Shown here: positions 1 through 64,000 of the stretch, piece by piece
How positions within the stretch are numbered: position 1 is the first letter of the stretch
Layout of the letters: every line of letters starts with the position of its first letter
Assembly (NCBI RefSeq): GCF_014705615.1
Contig: NZ_JACXJA010000005.1
Coordinates: 248,001-312,000 of the forward strand
Direction of reading: 5' to 3'
Length of the DNA: 64,000 bases
Source of the DNA: Paenibacillus oceani
GTDB lineage: Bacteria > Bacillota > Bacilli > Paenibacillales > NBRC-103111
Position numbers and translations under genes: made by a program
Notes under the pieces: model-generated
The model's input: only the letters and a program-made list of their open reading frames with translations
Database searches by the model: none
What the model was told of the DNA's origin: nothing

Positions 1-591
1 GTTAACCAGCGCCACCGCAATCATATGCGGCAGATGGCTGATCGCTCCGACGATCTCGTCGTGCTGCTCCGCATCTACGCGAACGATCTGGGCCCGCGTA
101 TACTGCAGCAGATCCGTCAGCTTGTTGTAAGCTTCCTCAGGCGTCGACTCGTCGGGGGTTAATACGTAGAAGGCGTTCTCGTACAAGTTGTAGTCCGCCA
201 CTTCCACCCCGGATCTTTCCGAACCGGTCATCGGGTGGCCCCCGATGAAGTGAATGCCGGGTACGGCTCTCTTCCTCGCATGTTTAACGATCGTCGCCTT
301 CGTGCTGCCAACATCGGTTATGATGCATCCCGGCTTCAGACGCATTTGCAGCAGCTCGTCCAGGTAGGGCTCCAGCAGGCTGACGGGGACGCAAAGGAAA
401 ATAAAATCCGCGTCCTCGGCTACTTCCTGCATCGAGGTGCTGGCCTCATCGACAACTCCAAGACTCACATATTTCTCAACCTGGGACGGCCGATTGGAGT
501 GTCCGGCCACCCGGATGCCCGGTTTGTCCTTCAAGCATAACGCCAGCGACCCTCCCATTAAACCGACGCCAAATATAGCTACCTTTATCAT
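1..591 (-). CDS. tyrA: Prephenate dehydrogenase, partial (C-terminus beyond window)
   Basis: This enzyme oxidatively decarboxylates prephenate to 4-hydroxyphenylpyruvate in tyrosine synthesis, using NAD+, in the cytoplasm. The 197 codons in the window begin MIKVAIFGVGLMGGSLAL, a Rossmann GxGxxG nucleotide-binding motif right at the N-terminus. They continue with the family segments GGHPMTGSERSGV and AISHLPHM. The reading frame runs off the left edge of the window, so the C-terminal part is not seen. It lies 25 bases downstream of hisC on the same strand, the same pairing as hisC-tyrA at the end of the B. subtilis aro supraoperon. I identify the family from motifs; the coenzyme preference is inferred. 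Confidence 0.9.
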   Translation of the reverse strand, partial: MIKVAIFGVGLMGGSLALCLKDKPGIRVAGHSNRPSQVEKYVSLGVVDEASTSMQEVAEDADFIFLCVPVSLLEPYLDELLQMRLKPGCIITDVGSTKATIVKHARKRAVPGIHFIGGHPMTGSERSGVEVADYNLYENAFYVLTPDESTPEEAYNKLTDLLQYTRAQIVRVDAEQHDEIVGAISHLPHMIAVALVN

Positions 592-616
592 TTCGAATCA
601 CTCTTCATTGTCAAAT

Positions 617-1717
617 TTAAGCTTGAACCGCTACCTCGTCCAGCACCTGGGTCAAAGCCGCGATAAACTTGGCGTTTTGCTCCTGGCTGCCGACCGTTAC
701 GCGGATTTTGGTCGGAAAGTCGAGCGCATGGCCGCCGCGGATAATAAATCCTTTACGGAGCAAGGCGTCGAACACTTCTTTGGCAGGACGCTGAACGTCT
801 ACCATAATGAAATTTCCGTAAGCGGGATAATACGACAAGCCAAGCTTGCGGAATTCTCCGGTCATATATTCAATCCCGGCCGCATTCATCTTGCGGCAGT
901 AGGCGATAAACTCTTGGTCCTTAACGGCTGCTTTGGCGGCCGCTTGAGCGAATCGGCTCGTGTTAAACGGCTCGCGCACTTGGTTGATCGAATGAATGAC
1001 GTCCGGATGTCCGACGCCGTAGCCGATCCGCAAGGAGGCCAGACCGTATATTTTGGAAAAGGTGCGAAGCGTAATCACGTTTTTATAATGCGGAAGAAGC
1101 TCGATTCCGTCAGGGAATTCCTCGGAATCCGTATATTCGATATAAGCCTCGTCCAGGACGACCAGCACATGCTGAGGCACCTGCTGCAGGAAATCGTTCA
1201 GCTCTGCGCGGGTAACCATCGTACCGGTCGGGTTGTTCGGATTGCATACCCAGACGATCTTGGTACGTTCGTTGATTTTGGCCAGCATGCCCGGCAAATC
1301 GTGCTTGCCGTCTTTTAGGGGAACTTCGATCGATACGGCCCCTTCGATCTCGCAATTGTGCTTGTACTGCGGGAACGTATGAGTCGCCATGACCGTCTCG
1401 TCGCCCTTCACCAGATAAGCGCGGGCAATCATCAGGATGACTTCATCGGAACCGGCTCCGAACAAAATCTGGTTCGGCTGAATACCCAGATGGGCGGCCA
1501 ATGCGGCAGTCAGCTCCACGGCTCCGCCGTCGGGATACAAGCTGACCGAATCGATTTCGGCTTGGATCGCTTCTTTTGCTTTCGGTGAACTTCCGAACGG
1601 ATTTTCGTTGGAGGCCAGTTTGATAACTTCGCTTAAGCCCAGTTCGCGTTTTACTTCTTCGATCGGTTTCCCTGGCTGGTAAACCGGCAGATGGACGATA
1701 GTTGATTTCGGCTGCAC
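617..1717 (-). CDS. hisC: Histidinol-phosphate aminotransferase
   Basis: A PLP-dependent class I/II aminotransferase that converts imidazole-acetol phosphate to histidinol phosphate; in Bacillus relatives it also serves tyrosine and phenylalanine synthesis. The PLP lysine sits in TFSKIYGLASLRIGYG, and SNENPFG and CNPNNPTGT are typical family blocks. The frame is open upstream, but I choose the GTG at 1717 because GAGGTG precedes it at proper spacing and the protein then begins VQPKSTIVHLPVYQPGKP, giving 366 aa, normal for HisC. It is followed closely by tyrA. Unlike in B. subtilis it does not follow trpA directly: about 27 kb of sugar genes intervene. A possible weak promoter with TACAAT lies near 1790. 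Confidence 0.93.
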   Translation of the reverse strand: MQPKSTIVHLPVYQPGKPIEEVKRELGLSEVIKLASNENPFGSSPKAKEAIQAEIDSVSLYPDGGAVELTAALAAHLGIQPNQILFGAGSDEVILMIARAYLVKGDETVMATHTFPQYKHNCEIEGAVSIEVPLKDGKHDLPGMLAKINERTKIVWVCNPNNPTGTMVTRAELNDFLQQVPQHVLVVLDEAYIEYTDSEEFPDGIELLPHYKNVITLRTFSKIYGLASLRIGYGVGHPDVIHSINQVREPFNTSRFAQAAAKAAVKDQEFIAYCRKMNAAGIEYMTGEFRKLGLSYYPAYGNFIMVDVQRPAKEVFDALLRKGFIIRGGHALDFPTKIRVTVGSQEQNAKFIAALTQVLDEVAVQA

Positions 1718-1848
1718 GGATTTCACCTCTATGAAAGATTGGATGCTGCTATTTTCGATATAACTAGTATTGTAACGTATTTGAAAGCGGCTTGCTAGTA
1801 GAAACGTCAGAGTCGATCCGCCGGCCCCCGTGCAGGCGGCAAAGGAAT

Positions 1849-1880
1849 GAAAAGACCTTCTCCCTGCACGGGGGAGAAGG
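1849..1880 (-). terminator. Rho-independent terminator after the GntR-SBP gene
   Basis: A 9-bp GC-rich stem (CCTTCTCCC at 1856-1864 with GGGAGAAGG at 1872-1880) starts just after the regulator's stop codon and is followed on the minus strand by TCTTTTCA. It separates the sugar module from hisC-tyrA, so hisC probably needs its own promoter. Confidence 0.8.
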
Positions 1881-1883
1881 CGG

Positions 1884-3272
1884 TTAGAGGAGAGGCGCGC
1901 GGCTGTCACGGCTCCAGCTCTCGATTTCTTCACAGAGCGACTGATCGGTGTGCAGACCGCCCCAGTACATTTTCAGTTCTCTGTTCATCCGCGCCAGCTC
2001 ACCCGCTCCGATGCCCAGCTCGGTAAAAAAGCGGAACCCCGGTATCGTCTCCCGGAACAGCGAGAACCGGGACGGCCGGTACATCGTCTCTTCCCCGACC
2101 CATTCGGCGGCAGGCCTTAAGGCGGGCAGACTGTACGTTTGCTTGCGGATGAACGTCTGAGCCTGCTGTGAGGTCAAATAGTGGAGCAGAGCAGCGGCCG
2201 AATCTTTCACTTTGGAGCTCCGGTTGACTCCCAGCCCTATGGCCAGCAGCAGCGACCGGGGCGTGCCGAAATGAGGCACCGGGGCGACATCGAACGGGAC
2301 CCGCTTGTGCTGCAAATAGTTCAAATAGAAAAAGCTGGTGACAATCATCGACGCTTTGCCTTTGGCGAGCAGCATCTCCGATTCGCCCGTCGCTACGCCG
2401 TCGGTCAGATGCGCCATATCCCGCTTGATATCCCGGCATGTCCGGAGAATCTCCATCATCCGGGTGCCGGATAAACGTATGGAGCCGTCGGGATTTCGTT
2501 CGAACCGGGCATCCGATTGAAGGAGCAGCAGCGGCCAGCGGTTGACCGAATAGAAATCGTAATGGAAGCCGACTCTCTCGTTCGGAACGGCCATCTGCTC
2601 CGCCGCGCGAATCAGATCTTGCCACGTCCAGCTGCTGTCCGGCTCGGACAATCCCTTCTCGGTAAAATGCGACCGGTTATAGGCAAGCAGCAGAGGGGAA
2701 AAAATAAACGGCTGGACAAGCAATTGCCCTTCCGAAGTAAAAGCGTCGGACAAGAACGGGTACATATCCGGGTTGCGGGGCAGCGGCTCGAGCAGCTCCC
2801 TCCCCCCGTTTTCGATGCAATCCCGGAAATCGGTATAGTTCATCATAGCGGCATCCAGAATGCCGCCTTCAAAATAGTTGCCTATATAATGGGAGCTTGT
2901 GCTGGTAAGCGGAACGGCTTGCACCCGGACAAACGGATTGTCGGCCTGAAACAGGCCGATCAGTTTCAGCAGGCTCGCTTCGCCGATCACCGACGAGTGA
3001 AAGCCGAATTTGACCGTCGTTACGGATTCGTCGGGCGGGGCTATCACTTTGTTGCCGACTCTCGGTATTTTCTCGAGAAGCCCTTCGCCGACAAGCTGCT
3101 CCAGCCCTTTGCGGACAGACTGGTTGCTCAGCCCGAACAGCTCGGCCAAAGCTTTCTCGGAAGGCAAATATTCGCCGGACGGCCTCTTGCCGGTAACGAT
3201 ATCGTCACGCAGCCGGTTAACCATATCGCTTAACCGCTCGCGCGGGCTTTTCCGGACTTCCTTATTTTCCAT
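1884..3272 (-). CDS. GntR-type regulator fused to an extracellular solute-binding-like domain
   Basis: The first ~75 residues form a winged helix of GntR type (YLPSEKALAELFGLSNQSVRKGLEQLVGEGLLEK), which should bind DNA. Residues from about 85 to 462 resemble family 1 sugar-binding proteins of ABC importers (for example PFIFSPLLLAYNRSHFTEKG and a segment like APVPHFGTP). No signal peptide or membrane segment is visible, so the binding-protein fold appears to act as an intracellular ligand sensor. The ATG at 3272 has an AGAGGG ribosome site. The gene has its own promoter behind the beta-helix gene and ends in a terminator. Ligand and targets are unknown; the adjacent beta-helix genes and importer are the obvious candidates. 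The architecture is seen in Paenibacillaceae, but few members are characterised to my knowledge. Confidence 0.85.
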   Translation of the reverse strand: MENKEVRKSPRERLSDMVNRLRDDIVTGKRPSGEYLPSEKALAELFGLSNQSVRKGLEQLVGEGLLEKIPRVGNKVIAPPDESVTTVKFGFHSSVIGEASLLKLIGLFQADNPFVRVQAVPLTSTSSHYIGNYFEGGILDAAMMNYTDFRDCIENGGRELLEPLPRNPDMYPFLSDAFTSEGQLLVQPFIFSPLLLAYNRSHFTEKGLSEPDSSWTWQDLIRAAEQMAVPNERVGFHYDFYSVNRWPLLLLQSDARFERNPDGSIRLSGTRMMEILRTCRDIKRDMAHLTDGVATGESEMLLAKGKASMIVTSFFYLNYLQHKRVPFDVAPVPHFGTPRSLLLAIGLGVNRSSKVKDSAAALLHYLTSQQAQTFIRKQTYSLPALRPAAEWVGEETMYRPSRFSLFRETIPGFRFFTELGIGAGELARMNRELKMYWGGLHTDQSLCEEIESWSRDSRAPLL

Positions 3273-3308
3273 GGGCTACCCTCTTTTGTCGTCGTTACGA
3301 TTAAGGCT

Positions 3309-3339
3309 ATTATAGCAAGCGTCCTGCAACGCCTGTCAA
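3309..3339 (-). promoter_or_regulatory. Sigma-A-like promoter of the GntR-SBP gene
   Basis: The minus strand has TTGACA (3334-3339) and TATAAT (3309-3314) with a slightly long 19-nt spacer. The -35 lies in a TGCAA-N5-GTCA block (3325-3338) that resembles blocks in both beta-helix promoters. Confidence 0.6.
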
Positions 3340-3378
3340 CTTCTGGATCGGGACATTCCGGCCAGCCGGAGAACGTAT

Positions 3379-5565
3379 TTAAGGAAGGATCAGATTACCC
3401 TCCGTATGGCGCACCGCTGCGGATTGCTCCGGCAATCCGGACCGGTCGACGCCTTGCTCGATACACGCGGCGTGGAGCATCGAAGAGCCGCCGCCGAATG
3501 CAGCCGGGTCTGTCTCGAAGCGCCCGCCCGTAAACTTGGAGCCGACCGCTTTGTAATGATGGCAGCCGCCCCGGATGACGAAATGCGCCATATCGGGCGC
3601 CCCTGCTGTACTCGTCAGATTGCCCAGGTTCCATGTCACGGTTTGCGCCGGGTCCGTATGCAGCAGAAACGCTCTGGCGCCGTTTACTCCGCGGAACGCA
3701 GCTCCTCCGTCGACGGAGACGGCTTGAGTTCGGCCCGCTCCGGAAGCGGCCACCTCCTCGTTGCCGGACCATCCCCCTGTCAGCTCCAGCCCGCAGTTGA
3801 CCATACCGCCGCTTTGGATGACCAGCTCGCGGCAGGCGGCTTCCACCTTCCCCGACTCCGTCGATGCCCCGATCAGCCAGCTGTTCTGCAGGGTCAGCTT
3901 ATGAATGCTGCCTATCGTGATCTGGTCGATATTGCGAATTTCACTATGGACGATTAGCAGATCGGCGTCGACGGGCAGCATTCCGACAGCGGAACCTTCG
4001 GTAGGCTTGCGCGCAAGCTCGGCGTGCGGGGTCATCGTAAATCCGCAGCCGTCGATTACATTCGGCCGTTCCGAGCGGGAGGAGCTTCTGGATAACGTGA
4101 CCGCTCCTTCGGCTGTGCAGCCTCTCATCTGAAGCCCGTCGGCATTGGCCCATATCGAACCGGAATCGGGCAACCCTTCCTTAATATAAGCGCGGCAATC
4201 TTCCAATGTCAGATCGGTTAATTTCTTATGAGCGATAATTCGCGAAGCGATATGTTTTCGGACCGTTATCCGTTTGGCGCTGTCCCCCCATGTCGATCCG
4301 CTGTTGGCGAACGATAACAAACCCGAATTGCCGGTATAGACGAGGTCGTGCTCAAACTGGCCGTGCGTGACGAAGGGACCATAATCGTCGCCGTCGCCGT
4401 GGCAGTTCTCCACCATACAATAGGCGGCGCAAGTAAAATCGTTCAGATGACGGGAATTGCTCGTGTTGCAATCGCGCACATGACCGTACAGGACGTTGAT
4501 CTGCTGCGTAAGATAGCCGGTTCCTCCCCAGTCCCGTTCTACCGGATTCATCAATTCGCACCGCTCGGTGACGTAAAACGTGTTGTATCTCCTCATAATA
4601 ACCGGCCAAAACACACCTTCCGCACGAATGTCCGAGACGTCGCATTCAACTGCGAATTCAAAGGCCAGCGGACTCGAGCCGATCTGGTCCCATGTATCGA
4701 ACGGTCTTACAGTCGTCGAGACGCTGGGCGGTACGGGGACGCCGGTAAACCTCATGTTCCGCACACGGCTGCCGGTGACGGGATTCATTTTTTTGAAGCT
4801 GATCGTTCTTCCGGCCTCGAGAGCCCACCCGAGCTTGTAATTTATCCGGATATGGGTCGCATCGATCCGCTCCGTCACCTTCACCATATAGTCCAGCTCG
4901 CGCTGGGCGCCTCCGCCCGGTCTACTGTTTACCCGCGCCACCCACCAGTCCCCGACTGCAAAGGCGGCGCTGTCGGCCACCTCCACGACGTCGGTCATTT
5001 CGGCCAAATCAGCGCTCAGCGTCACCTGCTGGCTCTCCCCCGACTCAAGACCGCGGAAGCAGATAACGGTTCCCAGCGGATTATCCTTCAAGTTCAGCTC
5101 GATTCCTTCGGTCGTAACGGTGTAGCCCCCAAAATCGAGTTCGATCCGGCTGCGGTGAAATACGTGCCTTTTACGGAAATTCAAATTTGAGTGCGCTTCG
5201 ATGCGGGAAATGGCCGGATTGTTAACCATCGCGTCCAGCGCGTCGTCCGCGGACGATTGTTCGCCGAAAATGCCGAACCAGCGATAATCGCCAATCCCGT
5301 TATGCATCGTCTCCCAGCGGCCTCGCTTCTCCGGATCGGAATGCGGATTATGTATCGTGCCTCCGTTATCCGCACTTGCGCTTGTTTCGTTATAACGAAC
5401 CCATTTCCCCCCGCCGTCGCCTTCTGTATAATAGCCGGCCACATAAACGACCGTCCCGTGCACCCGCTGGTCAGGAGCGAGTTGGAACAAGGCCGGAACG
5501 TTCGGAATATGGATCACTGGGTAAACTTCGCCTGCACATACGGTTTGCCGCCCATCTGTATTCAT
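3379..5565 (-). CDS. Parallel beta-helix protein A (tail-spike/pectate-lyase-like), no signal peptide
   Basis: The protein is collinear with the 775-aa paralogue encoded at 8137-10464 over nearly its whole length, sharing blocks such as YRWFGIFG, YLTQQINVLYGH, CMVENCHGDGD and VTHGQFEHDL. The N-terminal part (GGGKWVRYN, ADNGGT, GRWE) is typical of proteins whose next domain is a right-handed parallel beta-helix, as in phage tail spikes and polysaccharide lyases. An open frame extends to 5697, but a sigma-A promoter lies inside it (5647-5675), so translation should begin downstream. I choose ATG 5565 (MNTDGRQ), with AAGGAG 13 nt upstream, giving 728 aa. Unlike its paralogue it has no Tat or Sec leader. 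Substrate unknown; a glycan lyase or hydrolase is inferred from fold and context. Confidence 0.75.
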   Translation of the reverse strand: MNTDGRQTVCAGEVYPVIHIPNVPALFQLAPDQRVHGTVVYVAGYYTEGDGGGKWVRYNETSASADNGGTIHNPHSDPEKRGRWETMHNGIGDYRWFGIFGEQSSADDALDAMVNNPAISRIEAHSNLNFRKRHVFHRSRIELDFGGYTVTTEGIELNLKDNPLGTVICFRGLESGESQQVTLSADLAEMTDVVEVADSAAFAVGDWWVARVNSRPGGGAQRELDYMVKVTERIDATHIRINYKLGWALEAGRTISFKKMNPVTGSRVRNMRFTGVPVPPSVSTTVRPFDTWDQIGSSPLAFEFAVECDVSDIRAEGVFWPVIMRRYNTFYVTERCELMNPVERDWGGTGYLTQQINVLYGHVRDCNTSNSRHLNDFTCAAYCMVENCHGDGDDYGPFVTHGQFEHDLVYTGNSGLLSFANSGSTWGDSAKRITVRKHIASRIIAHKKLTDLTLEDCRAYIKEGLPDSGSIWANADGLQMRGCTAEGAVTLSRSSSRSERPNVIDGCGFTMTPHAELARKPTEGSAVGMLPVDADLLIVHSEIRNIDQITIGSIHKLTLQNSWLIGASTESGKVEAACRELVIQSGGMVNCGLELTGGWSGNEEVAASGAGRTQAVSVDGGAAFRGVNGARAFLLHTDPAQTVTWNLGNLTSTAGAPDMAHFVIRGGCHHYKAVGSKFTGGRFETDPAAFGGGSSMLHAACIEQGVDRSGLPEQSAAVRHTEGNLILP

Positions 5566-5646
5566 TGCTCTGCCGCAACTCCTTGCTCCCGTTTCATCCG
5601 GATCAATGCGATGATGGATTTGTGATTTGAATCTGGTTTGTTTTTG

Positions 5647-5675
5647 ATTATAAGCGCGCCTGCAAGCAGTGTCAA
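5647..5675 (-). promoter_or_regulatory. Sigma-A promoter of beta-helix gene A with overlapping cre-like motif
   Basis: TTGACA (5670-5675), a 17-nt spacer and TATAAT (5647-5652) make a near-consensus promoter on the minus strand. A cre-like sequence TGCAAGCAGTGTCA (plus strand 5661-5674; two mismatches to TGWNANCGNTNWCA) overlaps the -35. AAACAAACCAGA just downstream of the -10 is also present downstream of the beta-helix B promoter. Confidence 0.75.
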
Positions 5676-5712
5676 CGAAGTTGTAACCCTTTTCCATCTT
5701 ACTGCCACCTCT

Positions 5713-5751
5713 TAAAAAAAAGGTCCGTCCGGCCGAAGCCGTCGGGACCTT
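5713..5751 (-). terminator. Terminator after the S-layer homology gene
   Basis: The arms AAGGTCC and GGACCTT enclose a GC-rich interior with a TTCG-type loop, followed on the minus strand by eight T residues. It closes the beta-helix B plus SLH transcription unit just before the beta-helix A promoter. Confidence 0.85.
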
Positions 5752-5765
5752 GAACCATTGCCGGA

Positions 5766-8118
5766 TTATCGAATGAGGATCGAAGCCGAGCTTCCGCCCC
5801 AGGCGATGACGACATACTCGCCGGGAGCAAGCTTATCGGTCGGCAGGAACGCCTCTTGCCCTGCAATCGTTTCTACTTTTTTCGCTGTTCCCGATCCGAT
5901 CGCACGTTCCAAGTCGCCCTTCGTTGCGCTGACTCCCCGTTTGACCAGATACACGTCCGCCGCTTTATCCGTAATGACGGCTATAGGCGACCCTGCCTGA
6001 ACCGCACCCGGGTTCACGACCGTCAAAGAAGGCCCGAACTCGAAGCTGACCGCCACGTCGTTTGCCAGCGGAACTCCTCTATCATCCGTCAACGTTCCAG
6101 CCGGCAAGGTCAGCGTGATCGGGTCCGGCTGACCGGCTGCAAAAGTGAAACGGATTATGGAGTCCATAATCTCGATCGTATCGCCCGCCTCGTACGTATT
6201 ACTGGTCACCGTGCCTGTTGGCTTGTAGGTGGAATGCGTTACGCTTTTGCCCAAATTCTCCATCGTGCCTAGCGCATTTCGAATCGGCTTATTGAATCCG
6301 ATATCGACGAACCGGCTGTTGCTGTACACTTGCACCGAGTTTTGGGCAAGCGGCGTTTCCGGCGAGGCGAGAAGGCGAATTTCCTGATCCGGGCTGTAAT
6401 CGCTCATTAAATAATAACTGTTAACCGCTACGATGACATAGTCTCCTGCAGGGAGCCCCGCCGTATGAAAGGAAACCTTCTGATTGGCTTCCCCAAACGC
6501 ACGCTGCCCCTGCTTGGCAGCGACCCTATAGTCGAGCATCGAAATATATCGGTCCGTCCCTCCAGGCACCAGGTACAAAAAGCCGCGCTGATCGGCTATC
6601 CCGTATACGGTGTCGCCTACCGTGGCGATGCGCAGCTGATTGACATACACGCTTTCGGTTACCGAGCCTTCCAGCGGTATCAGGCTTCGAGGGGAAACTG
6701 TACCGGGAGGCGGAACGATTTCGTCGTCGTCGGAGCCGCTGCCCGCAGACGGGCCGGGAACCGGGAGCAGCGGCTTCACCACATCTCCAAGCGTTAATTC
6801 TTTGTCGCCGATCTTAATCGGCGTCTGAGCCGTGGCGTCGCTGCCGATCTCGATCCGCTGCGGCTGCTTCTCAAACTGTGCGCCCGGCGCATTGACTACC
6901 GCGAGCTGGACGTTTCCTTCGCCGAATACCGACACGGCCGCATGGATGATCAGCGATAAGACATTAGCTTCTTTCCCGATGACAAGCTTCGTTTGTCCGG
7001 ACAAGCGGTCTATCGTCAGCTTGGAAACCGAACCTTTCGGAATTTCGAGCAAAATACGCTGGGCCAATACTTGAACGGCTTCAAAACTGCCGACCAGCGT
7101 AATTTGCGCGTCCGCCGGCAACTGTCCGGTTAACGTCACCTTGCCGACGGCGTGTTCTGTTGTCGCTTCATCGGCTACGATAATAGCCGCCGTATGCAAG
7201 CTGATCTCCTGTATGGAGGCCGTTCCCTTCAACACGATGCGAACCGTGCTGATTGTATTGTTGACGGATACGATTCCAAGCACAGTATCGACAAGATGGA
7301 CGCTGTTGACTCCTCCGCCTAAAATACGGGTTGTGCCGGTCACGGTTACGTTTTTCGGCGTAACGTCGCCCTTGCCGATTCCAGCGGCCAGAATCAGATC
7401 GCCTTCGATCTTCATGTTCTGGAGCGTCACTCCGCTTGCCGTTACTTGGATATTTCCTTTTATCGTTTCCGTTCCGCTTGCAGGTCCGTATACTCCAGGT
7501 TTATGGTAGATCGGAGAGCTGGAGGCACGATCCAGCATAACGACCGCCTCCGCGCGGGTTACAAGTCCTGCCGGGCGAAAGGCGCCGTCTTCATAACCGT
7601 CGACGATCGCATGTTCGGCGAGAATCCCGATCGGAGCACGGCTCCAGTCCGGAATCGAGGCGGCGTCGGCGAATTTCGCAGCGTTGCCGTTCTCTTCTCC
7701 ATTCATACGGAGCAGCCGTGCGACGATCACCGCCAGCTCCTGCCGGCTCACGCTGGCTTCGACGCGGATGCTGTTATCTTCATACCCTTCGATATTCTTT
7801 CACCGCTTTGGCCGCTTCCGCGTATGCCCAGTGATCGTTGGTCAAATCGGCAAATGAGATCGCCGCCGGTTCTTTCCAGCCGTATACCCGGTTGATGAGC
7901 GCGAACAGTTCTCCGCGTTTGATCGAATCATCCGGACGCAAACTTCCATCTTCATAACCTTGAATGTACCCTTGATCCAGCCAGGCGGACAGCCGGGCTT
8001 GCGCCCAGTGCCCTCGACTGTCGACCGGCGCGTCAGCCGCATAAGCCGATGACCAGCCGGACGTCATCATACTTACGGCAAGAAGTGCGATCGATAATCG
8101 CTTTAATCGTTAAAACAC
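5766..8118 (-). pseudogene. S-layer homology (SLH) surface protein gene, disrupted
   Basis: Two SLH repeats at the N-terminus (around RGHWAQARLSAWLDQGYI and the region ending GYEDGAFRPAGLVTRAE) would anchor the product to cell-wall polymer. A long repetitive beta region, an acidic/proline hinge and Ig-like C-terminal blocks follow. The reading frame is broken twice. After a plausible GTG start at 8118, with GGGGGG upstream, codon 3 is TAA; the same frame then encodes a good signal peptide (RLKRLSIALLAVSMM...AYA). Near 7790 the frame shifts: WAYAEAAKAVKE runs into a stop, while GYEDNSIRVEASVSRQEL continues in another frame. The gene starts 18 nt after beta-helix gene B, suggesting an operon. 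Sequencing error could explain one break, less easily both. Confidence 0.75.
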
Positions 8119-8136
8119 GCGTTTGCCCCCCGTTCT

Positions 8137-10464
8137 TTACGCTAACGTCAAGTTCCCCGTACTATGCCGGATTCCGGCAGCCTCCGCCGGCAAGGACGAC
8201 CTGTCGACATTTTCTTCGATGACGGAATTGACAAATAAGTAGTTGCCGCCTCCGAAGCCCCCGCCCGATACGGCATACTTCCCGCCCACGAACCGCGATC
8301 CGAACGCTTTCAGCTTATGAGTGCCGCCCTCGATATGAAAATGCGCCGTATTCGCATCGGCCGCCGTGCTCGTGCAATCGCCGAAGCTCCACGTAATGAC
8401 GTTGCCCGGGTCCACGCTTTTCAGAAACGCCTTCTCGCCGTTCGTGCCGCTGAACACCGCGCCTCCGTCGATCGTTATCGACTGGTCCGGCGTATTTTTT
8501 GCATTGTTGACGTCGCCGACCTTATCCCACGCTCCGGTGAACAGGAAGCCGCAGTTGATCAGCCCGCCGCCCTGCATGATGATTTCCCGCGTGCCGACCT
8601 TCACTTTTCCGCTTACCGGCAAGCCCTTGAACCATGTATTAATCAGCGTCAGCTTGTTGATGCTGCCGAGATTGATCTCTTCCACGTTCGTAAACTCGGT
8701 ATTGAGGATCGTCAGCTCGCCGTTGCTCGGCGTAAAGCCGACTTGCGTCGTACCGGCACGGATCGGACGGGCCAGCTCGTAGCCTTTCATCATTCCGAAC
8801 GAGCAGCTGTCGATGATGTTTTTCCGTTTGCCGCGCGACGAGCCTTTGCTGATCGTAATCATTTCTTGCGCCGTACAGCCTCTCATCTGCAAGCCGTCCA
8901 TGTTGACCCAGATCGATCCGGAGTTGGCCATCTTCGTCCCCGGCTTCGTATACGTAACCACCGCATGGCAATCTTCCAAGGTCAGATCGGTCAGACGTTT
9001 GTTCGCCACGATCCGCGAGGCGATATGTTTCTTCACCGTGACGCGCTTCGCGCTGTCGCCCCAGAACGTGCCGCTGTTCGCAAACGACAGCAGCCCCGAG
9101 TTGCCGATGTACGTCAAGTCGTGCTCGTATTGGCCGTGCGTGACGAACGGACCGTACTCGTCCCCGTCGCCGTGGCAGTTCTCGACCATGCAGTAGGCCG
9201 CGCACGTAAAGTCGTTCAGATGGCGCGCGTTGCTCGTGTTGCAGTCTTTCACATGCCCGTACAGCACGTTGATCTGCTGCGTCAAATATCCGGTGCCGCC
9301 CCAGTCGCGTTCCTCCGGGTTGATCAGCGTGCAGCGCTCGGTCAGGAAGTGCGTGTTGTAGCGCCGCATGACGACCGGCCAGAACACTTTCGTCGCGTTA
9401 ATCCCTGTCGCGTCACACTCTACCGCATACTCGTAAGCGACCGGGTTCGAACCGATCTGATCCCACTCCGGCGTCGGCCGCTGGCTCGTTCCGTTGACCG
9501 GCACCGGGATGCCGATGAAGTTCATATTCCGGACATGGCAGCGCACCGCCGGCCGGATTTCCTTATACGTAATCTGACGTCCTGCCGCGAGCTGCCAGCC
9601 GGACTTGTAATTGAACCGGACATGGTTGGTCGCCGGGAACACCTCGGTTACCATGATCATGTAATCGAGCTCTTTTTGCGCTCTGCCGCCTGCATTCGCC
9701 GAGATGCCTGCATGCCACCAGCTGCCGATCCGGAACGCCGAGGCGTCAGCCACCTGGAACATGTCGGAGTATTCCAGTATGTCCTCAGTTAAAGTGACGG
9801 TCTGAGTCGCCCCCGTTGCCGTCCCTTGAAAAAACATCACCGCGCCGAACGGATTGTCCAGCGTGTTCAGCTCCATCCCTTCTGTCGTCACCGTATGGTT
9901 GTGGAAGTCTACCTCCAGATTGCTCCGGTGGTACACGTGCCGCTTCGTAAAGTTGAGGTCCGAATGGGCTTCGATCCGGTGGATCGTCAAATCGCCGGCC
10001 ATCGCGTCCAGCGCTGCATCCGCATTTTGGGTGCTGCCGAATATGCCGAACCAGCGGAAATCCGCCACTCCGCTATGTACGACTTCGAAGCGGCCGCTCA
10101 TGCCGTTCACGCTATGCACCGTGCCGCCGTTATCCGCCTTTGTGCTGGCGGCGTTCCACCGAACGAGCTTGCCGCCGCTGTCGCCGCTATTATTGTAACC
10201 GTTTACAACAACATGCTGGCCATCTTTCAGCAATCCCGGCGGCATGGAGGTCAGCTCGGCTACGCTCGCAACCTGCAAGACGCGCCCTGCCTTCTCGGCA
10301 TTGGATGGGGGAGCGTCCGCCATCGCCAGCTTGGAGGCGAAAGCGCTGCCTGCCAGCATGGCGCCTCCGATGCCAAGCGTGCGAAGTACGTGTCTTCTGC
10401 TGATCGCCTTGTCCTGGCCGGCTACCGCCGCATCCGTCGTTCCCTTGTGTTGCTCCTGATTCAT
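8137..10464 (-). CDS. Secreted parallel beta-helix protein B with Tat signal
   Basis: The N-terminus carries a twin-arginine signal: SRRHVLRTLGIGGAMLAG followed by a hydrophobic stretch and a cleavage region near KLAMADA. The mature part begins with a tail-spike/pectate-lyase-like entry domain (GGKLVRWN, ADNGGTVHS, FRWFGIFG). It then has a long region of regularly spaced short hydrophobic strands typical of a right-handed beta-helix. Start ATG 10464 is preceded by AAGGAG. It is a paralogue of the protein at 3379-5565 and sits upstream of an SLH gene, so an extracellular, wall-associated glycan-active role is likely. Catalytic residues cannot be assigned by eye. Confidence 0.82.
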   Translation of the reverse strand: MNQEQHKGTTDAAVAGQDKAISRRHVLRTLGIGGAMLAGSAFASKLAMADAPPSNAEKAGRVLQVASVAELTSMPPGLLKDGQHVVVNGYNNSGDSGGKLVRWNAASTKADNGGTVHSVNGMSGRFEVVHSGVADFRWFGIFGSTQNADAALDAMAGDLTIHRIEAHSDLNFTKRHVYHRSNLEVDFHNHTVTTEGMELNTLDNPFGAVMFFQGTATGATQTVTLTEDILEYSDMFQVADASAFRIGSWWHAGISANAGGRAQKELDYMIMVTEVFPATNHVRFNYKSGWQLAAGRQITYKEIRPAVRCHVRNMNFIGIPVPVNGTSQRPTPEWDQIGSNPVAYEYAVECDATGINATKVFWPVVMRRYNTHFLTERCTLINPEERDWGGTGYLTQQINVLYGHVKDCNTSNARHLNDFTCAAYCMVENCHGDGDEYGPFVTHGQYEHDLTYIGNSGLLSFANSGTFWGDSAKRVTVKKHIASRIVANKRLTDLTLEDCHAVVTYTKPGTKMANSGSIWVNMDGLQMRGCTAQEMITISKGSSRGKRKNIIDSCSFGMMKGYELARPIRAGTTQVGFTPSNGELTILNTEFTNVEEINLGSINKLTLINTWFKGLPVSGKVKVGTREIIMQGGGLINCGFLFTGAWDKVGDVNNAKNTPDQSITIDGGAVFSGTNGEKAFLKSVDPGNVITWSFGDCTSTAADANTAHFHIEGGTHKLKAFGSRFVGGKYAVSGGGFGGGNYLFVNSVIEENVDRSSLPAEAAGIRHSTGNLTLA

Positions 10465-10626
10465 CGCTAACAGCTCCTTTTCATAAGGGGATGGGAATGA
10501 AGCAAATCACATCCGTTGTCTTCGTTTCGCCCTACCAATTGACTCGTTTGTGATTTGTTTATAAACCAAAGTTCATCCTTAATATTAAAAAACCACTCGT
10601 AAGGTTTAACTCTGGTTTGTTTATTC

Positions 10627-10656
10627 ATTATATCCCCCTCTTGTAAGCGCCGTCAA
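10627..10656 (-). promoter_or_regulatory. Sigma-A promoter of beta-helix gene B with cre-like motif
   Basis: TTGACG (10651-10656) and TATAAT (10627-10632) are separated by 18 nt on the minus strand. TGTAAGCGCCGTCA (plus strand 10642-10655) has one mismatch to the cre consensus TGWNANCGNTNWCA and overlaps the -35, which suggests CcpA repression. The leader to the start codon is about 155 nt. Confidence 0.7.
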
Positions 10657-10886
10657 CGATACTTTCTTCGTTTTTCCCCTTAGTTTGCGCGCGTCATTCG
10701 AAGAAATGGCATCATTTTCTAATTTGATACTGATTCGTTTTTTGCGATGAAAGCTTCTCTGCTCGAATGCGTGAAGTTAGGCGGACTTGCACCATTTCAT
10801 AATCCGACCGTACGGGAACGGCTCCCTGCCTTGCAACCGCCTTCAAAAAACTATCGGTTTCCGCGTTGCGGCGCCTTTCTTTTCTT

Positions 10887-10915
10887 TTGGAATCCCGGGG
10901 TATTCATGCTACACT
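10887..10915 (+). promoter_or_regulatory. Sigma-A-like promoter of the Cys/Met-type PLP gene
   Basis: TTGGAA (10887-10892), 17 nt, then TACACT (10910-10915) on the plus strand, about 75 nt upstream of the start codon. Confidence 0.55.
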
Positions 10916-10992
10916 TTTGTAATGGACAACGGCAACCAACCGTGTCATTTCTTGATCCTTTCATAAAAATTGCAATTGAGGAGAAGATCATC

Positions 10993-12162
10993 ATGAACGA
11001 CTCGAACCAAACCAGACCCGAACACTTGACTTGGACAAAGGAAGATATTTGCGCCCATCTCGGCGATGATTACGACTCTTTCATGGGGGCGATCGTGCCG
11101 CCCATTTTCCAGAATTCGTTGTTTACCCGCAAAACGAAAGACCACGGTTATGTTTACACCCGGATCGGAAACCCGACCACCGATATTGCGGAACGCAAAA
11201 TCGCCGCACTGGAAGAAGGCGAAGCGGCCAAATGTTTCTCCTCGGGGATGGGCGCGATCTCCTCGGCCATCATGTACTGGATGAGTCAGGGAGCGCATGT
11301 CGTCTGTGTCCGCAGCGCCTACGGGCCGACACGCGAATTTCTCGGCACTTATCTGAAACGGTTCGGTGTGGAGACCACCTTCGTGACCGGAGACAGCATC
11401 GCCGAGTTCGAAGAAGCGATCCGGCCGAACACGAAACTGATTTTCCTGGAAAGCCCGTCCTCCCAACTGTTCTATATACAGGATCTGGAGGCGGTCGCGA
11501 AGCTGGCTAGATCGCACGGAATCGGAACGATCATCGACAGCACCTGGGCGACTCCCCTGTACCAGAATCCGCTGCGCTACGGGATCGATATGGTCGTTCA
11601 TTCCGCGTCAAAATATTTGGGCGGTCACAGCGACATTATTGGCGGCGTCCTCATCGGCAGCCGGGAGAAGATGGAGCAGATGACGCATGGCGAGCGAGCC
11701 TTGTTCGGCTCGAATATGGACCCCCACCAGGCTTGGCTGCTGCTGCGCGGACTCCGCACTCTCCCTATTCGAATGAAGCAGCATCAAGAATCGGGTATGC
11801 AGGTAGCGGAGTTCCTCGAAAATCATCCGAAGGTGGAGACCGTCTACTACCCGGGGCTCGCCAGCCATCCGCAGTACGAGCTGGGGCGCAACTATTTGTC
11901 CGGTTATACCGGTCTGCTCAGCTTCGTTCCGAAAGGAAGCGAACAAGCGATCTCCGAGATGATCCGGCGGCTGCGCTACTTCGAGCTGGGTCCGAGCTGG
12001 GGCGGCTTCGAAAGCCTGATCAACACCCCGGGTCTCGGAATCTCGGAAGAAGCCTCCCAAGCTACCGGAATCCCTCACGGACTCGTCCGTATCTCCATCG
12101 GACTGGAGCGGGCGGAGTCGCTGATCGAAGATCTCGATCAGGCGCTTAACAGCTTGACATAA
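10993..12162 (+). CDS. Cys/Met metabolism PLP-dependent enzyme (trans-sulfuration family)
   Basis: The 389-aa protein belongs to the fold-type I family that includes cystathionine gamma-synthase, cystathionine beta-lyase and methionine gamma-lyase. Family blocks are YTRIGNPTTDIAERKIAALE, FSSGMGAIS, and HSASKYLGGHSDIIGG, in which the lysine near residue 206 should form the PLP aldimine. The frame opens earlier, but ATG 10993 follows GAGGAGAAG at good spacing. It is the first plus-strand gene of the sugar module and is transcribed from its own promoter. Motifs do not tell synthase from lyase, so the exact reaction is left open. Its place among glycan genes is unexplained. Confidence 0.85.
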   Translation: MNDSNQTRPEHLTWTKEDICAHLGDDYDSFMGAIVPPIFQNSLFTRKTKDHGYVYTRIGNPTTDIAERKIAALEEGEAAKCFSSGMGAISSAIMYWMSQGAHVVCVRSAYGPTREFLGTYLKRFGVETTFVTGDSIAEFEEAIRPNTKLIFLESPSSQLFYIQDLEAVAKLARSHGIGTIIDSTWATPLYQNPLRYGIDMVVHSASKYLGGHSDIIGGVLIGSREKMEQMTHGERALFGSNMDPHQAWLLLRGLRTLPIRMKQHQESGMQVAEFLENHPKVETVYYPGLASHPQYELGRNYLSGYTGLLSFVPKGSEQAISEMIRRLRYFELGPSWGGFESLINTPGLGISEEASQATGIPHGLVRISIGLERAESLIEDLDQALNSLT

Positions 12163-12208
12163 CCGCATTTTCGATTCGAAAAGTTATACGCACGGACAGC
12201 AAACCTGA

Positions 12209-12246
12209 AGATCCGTTTCCTTTCAAGGCGGGAGGGAAGCGGATCT
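12209..12246 (+). terminator. Stem-loop after the PLP gene, possible terminator
   Basis: AGATCCGTTTCC (12209-12220) pairs with GGAAGCGGATCT (12235-12246) in a 12-bp stem. The following T-tract (TGTTCC) is weak, so read-through into the kinase gene is likely. Confidence 0.45.
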
Positions 12247-12284
12247 GTTCCATTCACAGACGATCGCCGAGTGACGCCCGGGAG

Positions 12285-14207
12285 ATGACGCAGCGCATGA
12301 GGATACAGACCTTGTACAGACGGCTGAGCGGCTTGTCCATCCAAACGAAAATGAACGTCCTGATTATCGGGCTGTTAGGATTGCCGTTTTTTATATTCGG
12401 CCTGCTCTGGTTTCAAAAATCGACCGAAACGATCGAAACGAACGCAAGGCAATATAATCAGGAGCTGATCCGGCAAACGGGAGGCCACCTGGATTCGTAC
12501 TTTCGCGACCTGGAGCGTTCTACGTTTCCGCTGGTCTCCCATCCGCTGATCCAGCAATTCATGAGCTTGTCCCCGACCGACACATTTGAGCTGGTGAAGA
12601 TCAAAAGCGCCATCGAGCAAGAACTGCTGCCGAATTTTTTCTTCGGCCGGACAGACATCTACGGCTTCTCGATCGTATCCCGCAACGGAATCTCGACCAA
12701 CTACGGCAACGCCGGACGAATATTCGCCGCCGAGCTGCTGGACGAGCTGAAGGACGACGAAACGTATAAAGTGATGGGCTTAAGACTCGACGGCTCGACT
12801 CCGGTCGTTACGGTCATTCGCAAGTTTTGGGATACACAGGCGTATCAGACCGCCGGCTTCATTATTATCGATTTGAACATGACCCCTTTCTCCAGAATCG
12901 TCTCCAACATCAAACTCGGACAAACCGGCCATCTGTCGATCATCGACAGCGAGGGCAAAATCGTGGAGCACACCGATCCCGCCCTCTGGGGCAAGGCGAT
13001 ACCGGAAGAGGAACTGGCTGTGCTCCGCAGCCAAACCGAGGGGTATTACGAGAAAAAAACGGAGCAGGACACGATGCTTGTGATGTATCACCGTTCCGCG
13101 TTGAACGGCTGGATTATCGTATCCGAGGTGCCGCTTCGGGAGCTTGCCGGCAAGCTGATCGCGATGCGCAACATTTCGCTGTGGGTCGGCTCTTGTCTGA
13201 TCGTGTTCGTCCTGCTCGTGCTCGGCGCTTTCTCGCTGCATCTGACCCGGTCGCTCCAACTGCTGCAGCGTTTGATGTACCGGGCTGAAAACGGCGAGCT
13301 GAACGTGCTCGCACCGGAGAAGCGCTATGACGAAATCGGCAGGCTGAATCGCAGCTTCAACAAAATGGTCGGGGAGATACGCCGGTTGATCGAGGTCGTA
13401 CACGCCTCCGAGCTGAAAGAAAAAGAGCTCGAGCTGAGGCAGAAGGAAGCGATGCTGCTCGCCATGCAGTCTCAAATCAACCCCCACTTTTTGTACAACA
13501 CGCTGGAAGCGATCAATTCGTACGCGGTCGTGGAAGGAGTGCTTCCGATCAGCAATATGACTACGGCGCTTGCCGATCTGTTCCGGTACAGCGTAGGCGA
13601 TCCGAAGGAAGCGGTCACGCTGGAGGAAGAGCTGCGCCATCTGTCCAGCTATTTCGAAATCCAGAAAGAACGGTACCGTTCCCTGGAGGTGGACATCCGG
13701 ACGGACGAACATGTGCTTCCCTACGTACGCGCCGTACGGCTGATCGTGCAGCCGATCGTGGAGAACGCCTTCACCCACGGCTACGAGAAGCACAAGCTGA
13801 AGCCGAGCTACATCGGACTGCATGGGGAAATCCGGGATAACGGATACGTTCTGAGTGTGGTGGATAAAGGGAAAGGAATGCCGCCCGAGCGCAAAGCGGG
13901 GTACGACCGGCTCTTTGCCGGCAACCCAGACGCGGGCGGTGGAGCGCAATATGAGCGGGGGAGCAGCCCCCGAGGCAGCGACGGAGCGTCTTCCGCCGCC
14001 CACCCGGCTGCGGGGCGCGGGCGGATCGGCCTGAGCAACGTTCATCAGCGTATCCGGCTAGTATTCGGGGAGCCGTACGGGATAACGATCCGGCAGTCCG
14101 GCGAGACAGGCACCCGTGTCGATATTCTGCTCCCGTTTCTTGCCAGGCCTGCCCGTTCGGGAGACGGAATCGGCGGAACCCGCGAAAACAGCGGCAAAGA
14201 CGGATAA
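12285..14207 (+). CDS. YesM-family sensor histidine kinase
   Basis: A membrane sensor kinase of the type that controls carbohydrate genes with AraC-type response regulators. A transmembrane segment lies near residues 23-45, then an extracytoplasmic sensor of about 260 residues and a second membrane segment near 305-328. A HAMP region and a coiled linker (ELKEKELELRQKEAMLLA) follow, and the phospho-acceptor box INPHFLYNTLEAIN has its histidine near residue 400. ATP-binding boxes include VQPIVENAFTHG, VVDKGKGMPPE and GRIGLSNVHQRI. Between the last two lies a glycine/serine-rich insert of about 45 residues, making the ATP lid unusually long. The start is uncertain between 12285 and 12297. The response regulator gene follows after 22 nt. 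Confidence 0.92.
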   Translation: MTQRMRIQTLYRRLSGLSIQTKMNVLIIGLLGLPFFIFGLLWFQKSTETIETNARQYNQELIRQTGGHLDSYFRDLERSTFPLVSHPLIQQFMSLSPTDTFELVKIKSAIEQELLPNFFFGRTDIYGFSIVSRNGISTNYGNAGRIFAAELLDELKDDETYKVMGLRLDGSTPVVTVIRKFWDTQAYQTAGFIIIDLNMTPFSRIVSNIKLGQTGHLSIIDSEGKIVEHTDPALWGKAIPEEELAVLRSQTEGYYEKKTEQDTMLVMYHRSALNGWIIVSEVPLRELAGKLIAMRNISLWVGSCLIVFVLLVLGAFSLHLTRSLQLLQRLMYRAENGELNVLAPEKRYDEIGRLNRSFNKMVGEIRRLIEVVHASELKEKELELRQKEAMLLAMQSQINPHFLYNTLEAINSYAVVEGVLPISNMTTALADLFRYSVGDPKEAVTLEEELRHLSSYFEIQKERYRSLEVDIRTDEHVLPYVRAVRLIVQPIVENAFTHGYEKHKLKPSYIGLHGEIRDNGYVLSVVDKGKGMPPERKAGYDRLFAGNPDAGGGAQYERGSSPRGSDGASSAAHPAAGRGRIGLSNVHQRIRLVFGEPYGITIRQSGETGTRVDILLPFLARPARSGDGIGGTRENSGKDG

Positions 14208-14229
14208 CGGACCTAGGAGGAGTTGGAGC

Positions 14230-15285
14230 ATGTATACGGTAATCGTGGCCGACGACGAATATATGGTCAAGCGCAGCTTGTCCAAGCTGATTGAAACGAG
14301 CGGCGAGCCGTTCCGCGTCGCCGGTGAAGCGGAGGACGGCCGAGAGGCGCTGGAGCTGGCGGACCGCCTCTCCCCCGACCTGATTATTACCGATATCCGG
14401 ATGCCGGTAATGGACGGATTGGAGCTGATCGAAGCGCTCAAGCATCGCAAAGGGACCGCCGAGATCGTCGTCCTGTCCGGTTACGACGATTTCGGTTACG
14501 CCCAGCGAGCGCTGCGGGCCGGCGTCTTTGACTATTTGCTCAAACCGGTGAAGCCCCAACTGCTCGTCGCTCTGCTTCAGCGCTTGTCGGACAAGCTGGG
14601 CAAGAACAGGCACGCCGCGACGAAGCGCAGCGAATGGCTGCAATATTCCCGCAACAAAGCCGGCCCGCTCGCCGAGCGCATCTGGCTGCTGAACCGGGAG
14701 GAGGTTCAGGCCGGCCTGTCCGGCCTGCATGCGGACCTTATGGAGGACGAGCCCGAACCGGCCGAGCTGAAGGAACGTTACTCCGATCTGCTGACACTTG
14801 TAACGGCGGAGCTGGAGAACCGCAGCGGCGGAACGATCGCCTCGGCCGCCGTCGAACCCATGACGTGGCCCGATGCGGCGGAGCGGATTGCGGAAGCGGT
14901 CGTCGCTTATGCCGATGAGGTGATGGAAGAGCTGCGCGCGACAAGGAAGTGGGGGGCGCAGCATTATTTGCACAGGGTGGTCGAGCATATCCGGGAACAT
15001 TACGCCAAGCCGACACTCGATCTGCAGGAGGTGGCGGACTTGTGCGAGATGTCTCCGTCGTACTTCAGTCGGGTATTCAAGCAGGAAATCGGCGTCAGCT
15101 TCATTCATTACTTAACCGGACTTAGGCTCGATCAGGCGAAGGCGCTGCTGGAAGATCCTCGCTACAAAACGTACGAAATCGCCCAGACAGTCGGCTATGA
15201 GGATTACCCGCATTTTGCCAAAATGTTCAAAAAACAGATCGGCCTGTCACCGTCCGAATACCGCAAAAGGCTCGGCATCAAATGA
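14230..15285 (+). CDS. YesN-family response regulator with AraC output domain
   Basis: The N-terminal receiver domain has the acidic pair in VIVADDEYMVK, the phospho-acceptor aspartate in IITDIRMPVMDG and the conserved lysine in YLLKPVKP. A linker of about 120 residues leads to a C-terminal AraC helix-turn-helix pair (LQEVADLCEMSPSYFSRVFK and YEIAQTVGYEDYPHFAKMFK). ATG 14230 is chosen over an earlier in-frame start because GGAGGAG precedes it; this gives 351 aa. It is cotranscribed with the YesM-like kinase. It faces the convergent lyase-like gene and presumably activates the adjacent transporter and glycan genes in response to an extracellular sugar, by analogy with other YesMN-LplABC loci. 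Confidence 0.92.
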   Translation: MYTVIVADDEYMVKRSLSKLIETSGEPFRVAGEAEDGREALELADRLSPDLIITDIRMPVMDGLELIEALKHRKGTAEIVVLSGYDDFGYAQRALRAGVFDYLLKPVKPQLLVALLQRLSDKLGKNRHAATKRSEWLQYSRNKAGPLAERIWLLNREEVQAGLSGLHADLMEDEPEPAELKERYSDLLTLVTAELENRSGGTIASAAVEPMTWPDAAERIAEAVVAYADEVMEELRATRKWGAQHYLHRVVEHIREHYAKPTLDLQEVADLCEMSPSYFSRVFKQEIGVSFIHYLTGLRLDQAKALLEDPRYKTYEIAQTVGYEDYPHFAKMFKKQIGLSPSEYRKRLGIK

Positions 15286-15312
15286 TGCCGGGCCTCTATT
15301 TTGCCTATCCAG

Positions 15313-17793
15313 CTAGGCTTGATACTTGCGGAACGCTCCTGCTTCCAGAACCGCCGCATACGAAGCGCCGGTGACGCGATCGCGGATCGTGACGGCCGCT
15401 TGCCCGGACGAATGATTCAGTACGAGCAATTGCCCGGCGTTCACCGATAATTCAAGCCGGAGCTCCGGACCCTTCGCCTCGGTCACGCTATACCGGCTCA
15501 CGCAATATCCCGCCCGGAAACCCGGGATCGTACCGGACCAAACGAACGAATCCTCATCCAAGGTTTGTATGCCGTCGTACAGATCGATCGTTCCAAGGGC
15601 GTCTGCCGCTTTGCGTACCGACACCGTTTGATCGGATTCGGCGAACGACGCATACACAAACGTCCCTTCCGTCTCCAGCACCGTCAGATCCGACCGGCCC
15701 GTATCGTAACGATGCGTCCGGTCGTAACTGGCCGCCGTCTCCTCGGCGGTCCGGTTCGGCAGGGCGACGATCACAGACGGCTCCAGCGTTTGCGGCTGGT
15801 CGAACGTCCGGTCGCCGAAATCGTTCAGCACCAGAATATCCTCGACGCCCTTCCATTTCGGATATACGTGACGGTTCACATACCGGACCCCTCTAGTGCC
15901 ATAGAGCAAATACCCGATCGTGTGGTCCATATTAACATAAGGAACCGGCCCGAACGATCGCACCTCATCCGCTTCCCTGCCGTAAAATCCGCGAAATGTG
16001 CGTTCCCCGTCCATCATGTACAAAGTGCGGCTTCCGGGAGCCAGCTCCGGCATAGCTGAATAATGCTCGTTGCGGATGCCGATCGTTCCCGTCTGCCATT
16101 CCCGGACGGCACACGCCTTCTGCACCCGGAACCGCTCGACGTACACGCTGCGGCCGTCCGGAAGCGCGACAAAGGCAACATCCTGCTTCAGATCGCCATG
16201 ACCTCGGGAAATCTCGACCACCGCTCCAAATCCGTCCGTATAGGGGCTGATCTGTTCCTTCTCGACCCCCCGGATGATCGATTCGTTGGTCAAGCTTCCC
16301 GGTGACGTTCCGGACGATTCGAGCTTCATCGTTCCCGTATAGCTCGCATACAGCGGCGTAACGTTCCAGACGCCCTTCGCCGGCATACTAAGTCCCATCA
16401 CGTTATTCCGCCACGTAAAACTCGTAAACGTCGACGGCGTCCGGTGGATGACCGAGCCGCCGAACGGATACAGATGGACACCCGACAGACGCTCGGCCAG
16501 CTCCGCCGGCTCGCTCGGGCACGCTCCGGCTCCGCCGAAGACGTGCAGCAGATACGATACGGCGAGATCGTAAGCGGAGCCGTGCTCCAAATCTTTGGCG
16601 AATTGCCCGTGGTCCCGGTTAATGACGCATTCCTCGCCGTTTTCTTCGAGCAGCGCCCCGATGCTATTGCTTGCCTGGATGCGCTCAATGCTGTCGAGGG
16701 AGGAGCGGGCGAGGCGGGCCGCATCCGGATCGCCGCCAAGCACGTTCAGGATCGTATGGGTCAGCTGCCGCTCGTGCTGGCGGTTGTACCACCAGTCTTG
16801 TCCTTGCACGGGGATGTTCAGCCCGTCGAATTGCGACCATATCTTCACGGTCCGTTCATACAAGGGCACGTTGTTGTACAGCGCGCTTTCCATGACCGGC
16901 TGTCCGCTCATCAGCGCGAACACGGCATGGATGGCGCGCAGATTCGTCCCCGCGCAATAATAGCTCGGATGCACGAAGGCGTGGTTTTCCGACGTATAAT
17001 CGGGGTGGAACGTAACGGTCGTTACCTTCAGGCCGTTCGTCTTGTCGATGAGCCCGGACGGATAAGCCAGCCGGTCGCGGTAAGTCGTAACGGCGTTCAT
17101 CGCCCAATTGGTAAACCCGGCCTGCCACTCCTGCTGATGCGGATGGTCCGGAAACATCCCCATCGCCGCGGAGATGCCGGCCGCCGTCCAGGCATTTTCT
17201 TCGCACTGCGTATCGTAATAGACGCCGTTGCGGGGTTCTTCCGCCGCCCACCGGTCGGCGTAGCTCGACGTTACGTTCTGGACGAGCCGCTTCGTCTCTC
17301 CGTCCAGCTCGTCCCAGAGCAGCCATGCCGCGCACGCCATTGCGGCAACCGACCGGCCGTTCTGGCTTGCCATGAAAAAGCCGTCGCCGCGGCCTCCCCA
17401 CTTTTTGCCGCTCGTATAAGGCAGTACGCCTTGTGCCCGCACGCAATCGGCAGGCCCGGTGTCGTGCGTGAAGCCCATGTAACGGATCGCCGAGACAGCC
17501 ATCCGCTTCAGCTCGCTGCGGGGGACGCCGGCGACCGATTCGTCGTATTCGCCGAGCTTCGACATCGCCGCGAAAATCGCCGACACATGTGCCGAATCGG
17601 CCTGATACCAGAACGTGCCGCCGAAAAAGTGGCCGCACTCCGGACGTCCGTCCCAGACGCCGTATTGCTTGACGGCGAAAGGAATCCAGCGCAGCAATAC
17701 CCCGTAAAACCGGCGGGACATCTCATTCTCGGCCGCCAGCTCCCACCGGACGGGACGCACGTTCCAAACCGCTTCAGCAGGCGTATATTCCAT
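15313..17793 (-). CDS. Large toroid-type carbohydrate-active protein (lyase-like), unassigned
   Basis: I do not recognise this 826-aa protein with certainty. The first ~420 residues are rich in helices and aromatic residues (GGTFWYQADSAHV, NHAFVHPSYYCAGTNLRAIH, HGQFAKDLEHGSAYDLAVSYLLHVFGG), as in alpha/alpha toroids. The C-terminal ~400 residues look like beta-sandwich blocks (FTSFTWRNNVMGLSMPAKGVWN). That order and length match toroid plus beta-sandwich polysaccharide lyases such as PL8, but I cannot confirm the catalytic set. No signal peptide is visible, suggesting action on imported oligosaccharides. It is the last gene of the minus-strand cluster, 5 nt after a deacetylase-like gene. Confidence 0.6.
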   Translation of the reverse strand: MEYTPAEAVWNVRPVRWELAAENEMSRRFYGVLLRWIPFAVKQYGVWDGRPECGHFFGGTFWYQADSAHVSAIFAAMSKLGEYDESVAGVPRSELKRMAVSAIRYMGFTHDTGPADCVRAQGVLPYTSGKKWGGRGDGFFMASQNGRSVAAMACAAWLLWDELDGETKRLVQNVTSSYADRWAAEEPRNGVYYDTQCEENAWTAAGISAAMGMFPDHPHQQEWQAGFTNWAMNAVTTYRDRLAYPSGLIDKTNGLKVTTVTFHPDYTSENHAFVHPSYYCAGTNLRAIHAVFALMSGQPVMESALYNNVPLYERTVKIWSQFDGLNIPVQGQDWWYNRQHERQLTHTILNVLGGDPDAARLARSSLDSIERIQASNSIGALLEENGEECVINRDHGQFAKDLEHGSAYDLAVSYLLHVFGGAGACPSEPAELAERLSGVHLYPFGGSVIHRTPSTFTSFTWRNNVMGLSMPAKGVWNVTPLYASYTGTMKLESSGTSPGSLTNESIIRGVEKEQISPYTDGFGAVVEISRGHGDLKQDVAFVALPDGRSVYVERFRVQKACAVREWQTGTIGIRNEHYSAMPELAPGSRTLYMMDGERTFRGFYGREADEVRSFGPVPYVNMDHTIGYLLYGTRGVRYVNRHVYPKWKGVEDILVLNDFGDRTFDQPQTLEPSVIVALPNRTAEETAASYDRTHRYDTGRSDLTVLETEGTFVYASFAESDQTVSVRKAADALGTIDLYDGIQTLDEDSFVWSGTIPGFRAGYCVSRYSVTEAKGPELRLELSVNAGQLLVLNHSSGQAAVTIRDRVTGASYAAVLEAGAFRKYQA

Positions 17794-17798
17794 AACTG

Positions 17799-19505
17799 TC
17801 AGTCCCCTTCACTCAGTAGTTGTTTGCGGCAGCGAACGCCAAAGCGTACGCTTTCGGTTTTGTGTCCTTCCGCCGCCGTTGCTTGTTCGCCGCTCCCGAC
17901 CGGAATCCAGACGACGGCTCCGGGCACTCCGGTACCGCTCGCGATGACGGCGTTCCCGTCCGGACCGATCCCGGAGATCCGGATACGGCGGCGTGTTCTC
18001 TCCCATTCGTTGATCCGGCTGCCGGTCCAAAACGTGAAGCCCTTCGCGGCGGCAACCCGGGCATACTCCCGCAGCCAGTCGCGGATGAACGCCTTCCGGT
18101 CGATATGAATCTGGTGGAAGACGAAGTGCGCCACCCCTTCGACCCGTGCGGCTTCGTCCAGGAGCGGCCCGATCAGGCTCGAATCGCATTGGAGAAAATC
18201 GCCGTAATGAAATCCGATCTGCAGCACGTCGTAAAACCGGTTTTCCTCGTCGGCCCACGATAGGGGAAAATACGGATGCGCAGTGCCGTATAAAAATCCG
18301 ACGCTCCCCTTCTTGCTGTTCCCGCGCGATTGTTCCGATTCGATGCCGTGACGCTCACACCAGCGGTACAGCTCTCCCCAGCCTTCGATCCGGGTCAGAT
18401 GGTTTTTGTTCGAGACGATCCGCTCTTTGAAAGCGGACAACTTCATTGCCTCCAGCTGGGCGGCGAATGTTTCCTCGGACCACGCCCCGCCGTCAGCCGG
18501 CACAGCGTTATAATGAAAAGCGAGCTCATGCCCTTCGGCCTCGATCCGCTCGTACATGTCCCGGCTGTACCACGGCGCCATCATGCACCAGGTTGCCGGT
18601 ATGCCGCATTCGCGCAGCAGCCGAAGCGTCGTATCGGCTTCCATATCCTGCGTATGATCGCTGTCGAGCGAAAGCAGCGCTACTTGGCGGACCCCGTCCG
18701 GCCAATAACCGACGAACGGCAGCGTAAGCCCCTTCGCAAGAGTGGCGCGGAGCAGCGCCCCGATCAGCATTTCCCGCCAATCATCCGCATAAGCGTGCGG
18801 GAAATAACGGTCGCCGGCTTCCGTCGTGCTGCGGTCCCACATCCAATCGATCTCGGCTACGTCGTCGGCCTTACAAACGCCGTCGTTCACCGCAGCGGTA
18901 CCGTCAGGCGCGGGTACGCCGTCGGCGAGCACAGGCGACAAGCCTTGCTGCAGCCCTACGATCGTATGCGGGATCGGCACCGACCACCGTTCGAGCATGC
19001 CGGCTCCGACCGCAAATCGCTGTACGAGCGGACCGGCTTCCTCGCCGTCCGGCCGTCCTCTCAGCAGCTTTCCTTCTTCGGCGGCTATCGTCACCGTCCC
19101 GTCGCCGGAGACCAGCGGAATCCAAGGCTCCGCTGACAAAAAGCGCATAGTCCGCCCGCCTTCCTCCGCCGTCAGCCGCGCGTACCCTTTGCCGACTTCG
19201 CCGGAGCGGGCGTAACCGAGCTTGCGGGCTAACGCGTTCAGCCCCCCGTAAGCGATCAGCGTGCCGCCTCGTTCGGCATAGGTCCAGAGCGCATCGGCGC
19301 CTGGTTGGTCGCTGCCGCAAACGGCGGCGATCAGCAGATCCGGAGCCGCCTCCGCTGCTTCCTGCACACTGGCGTACGTATCGAACGGGATACCCGCATG
19401 ACCCAATATTTCCACAATAAACCGTTCGAACGTATTGATTCCCAGCGAGTGTCGCTGCCACAGTGCGTTTTCATCCAGAAGCACGCCCAGCTTGGCCATG
19501 TTCAT
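17799..19505 (-). CDS. Polysaccharide-deacetylase-like protein, paralogue 2
   Basis: The 568-aa protein is a close paralogue of the one encoded directly upstream. Its N-terminal ~200 residues (ending near the segment KGYARLTAEEGGRTMRF) include an amidotransferase-like Rossmann segment, RGGTLIAYGGLNALARKLG. The C-terminal half is NodB-like: QVALLSLDSDHTQDMEADT supplies a putative metal or catalytic aspartate, and GHELAFHYNAV supplies histidines. No signal peptide is seen, so the enzyme may be cytoplasmic. The ATG at 19505 overlaps the upstream stop codon by 4 nt, indicating translational coupling. An N- or O-deacetylase acting on an imported glycan is inferred, not shown. Confidence 0.68.
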   Translation of the reverse strand: MNMAKLGVLLDENALWQRHSLGINTFERFIVEILGHAGIPFDTYASVQEAAEAAPDLLIAAVCGSDQPGADALWTYAERGGTLIAYGGLNALARKLGYARSGEVGKGYARLTAEEGGRTMRFLSAEPWIPLVSGDGTVTIAAEEGKLLRGRPDGEEAGPLVQRFAVGAGMLERWSVPIPHTIVGLQQGLSPVLADGVPAPDGTAAVNDGVCKADDVAEIDWMWDRSTTEAGDRYFPHAYADDWREMLIGALLRATLAKGLTLPFVGYWPDGVRQVALLSLDSDHTQDMEADTTLRLLRECGIPATWCMMAPWYSRDMYERIEAEGHELAFHYNAVPADGGAWSEETFAAQLEAMKLSAFKERIVSNKNHLTRIEGWGELYRWCERHGIESEQSRGNSKKGSVGFLYGTAHPYFPLSWADEENRFYDVLQIGFHYGDFLQCDSSLIGPLLDEAARVEGVAHFVFHQIHIDRKAFIRDWLREYARVAAAKGFTFWTGSRINEWERTRRRIRISGIGPDGNAVIASGTGVPGAVVWIPVGSGEQATAAEGHKTESVRFGVRCRKQLLSEGD

Positions 19506-21241
19506 CGGTTAGTCCCTCCCGGCAAGACGACGGTTTTGCGGCACCGTATGCCGTATCGGATCGAGTAGGCCCCCTCATCGCTTACGGGAGCTGCGGCACG
19601 GTCCCCCTGAACGTGTTCCGGTAACGGAACCCACACTACAGCCGATTTCTCCAGGCTCGTCGGCGCATTTACGGAGCTGGAGCCGTCCGCTTCGACCGTT
19701 TCGATTGTAAGGGTCCGCCTCGATCGTTCCCAATCGTTAATTTCTTGACTCGTCCAGAACGGATAGCCGAGCTCCCGGGCCTGATCGGCTAACGTCCGCA
19801 TCGCGCGGCGCACCTCTTCGCGGTTATGGATATGAATTTGATGAAACAAAAAGTGCGCGACGCCTTCGACCTCCCGGACCTGCTCGAGAAAAGGAGCGAT
19901 AACGCTGCTGTCCGACCATTTGCCGATATCGAGGTCCTGGGTTAAAAAACCGATCTCCAGCACGTTATAAAACCGGTTGCTCTCATCGGCCCAAGCGATC
20001 GGAAAATACGGATGACACGTCCCGAATATAAACCCGACGTTCCCTTTCTTGCTCGGGCCGCGAGTCTGATCGGCTTCGATCCCGTACTTTTCGCACCAGC
20101 GGAACAATTCGCCCCAGCCTTCGACCCGCGTCAGATGGTTTTTGTTCGAGACGACCGACGGCGTGCCGGCAGCCCGCTTCAACCAATCCAGCTGGCGCGA
20201 AAACTCCGCCTCATCCCAAATTCCCTCGTCCGCTTCAACGGCGTTATAGTGGAAGGCGACCTCATGGCCCTCTGCGCGAATCCGGTCATACATTGGAGCC
20301 GAATATCCCGATTCAAGCATGCACCATGTCGAACGGATTCCGCATGCGGCTAGCGTCTCCAGCGTCGATACCGCGTGCTCGTCCCGATTGCCGTCGCTAT
20401 CGTGGGAGACCAGCGCCACATGGTCGATACCGTCCGGCCAGTAGCCGACGAACGGCAGCGACAGCCCTCGTTCCGCTGCCGCGCCGATCAGGTGCCCGAC
20501 CAGAACGTCCCGCCATAAATCGGCGTAAGGAAACGCAAAATACGGCATACCCGTCTCCGTCAACAGCCGGTCGGCCGTCCAATCCAGCTCCATGACATCG
20601 TCGGCCTTCAGCACCCCGTCGTCGACCGCAGCCGTACCGTCCGGAGCCGGCACTCCGTCTTCCAGTACGGGCTTCAGCCCTTGCTGCAGTCCGACGATCG
20701 TCGTAGGGATATCGACCGTCCATCGTTCGATCCGGCCTTGGCCGGCGGTAAACCGCAGCAGCGCCGGTCCGACTCGCTCCCCGTCCGGCCGGCCCGAAGC
20801 GAGCGCGCCTGCTTCCGTCGCCGCTATATTACCGCTGTCTGCCATTATTCGCAGCCACGGCTGTGCAGCCAAAAACCGCAGCGGTCGATCCGACGGGTAC
20901 GGTTCCGGCAATTCGGCGTATCCGGTGCCTGACGACTCGCAGCGGATGAAGCCGAGCCGGTCCGCCATCGCGTTCAGACCGCCGTAGCCGATCAGCGTCC
21001 CTCCTTGCTCCGCAAACCGCCACAACCGTTCCGCCGACTGCCGGGTGTCCGCGACCACTGCGGCGATCAGCAGATCATACTTGTCGTTTGTGATCTCATC
21101 CAGGCTATGAACCACTTCAAACGGGATACCCCGATGAGCGAGTATCTCGGTTACGAATTTCTCAAACGCATTCAGCCGAAATTGCTGCAGCCGCTCCAAC
21201 ATATGCCGATCCAGCAGCACGCCTACCCGAGCCATCTTCAT
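19502..21241 (-). CDS. Polysaccharide-deacetylase-like protein, paralogue 1
   Basis: This 579-aa protein shares the full architecture of its downstream neighbour. It has an N-terminal amidotransferase-like domain (GGTLIGYGGLNAMADRLGF) and a NodB-like half with VALVSHDSDGNRDEHAVST, GHEVAFHYNAVEADEGIWDE and a late LFHQIHIHNREEVR block. The start at 21241 is taken because GGGGGAG lies 8 nt before it; an in-frame GTG at 21250 lacks a ribosome site. A tandem duplication is evident from matching blocks in the same order. Retention of both copies, translationally coupled, suggests a heterodimer or two substrate specificities; this is inference. Confidence 0.68.
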   Translation of the reverse strand: MKMARVGVLLDRHMLERLQQFRLNAFEKFVTEILAHRGIPFEVVHSLDEITNDKYDLLIAAVVADTRQSAERLWRFAEQGGTLIGYGGLNAMADRLGFIRCESSGTGYAELPEPYPSDRPLRFLAAQPWLRIMADSGNIAATEAGALASGRPDGERVGPALLRFTAGQGRIERWTVDIPTTIVGLQQGLKPVLEDGVPAPDGTAAVDDGVLKADDVMELDWTADRLLTETGMPYFAFPYADLWRDVLVGHLIGAAAERGLSLPFVGYWPDGIDHVALVSHDSDGNRDEHAVSTLETLAACGIRSTWCMLESGYSAPMYDRIRAEGHEVAFHYNAVEADEGIWDEAEFSRQLDWLKRAAGTPSVVSNKNHLTRVEGWGELFRWCEKYGIEADQTRGPSKKGNVGFIFGTCHPYFPIAWADESNRFYNVLEIGFLTQDLDIGKWSDSSVIAPFLEQVREVEGVAHFLFHQIHIHNREEVRRAMRTLADQARELGYPFWTSQEINDWERSRRTLTIETVEADGSSSVNAPTSLEKSAVVWVPLPEHVQGDRAAAPVSDEGAYSIRYGIRCRKTVVLPGGTNR

Positions 21242-21287
21242 CTTTCTCACTCCCCCAGCTGTTCGTTATGAACCGTCTTTATGCCGT

Positions 21288-22481
21288 TTAACCGTACGAA
21301 TTCATCACTTTACCCAGCGCTTGCGCAATATCGTGCATATCCTGTTCCGTGCCGAGCAGCACGTTTTGGTGCAGCCACAATCCTTCGCGTTCGTCGAATC
21401 GTTCGCTGACCGGGCAGCTCGTCTCCCGCTTCTCTCCCGTCCATTTCTCGATCTCGGCGACAACGGCCCGATTGCGGTTCAGCGAGACGTAACCCGGCAG
21501 CAGCGGGATGCCTTCCGCATTCACCTTCCGGATGAAATCCGCTTTCCCGATCGTGTCCGCCGCCTCGCTCGTCAGACCGAACATGTACAAATGATGGGCA
21601 TGCTGCGTCGTTCTGCTGTCCAGCTTCAACGTGCGGAATCCTCCGATCTCGGAGATCAGCCCGGTTAACAGCTTGGCATTGCGGTCTCTGCGCTGCAGTT
21701 GCTCGTCGTACCGCGTAAGCTGGGCAAGCAAAATCGCCGCCTGAAATTCCGTCATCCGCAAATTCCAGCCGATCCGCTCGTGCTGATACCAGGCGCCTTG
21801 CCGGATACGGCCTACGTTGGCGAGCGACCAGGCGATGTCCGCCAGCTCCTCGTCATTGGTCAAAATGATGCCGCCCTCGCCGGCCGTTACATTTTTGCCC
21901 GATTGAAAGCTGAACGAGCCGAAGTCGCCAAGCGCGCCGACCGGCCGGCCGTCCCAGGCTGCGCCCACTCCCTGGGCTGCATCCTCGATGACCCGCAAGC
22001 CGTGCTTTGCCGCGATTTCGTTCAAGCCCGTCATATTAACCGGCGCGCCGGCGATATGAACCGCGATGATCGCTTTGGTTCTCGGTGTAATCGCCGCTTC
22101 CACTTTATCTAGGTCGAGCAGCAGCGTATCCGGTTCAACGTCGACGAATACGGGAATCGCGCCGAAGAGAAGCGCGGCCGAAGCGGTCGCGATAAACGTA
22201 TACGGCGGCATGATCACTTCATCGCCGGGCTTCACGCCCGCAGCCTGCAGCGCAACCGTCAGGCCGATCGTTCCGTTCGTGACGGAAACGGCGTGCTTCG
22301 CCCCGTGCATGGCTGCAAATTTTTCTTCAAAAACCGGCAGCTTGTTGCGGTTCGTACCGCCCCATTTTCCGGAACGGACTACATCAAGGATGTACAGCTC
22401 CTCTTCTTCCCCAAATACCGGCCAAACCGAAAACGGCGTTGTACGCACCGGGCTTCCCCCGTTAATCGCTAATCGTTCCAT
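21288..22481 (-). CDS. DegT/DnrJ/EryC1/StrS-family aminotransferase
   Basis: A PLP-dependent sugar aminotransferase-type protein of 397 aa. Recognisable blocks are the N-terminal GGSPVRTTPF, the cofactor contact DAAQGVGA, and FSFQSGKNVTAGEGG with the likely PLP lysine at residue 196. Family members usually transaminate keto-sugars or keto-cyclitols in antibiotic, O-antigen or lipopolysaccharide synthesis. Here the gene is embedded between a GH38 mannosidase and deacetylase-like genes behind a sugar importer. It may therefore work in the reverse, catabolic sense, removing an amino group from an imported aminosugar or aminocyclitol, but this is speculation. Start ATG 22481 is preceded by AGAAGG. 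Confidence 0.85.
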   Translation of the reverse strand: MERLAINGGSPVRTTPFSVWPVFGEEEELYILDVVRSGKWGGTNRNKLPVFEEKFAAMHGAKHAVSVTNGTIGLTVALQAAGVKPGDEVIMPPYTFIATASAALLFGAIPVFVDVEPDTLLLDLDKVEAAITPRTKAIIAVHIAGAPVNMTGLNEIAAKHGLRVIEDAAQGVGAAWDGRPVGALGDFGSFSFQSGKNVTAGEGGIILTNDEELADIAWSLANVGRIRQGAWYQHERIGWNLRMTEFQAAILLAQLTRYDEQLQRRDRNAKLLTGLISEIGGFRTLKLDSRTTQHAHHLYMFGLTSEAADTIGKADFIRKVNAEGIPLLPGYVSLNRNRAVVAEIEKWTGEKRETSCPVSERFDEREGLWLHQNVLLGTEQDMHDIAQALGKVMNSYG

Positions 22482-22534
22482 GTCGGGTACCTTCTTTCTA
22501 AGATGGATGATGATTCACGGAGCCGTTCGTCGAT

Positions 22535-25015
22535 TCAGATCGACTCGGTTAACGTGTCCTCGGTCAGCTTGCGGTCCGCCACATGGAGCCGAATCGTTTT
22601 GATCTCGAAAGCTCCAAGGGAGACGCGTCGGCTCAACCCGAGGACCGGAATAAACAAATCCGTTTCCCGCGGCTGACCGGTCGGTTCGAATAAACGTATG
22701 ATAAAATCTTCCGACTGCTCCGCACGCTTGAAAGCCGTCAATTGCACAACGCCGTCGCTAATCTCGGCGGCCGGCAGAGGCCGCTCTCCTTTACCGGACG
22801 GAAAATAAGTTAACGTATACGGCTTTTCGTTATGAACCAGCGCATCCCGATCGACCGCGTTTTTTCTCTCTTCCGCCCGTCCGGCTTGGAACCAGAACGA
22901 AAAGCGGCGTTCGCCCTGATCGATCCGGGGGGAGAACCGGTCGTTCGGCATCGTATGCTTCTTCTTGCCGCCCGGCAGCGCCGCGTAACCCGGCGAGCGA
23001 AGCAGCGTCAGACGAATCTCGCCGTCCGACATGTCGGAGCCGTATATGCCGTCATTAATGCAGGTAAACGCATAATTCGCCGATTCGGAGACGGCCGCCG
23101 TCCACTTCTGCGCCACTACCTCGCGTCCGTTATTCGGCAGCTCGTCCACACCGTAAGCCACCTGTCCGACATAGGTGGCATCGCTCCATACGGTAGGAAT
23201 CGCCAGCTTCAGCAGCTTCCTCTGCTCGTGCCAGTATACGACCACATCAACCTGGAATTCCGCTCCGTGCTTCGGCAGCTTGTAGGTCGTCACTAGCGTC
23301 GAGTCCCCGTACTGGAACAACGCTTCGATCACCGTCCGGACCGCTCCGTCTTCGATGACCCGCACGGATGCGATCGGATATCCTTTGACCCCGGATACTT
23401 TCGTCCCCTTGGACTTCGACATCAGCTTGAATTCGCCGATCCGGTTCGGGAAGCTTTGCACCGCGCTGCCCCAGGCGTCGTCGTTGTCCGCAATGACGAT
23501 CGGCCTGAACGCACCCGGCTGCAGGCAGGATACCCCGTCAACGGACAATTCGTCCATCAGTCCGGTAGCCGTATTAATGACAGCCCGCAGCCGCTCCGAT
23601 TCAAACACGATCGTTCCGTCCCGCTCCTTTAACGACGGCGCCGGTTTCTCGGCAAGCAGCTCTACGGTACAGTCGAACCGGTTCATCGTGCCCGGCTCCA
23701 GCTCGGCGTAAAATACCGCTCGTTTCCGCCAGTCGATATACAAGTTGCTTAGTTCCTTCTCGACCTGACACGGGATTTCCCGTCCGTTTGCCGTCAGCAC
23801 CGGATAGGCGAACTGGTTTTTCGTCGACTTCTGAAGCTGGAATTCGCATTCGAATACACCCTTCACCTTGAACGGGTGCGGGTTGTAGATAAAGATCGGC
23901 ACTTCGCCTTCCTTGGCTTTCTTCTGGCCGGACGTCAAGGCGAAAAACGACCGGGCCCGCAGCCTGGCCAAAATTTCCCGGCCATGATCCATCAGCCGCA
24001 GTCCGTACTCTTCCACCGGCTGAATCGACGAGCCCGGTAAAATATCGTGAAACTGAGCGAGCATCAAATCTTCCAACGCTTCGGTGATAGGCTCGTGCGG
24101 ATACGCAGCGAGACCGGCCAGCGCCGTATGTGCCGCCATCTTTTCCGTCAGATACAGCTCGTTCTCAAGCTGCCGGTGCTTCTGCTTAATCCGGATTTGC
24201 GACGTATAACAGCCGACCGCCCACGGGTTCAGGTCGTTCTCGTACTTGGGCAGCTCCGTGCCCGTCTCTCTCAGCCGTTTGAAATACGCTTCCGGGGTGG
24301 AGTGCACGATCCGGTACGATTTCGTACGGTTCTTCAGCTCTTGCAGTTGCTCGAGATCGATCCGCGACGGCCCGCCGCCGTGGTTGCCGATGCCCCAGAG
24401 CACCATCCCCGTTTCCCGGCCGATATGATCGCTCATCCAATCCATCACTTTGATATGCGCTTTTCCTTTGCCTGACAAATACGCCTTGTACGCGCGGTGC
24501 ACGACAATCTCGGACCCGTCGTGCCCGACCCATACGACCTCGTCCCCGGGCAGCTTGCAGTCGTTATCTCCTGGACGGCATACGATGTAAGAGTCGTAAC
24601 CGGACTTGGCCATAATCTGGACGAGTCCCCGCGTATGTCCGAACGGATCGAAATTAATCGCCGTCGTCGGCCGCACGCCGAACTTCTCCATAAAGTAACG
24701 GCGGCCCGTCACGATTTGCCGGACAAACGACTCCCCGCTCGGCATGTTGCAATCCGGCTGCAAGTACCACCCGCCCATAATATGCCATTTCCCGCAACGC
24801 ACCAGCATGCGGATGCGCTCGAACAGCTCCGGGTCATATTCTTCGATCCACCGGTACAAAATTACCTCATTGTGGTTAAATACGAATCCGTCGTACTTCT
24901 CGCAAAAGTCTGCGGCGATCCGGAACGTGGACAGCGCCTCGCCGGCGCCTTCCTCGATTTCCCACAGCCAGGCCGGATCGAGATGGGCATTGCAGATAAG
25001 ATGAAGCTCGTTCAT
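22535..25015 (-). CDS. Glycoside hydrolase family 38 alpha-mannosidase-like
   Basis: Retaining alpha-mannosidase family enzyme of 826 aa. Zinc ligands are expected at H11 and D13 in CNAHLDPAW, and the nucleophile is probably D123 in NFDPFGHTRG. GGWYLQPDCNMPSGES and WGIGNHGGGPSR are further family blocks. The C-terminal half contains beta-sandwich segments typical of GH38. No signal peptide is visible, so it likely acts on oligosaccharides brought in by the ABC importer upstream. Start ATG 25015 follows AAAGGAAG. A hairpin at 25032-25064 separates it from the binding-protein gene and may lower its expression relative to that gene. The exact linkage cleaved is not predictable. Confidence 0.92.
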   Translation of the reverse strand: MNELHLICNAHLDPAWLWEIEEGAGEALSTFRIAADFCEKYDGFVFNHNEVILYRWIEEYDPELFERIRMLVRCGKWHIMGGWYLQPDCNMPSGESFVRQIVTGRRYFMEKFGVRPTTAINFDPFGHTRGLVQIMAKSGYDSYIVCRPGDNDCKLPGDEVVWVGHDGSEIVVHRAYKAYLSGKGKAHIKVMDWMSDHIGRETGMVLWGIGNHGGGPSRIDLEQLQELKNRTKSYRIVHSTPEAYFKRLRETGTELPKYENDLNPWAVGCYTSQIRIKQKHRQLENELYLTEKMAAHTALAGLAAYPHEPITEALEDLMLAQFHDILPGSSIQPVEEYGLRLMDHGREILARLRARSFFALTSGQKKAKEGEVPIFIYNPHPFKVKGVFECEFQLQKSTKNQFAYPVLTANGREIPCQVEKELSNLYIDWRKRAVFYAELEPGTMNRFDCTVELLAEKPAPSLKERDGTIVFESERLRAVINTATGLMDELSVDGVSCLQPGAFRPIVIADNDDAWGSAVQSFPNRIGEFKLMSKSKGTKVSGVKGYPIASVRVIEDGAVRTVIEALFQYGDSTLVTTYKLPKHGAEFQVDVVVYWHEQRKLLKLAIPTVWSDATYVGQVAYGVDELPNNGREVVAQKWTAAVSESANYAFTCINDGIYGSDMSDGEIRLTLLRSPGYAALPGGKKKHTMPNDRFSPRIDQGERRFSFWFQAGRAEERKNAVDRDALVHNEKPYTLTYFPSGKGERPLPAAEISDGVVQLTAFKRAEQSEDFIIRLFEPTGQPRETDLFIPVLGLSRRVSLGAFEIKTIRLHVADRKLTEDTLTESI

Positions 25016-25031
25016 GTGCGATCTTCCTTTC

Positions 25032-25064
25032 TAAACAGAAACCCCCGATGTCGCATCGAGGGTT
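25032..25064 (-). terminator. Intercistronic hairpin between binding protein and mannosidase genes
   Basis: AACCCTCGATG and CATCGGGGGTT (minus strand; one wobble pair) form an 11-bp stem followed by TCTGTTT. It is probably a leaky terminator or 3' mRNA stabiliser that keeps the binding protein transcript in excess. Confidence 0.55.
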
Positions 25065-25167
25065 CGCTGTTTAAGCTAATGATGGAACCGCCTGCGAATC
25101 CGGACAGATGTCCGCGAACGGATACGCTTCGCTTCGAACTGCAGGTTTCGTTTGCTCTAGCCTGGCG

Positions 25168-26739
25168 TTACTTTTGTTTCGCTTTATACCATTCCGTCGC
25201 TTCTTTCACCAGCTGTTCGCCGCCGCGTTTTTTCCAGTCGGCTACGAACTCGTCGAATTTCTCGACAGGCTCCTTGCCCGTTACCACCTTGGAGGCAAAC
25301 TCGAGCCACAGTCCGTCGTACTTCAGCTCCGGACGTGCCTGCATGGCGGGCATTACCGGCATCTCGCTTCCGTCATTGACGAGACCTTCGGCCGCAGCGA
25401 TTTTCATAGTTTCCAAAATTTTGTCGCCGCCCGGCTTGCTCTTAATAAACGTTTCATCGGTCAAATACTTCTTTTGACCGGTAAAGGCGAGCCATCCCTG
25501 GTGCATAAATTCCGCTTGCGTTTCTTCCGGCGTAGTCGGAGCCTTATATTTGATTTGTCCGTTGTCGACCGTGTAGGTTTCGCCTTCCAGCCCGTACAGC
25601 AGGAAGTTGTCTTTATCCTTGTTGTCCGGATTATAGTACCAGTCCAAAAACTTGATGACGTCGGCCGCATTTTTCGTATCTTTGGGAATGACCCACACAT
25701 AGTCGGATACCGTCGAGCCGATCTCGTCCGAACCGCCCGGCTTGCCGCTCGGTCCCACCGGGGAAGGAATCGCCGATACTTTAGCCGTAGGCACGGCCGT
25801 CTTGACATCGTTCTCCCACTTGTCCGGATACGAAGCGGAGTGCGCCCACATGCCCGCAACACCGGTGCCCTTGATTTTCGCATCCCAGTCTTTGCCCTGC
25901 ATGACAAAAAATTCGTTGTCGATCAGCTTTTCCTCATACAGCTGCTTGTACAGTTTCAAAGCGTCTTTCATCTCGGGACGGATGAAGTTGGGTACGAGCT
26001 GGCCGTCGACCTGTTTCCACAAAGCCGGCGCTACGTCATAAGCTCCGAAAAACGCTTGCCCGAAGGAAAACTTGGCGCGGGACGTGAACGGAATTTCGTC
26101 TTTTTTGCCGTTGCCGTTCGGGTCCTGATCCCGGAAGGCGCGAAGCACTTCGATATACTCATCGATCGTTTTCGGCGTTTTCAGCCCCAGTTTGTCCAGC
26201 CAGTCTTGGCGGATATAGGTGACCGTACCGTTACGGATCGGGTTTTCCTGCGGAATCCCGTAAATTTTGCCGTCTTTGCTCACTCGCGTCGAATCCCAGG
26301 ATTCTTTCGGCACGTACTTTTTCAAGTTCGGACCGTACTGGTCGATCAGGTCGTTCAGCGGCATCAGATTGCCGGAATCCACCGCCGGCGCTACTTCAGG
26401 CGTATTGATTCCTTTCGTTTGAAGCAAATTCGGCATTTCGCCGCTGGCAAACATAAGAGTCAGACTTTGCGAATAGTTTTCGTGCGGGATCAGCTCGAGA
26501 TCCAGATCCACTTTGGCCAGTTCTTCAAGCTTTTTCACATATTTGTCTGAATTAATGTCCCGCGAACCGGTCACATACGGCAAATTGCCCGTTCCTAATG
26601 CAACGCTGATTTTGGCTGGCTGCCCTGTCTCCGACGGACCTGCAGCATTTTCGTTTTCTTTATCGGTCGAGCATGCGGCCAGCGCCGCCCCCGCCAAAGT
26701 TACCGACAGCAGAACCGAAAATGTTTTTTTCATCTTCAC
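25168..26739 (-). CDS. ABC importer sugar-binding lipoprotein (LplA-like)
   Basis: A 523-aa extracellular solute-binding protein. The N-terminus is a lipoprotein signal with lipobox LAAC (MKMKKTFSVLLSVTLAGAAL then AACSTDK). The following body has the family pattern of long LplA-like binding proteins, for example TYIRQDWLDKLGLKTPKT and RDQDPNGNGKKDEIPFT. The GTG at 26739 is used because GGAGAGG lies about 7 nt upstream; an ATG two codons later is possible. It is the third gene of the permease-permease-binding protein operon. Large binding proteins of this class typically capture oligosaccharides. The cognate sugar is not evident. Confidence 0.92.
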   Translation of the reverse strand: MKMKKTFSVLLSVTLAGAALAACSTDKENENAAGPSETGQPAKISVALGTGNLPYVTGSRDINSDKYVKKLEELAKVDLDLELIPHENYSQSLTLMFASGEMPNLLQTKGINTPEVAPAVDSGNLMPLNDLIDQYGPNLKKYVPKESWDSTRVSKDGKIYGIPQENPIRNGTVTYIRQDWLDKLGLKTPKTIDEYIEVLRAFRDQDPNGNGKKDEIPFTSRAKFSFGQAFFGAYDVAPALWKQVDGQLVPNFIRPEMKDALKLYKQLYEEKLIDNEFFVMQGKDWDAKIKGTGVAGMWAHSASYPDKWENDVKTAVPTAKVSAIPSPVGPSGKPGGSDEIGSTVSDYVWVIPKDTKNAADVIKFLDWYYNPDNKDKDNFLLYGLEGETYTVDNGQIKYKAPTTPEETQAEFMHQGWLAFTGQKKYLTDETFIKSKPGGDKILETMKIAAAEGLVNDGSEMPVMPAMQARPELKYDGLWLEFASKVVTGKEPVEKFDEFVADWKKRGGEQLVKEATEWYKAKQK

Positions 26740-26773
26740 AAGAACCCTCTCCTTTTTCCTCTTGATGTATAGT

Positions 26774-27640
26774 TTATCCTTTAACAGATCCTAGCATTGC
26801 ACCTTTCACAAAGTGCTTCTGGATCCATGGATAAATAAGCAGGATCGGAATCGTGGCGAAAATAATGGACGCCATCTTGATCCCTTCGGCCGATTGCATC
26901 GAGGCCATCGTACTTTGCAGGAGCGAATCGACATCGCTTTCGACAATCATCTGCCTCAGCTTGACTTGAAGCGGATGAAGCGACGGCTTGCGGATATATT
27001 GCAACGCTTGCATATAACTGTTCCAATAACCAACGGCGTAAAACAGACCAATCGTAAGCAGAGATGGCAGCGACAGCGGAATGACGATCTGGAACAACGT
27101 CCGGTATTCGCCTGCACCGTCGATGCGCGCCGATTCGATCAGCCCCTCCGGAATGTTGCGGAAAAACGATACCATAATGATCATATTAAAGGCGCTGATA
27201 GCTCCCGGAATAATAAGCGCCCATAACGAGTTCAGCATGCCGAGCGATTTGACCAATATATAGGTCGGAATCATGGGAGCCTGGAAGATGATGGTGAATA
27301 CGACCAGCAGCAGGATGATGGAGCTGCCCTTCACATTCCGGGACAACCCGTAAGCCATCAGGCAGGTCAGGAACAGACTGATCGCCGTTCCGAACACGGT
27401 GACGAGCACCGTGATGGCGAACGCCCTCCAGATCGCGGGATCGGTGAACACAACTTGATAGTTCGACCAGGTGAAGTCGACGGGGAACACAGTCACTTCC
27501 CCGGCCATCAAAGCGCTGTTGCCGCTTAAAGAGCCTGCCAGAATATGAAGCAGCGGAATCAGCATCGTCAAACTCAGCAAGGTCAGAAACATGTAGTTCA
27601 CAACGGTAAACAGCTTCTGCGGCCATGTTGTCCGAATCAT
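26774..27640 (-). CDS. ABC sugar permease (LplC/YtcP-like)
   Basis: A 288-aa inner-membrane permease of the MalG type with about six membrane segments. The EAA loop is ESARIDGAGEYRTLFQIVIP, which contacts the ATPase. The C-terminus ends in YPWIQKHFVKGAMLGSVKG, typical of LplC/YtcP proteins. It follows the first permease gene by 18 nt. No ATPase gene is present in this window, so the importer presumably borrows a shared MsmX-type ATPase encoded elsewhere, as known for Bacillus sugar importers. Confidence 0.93.
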   Translation of the reverse strand: MIRTTWPQKLFTVVNYMFLTLLSLTMLIPLLHILAGSLSGNSALMAGEVTVFPVDFTWSNYQVVFTDPAIWRAFAITVLVTVFGTAISLFLTCLMAYGLSRNVKGSSIILLLVVFTIIFQAPMIPTYILVKSLGMLNSLWALIIPGAISAFNMIIMVSFFRNIPEGLIESARIDGAGEYRTLFQIVIPLSLPSLLTIGLFYAVGYWNSYMQALQYIRKPSLHPLQVKLRQMIVESDVDSLLQSTMASMQSAEGIKMASIIFATIPILLIYPWIQKHFVKGAMLGSVKG

Positions 27641-27658
27641 ACGTAAGCCGTCTCCTCT

Positions 27659-28612
27659 CTAGTAAATAGAACTTCCTGTCGTTCTCTTGCTGATCATATT
27701 GGCGCCTACGAGCAGGATGAAACCGATAACGGATTTGAACAGGCCGATCGCGGTCGTGTAGCTGAACTGGCCGCCCAGTAGGCCGATCCGATAAATGTAA
27801 GTGTCAAACACTTCGCCCGTCTCTGTAACGAGCGGATTGAGCATGCTGTAGATCTGCTCGAAGCCCAGGTCGAGTATGCTGCCGATTCGAAGCAGAAGCA
27901 TGACCATAATCGTCGGCAGTAGACAAGGGAGCGTAATGTTCCACATTTGGCGCAGCTTTCCGGCGCCGTCCACTTCGGCCGCTTCGTACAGGTCGGGATT
28001 AACGCCGGCCATCGCGGCCAAGTAAATAATCGTCCCCCAGCCGACCTCTTTCCAAATTCCTGACGTTACTACAATCGTGCGGAAATAGGAAGGCTCCTGC
28101 ATGAAGAAAACCGGGTCGCCGCCGAACATCTTCACAATCCCGTTAACCAGCCCTGTGCTAGGCGACAGAAGGCTGATGACCAGACCGCCTACGATTACCC
28201 AGGATAAAAAGTGGGGCAGGTAGAGCACGGTTTGAATGGTCCGTTTAAACACCGCCTTGCGCACTTCGTTCAGCAGCAAAGCGAGAATTATCGGAGCCGG
28301 GAAGCCGAATGCCAACTGGTAGATGCTGATCAGCAGCGTGTTTTTGAAGATCCGGTAAAACTCCGGGTACGTAAACAAATTCAGAAAATGTTTGGCTCCT
28401 ACAAATTTGCTCCCGGCAATTCCGTCGAACACATTGTAATCCTGGAAGGCGATAATACTTCCGCCTAGCGGAATATACTTGAATACGATAAAAAAGAGCA
28501 AGCCCGGGATGATCATCGAGTATATGGGCCAATGTTTAATTAAATAGCTTGTCTTCTTCGGCCGGTTCCCTATAAGCGGCGGATTCGCACCCGCTTTCAT
28601 TTCGGTCGCCAT
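27659..28612 (-). CDS. ABC sugar permease (LplB-like)
   Basis: A 317-aa MalF-type permease with a cytoplasmic N-terminus, about six membrane segments and the EAA loop EAAEVDGAGKLRQMWNITLP. GLLFFIVFKYIPLGGSIIAFQDYN is characteristic of LplB proteins. The gene is first in the minus-strand operon that continues through the second permease, the binding protein, GH38, DegT, two deacetylase-like genes and the lyase-like gene. The start at 28612 follows a GGAGGGGG ribosome site. A cre-like motif lies 45-58 nt upstream of the start codon, pointing to catabolite repression. Confidence 0.93.
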   Translation of the reverse strand: MATEMKAGANPPLIGNRPKKTSYLIKHWPIYSMIIPGLLFFIVFKYIPLGGSIIAFQDYNVFDGIAGSKFVGAKHFLNLFTYPEFYRIFKNTLLISIYQLAFGFPAPIILALLLNEVRKAVFKRTIQTVLYLPHFLSWVIVGGLVISLLSPSTGLVNGIVKMFGGDPVFFMQEPSYFRTIVVTSGIWKEVGWGTIIYLAAMAGVNPDLYEAAEVDGAGKLRQMWNITLPCLLPTIMVMLLLRIGSILDLGFEQIYSMLNPLVTETGEVFDTYIYRIGLLGGQFSYTTAIGLFKSVIGFILLVGANMISKRTTGSSIY

Positions 28613-28641
28613 CTGCTTCCCCCTCCTTGTTGTCGACTTTA

Positions 28642-28670
28642 ATGATACCGGACATCTGAACGCGCTTACA
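28642..28670 (-). promoter_or_regulatory. cre-like site and weak promoter upstream of the sugar importer operon
   Basis: Minus-strand TGTAAGCGCGTTCA (28657-28670) has one mismatch to the CcpA box TGWNANCGNTNWCA. TATCAT (28642-28647) could be the -10, with a poor -35 inside the box, so an activator such as the YesN-like regulator would be expected to help. Confidence 0.5.
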
Positions 28671-28774
28671 TGTGATTTTTTATGAATTGTTGTGGTTCTT
28701 TTACACGACCTTCACAATCGGACCCATGAATTCCCTATACAGGACAGGATTGGGCGGCAGACGTTGGTTCAGAC

Positions 28775-28811
28775 AAAAAAAGAAGGCTTCCTACTAAGAG
28801 GAAACCTTCTT
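28775..28811 (-). terminator. Terminator of the trp operon after trpA
   Basis: AAGAAGGTTTCC and GGAAGCCTTCTT form a 12-bp stem with one G-T pair, followed by seven T residues on the minus strand. It marks the left end of the trp operon and the edge of the inserted sugar module. Confidence 0.9.
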
Positions 28812-28827
28812 GAATGGATAATTCCGG

Positions 28828-29634
28828 TTAACCGCGAAGCTGTCGGACGAATTCCCGCACCTGGACCAGTCCGTCGGACCGGGAAGATTCGGACAGCAGC
28901 AGCGGCGTCGCTTCTTCGATCTTGCGCACGATCGCGCTGCCGACGACTACGCCGTCGCACGACTTGGAGAAATGGACGAACTGTTCGCTGCTTGAGATGC
29001 CGAATCCGATCGCGATCGGCAAGTCGGTCGAACGGCGAACCGTCGCGAGAAACTCGTCGATACCGGAGAAAAAGTCGCTCCTGACGCCGGTAACGCCAAG
29101 CGAGGACACGCAATAGATAAAGCCGGATGCGCTCGAGACGATTTTGACGATCCGATCTTCCGAGGTCGGCGCCACGAGCGGAATCAGATGAATGTTGAAG
29201 CGGTCGGACAACGCCTTGACCGGTCCGTTCTCTTCGAACGGCAAGTCCGGGATGATGACGCCGCTAATATCGTGCTCAGCCAGCAATTCGAAAAACCGCT
29301 CCAGCCCGACCTGCAGCACCGGATTATAATAAGTGAACAAAATAAACGGCAGGCTGACGTTATGCTCGCGCGCCTCCTTGGCGATGCGGATACAGTCCAG
29401 TATCGTAATGTTGTGCTTCAGCGCCCGCTCGGAGGCGCGCTGGATGACCGGGCCGTCGGCCAGCGGATCGGAGTACGGCACTCCGAGCTCGACGATGTCG
29501 GCGCCGGCCGTCTCCAGCTCCCGCAGCAGCGACACCGATACGTCCGGGTTCGGATCGCCCATCGTAATGTAAGGGATCAGCGCGGTTCTGCCGCTTGCTT
29601 TCAGCTCGGCAAATTTGGCGTCAATGCGATTCAT
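28828..29634 (-). CDS. trpA: Tryptophan synthase alpha subunit
   Basis: Cleaves indole-3-glycerol phosphate to indole, which is channelled to TrpB in the alpha2-beta2 complex. The catalytic residues E49 and D60 fall in [15 protein letters not shown] when the ATG at 29634 is used. That start is supported by GGGAGG 8 nt upstream and overlaps the trpB end by 14 nt, implying translational coupling. 268 aa is normal. It is the last trp gene; in B. subtilis the next gene would be hisC, but here a terminator and a 27-kb sugar module follow. Confidence 0.97.
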
Positions 29635-30832
29635 CCGCGCCACCTCCCAAATATCCCATAATCGATTCGACGTCTTTGTCGCCGCGGCCGGACAAATTAA
29701 CGACGATAATCTGGTCTTTGCTCATCGTAGGAGCGACCTTGAGCGTATGCGCTACGGCGTGCGAGCTTTCGAGCGCGGCAATGATGCCCTCGGTACGGCT
29801 AAGCAGTTGAAGTGCGTCCAGCGCCTCTTTATCGGTAACCGGCACGTATTCCGCCCGACCGGAATCTTTCAGATACGAATGCTCCGGACCGATGCCCGGA
29901 TAATCGAGCCCCGCCGAGATCGAATGAGCCGGCAGCACTTGACCGAACGGGTCCTGCAGCACGTAGCTGAGCGAGCCTTGGAACACGCCCGGACTGCCCT
30001 TCGTCATCGTGGCGGCATGCTCTTCCGTCTCTACGCCGCGACCTGCAGCTTCTACGCCGATCAGGCGGACCGATTCGTCGCCGACGAACGGATAGAAGAT
30101 CCCCATCGCATTGCTGCCCCCGCCGACGCAGGCGATAACCGCATCAGGCAGACGCCCTTCCTTCTCAAGCATTTGAGCGCGCGCCTCGTCCCCGATAATC
30201 CGCTGAAAATCGCGGACCATCATCGGATATGGATGAGGTCCGGTGACCGAGCCCAAAATATAAAAGGTGTCGTGCACGTTGCTGACCCAATAGCGCAGCG
30301 TCTCGTTGCAGGCGTCCTTCAGCGTCCGGGTACCGGACGTAACGGGAACGACCTCCGCTCCGAGCAGGTTCATCCGGAATACGTTCAACTGCTGCCGCTT
30401 CGTATCCTCTTCGCCCATAAAAACTTTGCATTCGAGTCCGAGCAAGGCGGCGATCGTCGCGCTGGCGACCCCGTGCTGCCCGGCGCCGGTCTCGGCGATT
30501 ACTTTCTTCTTGCCCATCCGTTTGGCGAGCACAGCCTGTCCGATCGTGTTATTGATTTTGTGGGCGCCGGTATGGTTCAGGTCTTCCCGCTTCAAGTAAA
30601 TTTTCGCTCCGCCCAAATGCTCCGTCAGACGTTCGGCGTAATACAGCCGCGATGGCCTGCCCGCATATTCGTTCAGCAGAGTTTGCACTTCCTTAATAAA
30701 ATCCGGGTCTTGCGAATAGTAGCGATACGCTTCCTCGAGCTCGATCAGCGCGTTCATCAGCGTTTCCGGAACGTAACGGCCCCCGAAGGTTCCGAACCGC
30801 CCGTGCTCGTCAGGCACTTGCATGCGACTCAT
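29621..30832 (-). CDS. trpB: Tryptophan synthase beta subunit
   Basis: PLP enzyme joining indole and serine to make tryptophan. The PLP lysine is K92 in HTGAHKINN, and the phosphate-binding loop is [19 protein letters not shown] is another invariant block. The 403-aa length is usual. ATG 30832 overlaps the trpF end by 23 nt and follows AAGGGTG. Part of trpEDCFBA under leader control. Confidence 0.97.
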
Positions 30833-31496
30833 GACGTTTCACCCTTTCGACAAATGTAGTTATTTTCGCAATATCTTTCGTGCCGTCCGTCTCTACGCCG
30901 CTCGATACGTCTACGCCGTCCAGCGGATAGGACCCGATCAAGCCGGCCACATTGTCCGGATGCAGGCCGCCCGCTACAAGCAGCGGAATGCGGTTCCTGA
31001 CAGCCCAGGCATGGTAAGCCGGAATCCGGTTCCATTCGAACGTCTTGCCGGTTCCGCCCCCCGCGGTGTCGAGCAGCAGACCGTCGATCTGTCCCGCATA
31101 CGGGTCCAGAACGTCCCCCAGCTCGCCCGCCTGGTCCGGGCCGGTGTCCATCGCGGAGAATACCCGGTATACGAGAACGCCGAACGTCATCTTCACCCAC
31201 CTGCAGAAGTCCGGGCTTTCCGATCCGTGCAGCTGGACGGCGTCCAGCGGTGCCTCACGCATCACTTCGGCCAGAAGCTCCCGGGACGGATCGACGAACA
31301 CCCCAACCGTTAGCGGAACAGGCTGTCCCGCGGCGCGGCGCTCGTGAATTACCCGGATCATCTCCCCGGCTTCACCGGGAGTGACCTGACGTTTACTTTT
31401 TGCAAATAAGAAACCGATATGGTCGATCGGCAGATGAAGGATGGCTTCAACCGTCGCCTTGTCCTTCAGGCCGCATATTTTCACCGTAGTCATCAT
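30810..31496 (-). CDS. trpF: Phosphoribosylanthranilate isomerase
   Basis: Catalyses the Amadori rearrangement of phosphoribosylanthranilate. The catalytic cysteine is in [14 protein letters not shown] near the N-terminus, and [13 protein letters not shown] contains the catalytic aspartate and phosphate-binding glycines. The TIM-barrel length (228 aa) fits. It starts one base after the trpC stop codon and overlaps trpB. Confidence 0.95.
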
Positions 31497-31497
31497 C

Positions 31498-32301
31498 CTA
31501 TCGACCGCCTTGAACAGGCAAGCGCCCCATCAATTCGGTTACCGCGTCTTCGATAACGGGCTTGCGCATAAACGTTTCCCCTACCAATACGGCGTGTGCG
31601 CCGATCGAGCTTAAGTAGGCGATCTCTTCCGGGGAAGCGATGCCGCTTTCGCTGACGGCCGTCTTATCGCCCGGTATGTGCCGGATCAGCTCCTCCGTCG
31701 TATGGAGGTCGGTCACGAACGTCCGCAGATTGCGGTTATTAATCCCGATTAACGTCGCATCCAGCTCGAGCACCCGTTCCAGTTCCTCGCGGTCATGCAC
31801 CTCGACCAGTGTGTCGAGTCCCAGCTCGCGGGCTGTCGCCAAAAATTGTCTCATCTCGGATGTGGTCAAGATTGCCGCTATAAGCAAAATCGCATCAGCG
31901 CCGATCAGCCGCGCTTCATAGATTTGCCGGACGTCGATCGTAAAGTCTTTGCGCAGAATCGGCACGCCGACCGCTTGCCGCACCGCGCTCAAATACTCGT
32001 TCGAGCCTTGAAAATAGTCGACGTCGGTCAATACCGATATACAGTCCGTTCCCGCCGCTTCATACGATCTGGCAATGCTCACCGGATCGAAATCGGGCCG
32101 GATCAGCCCTTTCGACGGGGACGCCTTCTTCACCTCGGCGATCAGCCCCATGCTCCGCTTCCGTCCGCCCGAGAGGGCCCGCTCGAAGCCGAGACAGGCA
32201 GGCATTGCCGCTATTTGGTTCTCCGCTTCGGCTAAAGAAAACGTTTCTTGCAGCCGCTGGACTTCGATTTTTTTGGTTGCTACGATTTTATCAAGAAACA
32301 T
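31498..32301 (-). CDS. trpC: Indole-3-glycerol-phosphate synthase
   Basis: Closes the indole ring of the pathway intermediate. Family motifs are LIAEVKKASPSKGLI, with catalytic lysine, and GINNRNLRTF; ESGIASPEE binds phosphate near the C-terminus. 267 aa is typical for a stand-alone TrpC (not fused to TrpF). It overlaps the trpD end by 11 nt. Confidence 0.96.
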   Translation of the reverse strand: MFLDKIVATKKIEVQRLQETFSLAEAENQIAAMPACLGFERALSGGRKRSMGLIAEVKKASPSKGLIRPDFDPVSIARSYEAAGTDCISVLTDVDYFQGSNEYLSAVRQAVGVPILRKDFTIDVRQIYEARLIGADAILLIAAILTTSEMRQFLATARELGLDTLVEVHDREELERVLELDATLIGINNRNLRTFVTDLHTTEELIRHIPGDKTAVSESGIASPEEIAYLSSIGAHAVLVGETFMRKPVIEDAVTELMGRLPVQGGR

Positions 32302-33331
32302 GGCTCAGTTCTCCCGTTACTTGTGCTAGCTGCTCCAGCTTCTCCGCCGCCTTCCCGGAGTCGATGACCGCACCCGCTAATTTTACACCTTCCTGCAGCG
32401 TTGAGCAACGTCCGGTCACGTAGAAGCAAGCTCCCGCATTGGCGAGAATGATATCCCTGCAGGCGCCGCCTGCACCGCGGAACACGGAGCGGATAATGTC
32501 CGCATTGGCCGCCGCGTCGCCTCCAACGATGTCGCTCATCTGATACGCCTTCAACCCGAGATCGTCCGGGCTGATATCGAACGTCCGGATCGAGCCGTCT
32601 TTCAGCTCCGTCACCTTGGTCGCGGCCGATATGCTGATCTCGTCCAGCCCGTCATAGCTCGCTACGACGAGCCCCCGCTTGATCCCAAGCGAGCCGAGCA
32701 CCTCGGCGATAAGCTCCGTCCGGTTGCGGTCGAAGATGCCGAGCAGCTGCCGGTCGGCCCCGGCCGGGTTGGTCAGCGGTCCGAGCAGGTTGAATACAGT
32801 CCGGATTCCGATCTCCTTACGAGGCGCAGCCGCGTGCTTCATCGAAGGATGGTGCGCCTGGGCGAACATGAAGCAGATGCCGATGCGCTCCAGACAGGAT
32901 GCGGCCTCTTCCGCGGACAGCCCGATGTTGACACCCAGCGCCTCCAGCACGTCCGCGCTGCCGCTTTTGCTCGACATCGCCCGGTTGCCGTGCTTCGCTA
33001 CGCGAATGCCTCCGGCTGCCGCTACGATGGCCGATGCGGTAGAGATGTTGAACGTATCGGCTCCGTCTCCGCCCGTTCCGCACGTATCCAGCAAATTGAT
33101 CCGTTCGGCTTTTACCAGATTGGCCTTGCCGCGCATCGTCTCGGCGAAGCCGCCGATTTCGTCCGCGGTCTCTCCCTTCATGCGCAGCGCCGTTACCAGA
33201 CTGCTGATCTGCGAAGGCGTCGCGTCGCCCTCCATGACGAAGTTCATCGCCAGTTTGGCTTCTTCCCGCGTCAGATGCGCGCCGCTCACCACTTTGGCAA
33301 TCGTCTGCTGGATCGTTTTGATTTGGTCCAT
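32291..33331 (-). CDS. trpD: Anthranilate phosphoribosyltransferase
   Basis: Transfers phosphoribose from PRPP to anthranilate. The PRPP/magnesium motif is DTCGTGGDGADTFNIST, followed by VAKHGNRAMSSKSGSADVLE. 346 aa is usual for a stand-alone enzyme. It follows trpE by 30 nt. There is no trpG gene in the operon; in B. subtilis the glutaminase subunit comes from the folate operon, and the same is likely here. Confidence 0.96.
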   Translation of the reverse strand: MDQIKTIQQTIAKVVSGAHLTREEAKLAMNFVMEGDATPSQISSLVTALRMKGETADEIGGFAETMRGKANLVKAERINLLDTCGTGGDGADTFNISTASAIVAAAGGIRVAKHGNRAMSSKSGSADVLEALGVNIGLSAEEAASCLERIGICFMFAQAHHPSMKHAAAPRKEIGIRTVFNLLGPLTNPAGADRQLLGIFDRNRTELIAEVLGSLGIKRGLVVASYDGLDEISISAATKVTELKDGSIRTFDISPDDLGLKAYQMSDIVGGDAAANADIIRSVFRGAGGACRDIILANAGACFYVTGRCSTLQEGVKLAGAVIDSGKAAEKLEQLAQVTGELSHVS

Positions 33332-33361
33332 GTCCGTTTCCCCCCTCGAAATAATCGCAGA

Positions 33362-34900
33362 TCAGTAATAGTCCTGATTCGTCAGTACGGCGGCCGCCGG
33401 TTTCTTTTCTCCGAATATCGCTTCCGCCAGCCGGATCGCCTTGAGCATCCCCATCGCTTTGTTCACTGTTTCCTTGTACTCCATCTCCGGTACGGAGTCC
33501 CAGACGATGCCGGCTCCCGCTTGGATGTACGCCTTGCCATGCTTGAAGATAAGCGTCCGGATCGTGATGCACGTATTCAGATTGCCCGAGAAACCGAGAT
33601 AGCCGATGGCCCCTGCATAGGCGCCGCGCGCCTCCCGCTCGATCTCCGCGATAATCTCCATCGCACGCAACTTCGGAGCGCCCGATACCGTTCCCGCCGG
33701 CATGCAGGATATAAAGGCGTCGAAGAAATCTTTATCTTCACGCAGCTTGCCGGACACGTTGGACACGATATGCATAACGTGAGAATACCGCTCGATCTCC
33801 ATGTACATGTCGCACTTGACGGAGCCGAATTCAGCGACCCGGCCGATATCGTTGCGCCCCAGGTCGACCAGCATGAGATGCTCCGCCCGTTCCTTCTCGT
33901 CGGCCAGCAGCTCCGCTTCAAGCGCCGCGTCTTCCTCCGGCGTTTTGCCTCTTGGCCGCGTTCCCGCGATCGGTCTCGTCTCCACCCGCTGTCCGTCGAC
34001 CTTCACGAGCGCTTCCGGGGACGTTCCAACGATGACTTCGTCGTCCATTTTCAAATAATACATATACGGCGAAGGGTTCGTCGCACGCAGCACGCGATAC
34101 ACATACAGCGGGGAAATCTCCGTCTCGATATGGAATCGCTGCGAGAGGACGACCTGGAATATATCGCCCGCCCGGATGTATTCCTTGGCCTTATCGACGT
34201 TCGCCATGTATTGTTCCTTGGTCAGATTGGAGTGCACCTCTCCCAAATCCACATCGGCCGGAATCGCATTTTGGATGGAGCGCTGGGCGATCGGCTGCTG
34301 CAGACGTTCGATCGTGGCGTCGATCTTGGAACAGGTAAGCCGGTACGCTTCGGCGATTTGCGCGTCCGTCGCGTGTTTCCCGATATGAACGTTGCCGATC
34401 ACTTTCACCTGCTGCTTGAAATGGTCGAACACGATCACCTGATCGCAGAACATAAACTCGATGTCGCTCATATTCAAATCGTCATGCCGATGGGCCGGAA
34501 GCTTCTCGTAATGCTGGAGCAGATCGTATCCGAAAAATCCGATCGCGCCGCCTGTAAACGGAGGGAAATCCGGCAGCGCCGGACTCGAATACCCGCGCAG
34601 CAGCCCTTTCAACGTCTCGAGCGGCTTGTCGTCCACGACTTGGCGAACGCCGTTCAGTTCGATCTCCATCCGGCCGTGCTTGCCTTTCACCATCAGAAAA
34701 GGGTCGGTTCCGATAAACGAATATCTCGCCCACTTGACGCCGCCCTCCACGCTTTCCAGCAGGAACGCCCGCGGTTCCTCGTAAAAATGCTGAAACACCC
34801 GGATCGGCGTCTCCGTATCCGCCATCAAATTGCGTACGACCGGGATTAAGTTGTGGGTTTGGGCTAGCCGGATTACCTCATTGAGTTCTGGCGTGTACAT
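33362..34900 (-). CDS. trpE: Anthranilate synthase component I
   Basis: Converts chorismate to anthranilate with ammonia from a glutaminase partner. The chorismate-binding blocks are PAGTVSGAPKLRAMEII, IAGTRPRGKTPEED and QAGAGIVWDS. An in-frame ATG at 34909 lies only 2 nt after AAGGAG; ATG 34900 is 11 nt after it and is preferred, giving 512 aa (MYTPELNEV). The gene is preceded by a leader of about 380 nt with a TRAP-type site and a terminator, so its transcription is gated by tryptophan. Confidence 0.95.
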   Translation of the reverse strand: MYTPELNEVIRLAQTHNLIPVVRNLMADTETPIRVFQHFYEEPRAFLLESVEGGVKWARYSFIGTDPFLMVKGKHGRMEIELNGVRQVVDDKPLETLKGLLRGYSSPALPDFPPFTGGAIGFFGYDLLQHYEKLPAHRHDDLNMSDIEFMFCDQVIVFDHFKQQVKVIGNVHIGKHATDAQIAEAYRLTCSKIDATIERLQQPIAQRSIQNAIPADVDLGEVHSNLTKEQYMANVDKAKEYIRAGDIFQVVLSQRFHIETEISPLYVYRVLRATNPSPYMYYLKMDDEVIVGTSPEALVKVDGQRVETRPIAGTRPRGKTPEEDAALEAELLADEKERAEHLMLVDLGRNDIGRVAEFGSVKCDMYMEIERYSHVMHIVSNVSGKLREDKDFFDAFISCMPAGTVSGAPKLRAMEIIAEIEREARGAYAGAIGYLGFSGNLNTCITIRTLIFKHGKAYIQAGAGIVWDSVPEMEYKETVNKAMGMLKAIRLAEAIFGEKKPAAAVLTNQDYY

Positions 34901-34947
34901 ATTCGTCATCTCTCCTTCGCCGCAGTTGGCCTGTAGCTATATGAATG

Positions 34948-34976
34948 CAAAAAAACCTCTACCGAAGTAGAGGTTT
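34948..34976 (-). terminator. trp leader attenuator terminator
   Basis: On the minus strand AACCTCTAC and GTAGAGGTT form a perfect 9-bp stem with a TTCG tetraloop followed by seven T residues, about 45 nt before trpE. Its placement inside the leader, not after a gene, makes it an attenuator. The 5' arm can alternatively pair with GTAGAGTTT in the upstream TRAP-type triplet region. Confidence 0.9.
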
Positions 34977-35279
34977 GAATATCAATCGGTTGGGGAACAA
35001 GCGTTCGTTTCGAAAAATACGCCAAACGAAAACAATTACGGCGACGTTTCACTCCGGGACTTCTTCTCCTGCCAATGAAACAATCGGCTTTTCGCTTGTC
35101 GGTCCGCAGGTTCCGCGGGTAACTTCGACCGCTCCCGGTCAAACATCACCCAACCTATGAACATTCTCGAAACAACTGAAGCTACCGGCGGCTCCCGCCT
35201 TCGCTTCACTCGGCTGTACTCCACTCATCTCGACTAATTCCTAAACTCTACTGTTCTCGACTTGCCTTGTTCATGCTTT
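34977..35279 (-). promoter_or_regulatory. trp operon leader RNA
   Basis: About 300 nt of untranslated leader between the predicted transcription start (near 35279) and the attenuator. In order it holds the NAG-triplet run and a GGCGG-GAG-CCGCC hairpin nested in GAAGC...GCTTC (near 35176-35205). A GACCG...CGGTC hairpin near 35130 and a GC-rich region around CCGCGG follow. No T-box consensus is seen. The intervening structure may bring the triplet region close to the attenuator. Confidence 0.75.
35199..35258 (-). promoter_or_regulatory. Predicted TRAP-binding site (NAG triplet array)
   Basis: On the minus strand twelve NAG triplets start at 5-nt steps (35258, 35253, 35248, 35243, then a 7-nt step to 35236, 35231, 35226, 35221, 35216, 35211, 35206, 35201). 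Eight are GAG or UAG, two CAG and two AAG. TRAP is known to bind about eleven (G/U)AG triplets separated by 2-3 nt. The array begins about 20 nt after the predicted transcription start, and mtrB is in the window. Confidence 0.85.
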
Positions 35280-35285
35280 CCACTT

Positions 35286-35315
35286 ACTATACAACAGATC
35301 CAAGAAGACCGTCAA
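35286..35315 (-). promoter_or_regulatory. Sigma-A promoter of the trp operon
   Basis: TTGACG (35310-35315), 18-nt spacer, TATAGT (35286-35291) on the minus strand, immediately downstream of the aroH stop codon. B. subtilis has its internal trp promoter at the equivalent place in the aro supraoperon. Confidence 0.8.
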
Positions 35316-35336
35316 CCGTTTTCGAAATATAAACAA

Positions 35337-35714
35337 TTAGGACTTGGTCGTCTCGGACAAGTCCGGACGGAGCTTTTTGGCTTCGTTCAAATAAACGTGC
35401 TGGATTTCCCGCTGCGATTTGTCGGTATTCACCGATACCATCAGACGGATGCACTTCGGCAGACCGCCCGGTACGGAAATCTCCAGCGCGCACATCAGCG
35501 GCACGAGCTCCCAGCCCGGCATCTGACGAATCGCCTTGGCCGGAAAGGCCGCATCCAAATCTTGCGTAACCGTTACGAAGACGTGCGCGATATCGTCCGG
35601 CTGAATGTGGTTGTCGGCGACGATTTGACCGAGCAGCTCGATCGTCGCTTTCAGGATTTCCGCTTCCTCGTTGTGTTCCACCGTGATGGCCCCGCGTATT
35701 CCCCTAACGAACAT
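35337..35714 (-). CDS. aroH: Chorismate mutase, AroH type
   Basis: Small trimeric chorismate mutase (125 aa) that turns chorismate into prephenate. It matches the B. subtilis AroH family: MFVRGIRGAITVEHNEEAEI, with the active-site arginine near the N-terminus, and later PLMCALEISVPGGLPKCIRLM. The gene lies 6 nt downstream of aroB and is followed by the trp promoter, so it is the last gene of the aroC-aroB-aroH unit. Confidence 0.95.
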   Translation of the reverse strand: MFVRGIRGAITVEHNEEAEILKATIELLGQIVADNHIQPDDIAHVFVTVTQDLDAAFPAKAIRQMPGWELVPLMCALEISVPGGLPKCIRLMVSVNTDKSQREIQHVYLNEAKKLRPDLSETTKS

Positions 35715-35720
35715 GTCCGC

Positions 35721-36815
35721 TCAAGCCTCCCCTTTCAACCGCTCTACAATTTCTCTGACCCATACGGACGATACGTTCGAATTGATCTCGACCTCGCCGA
35801 TTGCGGTCGGAATAATAAACACCATGGTGCCTTCCTTGAACTTCTTGTCGTGCATCAGTGCGCTCATGATCGCATCGGTGTCCAGATGGGACGGGATGCG
35901 GACAGGCAGCCCGAGCTTGCGCAAAATGCGCTCCGTCTCGACCGCGATCGATCCCGGATTGCCGAGCTTCTCGGACAGCATCGCCGCGCCGACCATGCCG
36001 ATCGCGATCGCTTCCCCGTGCAGCAGCTCGTCGTACCCGGATACCGCTTCGAGTGCATGGCCGATCGTATGACCCAGGTTCAGGATGGCGCGGAGGCCTC
36101 CCTCCCGCTCGTCCTGCGACACGACCGTTGCTTTGACGCCGCAGCCGATGTACAAGGCATGCGCGAGCGCCTCCGAATCGAGGGCAAGCAGCTTGTCGGT
36201 ATTGGCGTCGAACCATTCGACGAACTCCCGGTCCCATATAAATCCTTCCTTGACGAGCTCCGACAGCCCGGCGCGAATCTCCCGCTCCGGCAGCGTCTTC
36301 AGCGTTGCCGTATCGTACAGGACGAATTCCGGCTGATGGAAGGCGCCGATGACGTTTTTGGCCAGCCTGTGGTTAACCGCCACCTTGCCTCCGACACTGC
36401 TGTCGTGCGCGAGGATCGTCGTCGGAATTTGCACGAAGCGGATGCCCCGCATATAACTCGCCGCGACGAAGCCGGCCAGATCGCCGACGACGCCGCCGCC
36501 GATCGCGATCACCGCCGAGCTGCGGTCCAGTCCCGCTTCCAGCGCTACCGTAATCATATCTTCAAGCACAGCCAGCGACTTGGACTTCTCGCCGGGCGCT
36601 ACTACAGCGGTTGCGACGCGGTATCCGCCGGCTTCGAGCGAGTCTTTGACCTGTGCCAAATAAAACTTCGCCACGTTCTCGTCCGTAACGACGAGGATCG
36701 GCGACTTGGTCCCGATTTTGTGGTTGGCGAGAGTAGCGGCAAGACCGCTAATAATACCTTCGCCGATGTAGATCGGGTACGACCGTTCTCCCAGATCAAC
36801 CGTCAGCTGCTTCAT
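35721..36815 (-). CDS. aroB: 3-dehydroquinate synthase
   Basis: NAD- and metal-dependent enzyme of the shikimate pathway. It has the glycine-rich IGGGVVGDLAGFVAASYMRG, TTILAHDSSVGGKVAVNH, and the metal-ligand helix LNLGHTIGHALE. Length 364 aa is normal. It starts one base after the aroC stop codon, so both are cotranscribed. Confidence 0.96.
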   Translation of the reverse strand: MKQLTVDLGERSYPIYIGEGIISGLAATLANHKIGTKSPILVVTDENVAKFYLAQVKDSLEAGGYRVATAVVAPGEKSKSLAVLEDMITVALEAGLDRSSAVIAIGGGVVGDLAGFVAASYMRGIRFVQIPTTILAHDSSVGGKVAVNHRLAKNVIGAFHQPEFVLYDTATLKTLPEREIRAGLSELVKEGFIWDREFVEWFDANTDKLLALDSEALAHALYIGCGVKATVVSQDEREGGLRAILNLGHTIGHALEAVSGYDELLHGEAIAIGMVGAAMLSEKLGNPGSIAVETERILRKLGLPVRIPSHLDTDAIMSALMHDKKFKEGTMVFIIPTAIGEVEINSNVSSVWVREIVERLKGEA

Positions 36816-36816
36816 A

Positions 36817-37980
36817 TTAGTACTGCCTCACTTGCGCGAGGAAATTGTCGTAGTTGGCGCGGATCTCTTCCATCGAATCGCCGCCGAACTTCTCCATAAA
36901 CGCTCTGGCGACTTCCCAGGCGACTACGCTTTCCATAATAACGCCTGCGGCCGGAACCGCGCACGTATCGGAACGTTCCACCTGAGCGGAGAACGGCTGC
37001 TTCGTATCGATATCCACGCTGCCCAAAGGCTTGTACAGCGTAGAGATCGGCTTCATGACGCCGCGGACGACGATCGGCTCGCCGGTCGTCATGCCGCCCT
37101 CGAAACCGCCTGCACGGTTGGAGCCGCGGCGGAATCCTGTCTCTTCATTATACAAAATCTCATCGTGCACCTTCGATCCGCGACGCTCGGACGCTTCGAA
37201 CCCGATGCCGAACTCGACGCCCTTGAACGCTTGAATCGAAACGACGGCTTGCGCGATCCGTCCGTCCAGCTTGCGGTCCCATTGGACGTGGCTGCCCAGA
37301 CCGACCGGAACGCCCTCGACGATAACTTCAACGATACCGCCAAGCGTATCGCCTTCGGCCTTCGCCTGGTCGATCGCGGCGATCATCCGCTCCTCCGCTT
37401 CCTTGTCGACGACGCGAACCGGAGACTCTTCGGTGATCCGGATCAACTCGTCGATCGGCAGCTCCTGGCGGTTGACTTCGATTTCTCCGATCCGAATCAC
37501 TTGTCCGGCTACCTTAATGCCGAACTGCGCCAAAAACTGGCGGGCGATCGCGCCGACAGCGACGCGAACCGTCGTTTCCCGGGCGCTGGAGCGCTCCAAG
37601 ATGTTGCGAAGATCTTTCTGGTTATATTTCAGGCCGCCGTTCAAGTCGGCATGTCCCGGACGCGGGCGGTTGACGCGGCGTTTGCCTTCGCTGCCCTCTT
37701 CGACGTCCTCGATGCTCATGACGGTCGTCCATGCTTTCCAATCGCGGTTCTCGACGACAAGCGCAACCGGCGCTCCGGTCGTTTTGCCGTGCCGGACGCC
37801 TCCTACGATCTGCGCCGTATCTTTCTCGATTTGCATCCGTTTGCCCCGGCCGTGACCTTTCTGGCGGCGTGCGAGCTGCTCGTTGATCGGCTCCCCGGTC
37901 AGCGGCATATTGCTTGGCAGCCCTTCCACGATCGCGGTCAGTTGCGGGCCGTGTGTTTCCCCAGCTGTCAAATATCTCAT
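36817..37980 (-). CDS. aroC: Chorismate synthase
   Basis: FMN-dependent last step to chorismate (called aroF in older B. subtilis nomenclature). Starts [20 protein letters not shown] and contains [19 protein letters not shown] and [19 protein letters not shown], all family hallmarks; 387 aa. It is first in its transcription unit with its own promoter at 38069-38097. It supplies chorismate to the trp enzymes, AroH and MqnA, all encoded nearby. Confidence 0.97.
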
Positions 37981-38068
37981 GAACGGTAATCCCCTTTCAT
38001 CCTGATCCCATACATCCGAACGCTATAGCCGTGCTTTAGCGCTTTTATGTACCGAATTTCCTTTGCTA

Positions 38069-38097
38069 ATTATAGTATAGCACCCCCGGTTTGACAA
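38069..38097 (-). promoter_or_regulatory. Sigma-A promoter of aroC-aroB-aroH
   Basis: TTGTCA (38092-38097), a 17-nt spacer and TATAAT (38069-38074) on the minus strand, about 90 nt upstream of aroC. Confidence 0.8.
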
Positions 38098-38267
38098 GGA
38101 AATGAGCGTGGTAAGATGACCCGGCCGGGAATGCGGACAGAAGCGACGGAAGCGACGGAAGAAAAACCGTCCGCTAAAAGTGCCCGACCGCTCTTAATCG
38201 TTTCCTTCCTGCCTATAAGCAGGGCAAGGCTTACCACTTCACTTAGTAAAATTAAATGGTTAACGAC

Positions 38268-38295
38268 AAAAAGCACGCCCCGCGCGGGGCGCACT
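38268..38295 (-). terminator. Terminator after the 53-aa small gene
   Basis: CGCCCCGCGCGGGGCG is a perfect palindrome; on the minus strand it is followed by TGCTTTTTG. It ends the cheR-small gene unit and insulates aroC, which has its own promoter. Confidence 0.75.
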
Positions 38296-38325
38296 TGATC
38301 CGTACGATTCGAAAAGGAACTTCCG

Positions 38326-38487
38326 TCAGCCGTTGACGGGCTGCGGATAGATCCGGGACTTGTCTGCCGGCAGCGGATCGTTCATAATACCCAGAACTTG
38401 CACCGAGTCGATGCCGAGTATTTGCGCGCACTCCTGGATCGTTATGAAGCCGCGCCGATATGCCGTAATGACCTTCCGTTTATCCAT
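38326..38487 (-). CDS. Small conserved-looking protein of 53 aa, unknown
   Basis: A short frame beginning MDKRKVITAYRRGFITIQEC and ending YPQPVNG. It is credible because AGGAGG lies 10 nt before the ATG, it sits 57 nt downstream of cheR on the same strand, and a strong terminator follows it. ITAYRRGFITIQECAQILGI resembles a single helix-turn-helix, so a small DNA-binding or adaptor protein is possible. I do not recognise the family. B. subtilis does not have a gene at this position to my knowledge. Confidence 0.7.
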   Translation of the reverse strand: MDKRKVITAYRRGFITIQECAQILGIDSVQVLGIMNDPLPADKSRIYPQPVNG

Positions 38488-38544
38488 TAGGGGCAAACCT
38501 CCTGATCGAAAGTACAGGTTTAGTATAGGAATATATGGAAGCGG

Positions 38545-39333
38545 TTATACATGGGCCGCTTTTTTCCGGTATATAAACGTATCGGCCGGCTCGAACTCGT
38601 ACTGGCCCGGCGAGAAAATCTGCTCGGTGCTGCCGACGAACAAAAGTCCGCCCGGCTTGAGCGCCCGGCTGAACTTATGGTACAGCATATGTTTCGCTTC
38701 CTCGGTAAAATAAATCATCACATTGCGGCAGACGATCAGATCGAACTGCGTGTCGAACGGATCGTGCAGCAAATTTTGCTTCGAATACCGGATATGCTTC
38801 TTTAACGAATCCGAGACTGAGAACGTCATATCTTTCTGGGTAAAATATTTCTTCACATACGCCGGAGGCACATCGCGAAGCGACCGGTCCGGATAGACGC
38901 CCCGCTTCGCCTTCTCCAGCGCCCCTTCATCAATATCCGTCGCTACGAGCTGCGACGATTCGAGCAGGCCCAGCTCCGACATGATCATCGCCAGCGTAAA
39001 CGGCTCCTCCCCCGTGGAGCAGGCGGCGCTCCAGCATTTCAGCCGGCGGGAACCGCGGGCAAGCTCGGGCAGAAATCGGCTCTCTACGATTTCCCAGCGG
39101 TTCGGATTGCGCCAAAATTCGGATACGTTGATCGTCATCCGGTCGAGAAATTCGTAATACAGCTCCTTATCTTTCGCCATCGCATCGAAAAAGGAGGTAA
39201 ACGACGCAAACCCCTTCTTCGTATACAACGTGGTTAGCCGGCGTTTCATCTGTGCTTCCTTGTACTGGGACAAGTCGATCGCCGAGTAATCTTTCACTTT
39301 TTTAATAAACAACGCGAAGTCTTTGTCTTCCAC
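38545..39333 (-). CDS. cheR: Chemotaxis protein methyltransferase
   Basis: SAM-dependent methylation of glutamates on chemoreceptors. The N-terminal helical domain (DLSQYKEAQMKRRL) is followed by the catalytic domain with WSAACSTGEEPFTLAMIM and FDLIVCRNVMIYF, both CheR signatures. GTG 39333 is the likely start, preceded by GGTGGGGAG, giving 262 aa as for B. subtilis CheR; the longer frame has no ribosome site. It lies at the same place as in the B. subtilis ndk-cheR-aro order. Confidence 0.94.
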   Translation of the reverse strand: MEDKDFALFIKKVKDYSAIDLSQYKEAQMKRRLTTLYTKKGFASFTSFFDAMAKDKELYYEFLDRMTINVSEFWRNPNRWEIVESRFLPELARGSRRLKCWSAACSTGEEPFTLAMIMSELGLLESSQLVATDIDEGALEKAKRGVYPDRSLRDVPPAYVKKYFTQKDMTFSVSDSLKKHIRYSKQNLLHDPFDTQFDLIVCRNVMIYFTEEAKHMLYHKFSRALKPGGLLFVGSTEQIFSPGQYEFEPADTFIYRKKAAHV

Positions 39334-39362
39334 CTGTGTCTCCCCACCTATCCCTATGTACG

Positions 39363-39392
39363 AAAAGCTTCTAAACGAAGCCGTTTCCGCGA
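39363..39392. repeat. Dispersed 30-bp repeat, copy 1
   Basis: Thirty bases here are identical to 60277-60306. The core GCTTC-TAAAC-GAAGC is a short hairpin; on the minus strand it is followed by TTTT. This copy lies between the ndk terminator and cheR. Confidence 0.75.
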
Positions 39393-39400
39393 TGAAACGC

Positions 39401-39444
39401 AAAAATCCCGTATGCTACTATAGTTCCATAGCATACGGGATTTT
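39401..39444 (-). terminator. Terminator after ndk
   Basis: AAAATCCCGTATGCTA and TAGCATACGGGATTTT form a 16-bp stem with A-runs on one side and T-runs on the other. It works in either direction and ends the hepS-to-ndk unit. Confidence 0.88.
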
Positions 39445-39468
39445 CCTGCCAAATGACGTCGAAAAATA

Positions 39469-39912
39469 TCAAATCCATGTTTGTATCGTCTTCGTATAAT
39501 CGAGCAGCTCCTGCGGCTCGAAGAAGATGTTGATCTCGCGGACGGCGTTCTCCGGCGAGTCGGAGCCGTGAATGATGTTGCGGTTCGTATGTACGGCGAA
39601 ATCTCCCCGGATCGTGCCGGTTCCCGCCTCAAGCGTATTCGTCTTGCCCATCATGATCCGGGACAGCGCGATCACTTGATCGCCCTGCCATACCATGGCG
39701 AACACGGGGCCGGACGTGATGAAGTTCATCAAATCGTCATAGTAAGGACGGCCGTGATGCTCCGCGTAATGCGCAGCCGCTTTTTCCTTGGACACCATCA
39801 TCAGCTTGCTGGCGATGAGCGTAAACCCTCTGCGCTCGAAGCGGCCCACAATCTCGCCGATCAGCCCGCGCTGTACGCCGTCCGGTTTAATCATCAGAAA
39901 CGTTCTTTCCAT
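39469..39912 (-). CDS. ndk: Nucleoside diphosphate kinase
   Basis: Transfers gamma-phosphates between nucleotides through a phosphohistidine. [20 protein letters not shown] is the N-terminal signature, and the active histidine is in [15 protein letters not shown] 39912 is used because GGAGG lies 8 nt upstream; the resulting 147 aa fits the family. Located between hepT and cheR as in B. subtilis. Confidence 0.97.
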
Positions 39913-40012
39913 ATCCATTCCCTCCACTCGGCTCCATTGTATCAACCATTGTCGGTTGATTTTCCGCAATCCATACGTTGATATGCCTTGCTCCCTAACC
40001 GGCAGCGGTTCC

Positions 40013-40987
40013 TCAATAAGAACGGTTGCCGATAAAATGGGCGATCTGAACCAGGTCGCGCTTGGCGCGAATATCCGGCAAGCCGGACAATGCCGCTATC
40101 GCCCTGTCAATATAATTCGAAGATAGCCTGTCGGCTTCCCCGATGTATGTACCGCTGCGGATGATGCGCAAAAAGGGCGTAACATCCGTCTGACCGTCGA
40201 CAAGACGGATCCGTTCGATCTCGGCCAGCAGCTCGCTTCGGATCGCCGGGTCGCGCAGCGCGCATAATACCGGAAGCGTGATGTTGCCTTGCCGGATATC
40301 GCTTCCCGGGGGCTTGCCGAGCTCCTTCTCCGTACCTGTCAGGTCGAGGATGTCGTCGCGGATCTGAAAGGCCATCCCCGCATTGTAACCGAACGCATAC
40401 ATGCTGTCGCAAACGTCGTCCGAAGCTTCCGAAGCGACCGCGCCGAGCTGGCAACTGATCGCAATCAGGAGCGCCGTCTTGCGCTTGATGCGGAGCAAAT
40501 AATTGCGCAGCGTCTGGTCAGTCCGGAAAAAGTAGCGGATCTGCTCCATCTCCCCGATGCTCAGCTCCACAAGCGCCTTCGACAAGATCCGGTGGATGCG
40601 GGGATCGGACAGCTGCGTTGCGACCGTAAGCGCCTTGGCGAAAATGTAATCGCCGGTGTACATCGCAACCCGGTTGTCCCACTTGGACTTTACCGTCAAC
40701 TGGCCGCGCCTCGTATTCGCATCGTCGATCACATCGTCATGCACAAGCGAGGCCATATGGATCAGCTCCAGCGGCACCGCGATATGCTTCAGTCTCTGCA
40801 GATCATACTTGCCGAACTGGCCGGCAAGCAGGACGAAAACCGGACGAATCCGTTTCCCTCCCGCTTTCAGCAGATGCAGCGACGTTTCCTTAAGCATCGC
40901 ATGTTCCGAATAAACGCTGCTTTCCAGCTCACGCTCGACGTAAGCGATATCTTTTTTCATTCTGGCGTAAATATCCAATAGTTTCAT
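40013..40987 (-). CDS. hepT: Heptaprenyl diphosphate synthase component II
   Basis: Catalytic subunit of the heterodimeric long-chain prenyl diphosphate synthase that makes the menaquinone side chain. The first aspartate-rich motif is [15 protein letters not shown] and the second is FQIRDDILD. The protein is 324 aa from ATG 40987; an adjacent TTG in frame is less likely. It is the partner of HepS encoded five genes upstream in the same unit. Confidence 0.94.
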
Positions 40988-40991
40988 CAAG

Positions 40992-41843
40992 TCACCTAGT
41001 TACAGAATTATCAGTCCAGATACGGAGCGGCGCATCCTCGGATAGCAGCCCCTGTTCTGCGGCATACCGGAAATACAAGCTCAGCCCCCGCCGCTGATCC
41101 GGGCCGAAATCGTGGCTTAGATTGCGGAAATAGCCGCGCCAGTATTCGAGCGTCCCGCCGATCTCGGCCTGCGCCTTCCTCACAATCGGTTCGGGATCTT
41201 GGAGTCCTGCCACTTTGCTTCTCAGGAAGGATTCGTGCACGTCGGCCACCAGCTCCGGACAAGCTTCGATCGTCTGCTTGCGGACGGCCCATACGGCGAA
41301 CGTCATCCATTCCCCGGTATACCGTTTCCACAGTCCGCCCAGATCGGACACTTCGTACGGATGATCGGACCAGCTCGCCCGGATCGCATCGTCGCCAATC
41401 AGAAGCGCCGCATCCGCATGTTTCATCATTGTATCCAAAGACGGAGCGGCATACACGTAATGGGGCGTGACTCCCACAAAGCGGTGCAGCACAATTTTAA
41501 GCAAATTAACGGTCGTAGCGGACGTTGTGGGCAGCATAACCGTGCAGCCGTCCAGCTCTTCGAGCGGCTTCTTATGAAACAGCAGCAGCGAATTAACGTT
41601 GCCGAGCGCGCTTACCGACAGCTCCGGGTACAACTCGTAGCGCTCATGCGATTCGGCATAGGCAAACGAAGAAATCGCCCCCATATCGACTTCTCCGGCC
41701 AGCATCGCCCGGTTCAGCCCGGTCGGCACCTGCTCGATCCATTCCAGTCTGGAGCCGAACCGCTCGTGCGGGAAATAATGATAAATGGGCCACACGTTCG
41801 TATAGTTGATCTTCCCGATGCGTATCCGTGATTCATGGTGCAT
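40992..41843 (-). CDS. mqnA: Chorismate dehydratase of futalosine-type menaquinone synthesis
   Basis: MqnA removes water from chorismate to give 3-enolpyruvylbenzoate, the first step of the futalosine route. The 283-aa protein begins HESRIRIGKINYTNVWPIYH and has ISSFAYAESHERYELYPELS, as in the MqnA/periplasmic-binding-like fold. ATG 41843 sits 3 nt after the ubiX stop codon region with GGGGAG upstream. Its presence, with UbiA- and UbiX-type genes, indicates the futalosine route and not the MenFD route of B. subtilis. mqnB, mqnC and mqnD are not in the window. Confidence 0.9.
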   Translation of the reverse strand: MHHESRIRIGKINYTNVWPIYHYFPHERFGSRLEWIEQVPTGLNRAMLAGEVDMGAISSFAYAESHERYELYPELSVSALGNVNSLLLFHKKPLEELDGCTVMLPTTSATTVNLLKIVLHRFVGVTPHYVYAAPSLDTMMKHADAALLIGDDAIRASWSDHPYEVSDLGGLWKRYTGEWMTFAVWAVRKQTIEACPELVADVHESFLRSKVAGLQDPEPIVRKAQAEIGGTLEYWRGYFRNLSHDFGPDQRRGLSLYFRYAAEQGLLSEDAPLRIWTDNSVTR

Positions 41844-41845
41844 AG

Positions 41846-42454
41846 TCAAGCATCTCCCCATCGTCGGAACATCTCGTTGTCGATTCCCATACTATCCATC
41901 ACTTTGCCGACCATAAAATCGACCAGCTCGTCCATCGACAACGGCTTATGGTAAAAGGCCGGCATGGCCGGAACGATCCGAACTCCCATACGCGCCAGCT
42001 TCAGCATATTTTCCAGATGAATCGCATGAAGCGGCGTCTCCCTCGGGACGATGACAAGCCTCCGTCCCTCCTTCAGCATGACGTCAGCCGCCCGCTCCAG
42101 CAAATTGCCCGAGGCGCTTTGCGACAGGCCCGACACCGTTCCCATGCTGCACGGGACGATCGCCATGCCGGCGGTACGGAACGATCCGCTAGCGATCGAG
42201 GCGCCGATGTCGGCGATCGGATAATAACGCGGTTTGACCGCGAAACGGCCGAACTTCTCTTCTAGCGTCGCCTGCCGGTGAGATGTGTCCCAGCCGAGCT
42301 CCTCCCGCAGCACCCTCCAACCCGCCTCGGTAATGACGAGATGAACCTGCAGCCCGCGCTCCAGAAGCGCTTCGCACAGCCTGACTCCGTAGACGGCGCC
42401 GCTCGCCCCGGTAATGCCGACCACCCATCCTTCGCGGCTTGCGCTTTCTACCAT
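41846..42454 (-). CDS. ubiX: UbiX-family flavin prenyltransferase
   Basis: Makes prenylated FMN, the cofactor of UbiD-type decarboxylases. The N-terminal motif WVVGITGASGAVYGVRLCEA binds FMN, and VPCSMGTVSGLSQSASGNLLERAADV is the family core. The 202-aa length is usual. In futalosine gene clusters a UbiX/UbiD pair is thought to decarboxylate the naphthoate ring. No ubiD gene is seen here. It overlaps the upstream UbiA gene by 7 nt. Confidence 0.92.
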   Translation of the reverse strand: MVESASREGWVVGITGASGAVYGVRLCEALLERGLQVHLVITEAGWRVLREELGWDTSHRQATLEEKFGRFAVKPRYYPIADIGASIASGSFRTAGMAIVPCSMGTVSGLSQSASGNLLERAADVMLKEGRRLVIVPRETPLHAIHLENMLKLARMGVRIVPAMPAFYHKPLSMDELVDFMVGKVMDSMGIDNEMFRRWGDA

Positions 42455-43323
42455 AAGTAGCGCACCACCACGTCAAGGAATGTGAAACAAAACACAACCA
42501 CGCTCAAAACTCCGTTCATCGTAAAGAACGCCGTATTCAACTTGGACAAGTCGTTAGGCGATACGATGAAATGTTCATAAAACATAATAACGTAAGAGAT
42601 GATCAGTCCGGCGAAATACCACCAGCTTAAATCCGTTATCAGAAAAAGGCTCATCAGTCCGGCAGCGGTGATCAGATGAAACGCTCTTGCGATCATTAAC
42701 GCTCGTCCGATCCCGAACCGGCTCGGGATGGAGTGCAGTCCTTCGTTGCGGTCGTAATCGGCATCCTGGCAAGCATAAATCACATCGAAGCCGGCCGTCC
42801 AGAATGCGACGCTGATATACAGCACCATTGCGGACAAATCGATCGTTCCGGTTACCGCAACCCAACCGCCTAGCGGCGCAAGGGCGATCGTAAGACCGAG
42901 GATGATGTGGCAAAGCCAGGTAAACCGTTTCGTGTACGAATAAATAACGGTCATGAAGACGGCGAGCGGCAGCAGCTTCATCGCCAGAGTGCTCAAGTTG
43001 GCCGTCGCCCAAAACAGCAGGACGAACGAAATGATAATAAAGAGCAATACTTCTCCGACCGACAGCAGCCCGGCCGGAATCGCCCGGTTCGACGTGCGCG
43101 GATTTTTCAGGTCGATCGCCTTGTCGATCAGCCGGTTCAGCCCCATGGCGGCGCTGCGTGCACCGACCATCGCGACGATAATCCAACCGATCTGAGCCCA
43201 CGACGGCAAATGGCCGTATTCCACAACCGAGCCGAGTACGGCGCCCATAAAAGCAAACGGGAGGGCGAATATCGTATGCTCGAACTTGATCATTTCCAGA
43301 AAGACTTTCGTCTTATTCCACAT
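42448..43323 (-). CDS. UbiA-family prenyltransferase (MqnP-like)
   Basis: Integral-membrane prenyltransferase with about eight membrane segments that attaches the polyprenyl chain to the quinone ring. The first aspartate motif region is [21 protein letters not shown] and the second is [18 protein letters not shown], both typical of UbiA proteins. ATG 43323 ([20 protein letters not shown]) follows GGGAGG and gives 291 aa, overlapping menG by 11 nt. Because it travels with mqnA and ubiX I infer an MqnP-type role; no menA-like context is present. Confidence 0.9.
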
Positions 43324-44038
43324 CGGACGTTCCCTCCCGCTTGACGCCGATATGCAAAGCCGCGACTCCGAGGAAAAACGGTTTGACGCGAATGTCGTCC
43401 AGCCCGATCTTCCGGAATATGCCGGCAAGCTGGTTGTAATCCGGAAAATGCACGAGCGATTCCGGCAGCCATTTGTACTGCTCGTACTTTTTGGCTATCA
43501 GCTTGCCGATCAGCGGCATCACTTTCTGGAAGTAAAAATAATAAATCGACTTAAACGGCTGCCAGGTCGGCTTGGACAGCTCGAGCGAGACGACCAGTCC
43601 GCCCGGTTTCACGACACGGCGCATCTCCCGCAGCACTTGTTCCAAATCCGGCACGTTCCGCAGCGCGAAGCCGATCGTGGCATAATCGAACGTATTGTCA
43701 TCGAAGGGCAGCTCCATCGCATTGCCGTGGACGAGCTCAATCTGATCGTCCCGCTTGAGGCTTGCGATTTTGCGTTCGCCGAAATCGAGCATATTCTTGC
43801 TGAAGTCCAGCCCCACGATCCGGCCCGACCCGCTGGCCTCCGCCAGGTCTACCGTCCAGTCGCACGTTCCGCAGCATACGTCGAGCGCGGTCTGCCCGGG
43901 TCTGACGTCCATCTGCTTCATCGTATACTTGCGCCAAGCCTTGTGCCGCCTGAAACTAATCAGATCGTTCATCAGATCGTACTTGGGAGCGATGCTTTCA
44001 AATACGGAATGGACGAACTGCTCTTTGCTAGTCTTCAT
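43313..44038 (-). CDS. menG: Demethylmenaquinone methyltransferase
   Basis: SAM-dependent C-methylation, the last step to menaquinone. The UbiE/MenG signatures are [38 protein letters not shown] and [24 protein letters not shown] at 44044 is also in frame, but ATG 44038 has GAGGTGG directly before it; 241 aa. Gene order hepS-menG-...-hepT matches B. subtilis except for the inserted ubiA-ubiX-mqnA. Confidence 0.94.
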
Positions 44039-44045
44039 CTCCACC

Positions 44046-44909
44046 TCACACTTCCTCCAATACCCTCGGTGCTGTCAATGCTCTGGCAAACGGCTCCCCG
44101 ATCTGATACAGCTCGCCGACCAGCTTCTCCGAATCAAATTGCCGGATCTTGTCCGACAGCAGCTTGAACTGCGTCTCCAGCATCTGGAACAGCGTTGCCT
44201 TGACGTTGTATTTATGCAGAAGCGAGCGCAGCTTCCCAGGATCGGTATCGCCGTTCTGCAGCTGTTTCCGCTCTTCCTTCGTCCCGATCTGAAGCAAATG
44301 CCAAAACGCCCATCCGCAGCGGAAATCCCGTTCCCGCTCGATGCGGCCCAGTTCGTTAAGCAACACTTCACATTGGGTGTAACCGTGGAGCATATCGTGC
44401 CAGCTGTTAGGCTTCAAACCTTCAAGCGCCTTGGAAAACGTCAAATACAGCTGCATGCGGATGTCGACGGAAAAACGCATATACTCGTCCGTCGTCATCT
44501 TCCACTGGCGCATCCGGCTGTACAAATTCATCTTCAGCCGGTTCACCTCGCAGATCGCAGCCGCGATCCCCCTTGTCATCTCCACCTGGCCGGCCTGCGA
44601 CAGCAGATGATAAAACCGGCTGCTGAAGTAATCGCCGGCAAGCACCTTCATCTGTCTGGAACGAGCTTCTTTTTTCTCTTTGCGTTCGTTCGTTTCGCTG
44701 ACCAGATCGTGCGTATCGAGTCCGAGCTGAGCCAGCGATACGACGATCGAGTACAGCTCGCTTTGATCCGCGTAAGACGATTGTTTACGGAGAAACGTAT
44801 ACAAAAGCTGGGTGCGAAAATTGGGAAATTCGGGCAGCTCCGTATGATCCCGGATCATATCGTAATCGGTGTAAGGTTTCGTCGCATCCGCAATCGAGTA
44901 AATGTTCAT
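44046..44909 (-). CDS. hepS: Heptaprenyl diphosphate synthase component I
   Basis: Non-catalytic subunit that partners HepT to set chain length of the menaquinone side chain. The protein (287 aa from ATG 44909, with GGAGG 6 nt before it) has [21 protein letters not shown] and [16 protein letters not shown], as in the HepS/HEPPP synthase subunit 1 family. It has no aspartate-rich catalytic motif. It begins the minus-strand unit hepS-menG-ubiA-ubiX-mqnA-hepT-ndk behind an extended -10 promoter. Confidence 0.85.
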
Positions 44910-44966
44910 ACAAGCCTCCGTACCGCCGACAAGCGTCAATGTGCGTTCATCCTAGAAATCTAAACC

Positions 44967-44975
44967 ATTATATCA
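44967..44975 (-). promoter_or_regulatory. Extended -10 promoter of the hepS unit
   Basis: Minus-strand TGATATAAT (TATAAT at 44967-44972 with upstream TGn) about 60 nt before hepS. No good -35 is seen, which is usual for extended -10 promoters. Confidence 0.55.
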
Positions 44976-45046
44976 TAACCGGGCGCACCACGCACATTCT
45001 ATATGATGCAAATTACGGCAAGGTCCGCAGCCGCAGCCGGCCTCCG

Positions 45047-45580
45047 CTAATGCTGAAGCCGGTCCATCCATCTGTGGGTGTACGTCAGGTTAAAGCTCGA
45101 GACGATATATTGCTCTTTCGTCCCTTTCAGACGGCCGCCGGCGGCAGCTCCGTCCGCATCCGACCGTTTGGCGTCCATAGCCATCAGCAGTTGGGGGACG
45201 CCCTTTGCTTGGGACGGGTGCTCCATAAGGCGGACGAGCATCCGCTTTACATTTTTCGTTCCGGCAAATCCCGCTTGCGACAAAACGTACAAATCGTCAT
45301 ATACGGTCTCGGATTTCATTCCATCCGGACCGGATCTCAGATCAACCGACAAGATCGAGTCGCTCCATTCGACATGGGCGATATCCAGTTGAAGCGGCAG
45401 CTTGACGAGCAGGTCGACCAGATTGCGGTCGCTCAGCATAACGGCCGACTCCGGGCGAAATACGGGCGTGTCCCCCGCCCCTCCTGCAAGCGATCCGTCA
45501 AGCTTCGGCACGATGGACAACAAAGCGGCGATACCAATCGATACGAACGCGACGACGAGAATCCGGTAAACCGACTTCAA
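45047..45580 (-). CDS. Unknown membrane-anchored protein between mtrB and hepS
   Basis: 177 aa from a TTG start at 45580, chosen because AGGAGGG lies 7 nt upstream. A single N-terminal hydrophobic segment (ILVVAFVSIGIAALLSIV) acts as an anchor or uncleaved signal, leaving about 150 extracytoplasmic residues. SVDLRSGPDGMKSETVYDDL and the region around TKNVKRMLVRLME suggest an alpha/beta domain. I do not recognise the family. It is separated from mtrB by a terminator and from hepS by a promoter, so it may be monocistronic. Confidence 0.7.
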   Translation of the reverse strand: MKSVYRILVVAFVSIGIAALLSIVPKLDGSLAGGAGDTPVFRPESAVMLSDRNLVDLLVKLPLQLDIAHVEWSDSILSVDLRSGPDGMKSETVYDDLYVLSQAGFAGTKNVKRMLVRLMEHPSQAKGVPQLLMAMDAKRSDADGAAAGGRLKGTKEQYIVSSFNLTYTHRWMDRLQH

Positions 45581-45653
45581 GGCACATCCCTCCTGCAGGG
45601 GCTCTACCCTGTACATTCGGTGCATTTACACCCCTATCTCATTGTACAAATGA

Positions 45654-45678
45654 AAAAGGCAGGCTATGCCTGCCTTTT
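45654..45678 (-). terminator. Terminator after mtrB
   Basis: AAAAGGCAGGC and GCCTGCCTTTT form a perfect 11-bp stem with a 3-nt loop, followed by more T residues on the minus strand. Confidence 0.9.
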
Positions 45679-45699
45679 GAAGCCTTATTCGAGGTCGCG

Positions 45700-45939
45700 C
45701 TACTCGTCCGTTTCGACCGTACCGTATCGGGTCATGACGACCGCTTTTCCGCGGATTTTGACGGCGGACGTATGCTCCGTGAACTGGGCGATCATCACTT
45801 CGCCTTTATCCAGCTTCTCCGTATGATGGAACCGTGTATCGTGTCCCCGTGTAAGCCCGATCACATGAACCCCGTTTTCTTTCGCCTTGATGACGAAGTA
45901 GTCGCCTTGAATCGTCCCGTTTTCTTTGTCCTGGGCCAT
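45700..45939 (-). CDS. mtrB: Tryptophan RNA-binding attenuation protein (TRAP)
   Basis: TRAP forms an 11-subunit ring that, when loaded with tryptophan, wraps (G/U)AG-repeat RNA and terminates or blocks translation of trp genes. The 79-aa protein begins [15 protein letters not shown] from an ATG preceded by GGGGAGG. It contains [20 protein letters not shown] and [16 protein letters not shown]. Compared with B. subtilis TRAP, the RNA-contacting E36, K37, K56 and R58 correspond to E41, K42, K61 and R63. Tryptophan-pocket threonines and the TEHTS loop are also kept. The likely target is the trp leader about 10 kb downstream. No anti-TRAP gene is visible. Confidence 0.96.
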
Positions 45940-46038
45940 TCGGAATGTTCCTCCCCTGATCCGCATCGATTGCGGAAGCGTCCGTTTGCTCCTATGATGC
46001 GGCAAAACGACCCTGTTGTCAATTCGCTGCCGCTTCGG

Positions 46039-47142
46039 CTATTGCATGATTCCGGTGCCGACGACCCGGACGCTCGTAACAAGCCGGATATCCGCCTCCG
46101 CAAACGATTCCGCCCACCGATCTTTCACTTTCACCCATTCCCTGTACGTGTAAGCCCGGGCGTACATGCCGAAGCCCACCGGATCGACCCGGTGCTTCTG
46201 AAGCTTGCGGATCAGGCTCGTAACCTCTTTATCCAGCTCCGCCTGGATGATCGGTCCGATCTGCTCCTCCTGCACATCGGAATTCAGATTCTCCGATATG
46301 GCCGCATCGAGACTCAGCTTCACCTGAAACACGAATTTGCCTTTTTCGAAGGTTGGCCGGATTTTCGTCTTCGCCCGTTTAACATAAAAGCTGGCCCGGT
46401 TGTTCAGCAGCTGTCCGTTCGTCGAGGCGGCCGGAAGCGGGATCGTCAGCGACGTATCCGCCTTTTTCTCGTTTTGCAGCAATTGGAGCAGCGTCGTTTC
46501 TTGAAGTCCGAGTGAAGTGGCATATTTCCCCCGCTCATCAAGCAAAGCCGCCCCCGTTATTTCCAGTTGCCGCTTTTTCTTTAGCTCGGCGACGAAAGGG
46601 GTCATTCCCTTATCGAACATTTGTCGATGAAATTCCTGCACAGTCGTCTTAAACGAGATGTTCCGACGGCTGGCCGTATCGATCAGCTTGGCGATATGCT
46701 GGGACAATCGCGGCTTATCCTCCGGAGTAAACTCCATAATATCCGCCACGCTCCCGTCGACGGCAATAATCCTGCTGTTAACGGTCATCTTTGCGTCGCG
46801 CATTAAGGTGTCCAGCAGCTTAAACCAGCCGGGTTGTTCCAATACTTGCTTCCCAATCAGGATCGATTGGATTTTGCCGCTTTTTGTCATCGCGGTCACC
46901 ATCGAATCCAGCCTCCCTCGAGCCTGACGAATGGATGTCGCCTTAACGCCGTAATCTTCCGTCTTTTGCTTCGCCTCTTTGCTGAATACCGGACTGGATG
47001 TATAGATGAGCAGCTCGTTGTCCTCAACGTCGACACCCAAAGTCAGGGCGAGCGTAATGTCCTCCAGATTCGTCTGGTCGTAGCAGCCGCCCAGAAGCAT
47101 TGCAAGCAGGGCGAAGGCGATGCCTGAGCGCATTATCCGCAT
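46039..47142 (-). CDS. Spore germination receptor C subunit (GerAC family lipoprotein)
   Basis: Ger(x)C lipoprotein of a nutrient germination receptor, on the outer face of the spore inner membrane. The signal MRIMRSGIAFALLAMLLGGC ends in a lipobox cysteine, followed by YDQTNLEDITLALTLGVD, typical of the family. ATG 47142 is chosen over earlier starts because GGAGGGG precedes it; 367 aa fits. It overlaps the B subunit gene by 10 nt. Confidence 0.93.
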   Translation of the reverse strand: MRIMRSGIAFALLAMLLGGCYDQTNLEDITLALTLGVDVEDNELLIYTSSPVFSKEAKQKTEDYGVKATSIRQARGRLDSMVTAMTKSGKIQSILIGKQVLEQPGWFKLLDTLMRDAKMTVNSRIIAVDGSVADIMEFTPEDKPRLSQHIAKLIDTASRRNISFKTTVQEFHRQMFDKGMTPFVAELKKKRQLEITGAALLDERGKYATSLGLQETTLLQLLQNEKKADTSLTIPLPAASTNGQLLNNRASFYVKRAKTKIRPTFEKGKFVFQVKLSLDAAISENLNSDVQEEQIGPIIQAELDKEVTSLIRKLQKHRVDPVGFGMYARAYTYREWVKVKDRWAESFAEADIRLVTSVRVVGTGIMQ

Positions 47143-48251
47143 TGGCGCCCCTCCGTCCTCCGTTTTTTTCGGATCAGGTCCGTTACAGCCAGCACGAGGA
47201 GTAGGGCAAATGGTGTCACATAAGCCAGTACAAGACCGCTTCTGGACCAAAGCTGTTCCATCAGGCGCAGCCCCTTGACCGCAGGAAAATAAAACACCGA
47301 TACGGCAAATATCGTCCCCGCTATCGCGTACACGTGCGGCGCATGATCTGCCTGTCCGGTCAGCCGGCTTGCACAATGCCCGGCCAGCATCAGCAGCGGG
47401 GTCCAGGTAGTCGACAGCAGGAACAAATAAAACGCCAGAAACACGATGTCGAACCGCTCCAGAAAGTGAAATTCAATTACCTTCAGCAAGCTTAAGGTCG
47501 GCCAGGTAAATTCCGCAATCTGGTCCGGGCTGTAAAATAAATTGCTGGAAAAAATAACGAGCATAAACACGATCATGGACAAGGTATTGGCAATGACCAC
47601 CCCCGTATACGCCCGCTCTTTCCGAAGGAGGAACGGATACAGGAAAAACCCGACTTCAAATCCGAGGAAGGAAGGGGCTGTCAGTTTAACCGCTTGCAGC
47701 ACGCCTGCCCATTCCCCTTTAATCAACGGGAGAATATGGACCAGGTGGCTGTCCTTGAGCGGCGCGATCAGAAAAAGCGGGGCTGCGAGCGAACAGTAAA
47801 ATACAAGCTCCGCATAACGGCCGAGTATGCGAATACCGCTGCGGGCCACCATCACGGTCGGCAGCAGAAACAGCAGCACGGTCATATACGCCGGAGTTTG
47901 CGAGAGAACCCACACCTTCGTAATCGAAACGGATGTTGCGAGAACAGCCGCAAAGGCAGCCACAAAGTACGCGAGCCAGATGACAGCGGCCGCCCGGCCC
48001 GCCCATTTGCCGAACAAACGCCGAATCAGATCGAGAATCGTATCGTCCGGATACCGGCGCATAACCGCGACGATGCACAGACTGGTCGTTACGGCGATTG
48101 CCCAGCCGAGCACGATCGCCATCCAGCCGTCGGTGCCCGCGGTTTTTGCCATTTCTCGAGGCAGCGTCAGCAACCCTACCCCGACCTGGCCCCCATGAAT
48201 GATCGTGATGTATTGCATCAGCGTAATTTCATTGAATCCGTATCGTTTCAT
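47133..48251 (-). CDS. Spore germination receptor B subunit (GerAB family)
   Basis: Amino acid permease-like membrane protein of 372 aa with about ten hydrophobic segments, starting MKRYGFNEITLMQYITIIHG, a typical GerAB N-terminus. It is thought to bind the germinant. Its ATG overlaps the end of the A subunit gene by 4 nt, indicating translational coupling. Confidence 0.94.
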   Translation of the reverse strand: MKRYGFNEITLMQYITIIHGGQVGVGLLTLPREMAKTAGTDGWMAIVLGWAIAVTTSLCIVAVMRRYPDDTILDLIRRLFGKWAGRAAAVIWLAYFVAAFAAVLATSVSITKVWVLSQTPAYMTVLLFLLPTVMVARSGIRILGRYAELVFYCSLAAPLFLIAPLKDSHLVHILPLIKGEWAGVLQAVKLTAPSFLGFEVGFFLYPFLLRKERAYTGVVIANTLSMIVFMLVIFSSNLFYSPDQIAEFTWPTLSLLKVIEFHFLERFDIVFLAFYLFLLSTTWTPLLMLAGHCASRLTGQADHAPHVYAIAGTIFAVSVFYFPAVKGLRLMEQLWSRSGLVLAYVTPFALLLVLAVTDLIRKKRRTEGRQCG

Positions 48252-49783
48252 TCCCCTTCACCGCCCGGTTCCGGCTCTCCCAGCCTGCGGCTCTGCTTCG
48301 TCCTCGTCTCCTTCGGGCGGTCCTTCATGCTCCACAAGGGAAGCCGGATCAGCGTATCCTTCCAATCAGAGAGGCGGACCGGAGCAAAAGGTGTCCCGTA
48401 CGGGGTGCCCAGCGATTCGAGCGAGATCAGGTGAGCGACCAGGATCATCAGTGCGATCGCAATGCCGATCAGCCCGAACATCGAAGCGACGATCATCACC
48501 GGAAACCGGAGCAGACGGATAGCCGACGCCATATCGTAACTGGGCAAAATAAAAGACGCAATCGCAGTCGAAGCTACGATAATCACCATAATGTTGCTGA
48601 CGATGCCCGCCTGTACCGCAGCCTGCCCGATCACGATCCCGCCGACGATGCCGACCGTTTGCCCGATCGGCGAAGGCAGCCGGATTCCCGCCTCCCGCAG
48701 CATCTCCAGCGTGATTTCCATAATCAGAGCTTCGACAATGGGCGGAAACGGCACGCGTTCCCGGGACTCGCCTATCGAGATGAGCAGATCGAGCGGAATG
48801 ATCTCGTAATTAAACGAGATGACCGCGATATAGATCGCCGGCAAAAACGTAGAAAGAAAAAAGCCCAAGTACCGGAGCAGCCGTATAAAGGAAGCGATCG
48901 GCCAGCGGGTGCTGTAGTCGTCGACGCTCTGGAAATAAGAGCAGAAGGTGGCGGGGCCGATCAATACGCTCGGCGAGCGGTCGACGATGACGACGATCCG
49001 GCCTTGCAGCAAGTGCGAGGCGGCCGTGTCGGGCCGCTCCGTGGCAATGAACTGGGGGAACGGCGAAAAGGGATTATCCTCGATATATTCGGCAAGCTCT
49101 CCGGAATTCAAAATGCTGTCCACTTTGATGTTGCCGAGCCGGTCCGTCATTTCCTTCAGCAGCTCCGGCTTGACAAGATCGGCGATGTATAGGATCGACA
49201 GCTTCGCTTTAGCGCGCGAGCCTACGATCATCTCTTTATTTTTTAACTCGCGGCTCTGGATATACCGGCGAATGAGCGCGACGTTTTGGATCGCCGTCTC
49301 TACGAACCCTTGGTGCGCTCCTTTCAGAGACGCTTCGAGCTGCGGGTCTTCGATCGCCCGCTGCGGCCAGCCTTGGGTACGGATGAGATACGCCTCGCCG
49401 GAACCTTCGACGAACAGCACGCTGCAGCCGTCCAGGATGCTGGTCTCGATGTTGGACCACTGCCGCGTCTTGTATACCGGTCCGGCCGATATGCCAAGCT
49501 CCCCGCTTTGTTTCTCTTCCTCGATGAGCGGACGGATGATATGCTGGTCGATCGAAATCTTGTCCGTCATGCCTTCCAGATACACCAGTGCGGCCTGCTT
49601 ACCGCTTTGTTTGATCACCAGCATCCGGACGACCAGTTCCGGGGTGAGACTGAACAAAGCGTACAGATCCGACAAGTTGGTATTCAGTTGCCGGGCAATC
49701 TCGTTCCTGATAATTTGCGCAGCCTGCCGGCTCGATTGCAGCGACGCTTCGCCCCTTAACCACCGCAGCCACTTTGATTTCAT
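48248..49783 (-). CDS. Spore germination receptor A subunit (GerAA family)
   Basis: A 511-aa protein with an N-terminal soluble domain (IDQHIIRPLIEEEK) and a membrane domain of about five segments in the C-terminal half. Family blocks are LLQGRIVVIVDRSPSVLIGP and FLPAIYIAVISFNYEIIP. GerA receptors assemble in the inner spore membrane and trigger germination. It is first in the A-B-C operon, preceded by a sigma-G-like promoter. The nutrient recognised is unknown. Confidence 0.94.
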   Translation of the reverse strand: MKSKWLRWLRGEASLQSSRQAAQIIRNEIARQLNTNLSDLYALFSLTPELVVRMLVIKQSGKQAALVYLEGMTDKISIDQHIIRPLIEEEKQSGELGISAGPVYKTRQWSNIETSILDGCSVLFVEGSGEAYLIRTQGWPQRAIEDPQLEASLKGAHQGFVETAIQNVALIRRYIQSRELKNKEMIVGSRAKAKLSILYIADLVKPELLKEMTDRLGNIKVDSILNSGELAEYIEDNPFSPFPQFIATERPDTAASHLLQGRIVVIVDRSPSVLIGPATFCSYFQSVDDYSTRWPIASFIRLLRYLGFFLSTFLPAIYIAVISFNYEIIPLDLLISIGESRERVPFPPIVEALIMEITLEMLREAGIRLPSPIGQTVGIVGGIVIGQAAVQAGIVSNIMVIIVASTAIASFILPSYDMASAIRLLRFPVMIVASMFGLIGIAIALMILVAHLISLESLGTPYGTPFAPVRLSDWKDTLIRLPLWSMKDRPKETRTKQSRRLGEPEPGGEGE

Positions 49784-49826
49784 GATCCGTTCTCCCCGTT
49801 TCGCGAGTTCCGTAACTTACACTCCA

Positions 49827-49857
49827 TAGAATGGAAGCTTAGGAAGATCTCTATTCG
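49827..49857 (-). promoter_or_regulatory. Sigma-G-like promoter of the gerA-type operon
   Basis: Minus-strand CGAATA (49852-49857) and CATTCTA (49827-49833) at 18-nt spacing match the forespore sigma-G pattern TGAATA-N17/18-CATACTA with two differences. This agrees with the forespore expression known for ger operons. Confidence 0.65.
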
Positions 49858-49992
49858 GCAACACGGTTTCCATTTCATGCCTGACCGGTCGGGGGAACCG
49901 CGGCCTGCCCTTGTTATGTATTGCGGTAATGGTGCGGGACGAAATCAAGTTGTATTACATTCCGCCTATCGTTAAATTATGGCAGAGAGTGC

Positions 49993-50021
49993 TTTACAAA
50001 CTGTTAACAGCCCATTATAAT
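49993..50021 (+). promoter_or_regulatory. Sigma-A promoter of tRNA-Pro
   Basis: TTTACA (49993-49998), 17 nt, TATAAT (50016-50021) on the plus strand, about 28 nt upstream of the tRNA 5' end. Confidence 0.8.
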
Positions 50022-50049
50022 GTTACATATTGAACCGAGTTTCTGTCAT

Positions 50050-50123
50050 CGGGGTATAGCGCAGCCTGGTAGCGCGCACCCTTGGGGTGGGTGAGGTCGC
50101 ACGTTCAAATCGTGTTACTCCGA
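50050..50123 (+). tRNA. tRNA-Pro (anticodon GGG)
   Basis: Acceptor arms CGGGGTA and TACTCCG pair over 7 bp with one G-T. The anticodon arm is CACCC-TTGGGGT-GGGTG, which places GGG at the anticodon. The T arm contains GTTCAAATC. The CCA end is not encoded. It is the only tRNA I find; it stands alone between the germination operon and the gal operon with its own promoter and terminator. Confidence 0.93.
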
Positions 50124-50132
50124 TCGATCAAC

Positions 50133-50184
50133 AAAAAACCGTTTTCTTCCTGCAGCATTGCAGATGAAGAAGACGGTTTTTTTT
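50133..50184. terminator. Bidirectional terminator between tRNA-Pro and galE
   Basis: AAAACCGTTTTCTTC and GAAGAAGACGGTTTT form a long stem with a small CTGCA/TGCAG inner helix, with A residues on the left and eight T residues on the right. It serves both the plus-strand tRNA and the minus-strand gal operon. Confidence 0.85.
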
Positions 50185-50234
50185 GTTTAGGAAAAGCGGC
50201 GCAGTCGCGTTTGCCGCGAAAACGCCGCATTCAT

Positions 50235-51224
50235 TCAGTCTCCGTAGCCCTGAGGATGTTCCTTATGCCAGTTCCATGCCGTCTCGATGATCGTTTTCAG
50301 ATCGTTGTAGCGCGGCTTCCACTCTAGCACTTGCTGCGCTTTCCCGGAAGAGGCGATCAGCACGGCCGGATCTCCGGCTCTGCGCGGCGATACCGCAGCT
50401 GGTATCGGATGGCCGGTCACTTCTCTGGCCAGCTCGATGACCTGTTTGACGGAGAAGCCCGTACCAGAACCGAGGTTGAAAATATCGCTCGAGTTGCCGG
50501 CGCGCAAATAAGCAAGCGCCAGCAGATGAGCGTCCGCAAGGTCCATCACGTGAATATAGTCACGGATGCATGTGCCGTCTTCGGTCCGATAATCGTCACC
50601 GAAGATGCCGATCTGCTCCCGCTGGCCGAGCGGCACTTGCAGGATGATCGGGATCAGATGGCTCTCCGGCGTATGATCTTCGCCGATCGTCCCGTCCGGA
50701 TGAGCTCCGCAGGCGTTGAAATAGCGAAGCGATACGAATTTGATCCCGTAAGCCTGATCGCACCAGCGGAACAAATTCTCCATCGCGAGCTTCGTTTCCC
50801 CGTATGGGCTTTCCGGACGGGTCGGGGCGGTCTCCTCGATCGGAACGCGCTCCGGCTCCCCATACGTAGCGGCCGTGGAAGAAAAAACGATTTTGTTCAC
50901 TCCGTGCCCGGCCATCGCACTGACCAGGGAAAACGTGCCAAGCAGATTATTGTCGTAATACTTGAGCGGATTGCTGACACTTTCTCCAACCAGGGAGCTG
51001 GCGGCAAAATGAATGACCGCTTCGATTTCATTTTCAGCGAATACCCGGTTCAAAAAGCTTGCGTCGCGGATATCTCCCTCGTAGAATCGGGCTGCGGCCG
51101 ACACGGCCGATCGGTGTCCGGTCACCAGATTATCGACAACGACTACGTTCTCCCCGCGGGAGATCAGCTCGGCAACGGTATGACTGCCGATATATCCGGC
51201 ACCGCCGGTAACAAGAATGGTCAT
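50235..51224 (-). CDS. galE: UDP-glucose 4-epimerase
   Basis: Interconverts UDP-galactose and UDP-glucose; short-chain dehydrogenase fold. [11 protein letters not shown] binds NAD and the catalytic YxxxK is in [11 protein letters not shown]. 329 aa is normal. Last gene of the galT-galK-galE operon, 23 nt after galK, with GGAGGAG before the ATG. It completes the Leloir pathway here. Confidence 0.96.
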
Positions 51225-51247
51225 GCTTGAGCTCCTCCTACCTGACT

Positions 51248-52438
51248 TTATAGCTGCCTCGCGCCGTCTCCGATGTCGCAGACATAAAACGACGGGGTAA
51301 GTCCCGTCTTGGCCGTGTAACGCTCGGCGACGATCCGCCGGAACGCCTCAACAGCCTCGTTGCGGACGATGCTGACCGTACAGCCGCCGAAGCCGGCTCC
51401 AGTCATCCGCGTCCCGATACAGCCTTCGATCGCGCAAGCTTCCTCGAACAAAGTGTCCAGCTCGAAGCCGGTCACCTCGTACAGATCGCGCAGCGATACA
51501 TGAGAAGCTTTCATCAGCTCGCCGAATGCGGCAAGGTCGCCTTGCTCCAAACTGGAGCAAGCCTTCAAGACCCGATCGTCTTCCGTGACGACATGCTCCA
51601 CCCGGCAGCGAATGAGCGGATCGGGAATCGCGTCTTGGACCCGCTCCCACTCGGCCAGCGACAGCTCGCCAAGACTAGAGAGGCCGGGCAGCTTTTCCTG
51701 TATCCACTTTAACCCATCTTCACATTGCTGTCTACGCTCATTGTATTTGGAATCGGCCAGCCCTCTCCGCTTGTTCGTATTCGTAATGATCAGCTTGCAG
51801 CCTTCGATACGAAACGGAACATACTGGTATTCCAAAGTATCGCATTTCAGCATAACGGCGTGAGCTTCCTTGCCCATACCGACCGCGAACTGGTCCATAA
51901 TTCCGCAGTTGACCCCGACAAACCGGTTCTCCGCCCTCTGGGACAGCTTCACCAAATCAATCATCGGCAAATTGATCCCGGCCAGAGCCGTCAGAGCAAT
52001 CGCCGTGACAAGCTCGATCGAAGCTGAGGAAGATAACCCCGCTCCGTTCGGGACGTTGCCGTCGTACAGAACGTCCGCGCCCTGGAACCGGTGAACGTGC
52101 GCTCCGCCCTCCAGCTGGAGCAGCTCCGACAGCACACCCTTGGGATAATTCGCCCAATCGTCTTCCTGACGGAACTGCACATTAGCGGTCCGGACGTCGG
52201 CTTCCGCCGAAAACTGCATCGAACGGAAACGGTACAACCCGTCGGTGCGAGGCTTGACCAGCGCATACGTGCCGAACGTCAAAGCCGCCGGAAACACATA
52301 ACCGCCGTTGTAATCGGTATGCTCGCCGATCAGATTAACCCGGCCCGGGGCAAAAAACAGAACGGCTCCCTCCCGATCGCCGAACCGCTCTGCGAACGAT
52401 TGTTGAAGCAAGCCGATATCGTAAGTCATAACTGTCAT
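51248..52438 (-). CDS. galK: Galactokinase
   Basis: GHMP-family kinase that phosphorylates galactose at C1. The signature [17 protein letters not shown], the ATP loop [14 protein letters not shown] and the C-terminal [11 protein letters not shown] are all present; 396 aa. Its ATG overlaps the galT stop codon by 4 nt, so the two are translationally coupled. Confidence 0.97.
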
Positions 52439-53418
52439 TGCAATCTACCGTCCTTTCTCAGGAAGCGTTCATACGCCTCGCGCATGTTCGGCGCCGTCTC
52501 CTCCACCGCCATCGGATTCGCGGCCGCCCAGGCTCCCATCTCCGAGGAGGCGTACCACTTCATTTTATCTTTGTCTCTTAGAGGCGGGTAAAACTCGATA
52601 TGAAAATGATAATACGATTCCGCGTCGTCCCCGTTAACCGGTCTTTGATGGATCACCATCATGTACGGGAACAGCTTGTCGAACAGCTGATCCATCGCTC
52701 CGGTCGTATCCCGCAGTATCTCGGCAAGCGCCGTCTTCTCTTCCGGCGTAAAGTCCGGCAGCGCCGTCATATGGCGTTTGCTTACGATAAAGACACCGTA
52801 TGGATAGTCCGTAAAATACGGCAAATAACATAAGAAATGATCGTTCTCGATGATGACCCGCTGACGGAAAGCCGCTTCTTCCCGGTTCATGTCGCAGAAC
52901 AGGCAAGTACCGTTCTCCTCATGGTGCAATTTGCAGCTAGCCAGCTCCGTCTTCAGCTTGAGCGGCATATGCGAATACGCGTAAATCTGCCCGTGCGGAT
53001 GCGGCATCGTTACTCCACACTCCTCGCCGCGGTTTTCAAAAATCATCACGTACTGATGGCGCGGGTCTTTGGACAACTCGGTGAACCGTTCGGTCCATAA
53101 ATCGATCAGCTTGCCGATATGCGGAACCGAGAGCTCGGGCAGCGTTTTCGTATGGTCCGGCGAGTAAAGCACGACCTCGCATTTCCCGTAAGACTTCTCT
53201 GCCTTATACAGCGACGTTGCTACCGGATCGGGCTCCGGCGGATTGGGGCTGAGTGCAGGGAAATCGTTTTCGTACATGTGCACGTCGTACTCGTCCGGCA
53301 CTTTGCCGGAGCCCGGGCAGAAGGGACAATACCCTTTCGGCATGTGCGGCCGGTTTTGCCGGTTTGAAGCCACCATGATCCAATCCCGCAGCAGCGGATT
53401 GTAGCGCAGTTCGGCCAT
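52435..53418 (-). CDS. galT: Galactose-1-phosphate uridylyltransferase
   Basis: Histidine-triad family transferase of the Leloir pathway. The metal-site region starts CPFCPGSGKVPDEYD and the active site MPHPHGQIYAY contains the uridylylated histidine. 327 aa is in the range of the HIT-type GalT; it is not the unrelated-looking long GalT of B. subtilis. It is first in the operon and divergent from the ROK regulator. Confidence 0.95.
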   Translation of the reverse strand: MAELRYNPLLRDWIMVASNRQNRPHMPKGYCPFCPGSGKVPDEYDVHMYENDFPALSPNPPEPDPVATSLYKAEKSYGKCEVVLYSPDHTKTLPELSVPHIGKLIDLWTERFTELSKDPRHQYVMIFENRGEECGVTMPHPHGQIYAYSHMPLKLKTELASCKLHHEENGTCLFCDMNREEAAFRQRVIIENDHFLCYLPYFTDYPYGVFIVSKRHMTALPDFTPEEKTALAEILRDTTGAMDQLFDKLFPYMMVIHQRPVNGDDAESYYHFHIEFYPPLRDKDKMKWYASSEMGAWAAANPMAVEETAPNMREAYERFLRKDGRLQ

Positions 53419-53449
53419 GGAACATCCTCCTTAAGCGAAGTCGGTTAGA

Positions 53450-53472
53450 CTTTATTAATTATTTTAATTAAC
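53450..53472. promoter_or_regulatory. Predicted ROK operator, galT side
   Basis: CTTTATTA-N7-TAATTAAC is an AT-rich inverted repeat just downstream of the galT -10. The same pattern, inverted, is at 53577-53599. A repressor bound here would block galT transcription. Confidence 0.65.
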
Positions 53473-53480
53473 TATACCCT

Positions 53481-53509
53481 ATGATACTCACACAACCGTA
53501 TAATTACAA
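53481..53509 (-). promoter_or_regulatory. Promoter of galT-galK-galE
   Basis: TTGTAA (53504-53509), 17 nt, TATCAT (53481-53486) on the minus strand, adjacent to the putative operator. Confidence 0.6.
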
Positions 53510-53563
53510 TCGAAAAAAATTTTATATCCCTCGAAATTTCGCCTCAATCTCCTTATCTCGCAA

Positions 53564-53599
53564 TTGATTTCCAAAACTTAATTAGTTATTCTAATAAAG
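53564..53599 (+). promoter_or_regulatory. Promoter and operator of the ROK regulator
   Basis: TTGATT (53564-53569), 17 nt, TATTCT (53587-53592) on the plus strand. The -10 lies inside the second operator-like repeat at 53577-53599 (CTTAATTA-N7-TAATAAAG). This suggests autoregulation. Confidence 0.6.
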
Positions 53600-53631
53600 A
53601 AAGCTTTACACTACTTTATCTCGCAGACAGG

Positions 53632-54888
53632 ATGAATCCGATGATCAAGCCGTTGATCGGCAGCTTTCAGCTGATGAAATCGCTCAACCGCACGCTCGTG
53701 CTCACGACCATACGCAATCTCGGACCGATCTCGCGGGCGGACATCGCCAAGAAAACGATGCTGACTCCGCCGACGGTAACGAACATCGTAAGCGAGCTTC
53801 TGGAACAAAAATTTATTATAGAAAGCGAGGTCGGAGCGTCCAGCGGAGGCAGGAAGCCGATCTTGCTCAAGCTGAATTCCCGCTCGTTCGCCATCGTCGG
53901 AGTTGATGTCGGAATTACGTCGATCAAATCGGTATTGACCGATCTGGACGCCGGCCTCATCCGCGAGCTGCGCTGTCCGCTGCCTCCCCGCCCCGATGCG
54001 GACACGTTTCTCGAGCTGTTGTCCCGGTCCGTAGCCGAGCTGATTGCATCGGCCGCAGCGGAGCAGACGGTGCTCGGCATCGGCGTCGGCATGCACGGGC
54101 TGGTCAATCCGGAGGAAGGCGTCTCGATTTTTGCCCCGAATTTGAATTTGCGGCTAGTCCCGATCCGCGCTGTGCTGGAAAGCGAGTTCGGACTACCGGT
54201 GTATGTGGAAAACGACGTAGTCGCCATGGCGCTCGGAGAGTTATGGTTCGGGGGCGGGCAGTTGACTGATCATTTTATATGCGTCAATATCGGAGTCGGC
54301 GTGGGGGCCGGCATCGTGCTGAACCGGCAAATTTTTAGAGGGAGCAGCTACTCCGCAGGCGAGCTCGGCCATACGACGGTCGATCTGAACGGTCCCCGCT
54401 GCAGCTGCGGCAATTACGGCTGCCTGCAGGCGCTCGTATCCGGACCGGCCATCGCGGAAAGCGTGCAAAACGAGATCGCTCTCGGGCGCAAAAGCGCGCT
54501 GCTTCCGCCGGTTCCTTCGGACCTCGCTTCGATTACCGGCGAGCATGTCTACGAGGCGGCCTTGCAAGGAGACGTGCTGGCGCTGGAAGCGTTCGGCAAA
54601 GCCGGCCGTTTGCTCGGCATCAGCTTGACGAACATGATCCATACGCTGAATCCGCAAAAAATTATTTTGGGCGGAGGCGTCGCCCAAGCCGGAGATCTGC
54701 TCACCGGTCCGCTTAACGAAACGGTACGATCGCGCGCCCTCGAGTCGTCCGTAACCAGCCTCGTTATCGAGACTTCCCAGCTCGGGGACAGAGCCACGGC
54801 GATCGGAGCCGTTACGGCGGTGCTCAGCCGGATTTTCGAGCTGCCGCAGCTTCAGGGCGAAGCAGCCGTCAGCCATTCGGAGCCTTAA
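53632..54888 (+). CDS. ROK-family transcriptional repressor
   Basis: NagC/XylR-type regulator of 418 aa. The N-terminal winged helix (GPISRADIAKKTMLTPPTVTNIVSELLEQ) is followed by an actin-like sugar-binding domain. That domain has the phosphate motif VGVDVGITSIKSVLTD, the ROK signature around AGELGHTTVDLNGPRCSCGNYGCLQ with zinc-type cysteines, and ILGGGVAQAG. It is divergent from galTKE and flanked by two matching operator-like repeats, so it probably represses gal genes until a sugar binds. The start may be 53632 or 53641; neither has a strong ribosome site. Confidence 0.93.
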   Translation: MNPMIKPLIGSFQLMKSLNRTLVLTTIRNLGPISRADIAKKTMLTPPTVTNIVSELLEQKFIIESEVGASSGGRKPILLKLNSRSFAIVGVDVGITSIKSVLTDLDAGLIRELRCPLPPRPDADTFLELLSRSVAELIASAAAEQTVLGIGVGMHGLVNPEEGVSIFAPNLNLRLVPIRAVLESEFGLPVYVENDVVAMALGELWFGGGQLTDHFICVNIGVGVGAGIVLNRQIFRGSSYSAGELGHTTVDLNGPRCSCGNYGCLQALVSGPAIAESVQNEIALGRKSALLPPVPSDLASITGEHVYEAALQGDVLALEAFGKAGRLLGISLTNMIHTLNPQKIILGGGVAQAGDLLTGPLNETVRSRALESSVTSLVIETSQLGDRATAIGAVTAVLSRIFELPQLQGEAAVSHSEP

Positions 54889-54934
54889 GGTATAGCCCAA
54901 GCACACGCTGCACGGGAAGTTGCCCAAAAAAGCG

Positions 54935-54969
54935 AATAAGCGCCGGCACGAATCGTGCCGACGCTTATT
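54935..54969. terminator. Bidirectional terminator between ROK gene and hbs
   Basis: AATAAGCGCCGGCACG and CGTGCCGACGCTTATT pair over 16 positions with one mismatch, with TTTATA on the plus side and CGCTTTTTT on the minus side. It ends both convergent genes. Confidence 0.85.
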
Positions 54970-55050
54970 TATAGTTGCAGCCTAGCCTTATATCGGATCA
55001 GTGCGAAGTTATAAGGAACCTCGCCAAAGCGATACCGTATGACGACTCCG

Positions 55051-55326
55051 TTATTGGGCGCATACATCCCGCAATTGCTTGCCGGGCTTAAATGCCGGAA
55101 CCTTGCTCGCCGGAATGTCGATTTCCTCGCCTGTTTGCGGATTACGCCCTTTGCGCGCAGAACGTTCACGAACTTCAAAATTGCCGAAGCCCACAAGTTG
55201 AACTTTGTCCCCGCCTTGCAAAGCTTCCGTAATCGCATCGAACACGGCGTCTACCGCTTTCGTTATATCCTTTTTGGACAAGTCGGTCGATTCCGCCACC
55301 TTCGCGATCAACTCCGATTTATTCAT
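55051..55326 (-). CDS. hbs: HU DNA-binding protein
   Basis: Nucleoid-associated dimer that bends [43 protein letters not shown] and [15 protein letters not shown] are hallmarks of HU; 91 aa. ATG 55326 is preceded by GGAGG at 8 nt. Downstream of spoIVA as in B. subtilis, where folE and mtrB follow; here a ROK-gal module intervenes and folE is absent. The C-terminus ends RDVCAQ, slightly longer than usual HBsu and with a cysteine. Confidence 0.96.
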
Positions 55327-55451
55327 GCCATTCACCTCCCCCTTCGCGTTCTAATGCTTGTATTCTCTGTGTTCACCGATTCCGATGAAATTATACGTGG
55401 GGCGCGAAAATATTCGAAATTAGGTGCAGCAAGGCCAGCCGATCCCGCAAG

Positions 55452-55493
55452 AAAAACGCGCAAGTCTCTCCAGCCGGAGAAATTGCGCGTTTT
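55452..55493 (-). terminator. Terminator after spoIVA
   Basis: AAACGCGCAA and TTGCGCGTTT arms with an inner TCTCC/GGAGA helix, followed by TTTTTC on the minus strand, starting right after the spoIVA stop codon. Confidence 0.85.
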
Positions 55494-55498
55494 GGAAT

Positions 55499-56977
55499 TT
55501 AGAGAATAATCGCGATCAAGCCGCCGGAGCCTTCGTTTATAATGCGTCCGAGCGTTTCCTGCAGCTTGTAGCGCGCGTTGTCCGGCATCATCGCCAGCTT
55601 GCCCTGGATGCCTTCCCTGACGATCGAGTGCAGCGATCTTCCGAAGATGTCGGATTCCCATATTTTCAGCGGATTGTCTTCGAAATCCTGCATCAGATAA
55701 CGGACCAGCTCTTCGCTTTGCTTTTCCGTGCCGATAATCGGAGCGAATTCCGACTCGACGTCGACGCGGATCATATGGATCGACGGCGCCGTCGCTTTCA
55801 GCCTGACCCCGAATCGGGAGCCTTGGCGGATCAGTTCCGGCTCATCAAGCGACATATCTTCGAGGCTCGGAGGCGCGATCCCGTAACCGGTCGTCTTGAC
55901 CATCTCGAGCGATTCCGCGAACCGGTCGTACTCGCGCTTCGCGTGCGAGAAGTCCTGCATCAGCTGGAGCAGATGGTCTTTGCCGCGGATTTCCACGCCG
56001 ACGACTTCCATCAAAATTTTATCGTACAGCTCATCCGGAGCGTACAGGTCGATCTCGGCAACCCCTTGCCCCATATCCATCCCTGCAAGAGCGGCGCGCT
56101 CAATGAAATCGTACGTATCGAATTGTCCGACGACCCGGTCGACGTCGCGCAGACGGCGGATGTCCTTGACGGTATTGCGGACCGAATTCTCGAAGTGCGA
56201 ACGGAGCCAATGGTTCTCGTCCAGCACCATCACCCAGCTCGGTAAGTTGACGTTTACTTCGTGCACCGGGAATTCGTACAGCACTTCGCGCATCACTTGC
56301 AAAATATCGTCTTCGGTCATCGCCGCCACGCTGGTGGCCATAACCGGGATATCGTATTTGGCGGCTAATTCATTGCGCAGCTCGATCGTCTCCGGGGCTG
56401 TCGGCTTGATCGAGTTGACGATCAGAATAAACGGCTTGCCGACTTCCTTCAGCTCGTTGATTACCCGTTCTTCCGCCTCTTCATAAGAGGAGCGGGGAAT
56501 TTCCGCGATCGAACCGTCGGTCGTCACGACGACGCCAAGCGTCGAATGTTCCTGAATGACTTTGCGCGTGCCGATCTCGGCGGCTTCCTGGAACGGAATC
56601 GGCTCTTCGAACCAGGGCGTCGTGATCATGCGGGGACCGTTTTCGTCCTCATACCCTTTCGCTCCCTGCACGGCATAACCGACGCAGTCGACGACCCGGA
56701 TATTCACGTTAAGCCCCTCGGCCACGTTCAACCGAACCGCGTTGTTTGGCACGAATTTCGGTTCCGTCGTCATGATCGTCCGGCCCGCAGCGCTTTGCGG
56801 CAATTCGTCGGTAGCCCGGACCCGTTCGGCTTCGTTCTGGATGTTTGGCAACACCAATGTTTCCATGAACCGTTTAATAAACGTAGATTTCCCTGTCCGG
56901 ACCGCGCCTACGACTCCGAGATAGATGTCCCCTCCCGTGCGCTCCGCAATGTCCTTAAAGATATCCACTTTCTCCAA
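55499..56977 (-). CDS. spoIVA: Stage IV sporulation protein A, spore coat ATPase
   Basis: Forms the ATP-driven basement layer of the spore coat around the forespore. The Walker A motif is VGAVRTGKSTFIKRF near the N-terminus. The C-terminal IINEGSGGLIAIIL is the conserved tail needed for localisation. TTG 56977 is the start: GGGAGGGG precedes it, the product then begins EKVDIFKDIAERTGGDIY after the initiator, and the length is 492 aa, the same as in B. subtilis. Its upstream region carries a sigma-E-like promoter. Confidence 0.98.
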   Translation of the reverse strand: MEKVDIFKDIAERTGGDIYLGVVGAVRTGKSTFIKRFMETLVLPNIQNEAERVRATDELPQSAAGRTIMTTEPKFVPNNAVRLNVAEGLNVNIRVVDCVGYAVQGAKGYEDENGPRMITTPWFEEPIPFQEAAEIGTRKVIQEHSTLGVVVTTDGSIAEIPRSSYEEAEERVINELKEVGKPFILIVNSIKPTAPETIELRNELAAKYDIPVMATSVAAMTEDDILQVMREVLYEFPVHEVNVNLPSWVMVLDENHWLRSHFENSVRNTVKDIRRLRDVDRVVGQFDTYDFIERAALAGMDMGQGVAEIDLYAPDELYDKILMEVVGVEIRGKDHLLQLMQDFSHAKREYDRFAESLEMVKTTGYGIAPPSLEDMSLDEPELIRQGSRFGVRLKATAPSIHMIRVDVESEFAPIIGTEKQSEELVRYLMQDFEDNPLKIWESDIFGRSLHSIVREGIQGKLAMMPDNARYKLQETLGRIINEGSGGLIAIIL

Positions 56978-57093
56978 TGAGATCCCCTCCCAGCAGGATG
57001 ATGAACGAAGCAGATGTCGCAACCTCGATTGTTGACGGCTGCCGGCCGAATCACAGTGCGACGATACTCGTACATGCTTTTGAACTAGTAAAA

Positions 57094-57122
57094 AATATAT
57101 GTACTAGGATTCGCTTTATGAC
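57094..57122 (-). promoter_or_regulatory. Sigma-E-like promoter of spoIVA
   Basis: Minus-strand GTCATAA (57116-57122) and CATATATT (57094-57101) with a 14-nt spacer match the mother-cell sigma-E pattern (ATA-type -35, CATACAAT-type -10). spoIVA is a known sigma-E gene in B. subtilis. Confidence 0.7.
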
Positions 57123-57453
57123 AGGAACGGAAGAAAAGTTTTTTCACTCCGTCCTGTTTACCGGATGACCGCTCACAATGCCCCTCCTCCAAGCCAATGC
57201 CTGCGTCAAACTATCAATCGCCCGGTTATCAAGTCGGTATGCTGCATAGGCAAACCTGATCTTCCCCAAAGAATGGATTCGATAGATCAACAGAAATAGT
57301 CTACAAATCTATCTTCTTCCAGCTCCTCTGCGGTAAAGTTACCCTTCAACCACTATATGTAGCCTGCCGGACAGTTATTCGGAACAACTGGCTTCGCCCG
57401 GCAATAATTCGCCCGTATCTCCCGCCGTTTCCCGCCCGCTCCGCCGGCCCGGC
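57123..57453. other. Gap between the spoIVA promoter and the SBP terminator
   Basis: I see no gene, RNA or clear repeat in these ~330 nt; open frames are short and lack ribosome sites. Confidence 0.4.
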
Positions 57454-57486
57454 AAAAAAAGAAACCCCCGACGGGTTTCGGGGGTT
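57454..57486 (-). terminator. Terminator after the stand-alone sugar-binding protein
   Basis: AACCCCCGA and TCGGGGGTT form a 9-bp stem followed by TCTTTTTTT on the minus strand. Confidence 0.9.
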
Positions 57487-57510
57487 CGAACATGGGTGGT
57501 GGTTGATTCG

Positions 57511-58818
57511 TTATTTGATCGGATCGTCCGCGATCTGTTTCTTGATGTCTTCCTCGGCTTTGCGCAAGGCGGTATTCAAGTCGTCCGGCCCGCCGACGAG
57601 CCGGTCCACCACCTGACTCATCCGGGAGCGTGCTCCGCCATCATAATACGTGCTGACGATCGGCTTGGCGATTTTCTCCGCCGTAAACGCCTTTATGTTT
57701 TTGCCTTGCAAAATCGGCAAATCTTTGCCGAATTCCGCCATCACCTGCTCGCTGCGCAGAACCGATACGCGCCCTTTGCGGGAGTTAGCCGCTTGAATCT
57801 CGTCCGATACCAAATACGCGAGCACTTCAAACACTTCTTCCTTATGCTTGCTGGTCGGCACCATCGAGAAAAAAGGCGCGTTCATCTGCGAGCCGACGCC
57901 CTTCATGCCATCGAAGTGCGGCAGTGTTACGACGTCCCAGTCCAGCCCTTTCTCCACCGCGGCCGGGAGCAGATCCAGCGGGCTCGGTCCGACCCGCATC
58001 GCGAGCGTTTGGCGGTTGAAGAAATTGACGTCGTCATCGCTCGCCGGCTCGTTATTCGGGATCGTGTAAAAGCTCGTCATCGTCTCGACATACTTTTTCC
58101 ACTGCTCCGTATTGACGGTCGGGGCGAACGTTTTCGGATCGATAAACGTAAGGCCTAGCTGGTTGCGATAAATCATGTTGAGCGCGTTCAGCTTAATCCC
58201 CTTGTATTTCGTACCGCCTTCCATCCGGGATATTTGCTTGGTCAAGTCGTAGATCTGCGTCCAGGTCATACCGTCCTTCGGATACGGCACGCCGAACTTA
58301 TCGAAGATCGATTTATTGTACACCAGCGTCGTATTGTTCAGCTCATACGGCATGAACAATATTTCTCCCTTCGGCGAATACGATTTGATCGATTCCAGCA
58401 CGCCCGGAGCAAACCGGTTCAGATCGAATTTGCTTTTCTCGATATAAGGCGTAAGGTCGGTCATCACCTGAAACTTCATCGCTTGGAATACGCCGCCCGC
58501 CGTCCGCGCCACCGCGTCGAGCTCCGTTCCCGACCCGATGACGTCTTCGAGCGTCGCTCCTTTGGCTTCCATCATCACGTTCAGCTTGATATGGGGGAAC
58601 TTCGTCTCAATTTTGCTTTTCAACTCGTCAACCAGTTCCTTGGAATAACCGTTGTACAAAAAAGTCAGCGTTACCGGATCACGCTTCTGGGGCTGCGGAT
58701 CAGCGGGGGCGGCCTCATTTCCCGTGCTTGGCGCGCCTCCGCATGCGGATACGGCAACCGACAGCAGCAGCGCCGCGGCAACCGTCAGCAGCTTGGTTTT
58801 TTTCTTTTTCCCGTTCAT
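57511..58818 (-). CDS. Extracellular sugar-binding lipoprotein, stand-alone
   Basis: Family 1 solute-binding protein of 435 aa. The lipoprotein signal MNGKKKKTKLLTVAAALLLS ends at lipobox VSAC. NTTLVYNKSIFDKFGVPYPKDG and FVPTSKHKEE-like blocks (here MVPTSKHKEEVFEVLAYLVS) are typical. ATG 58818 has GGAGG 9 nt upstream; an ATG two codons earlier is too close to it. No permease gene is next to it; it is monocistronic with its own terminator and divergent from an AraC regulator. It may be a sensor partner or feed a permease encoded elsewhere. Confidence 0.9.
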   Translation of the reverse strand: MNGKKKKTKLLTVAAALLLSVAVSACGGAPSTGNEAAPADPQPQKRDPVTLTFLYNGYSKELVDELKSKIETKFPHIKLNVMMEAKGATLEDVIGSGTELDAVARTAGGVFQAMKFQVMTDLTPYIEKSKFDLNRFAPGVLESIKSYSPKGEILFMPYELNNTTLVYNKSIFDKFGVPYPKDGMTWTQIYDLTKQISRMEGGTKYKGIKLNALNMIYRNQLGLTFIDPKTFAPTVNTEQWKKYVETMTSFYTIPNNEPASDDDVNFFNRQTLAMRVGPSPLDLLPAAVEKGLDWDVVTLPHFDGMKGVGSQMNAPFFSMVPTSKHKEEVFEVLAYLVSDEIQAANSRKGRVSVLRSEQVMAEFGKDLPILQGKNIKAFTAEKIAKPIVSTYYDGGARSRMSQVVDRLVGGPDDLNTALRKAEEDIKKQIADDPIK

Positions 58819-59084
58819 AACCATCTTCCTCCCCTTTCGATTGCTCTCCTATGTTGTTTGCGCTTTCAATTGTAACCCGGCTTGCCGAAATATACTTGCC
58901 TATCTTTGATCAAATGAATGTCACAATATTGATCGCGGCCTTTGCGTCCCCCCTTCGCTTCGTTCACTCCGTCCGACCGTTCGAGCGTTAGACCCTTCGC
59001 ATACCCGAGTTGCCTACCAACATCTTCATATTCTATAATTCATTACAAGCGGGAACTATTTTGTTTGGGAAAAGGGGATGTATC

Positions 59085-59987
59085 GTGAAACTAGATCGAG
59101 TCCTAATCAATCAGCTGCCCGTATCGAATCCGATCGTCGAGAACAATTTCCGTCGGTTTCCCATTTATTTGAGAAATGAATCGTTGAGGTATCATAGATA
59201 CAAAATGCACGTTCAGCCGGGCATCGAGATTAATCTGAGCTTGGCGGGAACGGCGGTGTACGTGGTCGGCAGCCGCATCTATAAAACGTCGCCGGGGCAT
59301 ATCCTGTTGTTTCCCGGCCACGTTCCCCACCAGGTGTTCGTCGACAACGCCGACAAGTACAAACGCGTCGTCCTCTGTATCGACGATGCCATGCTGCAGG
59401 CGATGGCGGTCAGTCCGGCACCGGCCCATTCGCTGGAATGGTTCGGCAGCGTCCCCTGCCACCATATCCGTCTATCGATGAATATGTTCGCGCTGTTTAA
59501 ACAGATCGTACAGCTGATGCACACCGAGCTGATGGAGCAACGAAGAGGCTGGGAGCAGATGCTGATGGCCCAACTGACGAGCTTGACCGTCATGATCGGA
59601 AGGATGGTCGACGAGCAGTTCGCCGCTTACGAACAATCGCGGGGGCCTTGCCTGCCCGAGGATTTGGCGGACCGGTGCTGCCAATATATCGAATCTCATC
59701 TGCACGAGGACTTGTCTCTGCAAAGCGTAGCCGAGTTGTTCCACGTCAGCCCCGAGCATTTGACCCGTACCTTTAAACGTGAAAAAGGCGTCGCCTTTTA
59801 TCAGTACGTGCTGCTGCAGCGCATTCAGGAGAGCAAACGTCTGATGCTCGCCCGCAAAGACATCTCGCTCACCGATATCGCCTATACGCTCGGGTTCGCC
59901 TCGTCATCGCATTTCAGCCGCATCTTTAAAAGCGTCACCGCGATCACCCCGCGGGAATTTCGGCATCGCTCGCAGTCCGGGCTGTAG
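59085..59987 (+). CDS. AraC-family transcriptional regulator
   Basis: A 300-aa regulator with an N-terminal cupin-like sensor (GIEINLSLAGTAVYVVGSR, HILLFPGHVPHQVF). The C-terminal AraC domain has two helix-turn-helix units: LSLQSVAELFHVSPEHLTRT and DIAYTLGFASSSHFSRIFK. GTG 59085 follows AAAAGGGG and is preferred to an earlier start. It is divergent from the stand-alone sugar-binding lipoprotein and probably controls it in response to a sugar. Confidence 0.9.
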   Translation: MKLDRVLINQLPVSNPIVENNFRRFPIYLRNESLRYHRYKMHVQPGIEINLSLAGTAVYVVGSRIYKTSPGHILLFPGHVPHQVFVDNADKYKRVVLCIDDAMLQAMAVSPAPAHSLEWFGSVPCHHIRLSMNMFALFKQIVQLMHTELMEQRRGWEQMLMAQLTSLTVMIGRMVDEQFAAYEQSRGPCLPEDLADRCCQYIESHLHEDLSLQSVAELFHVSPEHLTRTFKREKGVAFYQYVLLQRIQESKRLMLARKDISLTDIAYTLGFASSSHFSRIFKSVTAITPREFRHRSQSGL

Positions 59988-60365
59988 TCAGCGGCTCAGC
60001 GGCGATCATGTATGCGCTTAAACAGCAGCGGAGCTCTGGCACCCTTTATTTTCAGTATTTGTGGACGATGGCGACGAATAAAGGCGGTTATACCCCTTAT
60101 TTCCAGCCCACTGATGGAAGTATACGGTTCCTTCCCCCGCTTGAAGCAGGGCAGAAGGTCCAAACGGCCACCCGACCGCGATGAACGACTTGCGATACTT
60201 GCTGGCTCGACGACGACAAGGAAGGGAACAGCTCTTGACTATACTATGGTGAAGAACTTAAACTTTCTTTTATAAAAAAAGCTTCTAAACGAAGCCGTTT
60301 CCGCGACGCGACGAATGCCCCTGCGTAAGCGAAGGCTTTTAGCGAACTTAAACATTCTGACGTTG
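59988..60365. other. Intergenic region with repeat copy 2
   Basis: No convincing gene. It contains copy 2 of a 30-bp dispersed repeat (60277-60306) bracketed by two near-identical 14-mers, GAACTTAAAC(T/A)TTC, near 60255 and 60344. An open frame at 60012-60275 has no ribosome site and low-complexity composition. Confidence 0.5.
60277..60306. repeat. Dispersed 30-bp repeat, copy 2
   Basis: Identical over 30 bases to 39363-39392. Here the GCTTC/GAAGC hairpin is followed on the minus strand by seven T residues, so this copy could act as a terminator. Confidence 0.75.
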
Positions 60366-60396
60366 AAAAAACCGTCCGGCAACATCCGGACGGTTC
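60366..60396 (-). terminator. Terminator after the yphF-like gene
   Basis: AACCGTCCGG and CCGGACGGTT form a perfect 10-bp stem followed by TTTTC on the minus strand. Confidence 0.9.
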
Positions 60397-60412
60397 TTCG
60401 GTAATGGAAGAT

Positions 60413-61171
60413 TCAATGAGCGGCCGAGGAAGCTTGCGGCTCGTTGTTGACCCAATAATAAGGAAATGATTTGGCCGGCACGAAAGGCGATTCCGTCACC
60501 AGCACCTCGCGAAGATCCGAACCAGCGTCCGCCGACTTTATTCCTTTGCGCTGCATCGCCTGCATAATATCGGCAGCATAATCCACCGCGACCGTCCCCT
60601 GCTTGTCGATGACGAAGCCGGCATATTGGCGCGAGTAGACGCTTTGCACTTGCTCCGCCTTGATGCCCAGCTTGGTGAAATCGAGCCGAAACACGTCCTG
60701 GCCGGCCGGTTCGCCGGTTGGCACTGCGCCGTTATTCGCCGTTTTGTAGCTATCTACGCGCTTTTGCAAATCGCCGGTTTTCTGGTACGCGATCACATCG
60801 ATCAGTTTCACTTCCGGCTTTTGTTCCGGATTGACAAGAACGAACAAGTACGATCCCCCGTTCTCGAAAGCGATCGTAGGAATTTGCCCCAAATACGGGC
60901 CTTGAATCAGCTTTTTCAGATCGAGCACGTATTTTTCGTACAGCGGCGTATCCGAAACCGAGTTTTTAATCGGCAAAACGCCGGTTTTTTCTTTGTATTG
61001 ATTCACCGCGTTTTGCACAAGCATCAAACTATCGGAGACGTTCGTCTGGTTTTCTTTACGCATTTCTTTCGGGTACATGCATCCCGCCGCAACCGTCAGC
61101 AGCATCGCCACAGCAATAAGGCCGGCCAGTCTACCCAGCAGATTGCGCCAGGCTTTATCCATCGCTTGCAT
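60413..61171 (-). CDS. yphF: YphF-like lipoprotein
   Basis: 252 aa with lipoprotein signal LIAVAMLLTVAAGC and a mature part of alternating helices and strands (NAVNQYKEKTGVLPIKN; SPFVPAKSFPYYWVNNEP at the C-terminus). By position, two units upstream of spoIVA in the same orientation and next to a yphE-like gene, and by lipoprotein character, it matches B. subtilis YphF, whose function is not established. AAGGAT lies before the ATG. Cell-surface location is inferred from the lipobox. Confidence 0.7.
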   Translation of the reverse strand: MQAMDKAWRNLLGRLAGLIAVAMLLTVAAGCMYPKEMRKENQTNVSDSLMLVQNAVNQYKEKTGVLPIKNSVSDTPLYEKYVLDLKKLIQGPYLGQIPTIAFENGGSYLFVLVNPEQKPEVKLIDVIAYQKTGDLQKRVDSYKTANNGAVPTGEPAGQDVFRLDFTKLGIKAEQVQSVYSRQYAGFVIDKQGTVAVDYAADIMQAMQRKGIKSADAGSDLREVLVTESPFVPAKSFPYYWVNNEPQASSAAH

Positions 61172-61210
61172 CGGATCTATCCTTTCTGAAAGTAGGCTGT
61201 CGTCGTACGG

Positions 61211-61552
61211 TTACCAGAGGTCGTCCTCGCGCTGTTTGGCCAGTTGAGCCCTTACCGCCGCCTTTAACGGATCTTCCGGAATGATCACTGTGCAGTTCCC
61301 CGTTACTTTCGCCTGACATGCCAGCCGGACGCCTTCCGTGAGCTGATTGCCGAGCTTGTGCTTCTCGTTATCGGAAGGTGCGGACAATCCCTCCCCGGAC
61401 TCGGCCGATACTTTGCACATGAGACAGGCCGCATTCCCGCCGCAGCGGGTACGGATGAGCACGCGCGCCTTCCTCGAGGCGTCCAGCACCGAGGTGCCCG
61501 GCTTGACCCGAACCGATTTGTCATCAGGCAAAAAACGGATGTCGAAGGTCAT
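61211..61552 (-). CDS. 2Fe-2S ferredoxin, adrenodoxin-like cysteine spacing
   Basis: 113-aa ferredoxin-fold protein. The cluster cysteines are in CGGNAACLMC (C-x5-C-x2-C, the spacing of adrenodoxin/Isc-type ferredoxins) with a fourth in VRLACQAKV. A charged C-terminal tail (AQLAKQREDDLW) extends beyond the domain. GGGAGG precedes the ATG, which overlaps the stop of the upstream nucleotidyltransferase-like gene by 4 nt. It is the third member of a ferredoxin - nucleotidyltransferase - ferredoxin trio; redox partners are unknown. Confidence 0.88.
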   Translation of the reverse strand: MTFDIRFLPDDKSVRVKPGTSVLDASRKARVLIRTRCGGNAACLMCKVSAESGEGLSAPSDNEKHKLGNQLTEGVRLACQAKVTGNCTVIIPEDPLKAAVRAQLAKQREDDLW

Positions 61553-62202
61553 GGCTTACGTACCTCCCAGTCTGCGGGCAATTGAAGCAGCTTGCGTATC
61601 CGTTCCGAATAGGCCGGGCCGATCCGGTTGCGGCCAAGCATCACCGCAAGCAGCGGCAGGTGGGCTTCCGGCTGCTCCCGCATGGCGCCTGCAATCGGCT
61701 CAAACCGGTCCGCCCGGTCCCGAAGCACGTTAAACAGCAGTTCATGGGCAAGCGGCATAAACTTCACCGGGACGCCGCTGATCCGGCCGGCCCAGGCATA
61801 ATCGGCCAGCAATTCTTCTACCTGCACTGTATATTCCGCGTCGTCCTTATGGACGGTAAGGCTGCCTACGAGCTCGGCCTGCAAACCTTTTATCGAGTAA
61901 TGGCTGAGCAGCGAGCCGTACATGCCGGTTTCGCTGTAAGCCTGCTCGTCCGTCGCCAGGTCCGCCAGGCGGCCGTGCAGCTCCGCAGCGAAGCCGGCGT
62001 CCGCGTACACGTCCAGGTCCCGCGGGCTGGCATCAAGCGGCACACCCTGCAGCAAAGCGCCGCAACTGCCTCCCACAAGCCATGCCCCTTCGCAGCCTGC
62101 CAGCTTTTGTCCAAGAACGGCTATAGCTGCTGTCACATGAGAAGGAACGGACTCCAGTCTGGGCTCAAAAGTAAGGCTTGTTTTGGACGGTAATCGCTCC
62201 AT
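61549..62202 (-). CDS. Nucleotidyltransferase-fold protein between two ferredoxins
   Basis: 217 aa. WLVGGSCGALLQGVPL followed by SPRDLDVYAD resembles the GGS-x(n)-DxD active-site pattern of polymerase-beta-type nucleotidyltransferases. LLFNVLRDRADRFEPIAGAM may be a C-terminal helical part. A small-molecule or RNA nucleotidyltransferase is possible, or an inactive sensor. The ATG follows AAGGTG and overlaps the end of the upstream ferredoxin gene by 38 nt, while the stop overlaps the next ferredoxin start by 4 nt, so all three are tightly coupled. Confidence 0.7.
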   Translation of the reverse strand: MERLPSKTSLTFEPRLESVPSHVTAAIAVLGQKLAGCEGAWLVGGSCGALLQGVPLDASPRDLDVYADAGFAAELHGRLADLATDEQAYSETGMYGSLLSHYSIKGLQAELVGSLTVHKDDAEYTVQVEELLADYAWAGRISGVPVKFMPLAHELLFNVLRDRADRFEPIAGAMREQPEAHLPLLAVMLGRNRIGPAYSERIRKLLQLPADWEVRKP

Positions 62203-62464
62203 CGCTATTCACCTTCGTTTGGCATCCCAGCCGGAATCCTTCCTCTAACTCCTCATCGTCGAGCCCGAGCAGCTCCGCCTTGTTCGGTTCGCTCAAATAT
62301 TCGATCCCTTCCAGCACCTGGCATCTACAACGCGAGCACGTCCCCCGCTTGCAATTGAAACCCCAGTCGACATCCGCCTGGAGGGCGAGCTCCAAAATCG
62401 TCTTGCCCACCTCGGCTTCCACCGTTTTTTTTCTGCTTCGGCCTATCAGCTCAATCAACTTCAT
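62165..62464 (-). CDS. 2Fe-2S ferredoxin, plant-type cysteine spacing
   Basis: 99-aa ferredoxin with cluster cysteines in NCKRGTCSRCRC (C-x4-C-x2-C) and a fourth in RLGCQTKV. The TILELALQADVDWGFN helix before the cluster is typical. ATG 62464 has GGAGG only 2-3 nt before it; a TTG two codons later is an alternative start. It lies directly downstream of the yphE-like gene and starts the ferredoxin trio. Confidence 0.88.
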   Translation of the reverse strand: MKLIELIGRSRKKTVEAEVGKTILELALQADVDWGFNCKRGTCSRCRCQVLEGIEYLSEPNKAELLGLDDEELEEGFRLGCQTKVNSDGAITVQNKPYF

Positions 62465-62477
62465 TCCCTCCGTCTAC

Positions 62478-62657
62478 TTATAGAATCGATAGTATCATGT
62501 ACACGACGGACACAAGCAAGATGACGAAAGCAATAATCGTCAGTATGATGCGTACGAAACCTTTGGTTTTGATTCTGGCGAATGTAATAATAAAGGAAGC
62601 CAAAATCATCAGCCCCATTCCGATGAAGGAGGCCCACATTTTATCCATGCTGCTCAA
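62478..62657 (-). CDS. yphE: DUF2768/YphE-like small membrane protein
   Basis: 59 aa from a TTG start (AGGGTGA 6 nt upstream) or 56 aa from ATG 62648. Two hydrophobic segments, FIGMGLMILASFIITFA and IILTIIAFVILLVSVVYMIL, flank a basic turn RIKTKGFVR, the pattern of the DUF2768 family that includes B. subtilis YphE. Its location near yphF and spoIVA agrees. Function unknown; sporulation association is known only by position. Confidence 0.75.
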   Translation of the reverse strand: MSSMDKMWASFIGMGLMILASFIITFARIKTKGFVRIILTIIAFVILLVSVVYMILSIL

Positions 62658-62782
62658 TTAATATCACCCTATGCCATTAGTTCTATCGTCCCTGATTATA
62701 GCATTCCGTCAGTCGTTTGTGAAATTGACGATTTCCCGACATTTCCGGCTTTCCAGCCGTTCGGAACAAAAACGATGCAATG

Positions 62783-62818
62783 AAAAAGAACCGCTGCGGT
62801 CGATCCGCATACGGTTCA
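62783..62818 (-). terminator. Terminator after the fibronectin-III gene
   Basis: GAACCG and CGGTTC arms with an inner TGCGG/CCGCA helix, followed by TTTTTC on the minus strand. Confidence 0.8.
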
Positions 62819-62839
62819 GCACAGTATTCATACGTTGGA

Positions 62840-64000
62840 TTACTCGGAAGAATAAGCGTTGATCTCGAACGATACGATGCTCGGGAAGGCGATATAGTCG
62901 GTTCTTTGGGCGAACGGACCGCGGTTATTGTCTCCGCGATTGAGCGGATATACGCCCGGCGCTCCCCAGCCGCTCGCCCGGTTGTCGTACCAGGCAACGA
63001 ATGCGTTCGCTTGCGCCAGCGTCAGATCGTACTCTTTGATCGCGCCGGTGTTCAGTAGAATAACCAGCAAGGCCCGGTCGGGGGCGGGGGCGTAAGGAGT
63101 CGCGGCGGCCGATGTGCTTGGCGCGCTTTCTCCGGCCCCGTTAACGGCGGTAACAACGTAGGAATATGTTGTCCCGTTGTTCGTCGTCAAGTCCGTATAA
63201 TAGCCGTATACGCTGCTGCCCACAGTTGTATAAGTGCCGCCGACGCCTGAAGTCCGCTTCACGTTATAATATACGGCGCCGGTTACGGTCTCCCATTGCA
63301 GCATCACCTTGCTGTCACCAGGCACGGCTGTCAAATGAAGCGGAGCCGCTGGGGGCCGAAGCGATGGCACCGCCCAGACCGGCTGCGAATTCGGGCTCTC
63401 TCCGAACTCGTTAAAGGCGGAGACGACATAATAATACGGAATGCCGTTAGCGACTGCCGTGTCGCGGTAGCTGGTTCCGTACACCGTTTGTACAACCGAA
63501 TACGGTCCGCCATAGGAGTAGGGCGATTTTTTTACATGATATCCCGTCGCATACGGTTCGGCGTTCCAGACGAGATCAACCGCCCTGTCGGATGGGGCAG
63601 CGGTTAGCCCCGTCGGAGTGGTGGGGACGATCGGCGAAGGCGAGCCGTACAGCTCCAGCTCATATACCTTGACCAGCGTTCCCGGGTCCGCCGACGTCAG
63701 GCGGACCGTCTTGACTCCGGATACTTGAATCGGGAAAGGAGCGGTTGGCTCCGTCGTCGTCGCTCCCGAACCGGCTACCCCTGCCCCACGTTCGTCGTAC
63801 AGATGGAGCTGGGCATGAGGCGAGTCAGCATAAAACAAAAACCCGCTCACATCGACTGGCCGGGCAAAGGTCCAGCTGTATGCGGTCCCGCCCACCGTTT
63901 CGTACGTTTGCATCAGCCCGTCGGTCATTTTAAACAAAACCGTTCCCGGAGCAGCCGCCGGCTTGCCCCTCAAGAGCCCCGGAAGCGGCGCACTGGAATC
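62840..64000 (-). CDS. Secreted-type protein with two fibronectin III domains, partial (5' end missing)
   Basis: The frame is open to the right edge, so the N-terminus is missing. It holds a beta-rich region at the start, then two fibronectin type III modules: first PTGLTAAPSDRAVDLVWNAE to NGIPYYYVVSAFNEFGES, second PLHLTAVPGDSKVMLQWETV to NGTTYSYVVTAVNGAGES. A C-terminal ~80-residue tail follows (LLVILLNTGAIKEYDLTLAQ). Such modules are common in extracellular carbohydrate-active enzymes of this group; no catalytic domain is visible in the window. Confidence 0.85.
   Translation of the reverse strand, partial: DSSAPLPGLLRGKPAAAPGTVLFKMTDGLMQTYETVGGTAYSWTFARPVDVSGFLFYADSPHAQLHLYDERGAGVAGSGATTTEPTAPFPIQVSGVKTVRLTSADPGTLVKVYELELYGSPSPIVPTTPTGLTAAPSDRAVDLVWNAEPYATGYHVKKSPYSYGGPYSVVQTVYGTSYRDTAVANGIPYYYVVSAFNEFGESPNSQPVWAVPSLRPPAAPLHLTAVPGDSKVMLQWETVTGAVYYNVKRTSGVGGTYTTVGSSVYGYYTDLTTNNGTTYSYVVTAVNGAGESAPSTSAAATPYAPAPDRALLVILLNTGAIKEYDLTLAQANAFVAWYDNRASGWGAPGVYPLNRGDNNRGPFAQRTDYIAFPSIVSFEINAYSSE

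Follow-up and report, generated by a model that had tools for sequence, protein, structure and literature searches.

A probable TRAP-controlled trp attenuator with a long-range antiterminator in Paenibacillus oceani

The trp leader of Paenibacillus oceani lies between aroH (chorismate mutase, TIGR01796) and trpE in a 64-kb (64,000-nt) stretch of the genome, which is called the window here and within which all coordinates are counted. As judged from its sequence and from RNA folding models, this leader is probably a TRAP-controlled attenuator with a long-range antiterminator. Without tryptophan, much of an early array of NAG triplets would pair with the 5' arm of the terminator and with the stretch that precedes it, while the RNA in between would fold on itself and draw the two segments together, and RNA polymerase would continue into trpE. 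With tryptophan, TRAP, probably as a 12-mer, would wrap the array and release the arm, and the freed arm would allow the terminator to form and transcription to stop. At the level of sequence the leader has the features of a TRAP leader and appears to work like the trp attenuator of Bacillus subtilis, of which it is a variant that lacks the compact layout. It shares with the leader of the B. subtilis trpEDCFBA operon the TRAP gene, the early (N)AG array, the terminator before trpE and a predicted antiterminator that is mutually exclusive with the terminator (PMC3913778). Among the open-access papers listed, no title or opening abstract line deals with the trp leader of a Paenibacillus. The features are collected in Table 1.

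Table 1. Features of the trp leader and its surroundings in the window; all leader features are on the minus strand.
Feature	Position	Strand	Basis or remark
trpE	33362..34909	-	first gene past the terminator; TIGR00564
Terminator, AAACCTCTAC-TTCG-GTAGAGGTTT, U-run of 7	34949..34976	-	stem 34976-34953
Extended antiterminator, 3' half (flank and terminator 5' arm)	34966..35002	-	predicted helices; swap tests
Self-folding intervening RNA, likely scaffold	35007..35173	-	predicted fold
Array-end hairpin (TGAAGC with GCTTCA, GGCGG with CCGCC)	35177..35208	-	predicted fold
14 NAG triplets, predicted TRAP binding site	35199..35268	-	step count and shuffles
Extended antiterminator, 5' half (inside the array)	35213..35252	-	predicted helices; lineage matching
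GTAGAGTTT, array segment pairing with the terminator 5' arm	35243..35251	-	predicted fold
Promoter-like sigma-A site, TTGACG-18-TATAGT	35286..35315	-	sequence match
mtrB (TRAP)	45700..45939	-	start assumed at an internal ATG

The array is composed of six and then eight triplets, joined by twelve steps of 5 nt and one of 7 nt (twelve spacers of 2 nt and one of 4 nt), and an extra GAG stands beyond the 14th triplet after another 7-nt step. The first-pass annotation had given both kinds of step correctly but had counted only twelve triplets, a figure that agrees with the 5-nt steps and not with the triplets. Eight of the 14 are GAG or TAG, four AAG stand at the two ends of the array and two CAG inside it. 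A TRAP leader is expected to carry at least about 11 NAG triplets with spacers of 2–3 nt in the trp 5' leader, and that many are present here; none of 60 dinucleotide shuffles of the entire window gave a chain of more than six triplets, against the 14 of the real sequence. The promoter-like site is near chance by itself, as shuffled sequence contains 0.6 such sites on average and the real one has a single site; its GTATAGT is unchanged in all five leaders of the genus. The transcription start is estimated at about 35279, which places the first triplet 17 nt past the -10 box and about 11 nt past the start, closer than the distance of about 20 nt given earlier.

The gene for TRAP itself, mtrB, is located about 10 kb upstream of the leader in the same orientation. 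A comparison of its product with the structure bank gave 15 distinct TRAP chains as matches, including 3zzl, the TRAP of Bacillus halodurans (PMC3184956), and the product keeps F32, E36, K37, D39, K56 and R58, which are given as the RNA-binding residues of TRAP in the same source. Together with an array beyond chance, this mtrB with its six RNA-contact residues bears out the earlier description of the leader as having the layout of a TRAP site. Moreover, the protein has Lys15 and Thr72, which are linked to 12-subunit TRAP rings, and 12-mers have been suggested for a Paenibacillus sp. (PMC3184956); the TRAP of the window is thus probably a 12-mer, as read from these residues. Both residues are shared with B. 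halodurans, and so is a surplus of triplets (19 there, 14 in the window). The leader of that species differs in its predicted attenuator, a weak hairpin with mismatches (PMC3913778). Of 299 sampled Bacilli 210 have TRAP, as do 33 of the 34 searched genomes of the Paenibacillus order, the exception (G009) being 70% complete.

Residue 60 was considered as a marker of the long layout and rejected, because Lys is common at this position in other Bacilli too. Among the 58 Bacilli TRAPs compared (two of the 30 from other Bacilli were left out), 51 have Lys60, and Glu60 of B. subtilis appears to be the exception; the E60K variant of the B. subtilis protein binds RNA and fails to terminate (PMC4027176). 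As for further TRAP targets in the same genome, TrpP had no match and the start of pabA has just three NAG triplets in a row. Anti-TRAP had no match in five genomes of the genus, a difference from B. subtilis. Between mtrB and hepS there is a 192-aa open frame (45047-45625, minus strand) with no NCBIfam or Pfam match. In PMC7773762, mtrB is named among genes for indole acetic acid.

At the other end of the leader, a terminator hairpin whose U-run corresponds to seven T at 34955-34949 is located upstream of trpE, as in TRAP leaders, and about 40 nt separate its end (34949) from the trpE start. The segment GTAGAGTTT of the array (35251-35243) can pair with AAACCTCTAC of the terminator 5' arm (34976-34967) in 9 bp with one bulged C; this pairing was found in the window just as the first-pass annotation had stated, and it is present in the predicted fold as well. 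In the predicted fold of the window RNA up to the terminator, 24 further interrupted pairs join 35241-35213 with 35002-34977, and the antiterminator is therefore best read, on this model, as about 24 bp longer than the pairing first proposed. In the same RNA the arm is sequestered with a mean pair probability of 0.82 when the array is free and of 0.16 when the array is masked, with minimum free energies (MFE) of -106.7 and -75.0 kcal/mol, so that masking the triplets is predicted to free most of the arm, and two leader conformations are predicted. When the window RNA is folded at full length, the MFE structure contains the terminator with and without masking of the array, and the unmasked RNA reaches -113.7 kcal/mol against -110.2 kcal/mol for a forced antiterminator, which is 3.5 kcal/mol worse. 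Since the terminator wins in the full-length fold, the switch must be kinetic, acting while the RNA is being transcribed and the 3' arm has yet to appear. Control of translation by sequestering of the trpE ribosome site under TRAP, as in the compact B. subtilis type, found no support: the predicted access to that site is 0.67 whether or not the array is masked, by prediction in one genome. An antiterminator which overlaps the array and excludes the terminator is thus found by prediction and, as described below, by a swap test.

The spacing of these elements is what sets the leader apart. In B. subtilis the array ends some 15–20 nt before the attenuator hairpin. The trp leader of that species is 203 nt long, with the attenuator hairpin at +108 to +133 (PMC3913778). 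In contrast, 222 nt separate the 14th triplet from the terminator stem in the window, in agreement with the more than 200 nt claimed earlier, and the antiterminator encloses a folded domain; the distance is 215 nt when the extra GAG is included, as in the leader statistics below, and 189 nt when the array is taken as a loose chain. The relatives compared were the best 80 of 162 named relatives together with leaders from the family and order of the window, and leaders from other Bacilli were taken as well (34 leaders from 39 genomes with a match). From 211 leaders, nine duplicates were dropped, leaving 173 distinct leaders from the Paenibacillus order and 29 from other Bacilli; one genome (G005) has trpE, with its leader outside the set. 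Array and terminator are both present in 170 of the 173 leaders of the order, the other three (L141, L177 and L179) being left out for having no terminator or a weak array, and ten of the 29 leaders of other Bacilli were left out for having no clear array or terminator, so that 19 were scored. The distance between array and terminator is 59–405 nt (median 135) in the 170 leaders of the order and -1 to 111 nt (median 24) in the 19 of other Bacilli. A terminator close after the TRAP site, which defines the compact layout, is not found in the window by a strict rule, and the contrast with the compact B. subtilis leader that the first-pass annotation had drawn extends across the order. Going by these sequences, the long layout characterises the Paenibacillus order. 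When the terminators of the two groups are compared by five measures of strength, only the longest U-run differs (median 7 vs 6, p 0.003).

In these leaders the 5' arm of the terminator carries CTCTAC in 148 of the 170, CTCCTGC in 14, CTCTGC in three, CTCCCGC in three and another sequence in two. Of the 148 leaders whose arm is CTCTAC, 134 have GTAGAG in the array region. It is this 6-bp core GTAGAG/CTCTAC that recurs, and not the 9-bp bulged pairing as a conserved unit; no clear rule was found for the changes beside the core. In four leaders (L043, L045, L046 and L049) the terminator ends about 240 nt before trpE, compared with about 50–110 nt in most near relatives, and in L007 (P. cymbidii) two successive terminators with CCTCTA arms end 160 and 42 nt before trpE. 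In L009, L012 and L016 the trpE ribosome site GTAGAGGAGAG resembles the 3' arm of the terminator, and the 5' arm might pair with it too.

The pairing of arm and array is predicted in most relatives. Over the 170 leaders the sequestering of the arm is 0.67 with the array free and 0.32 with it masked, and it is higher with the free array in 158 of them; 41 arms are still sequestered to at least 0.5 despite the masked array. Folding alone is weak evidence, because the arrays are purine-rich. The probability of pairing between arm and array is 0.67 for native arrays, 0.52 for shuffled arrays, 0.54 for shuffled flanks and 0.57 for the arrays of other leaders, and the native value exceeds the swapped one in 45 of 63 lineages; shuffled and foreign arrays still pair the arm (0.52–0.57) since the arrays are purine-rich and the arms pyrimidine-rich. 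Such numbers are what would be expected if the array and the terminator were independent, the terminator ending an upstream aro transcript and the pairing being nothing but purine-rich arrays meeting pyrimidine-rich arms. In the swap test, partners were exchanged between lineages and the average of each array and of each arm was removed; with the arm alone against the array, the matching by lineage is not significant (2597 of 20000 permutations, 63 lineages), nor is it within the 15 lineages with other arm types or the 48 with CTCTAC, and this too is in keeping with independence. However, when the flank (the 45 nt before the terminator stem) is taken together with the arm, a lineage's own array is better than swapped ones by 3.3 kcal/mol (63 lineages; z -7.6; 0 of 5000 permutations) and better than expected in 49 of the 63 lineages. 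The flank alone gives z -2.7 (25 of 5000), and a control piece taken from mid-interval, at most 54 nt long, gives nothing (z -0.7, 1271 of 5000). In 33 more distant lineages the flank and arm again give z -4.7 (0 of 10000), with the control at z -0.4. These results indicate that the matched element is the whole terminator-proximal segment and not the six-base core, which shows no covariation because it is too invariant. Considering this strong lineage specificity beside a null control, and the retention of CTCTAC in 148 of 170 arms, which seems more than the function of a terminator alone would need, the independence of the two elements is very unlikely.

On the covariation of the two arms the alignments give a divided answer. 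In five of seven clusters (51 of 99 leaders) RNAalifold, unprompted, places every one of the six CTCTAC columns in pairs with GTAGAG, and it finds no long-range consensus in the other two (35 and 12 leaders). Changes on both sides are found in six of 129 long-range pairs. Thus the flank with the arm is matched to the array by lineage, while arm-only swaps are not significant and compensatory changes are few; the pairing of arm and array is matched by lineage when the 45 nt that lead up to the stem are counted with the arm.

The RNA enclosed by the antiterminator is the least conserved part of the leader. In the window it is predicted to be closed by a 10-bp helix (35173-35164 with 35016-35007), and the stretch 35185-35003 folds more stably than its shuffled versions (z -3.1, 1 of 200); with other borders z is only -1.2, so that the signal varies with the choice of borders. 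The mean z of 57 lineages is -1.25, and 14 lineages are below -2. In seven cluster alignments no segment is less conserved than the interval, although the promoter stretch equals it in one, and the array, flank and arm are more conserved than it in all seven (99 of the 170 leaders), by a margin of 0.01–0.08 in one; furthermore, its length varies widely among relatives. The first-pass annotation had offered a scaffold or a second sensor for this stretch. If it were a second sensor (a T-box, a riboswitch or a leader peptide), to which the terminator would answer as well as to TRAP, the better-than-shuffled fold in the window would be in its favour; yet no Rfam family reached its gathering score in the window or in 20 of the retrieved loci (three matches are far below threshold), the leader thus having no match to a curated RNA family by which a T-box or other Rfam riboswitch would be recognised, the T-box motif is absent from the 170 leaders (TGGTGG occurs in three), and length and sequence are poorly kept. 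We consider this the least probable of the alternatives, a highly improbable one. A scaffold is plausible on the folding models and, with so little conservation, likelier than a sensor, and a loosely constrained scaffold fits the interval best.

Another alternative concerns the place where transcription stops. TRAP could stop or pause RNA polymerase right past the array, which has been proposed for B. subtilis, the distant terminator being secondary, and it is known that B. subtilis TRAP terminates without the attenuator hairpin if an A+U-rich stretch follows its site (PMC3913778). In the window the array-end hairpin takes up the last two triplets and is followed by TTGTTT (35175-35170), a match to TTNTTT, the motif of NusG-dependent pausing (PMC12288461); hairpin and TTGTTT may together make the polymerase pause, which would leave TRAP more time for binding. 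As a proximal terminator this hairpin was rejected, since a strict scan found none and the -16.7 hairpin of a loose scan runs into the array and has an interrupted T stretch. A scan of the 70 nt past the array for hairpins followed by a T-tract gave 19 of the 170 leaders of the order (7 of 63 lineages) at dG < -10, against 3 per 170 in shuffles, and 36 of 170 (15 lineages) at dG < -8, against 7.5, so that some members of the order, a minority, may stop or pause transcription at a second, proximal site as well. These hairpins above the shuffle level made us lower slightly our confidence in TRAP-controlled long-range attenuation, and likewise in the order-wide reading given below, and raise slightly that in a proximal stop. 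Even so, a stop right past the array as the main mechanism is unlikely: such hairpins occur in only a minority of the order, against 14 of 19 leaders of other Bacilli at dG < -10 (16 of 19 at dG < -8), the window hairpin has no strict T-tract and uses the last two triplets, so that bound TRAP would oppose it, A+U is just 47% in the 30 nt past the core array of the window, and the distal terminator, which is matched to the array, is kept by 170 of 173 leaders. Long-range attenuation under TRAP is thus still the probable reading.

For B. subtilis it is still debated whether TRAP remodels the RNA or acts on RNA polymerase (PMC3913778, PMC4027176); a direct action on the polymerase has been favoured there, partly on the grounds that the attenuator is dispensable (PMC3913778) and that the E60K protein binds RNA without terminating (PMC4027176). 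In the leader of the window, RNA polymerase has left the array about 200 nt behind on arriving at the terminator, and therefore the two models predict differently; a contact between TRAP and the polymerase is less likely at this distance, and looping of the RNA could still allow it. Tentatively, as a possibility that we take seriously but that stays somewhat short of probable, TRAP may throughout the order be purely a switch of RNA structure at a distance, in which a variable folded insert holds the binding site and the terminator together, contact with the polymerase is unneeded and the terminator is truly intrinsic. If this is true, nature has separated in the Paenibacillus order two roles of TRAP that are entangled in B. 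subtilis. Under the main reading, too, the leaders would represent an RNA switch that tolerates 59–405 nt between its halves.
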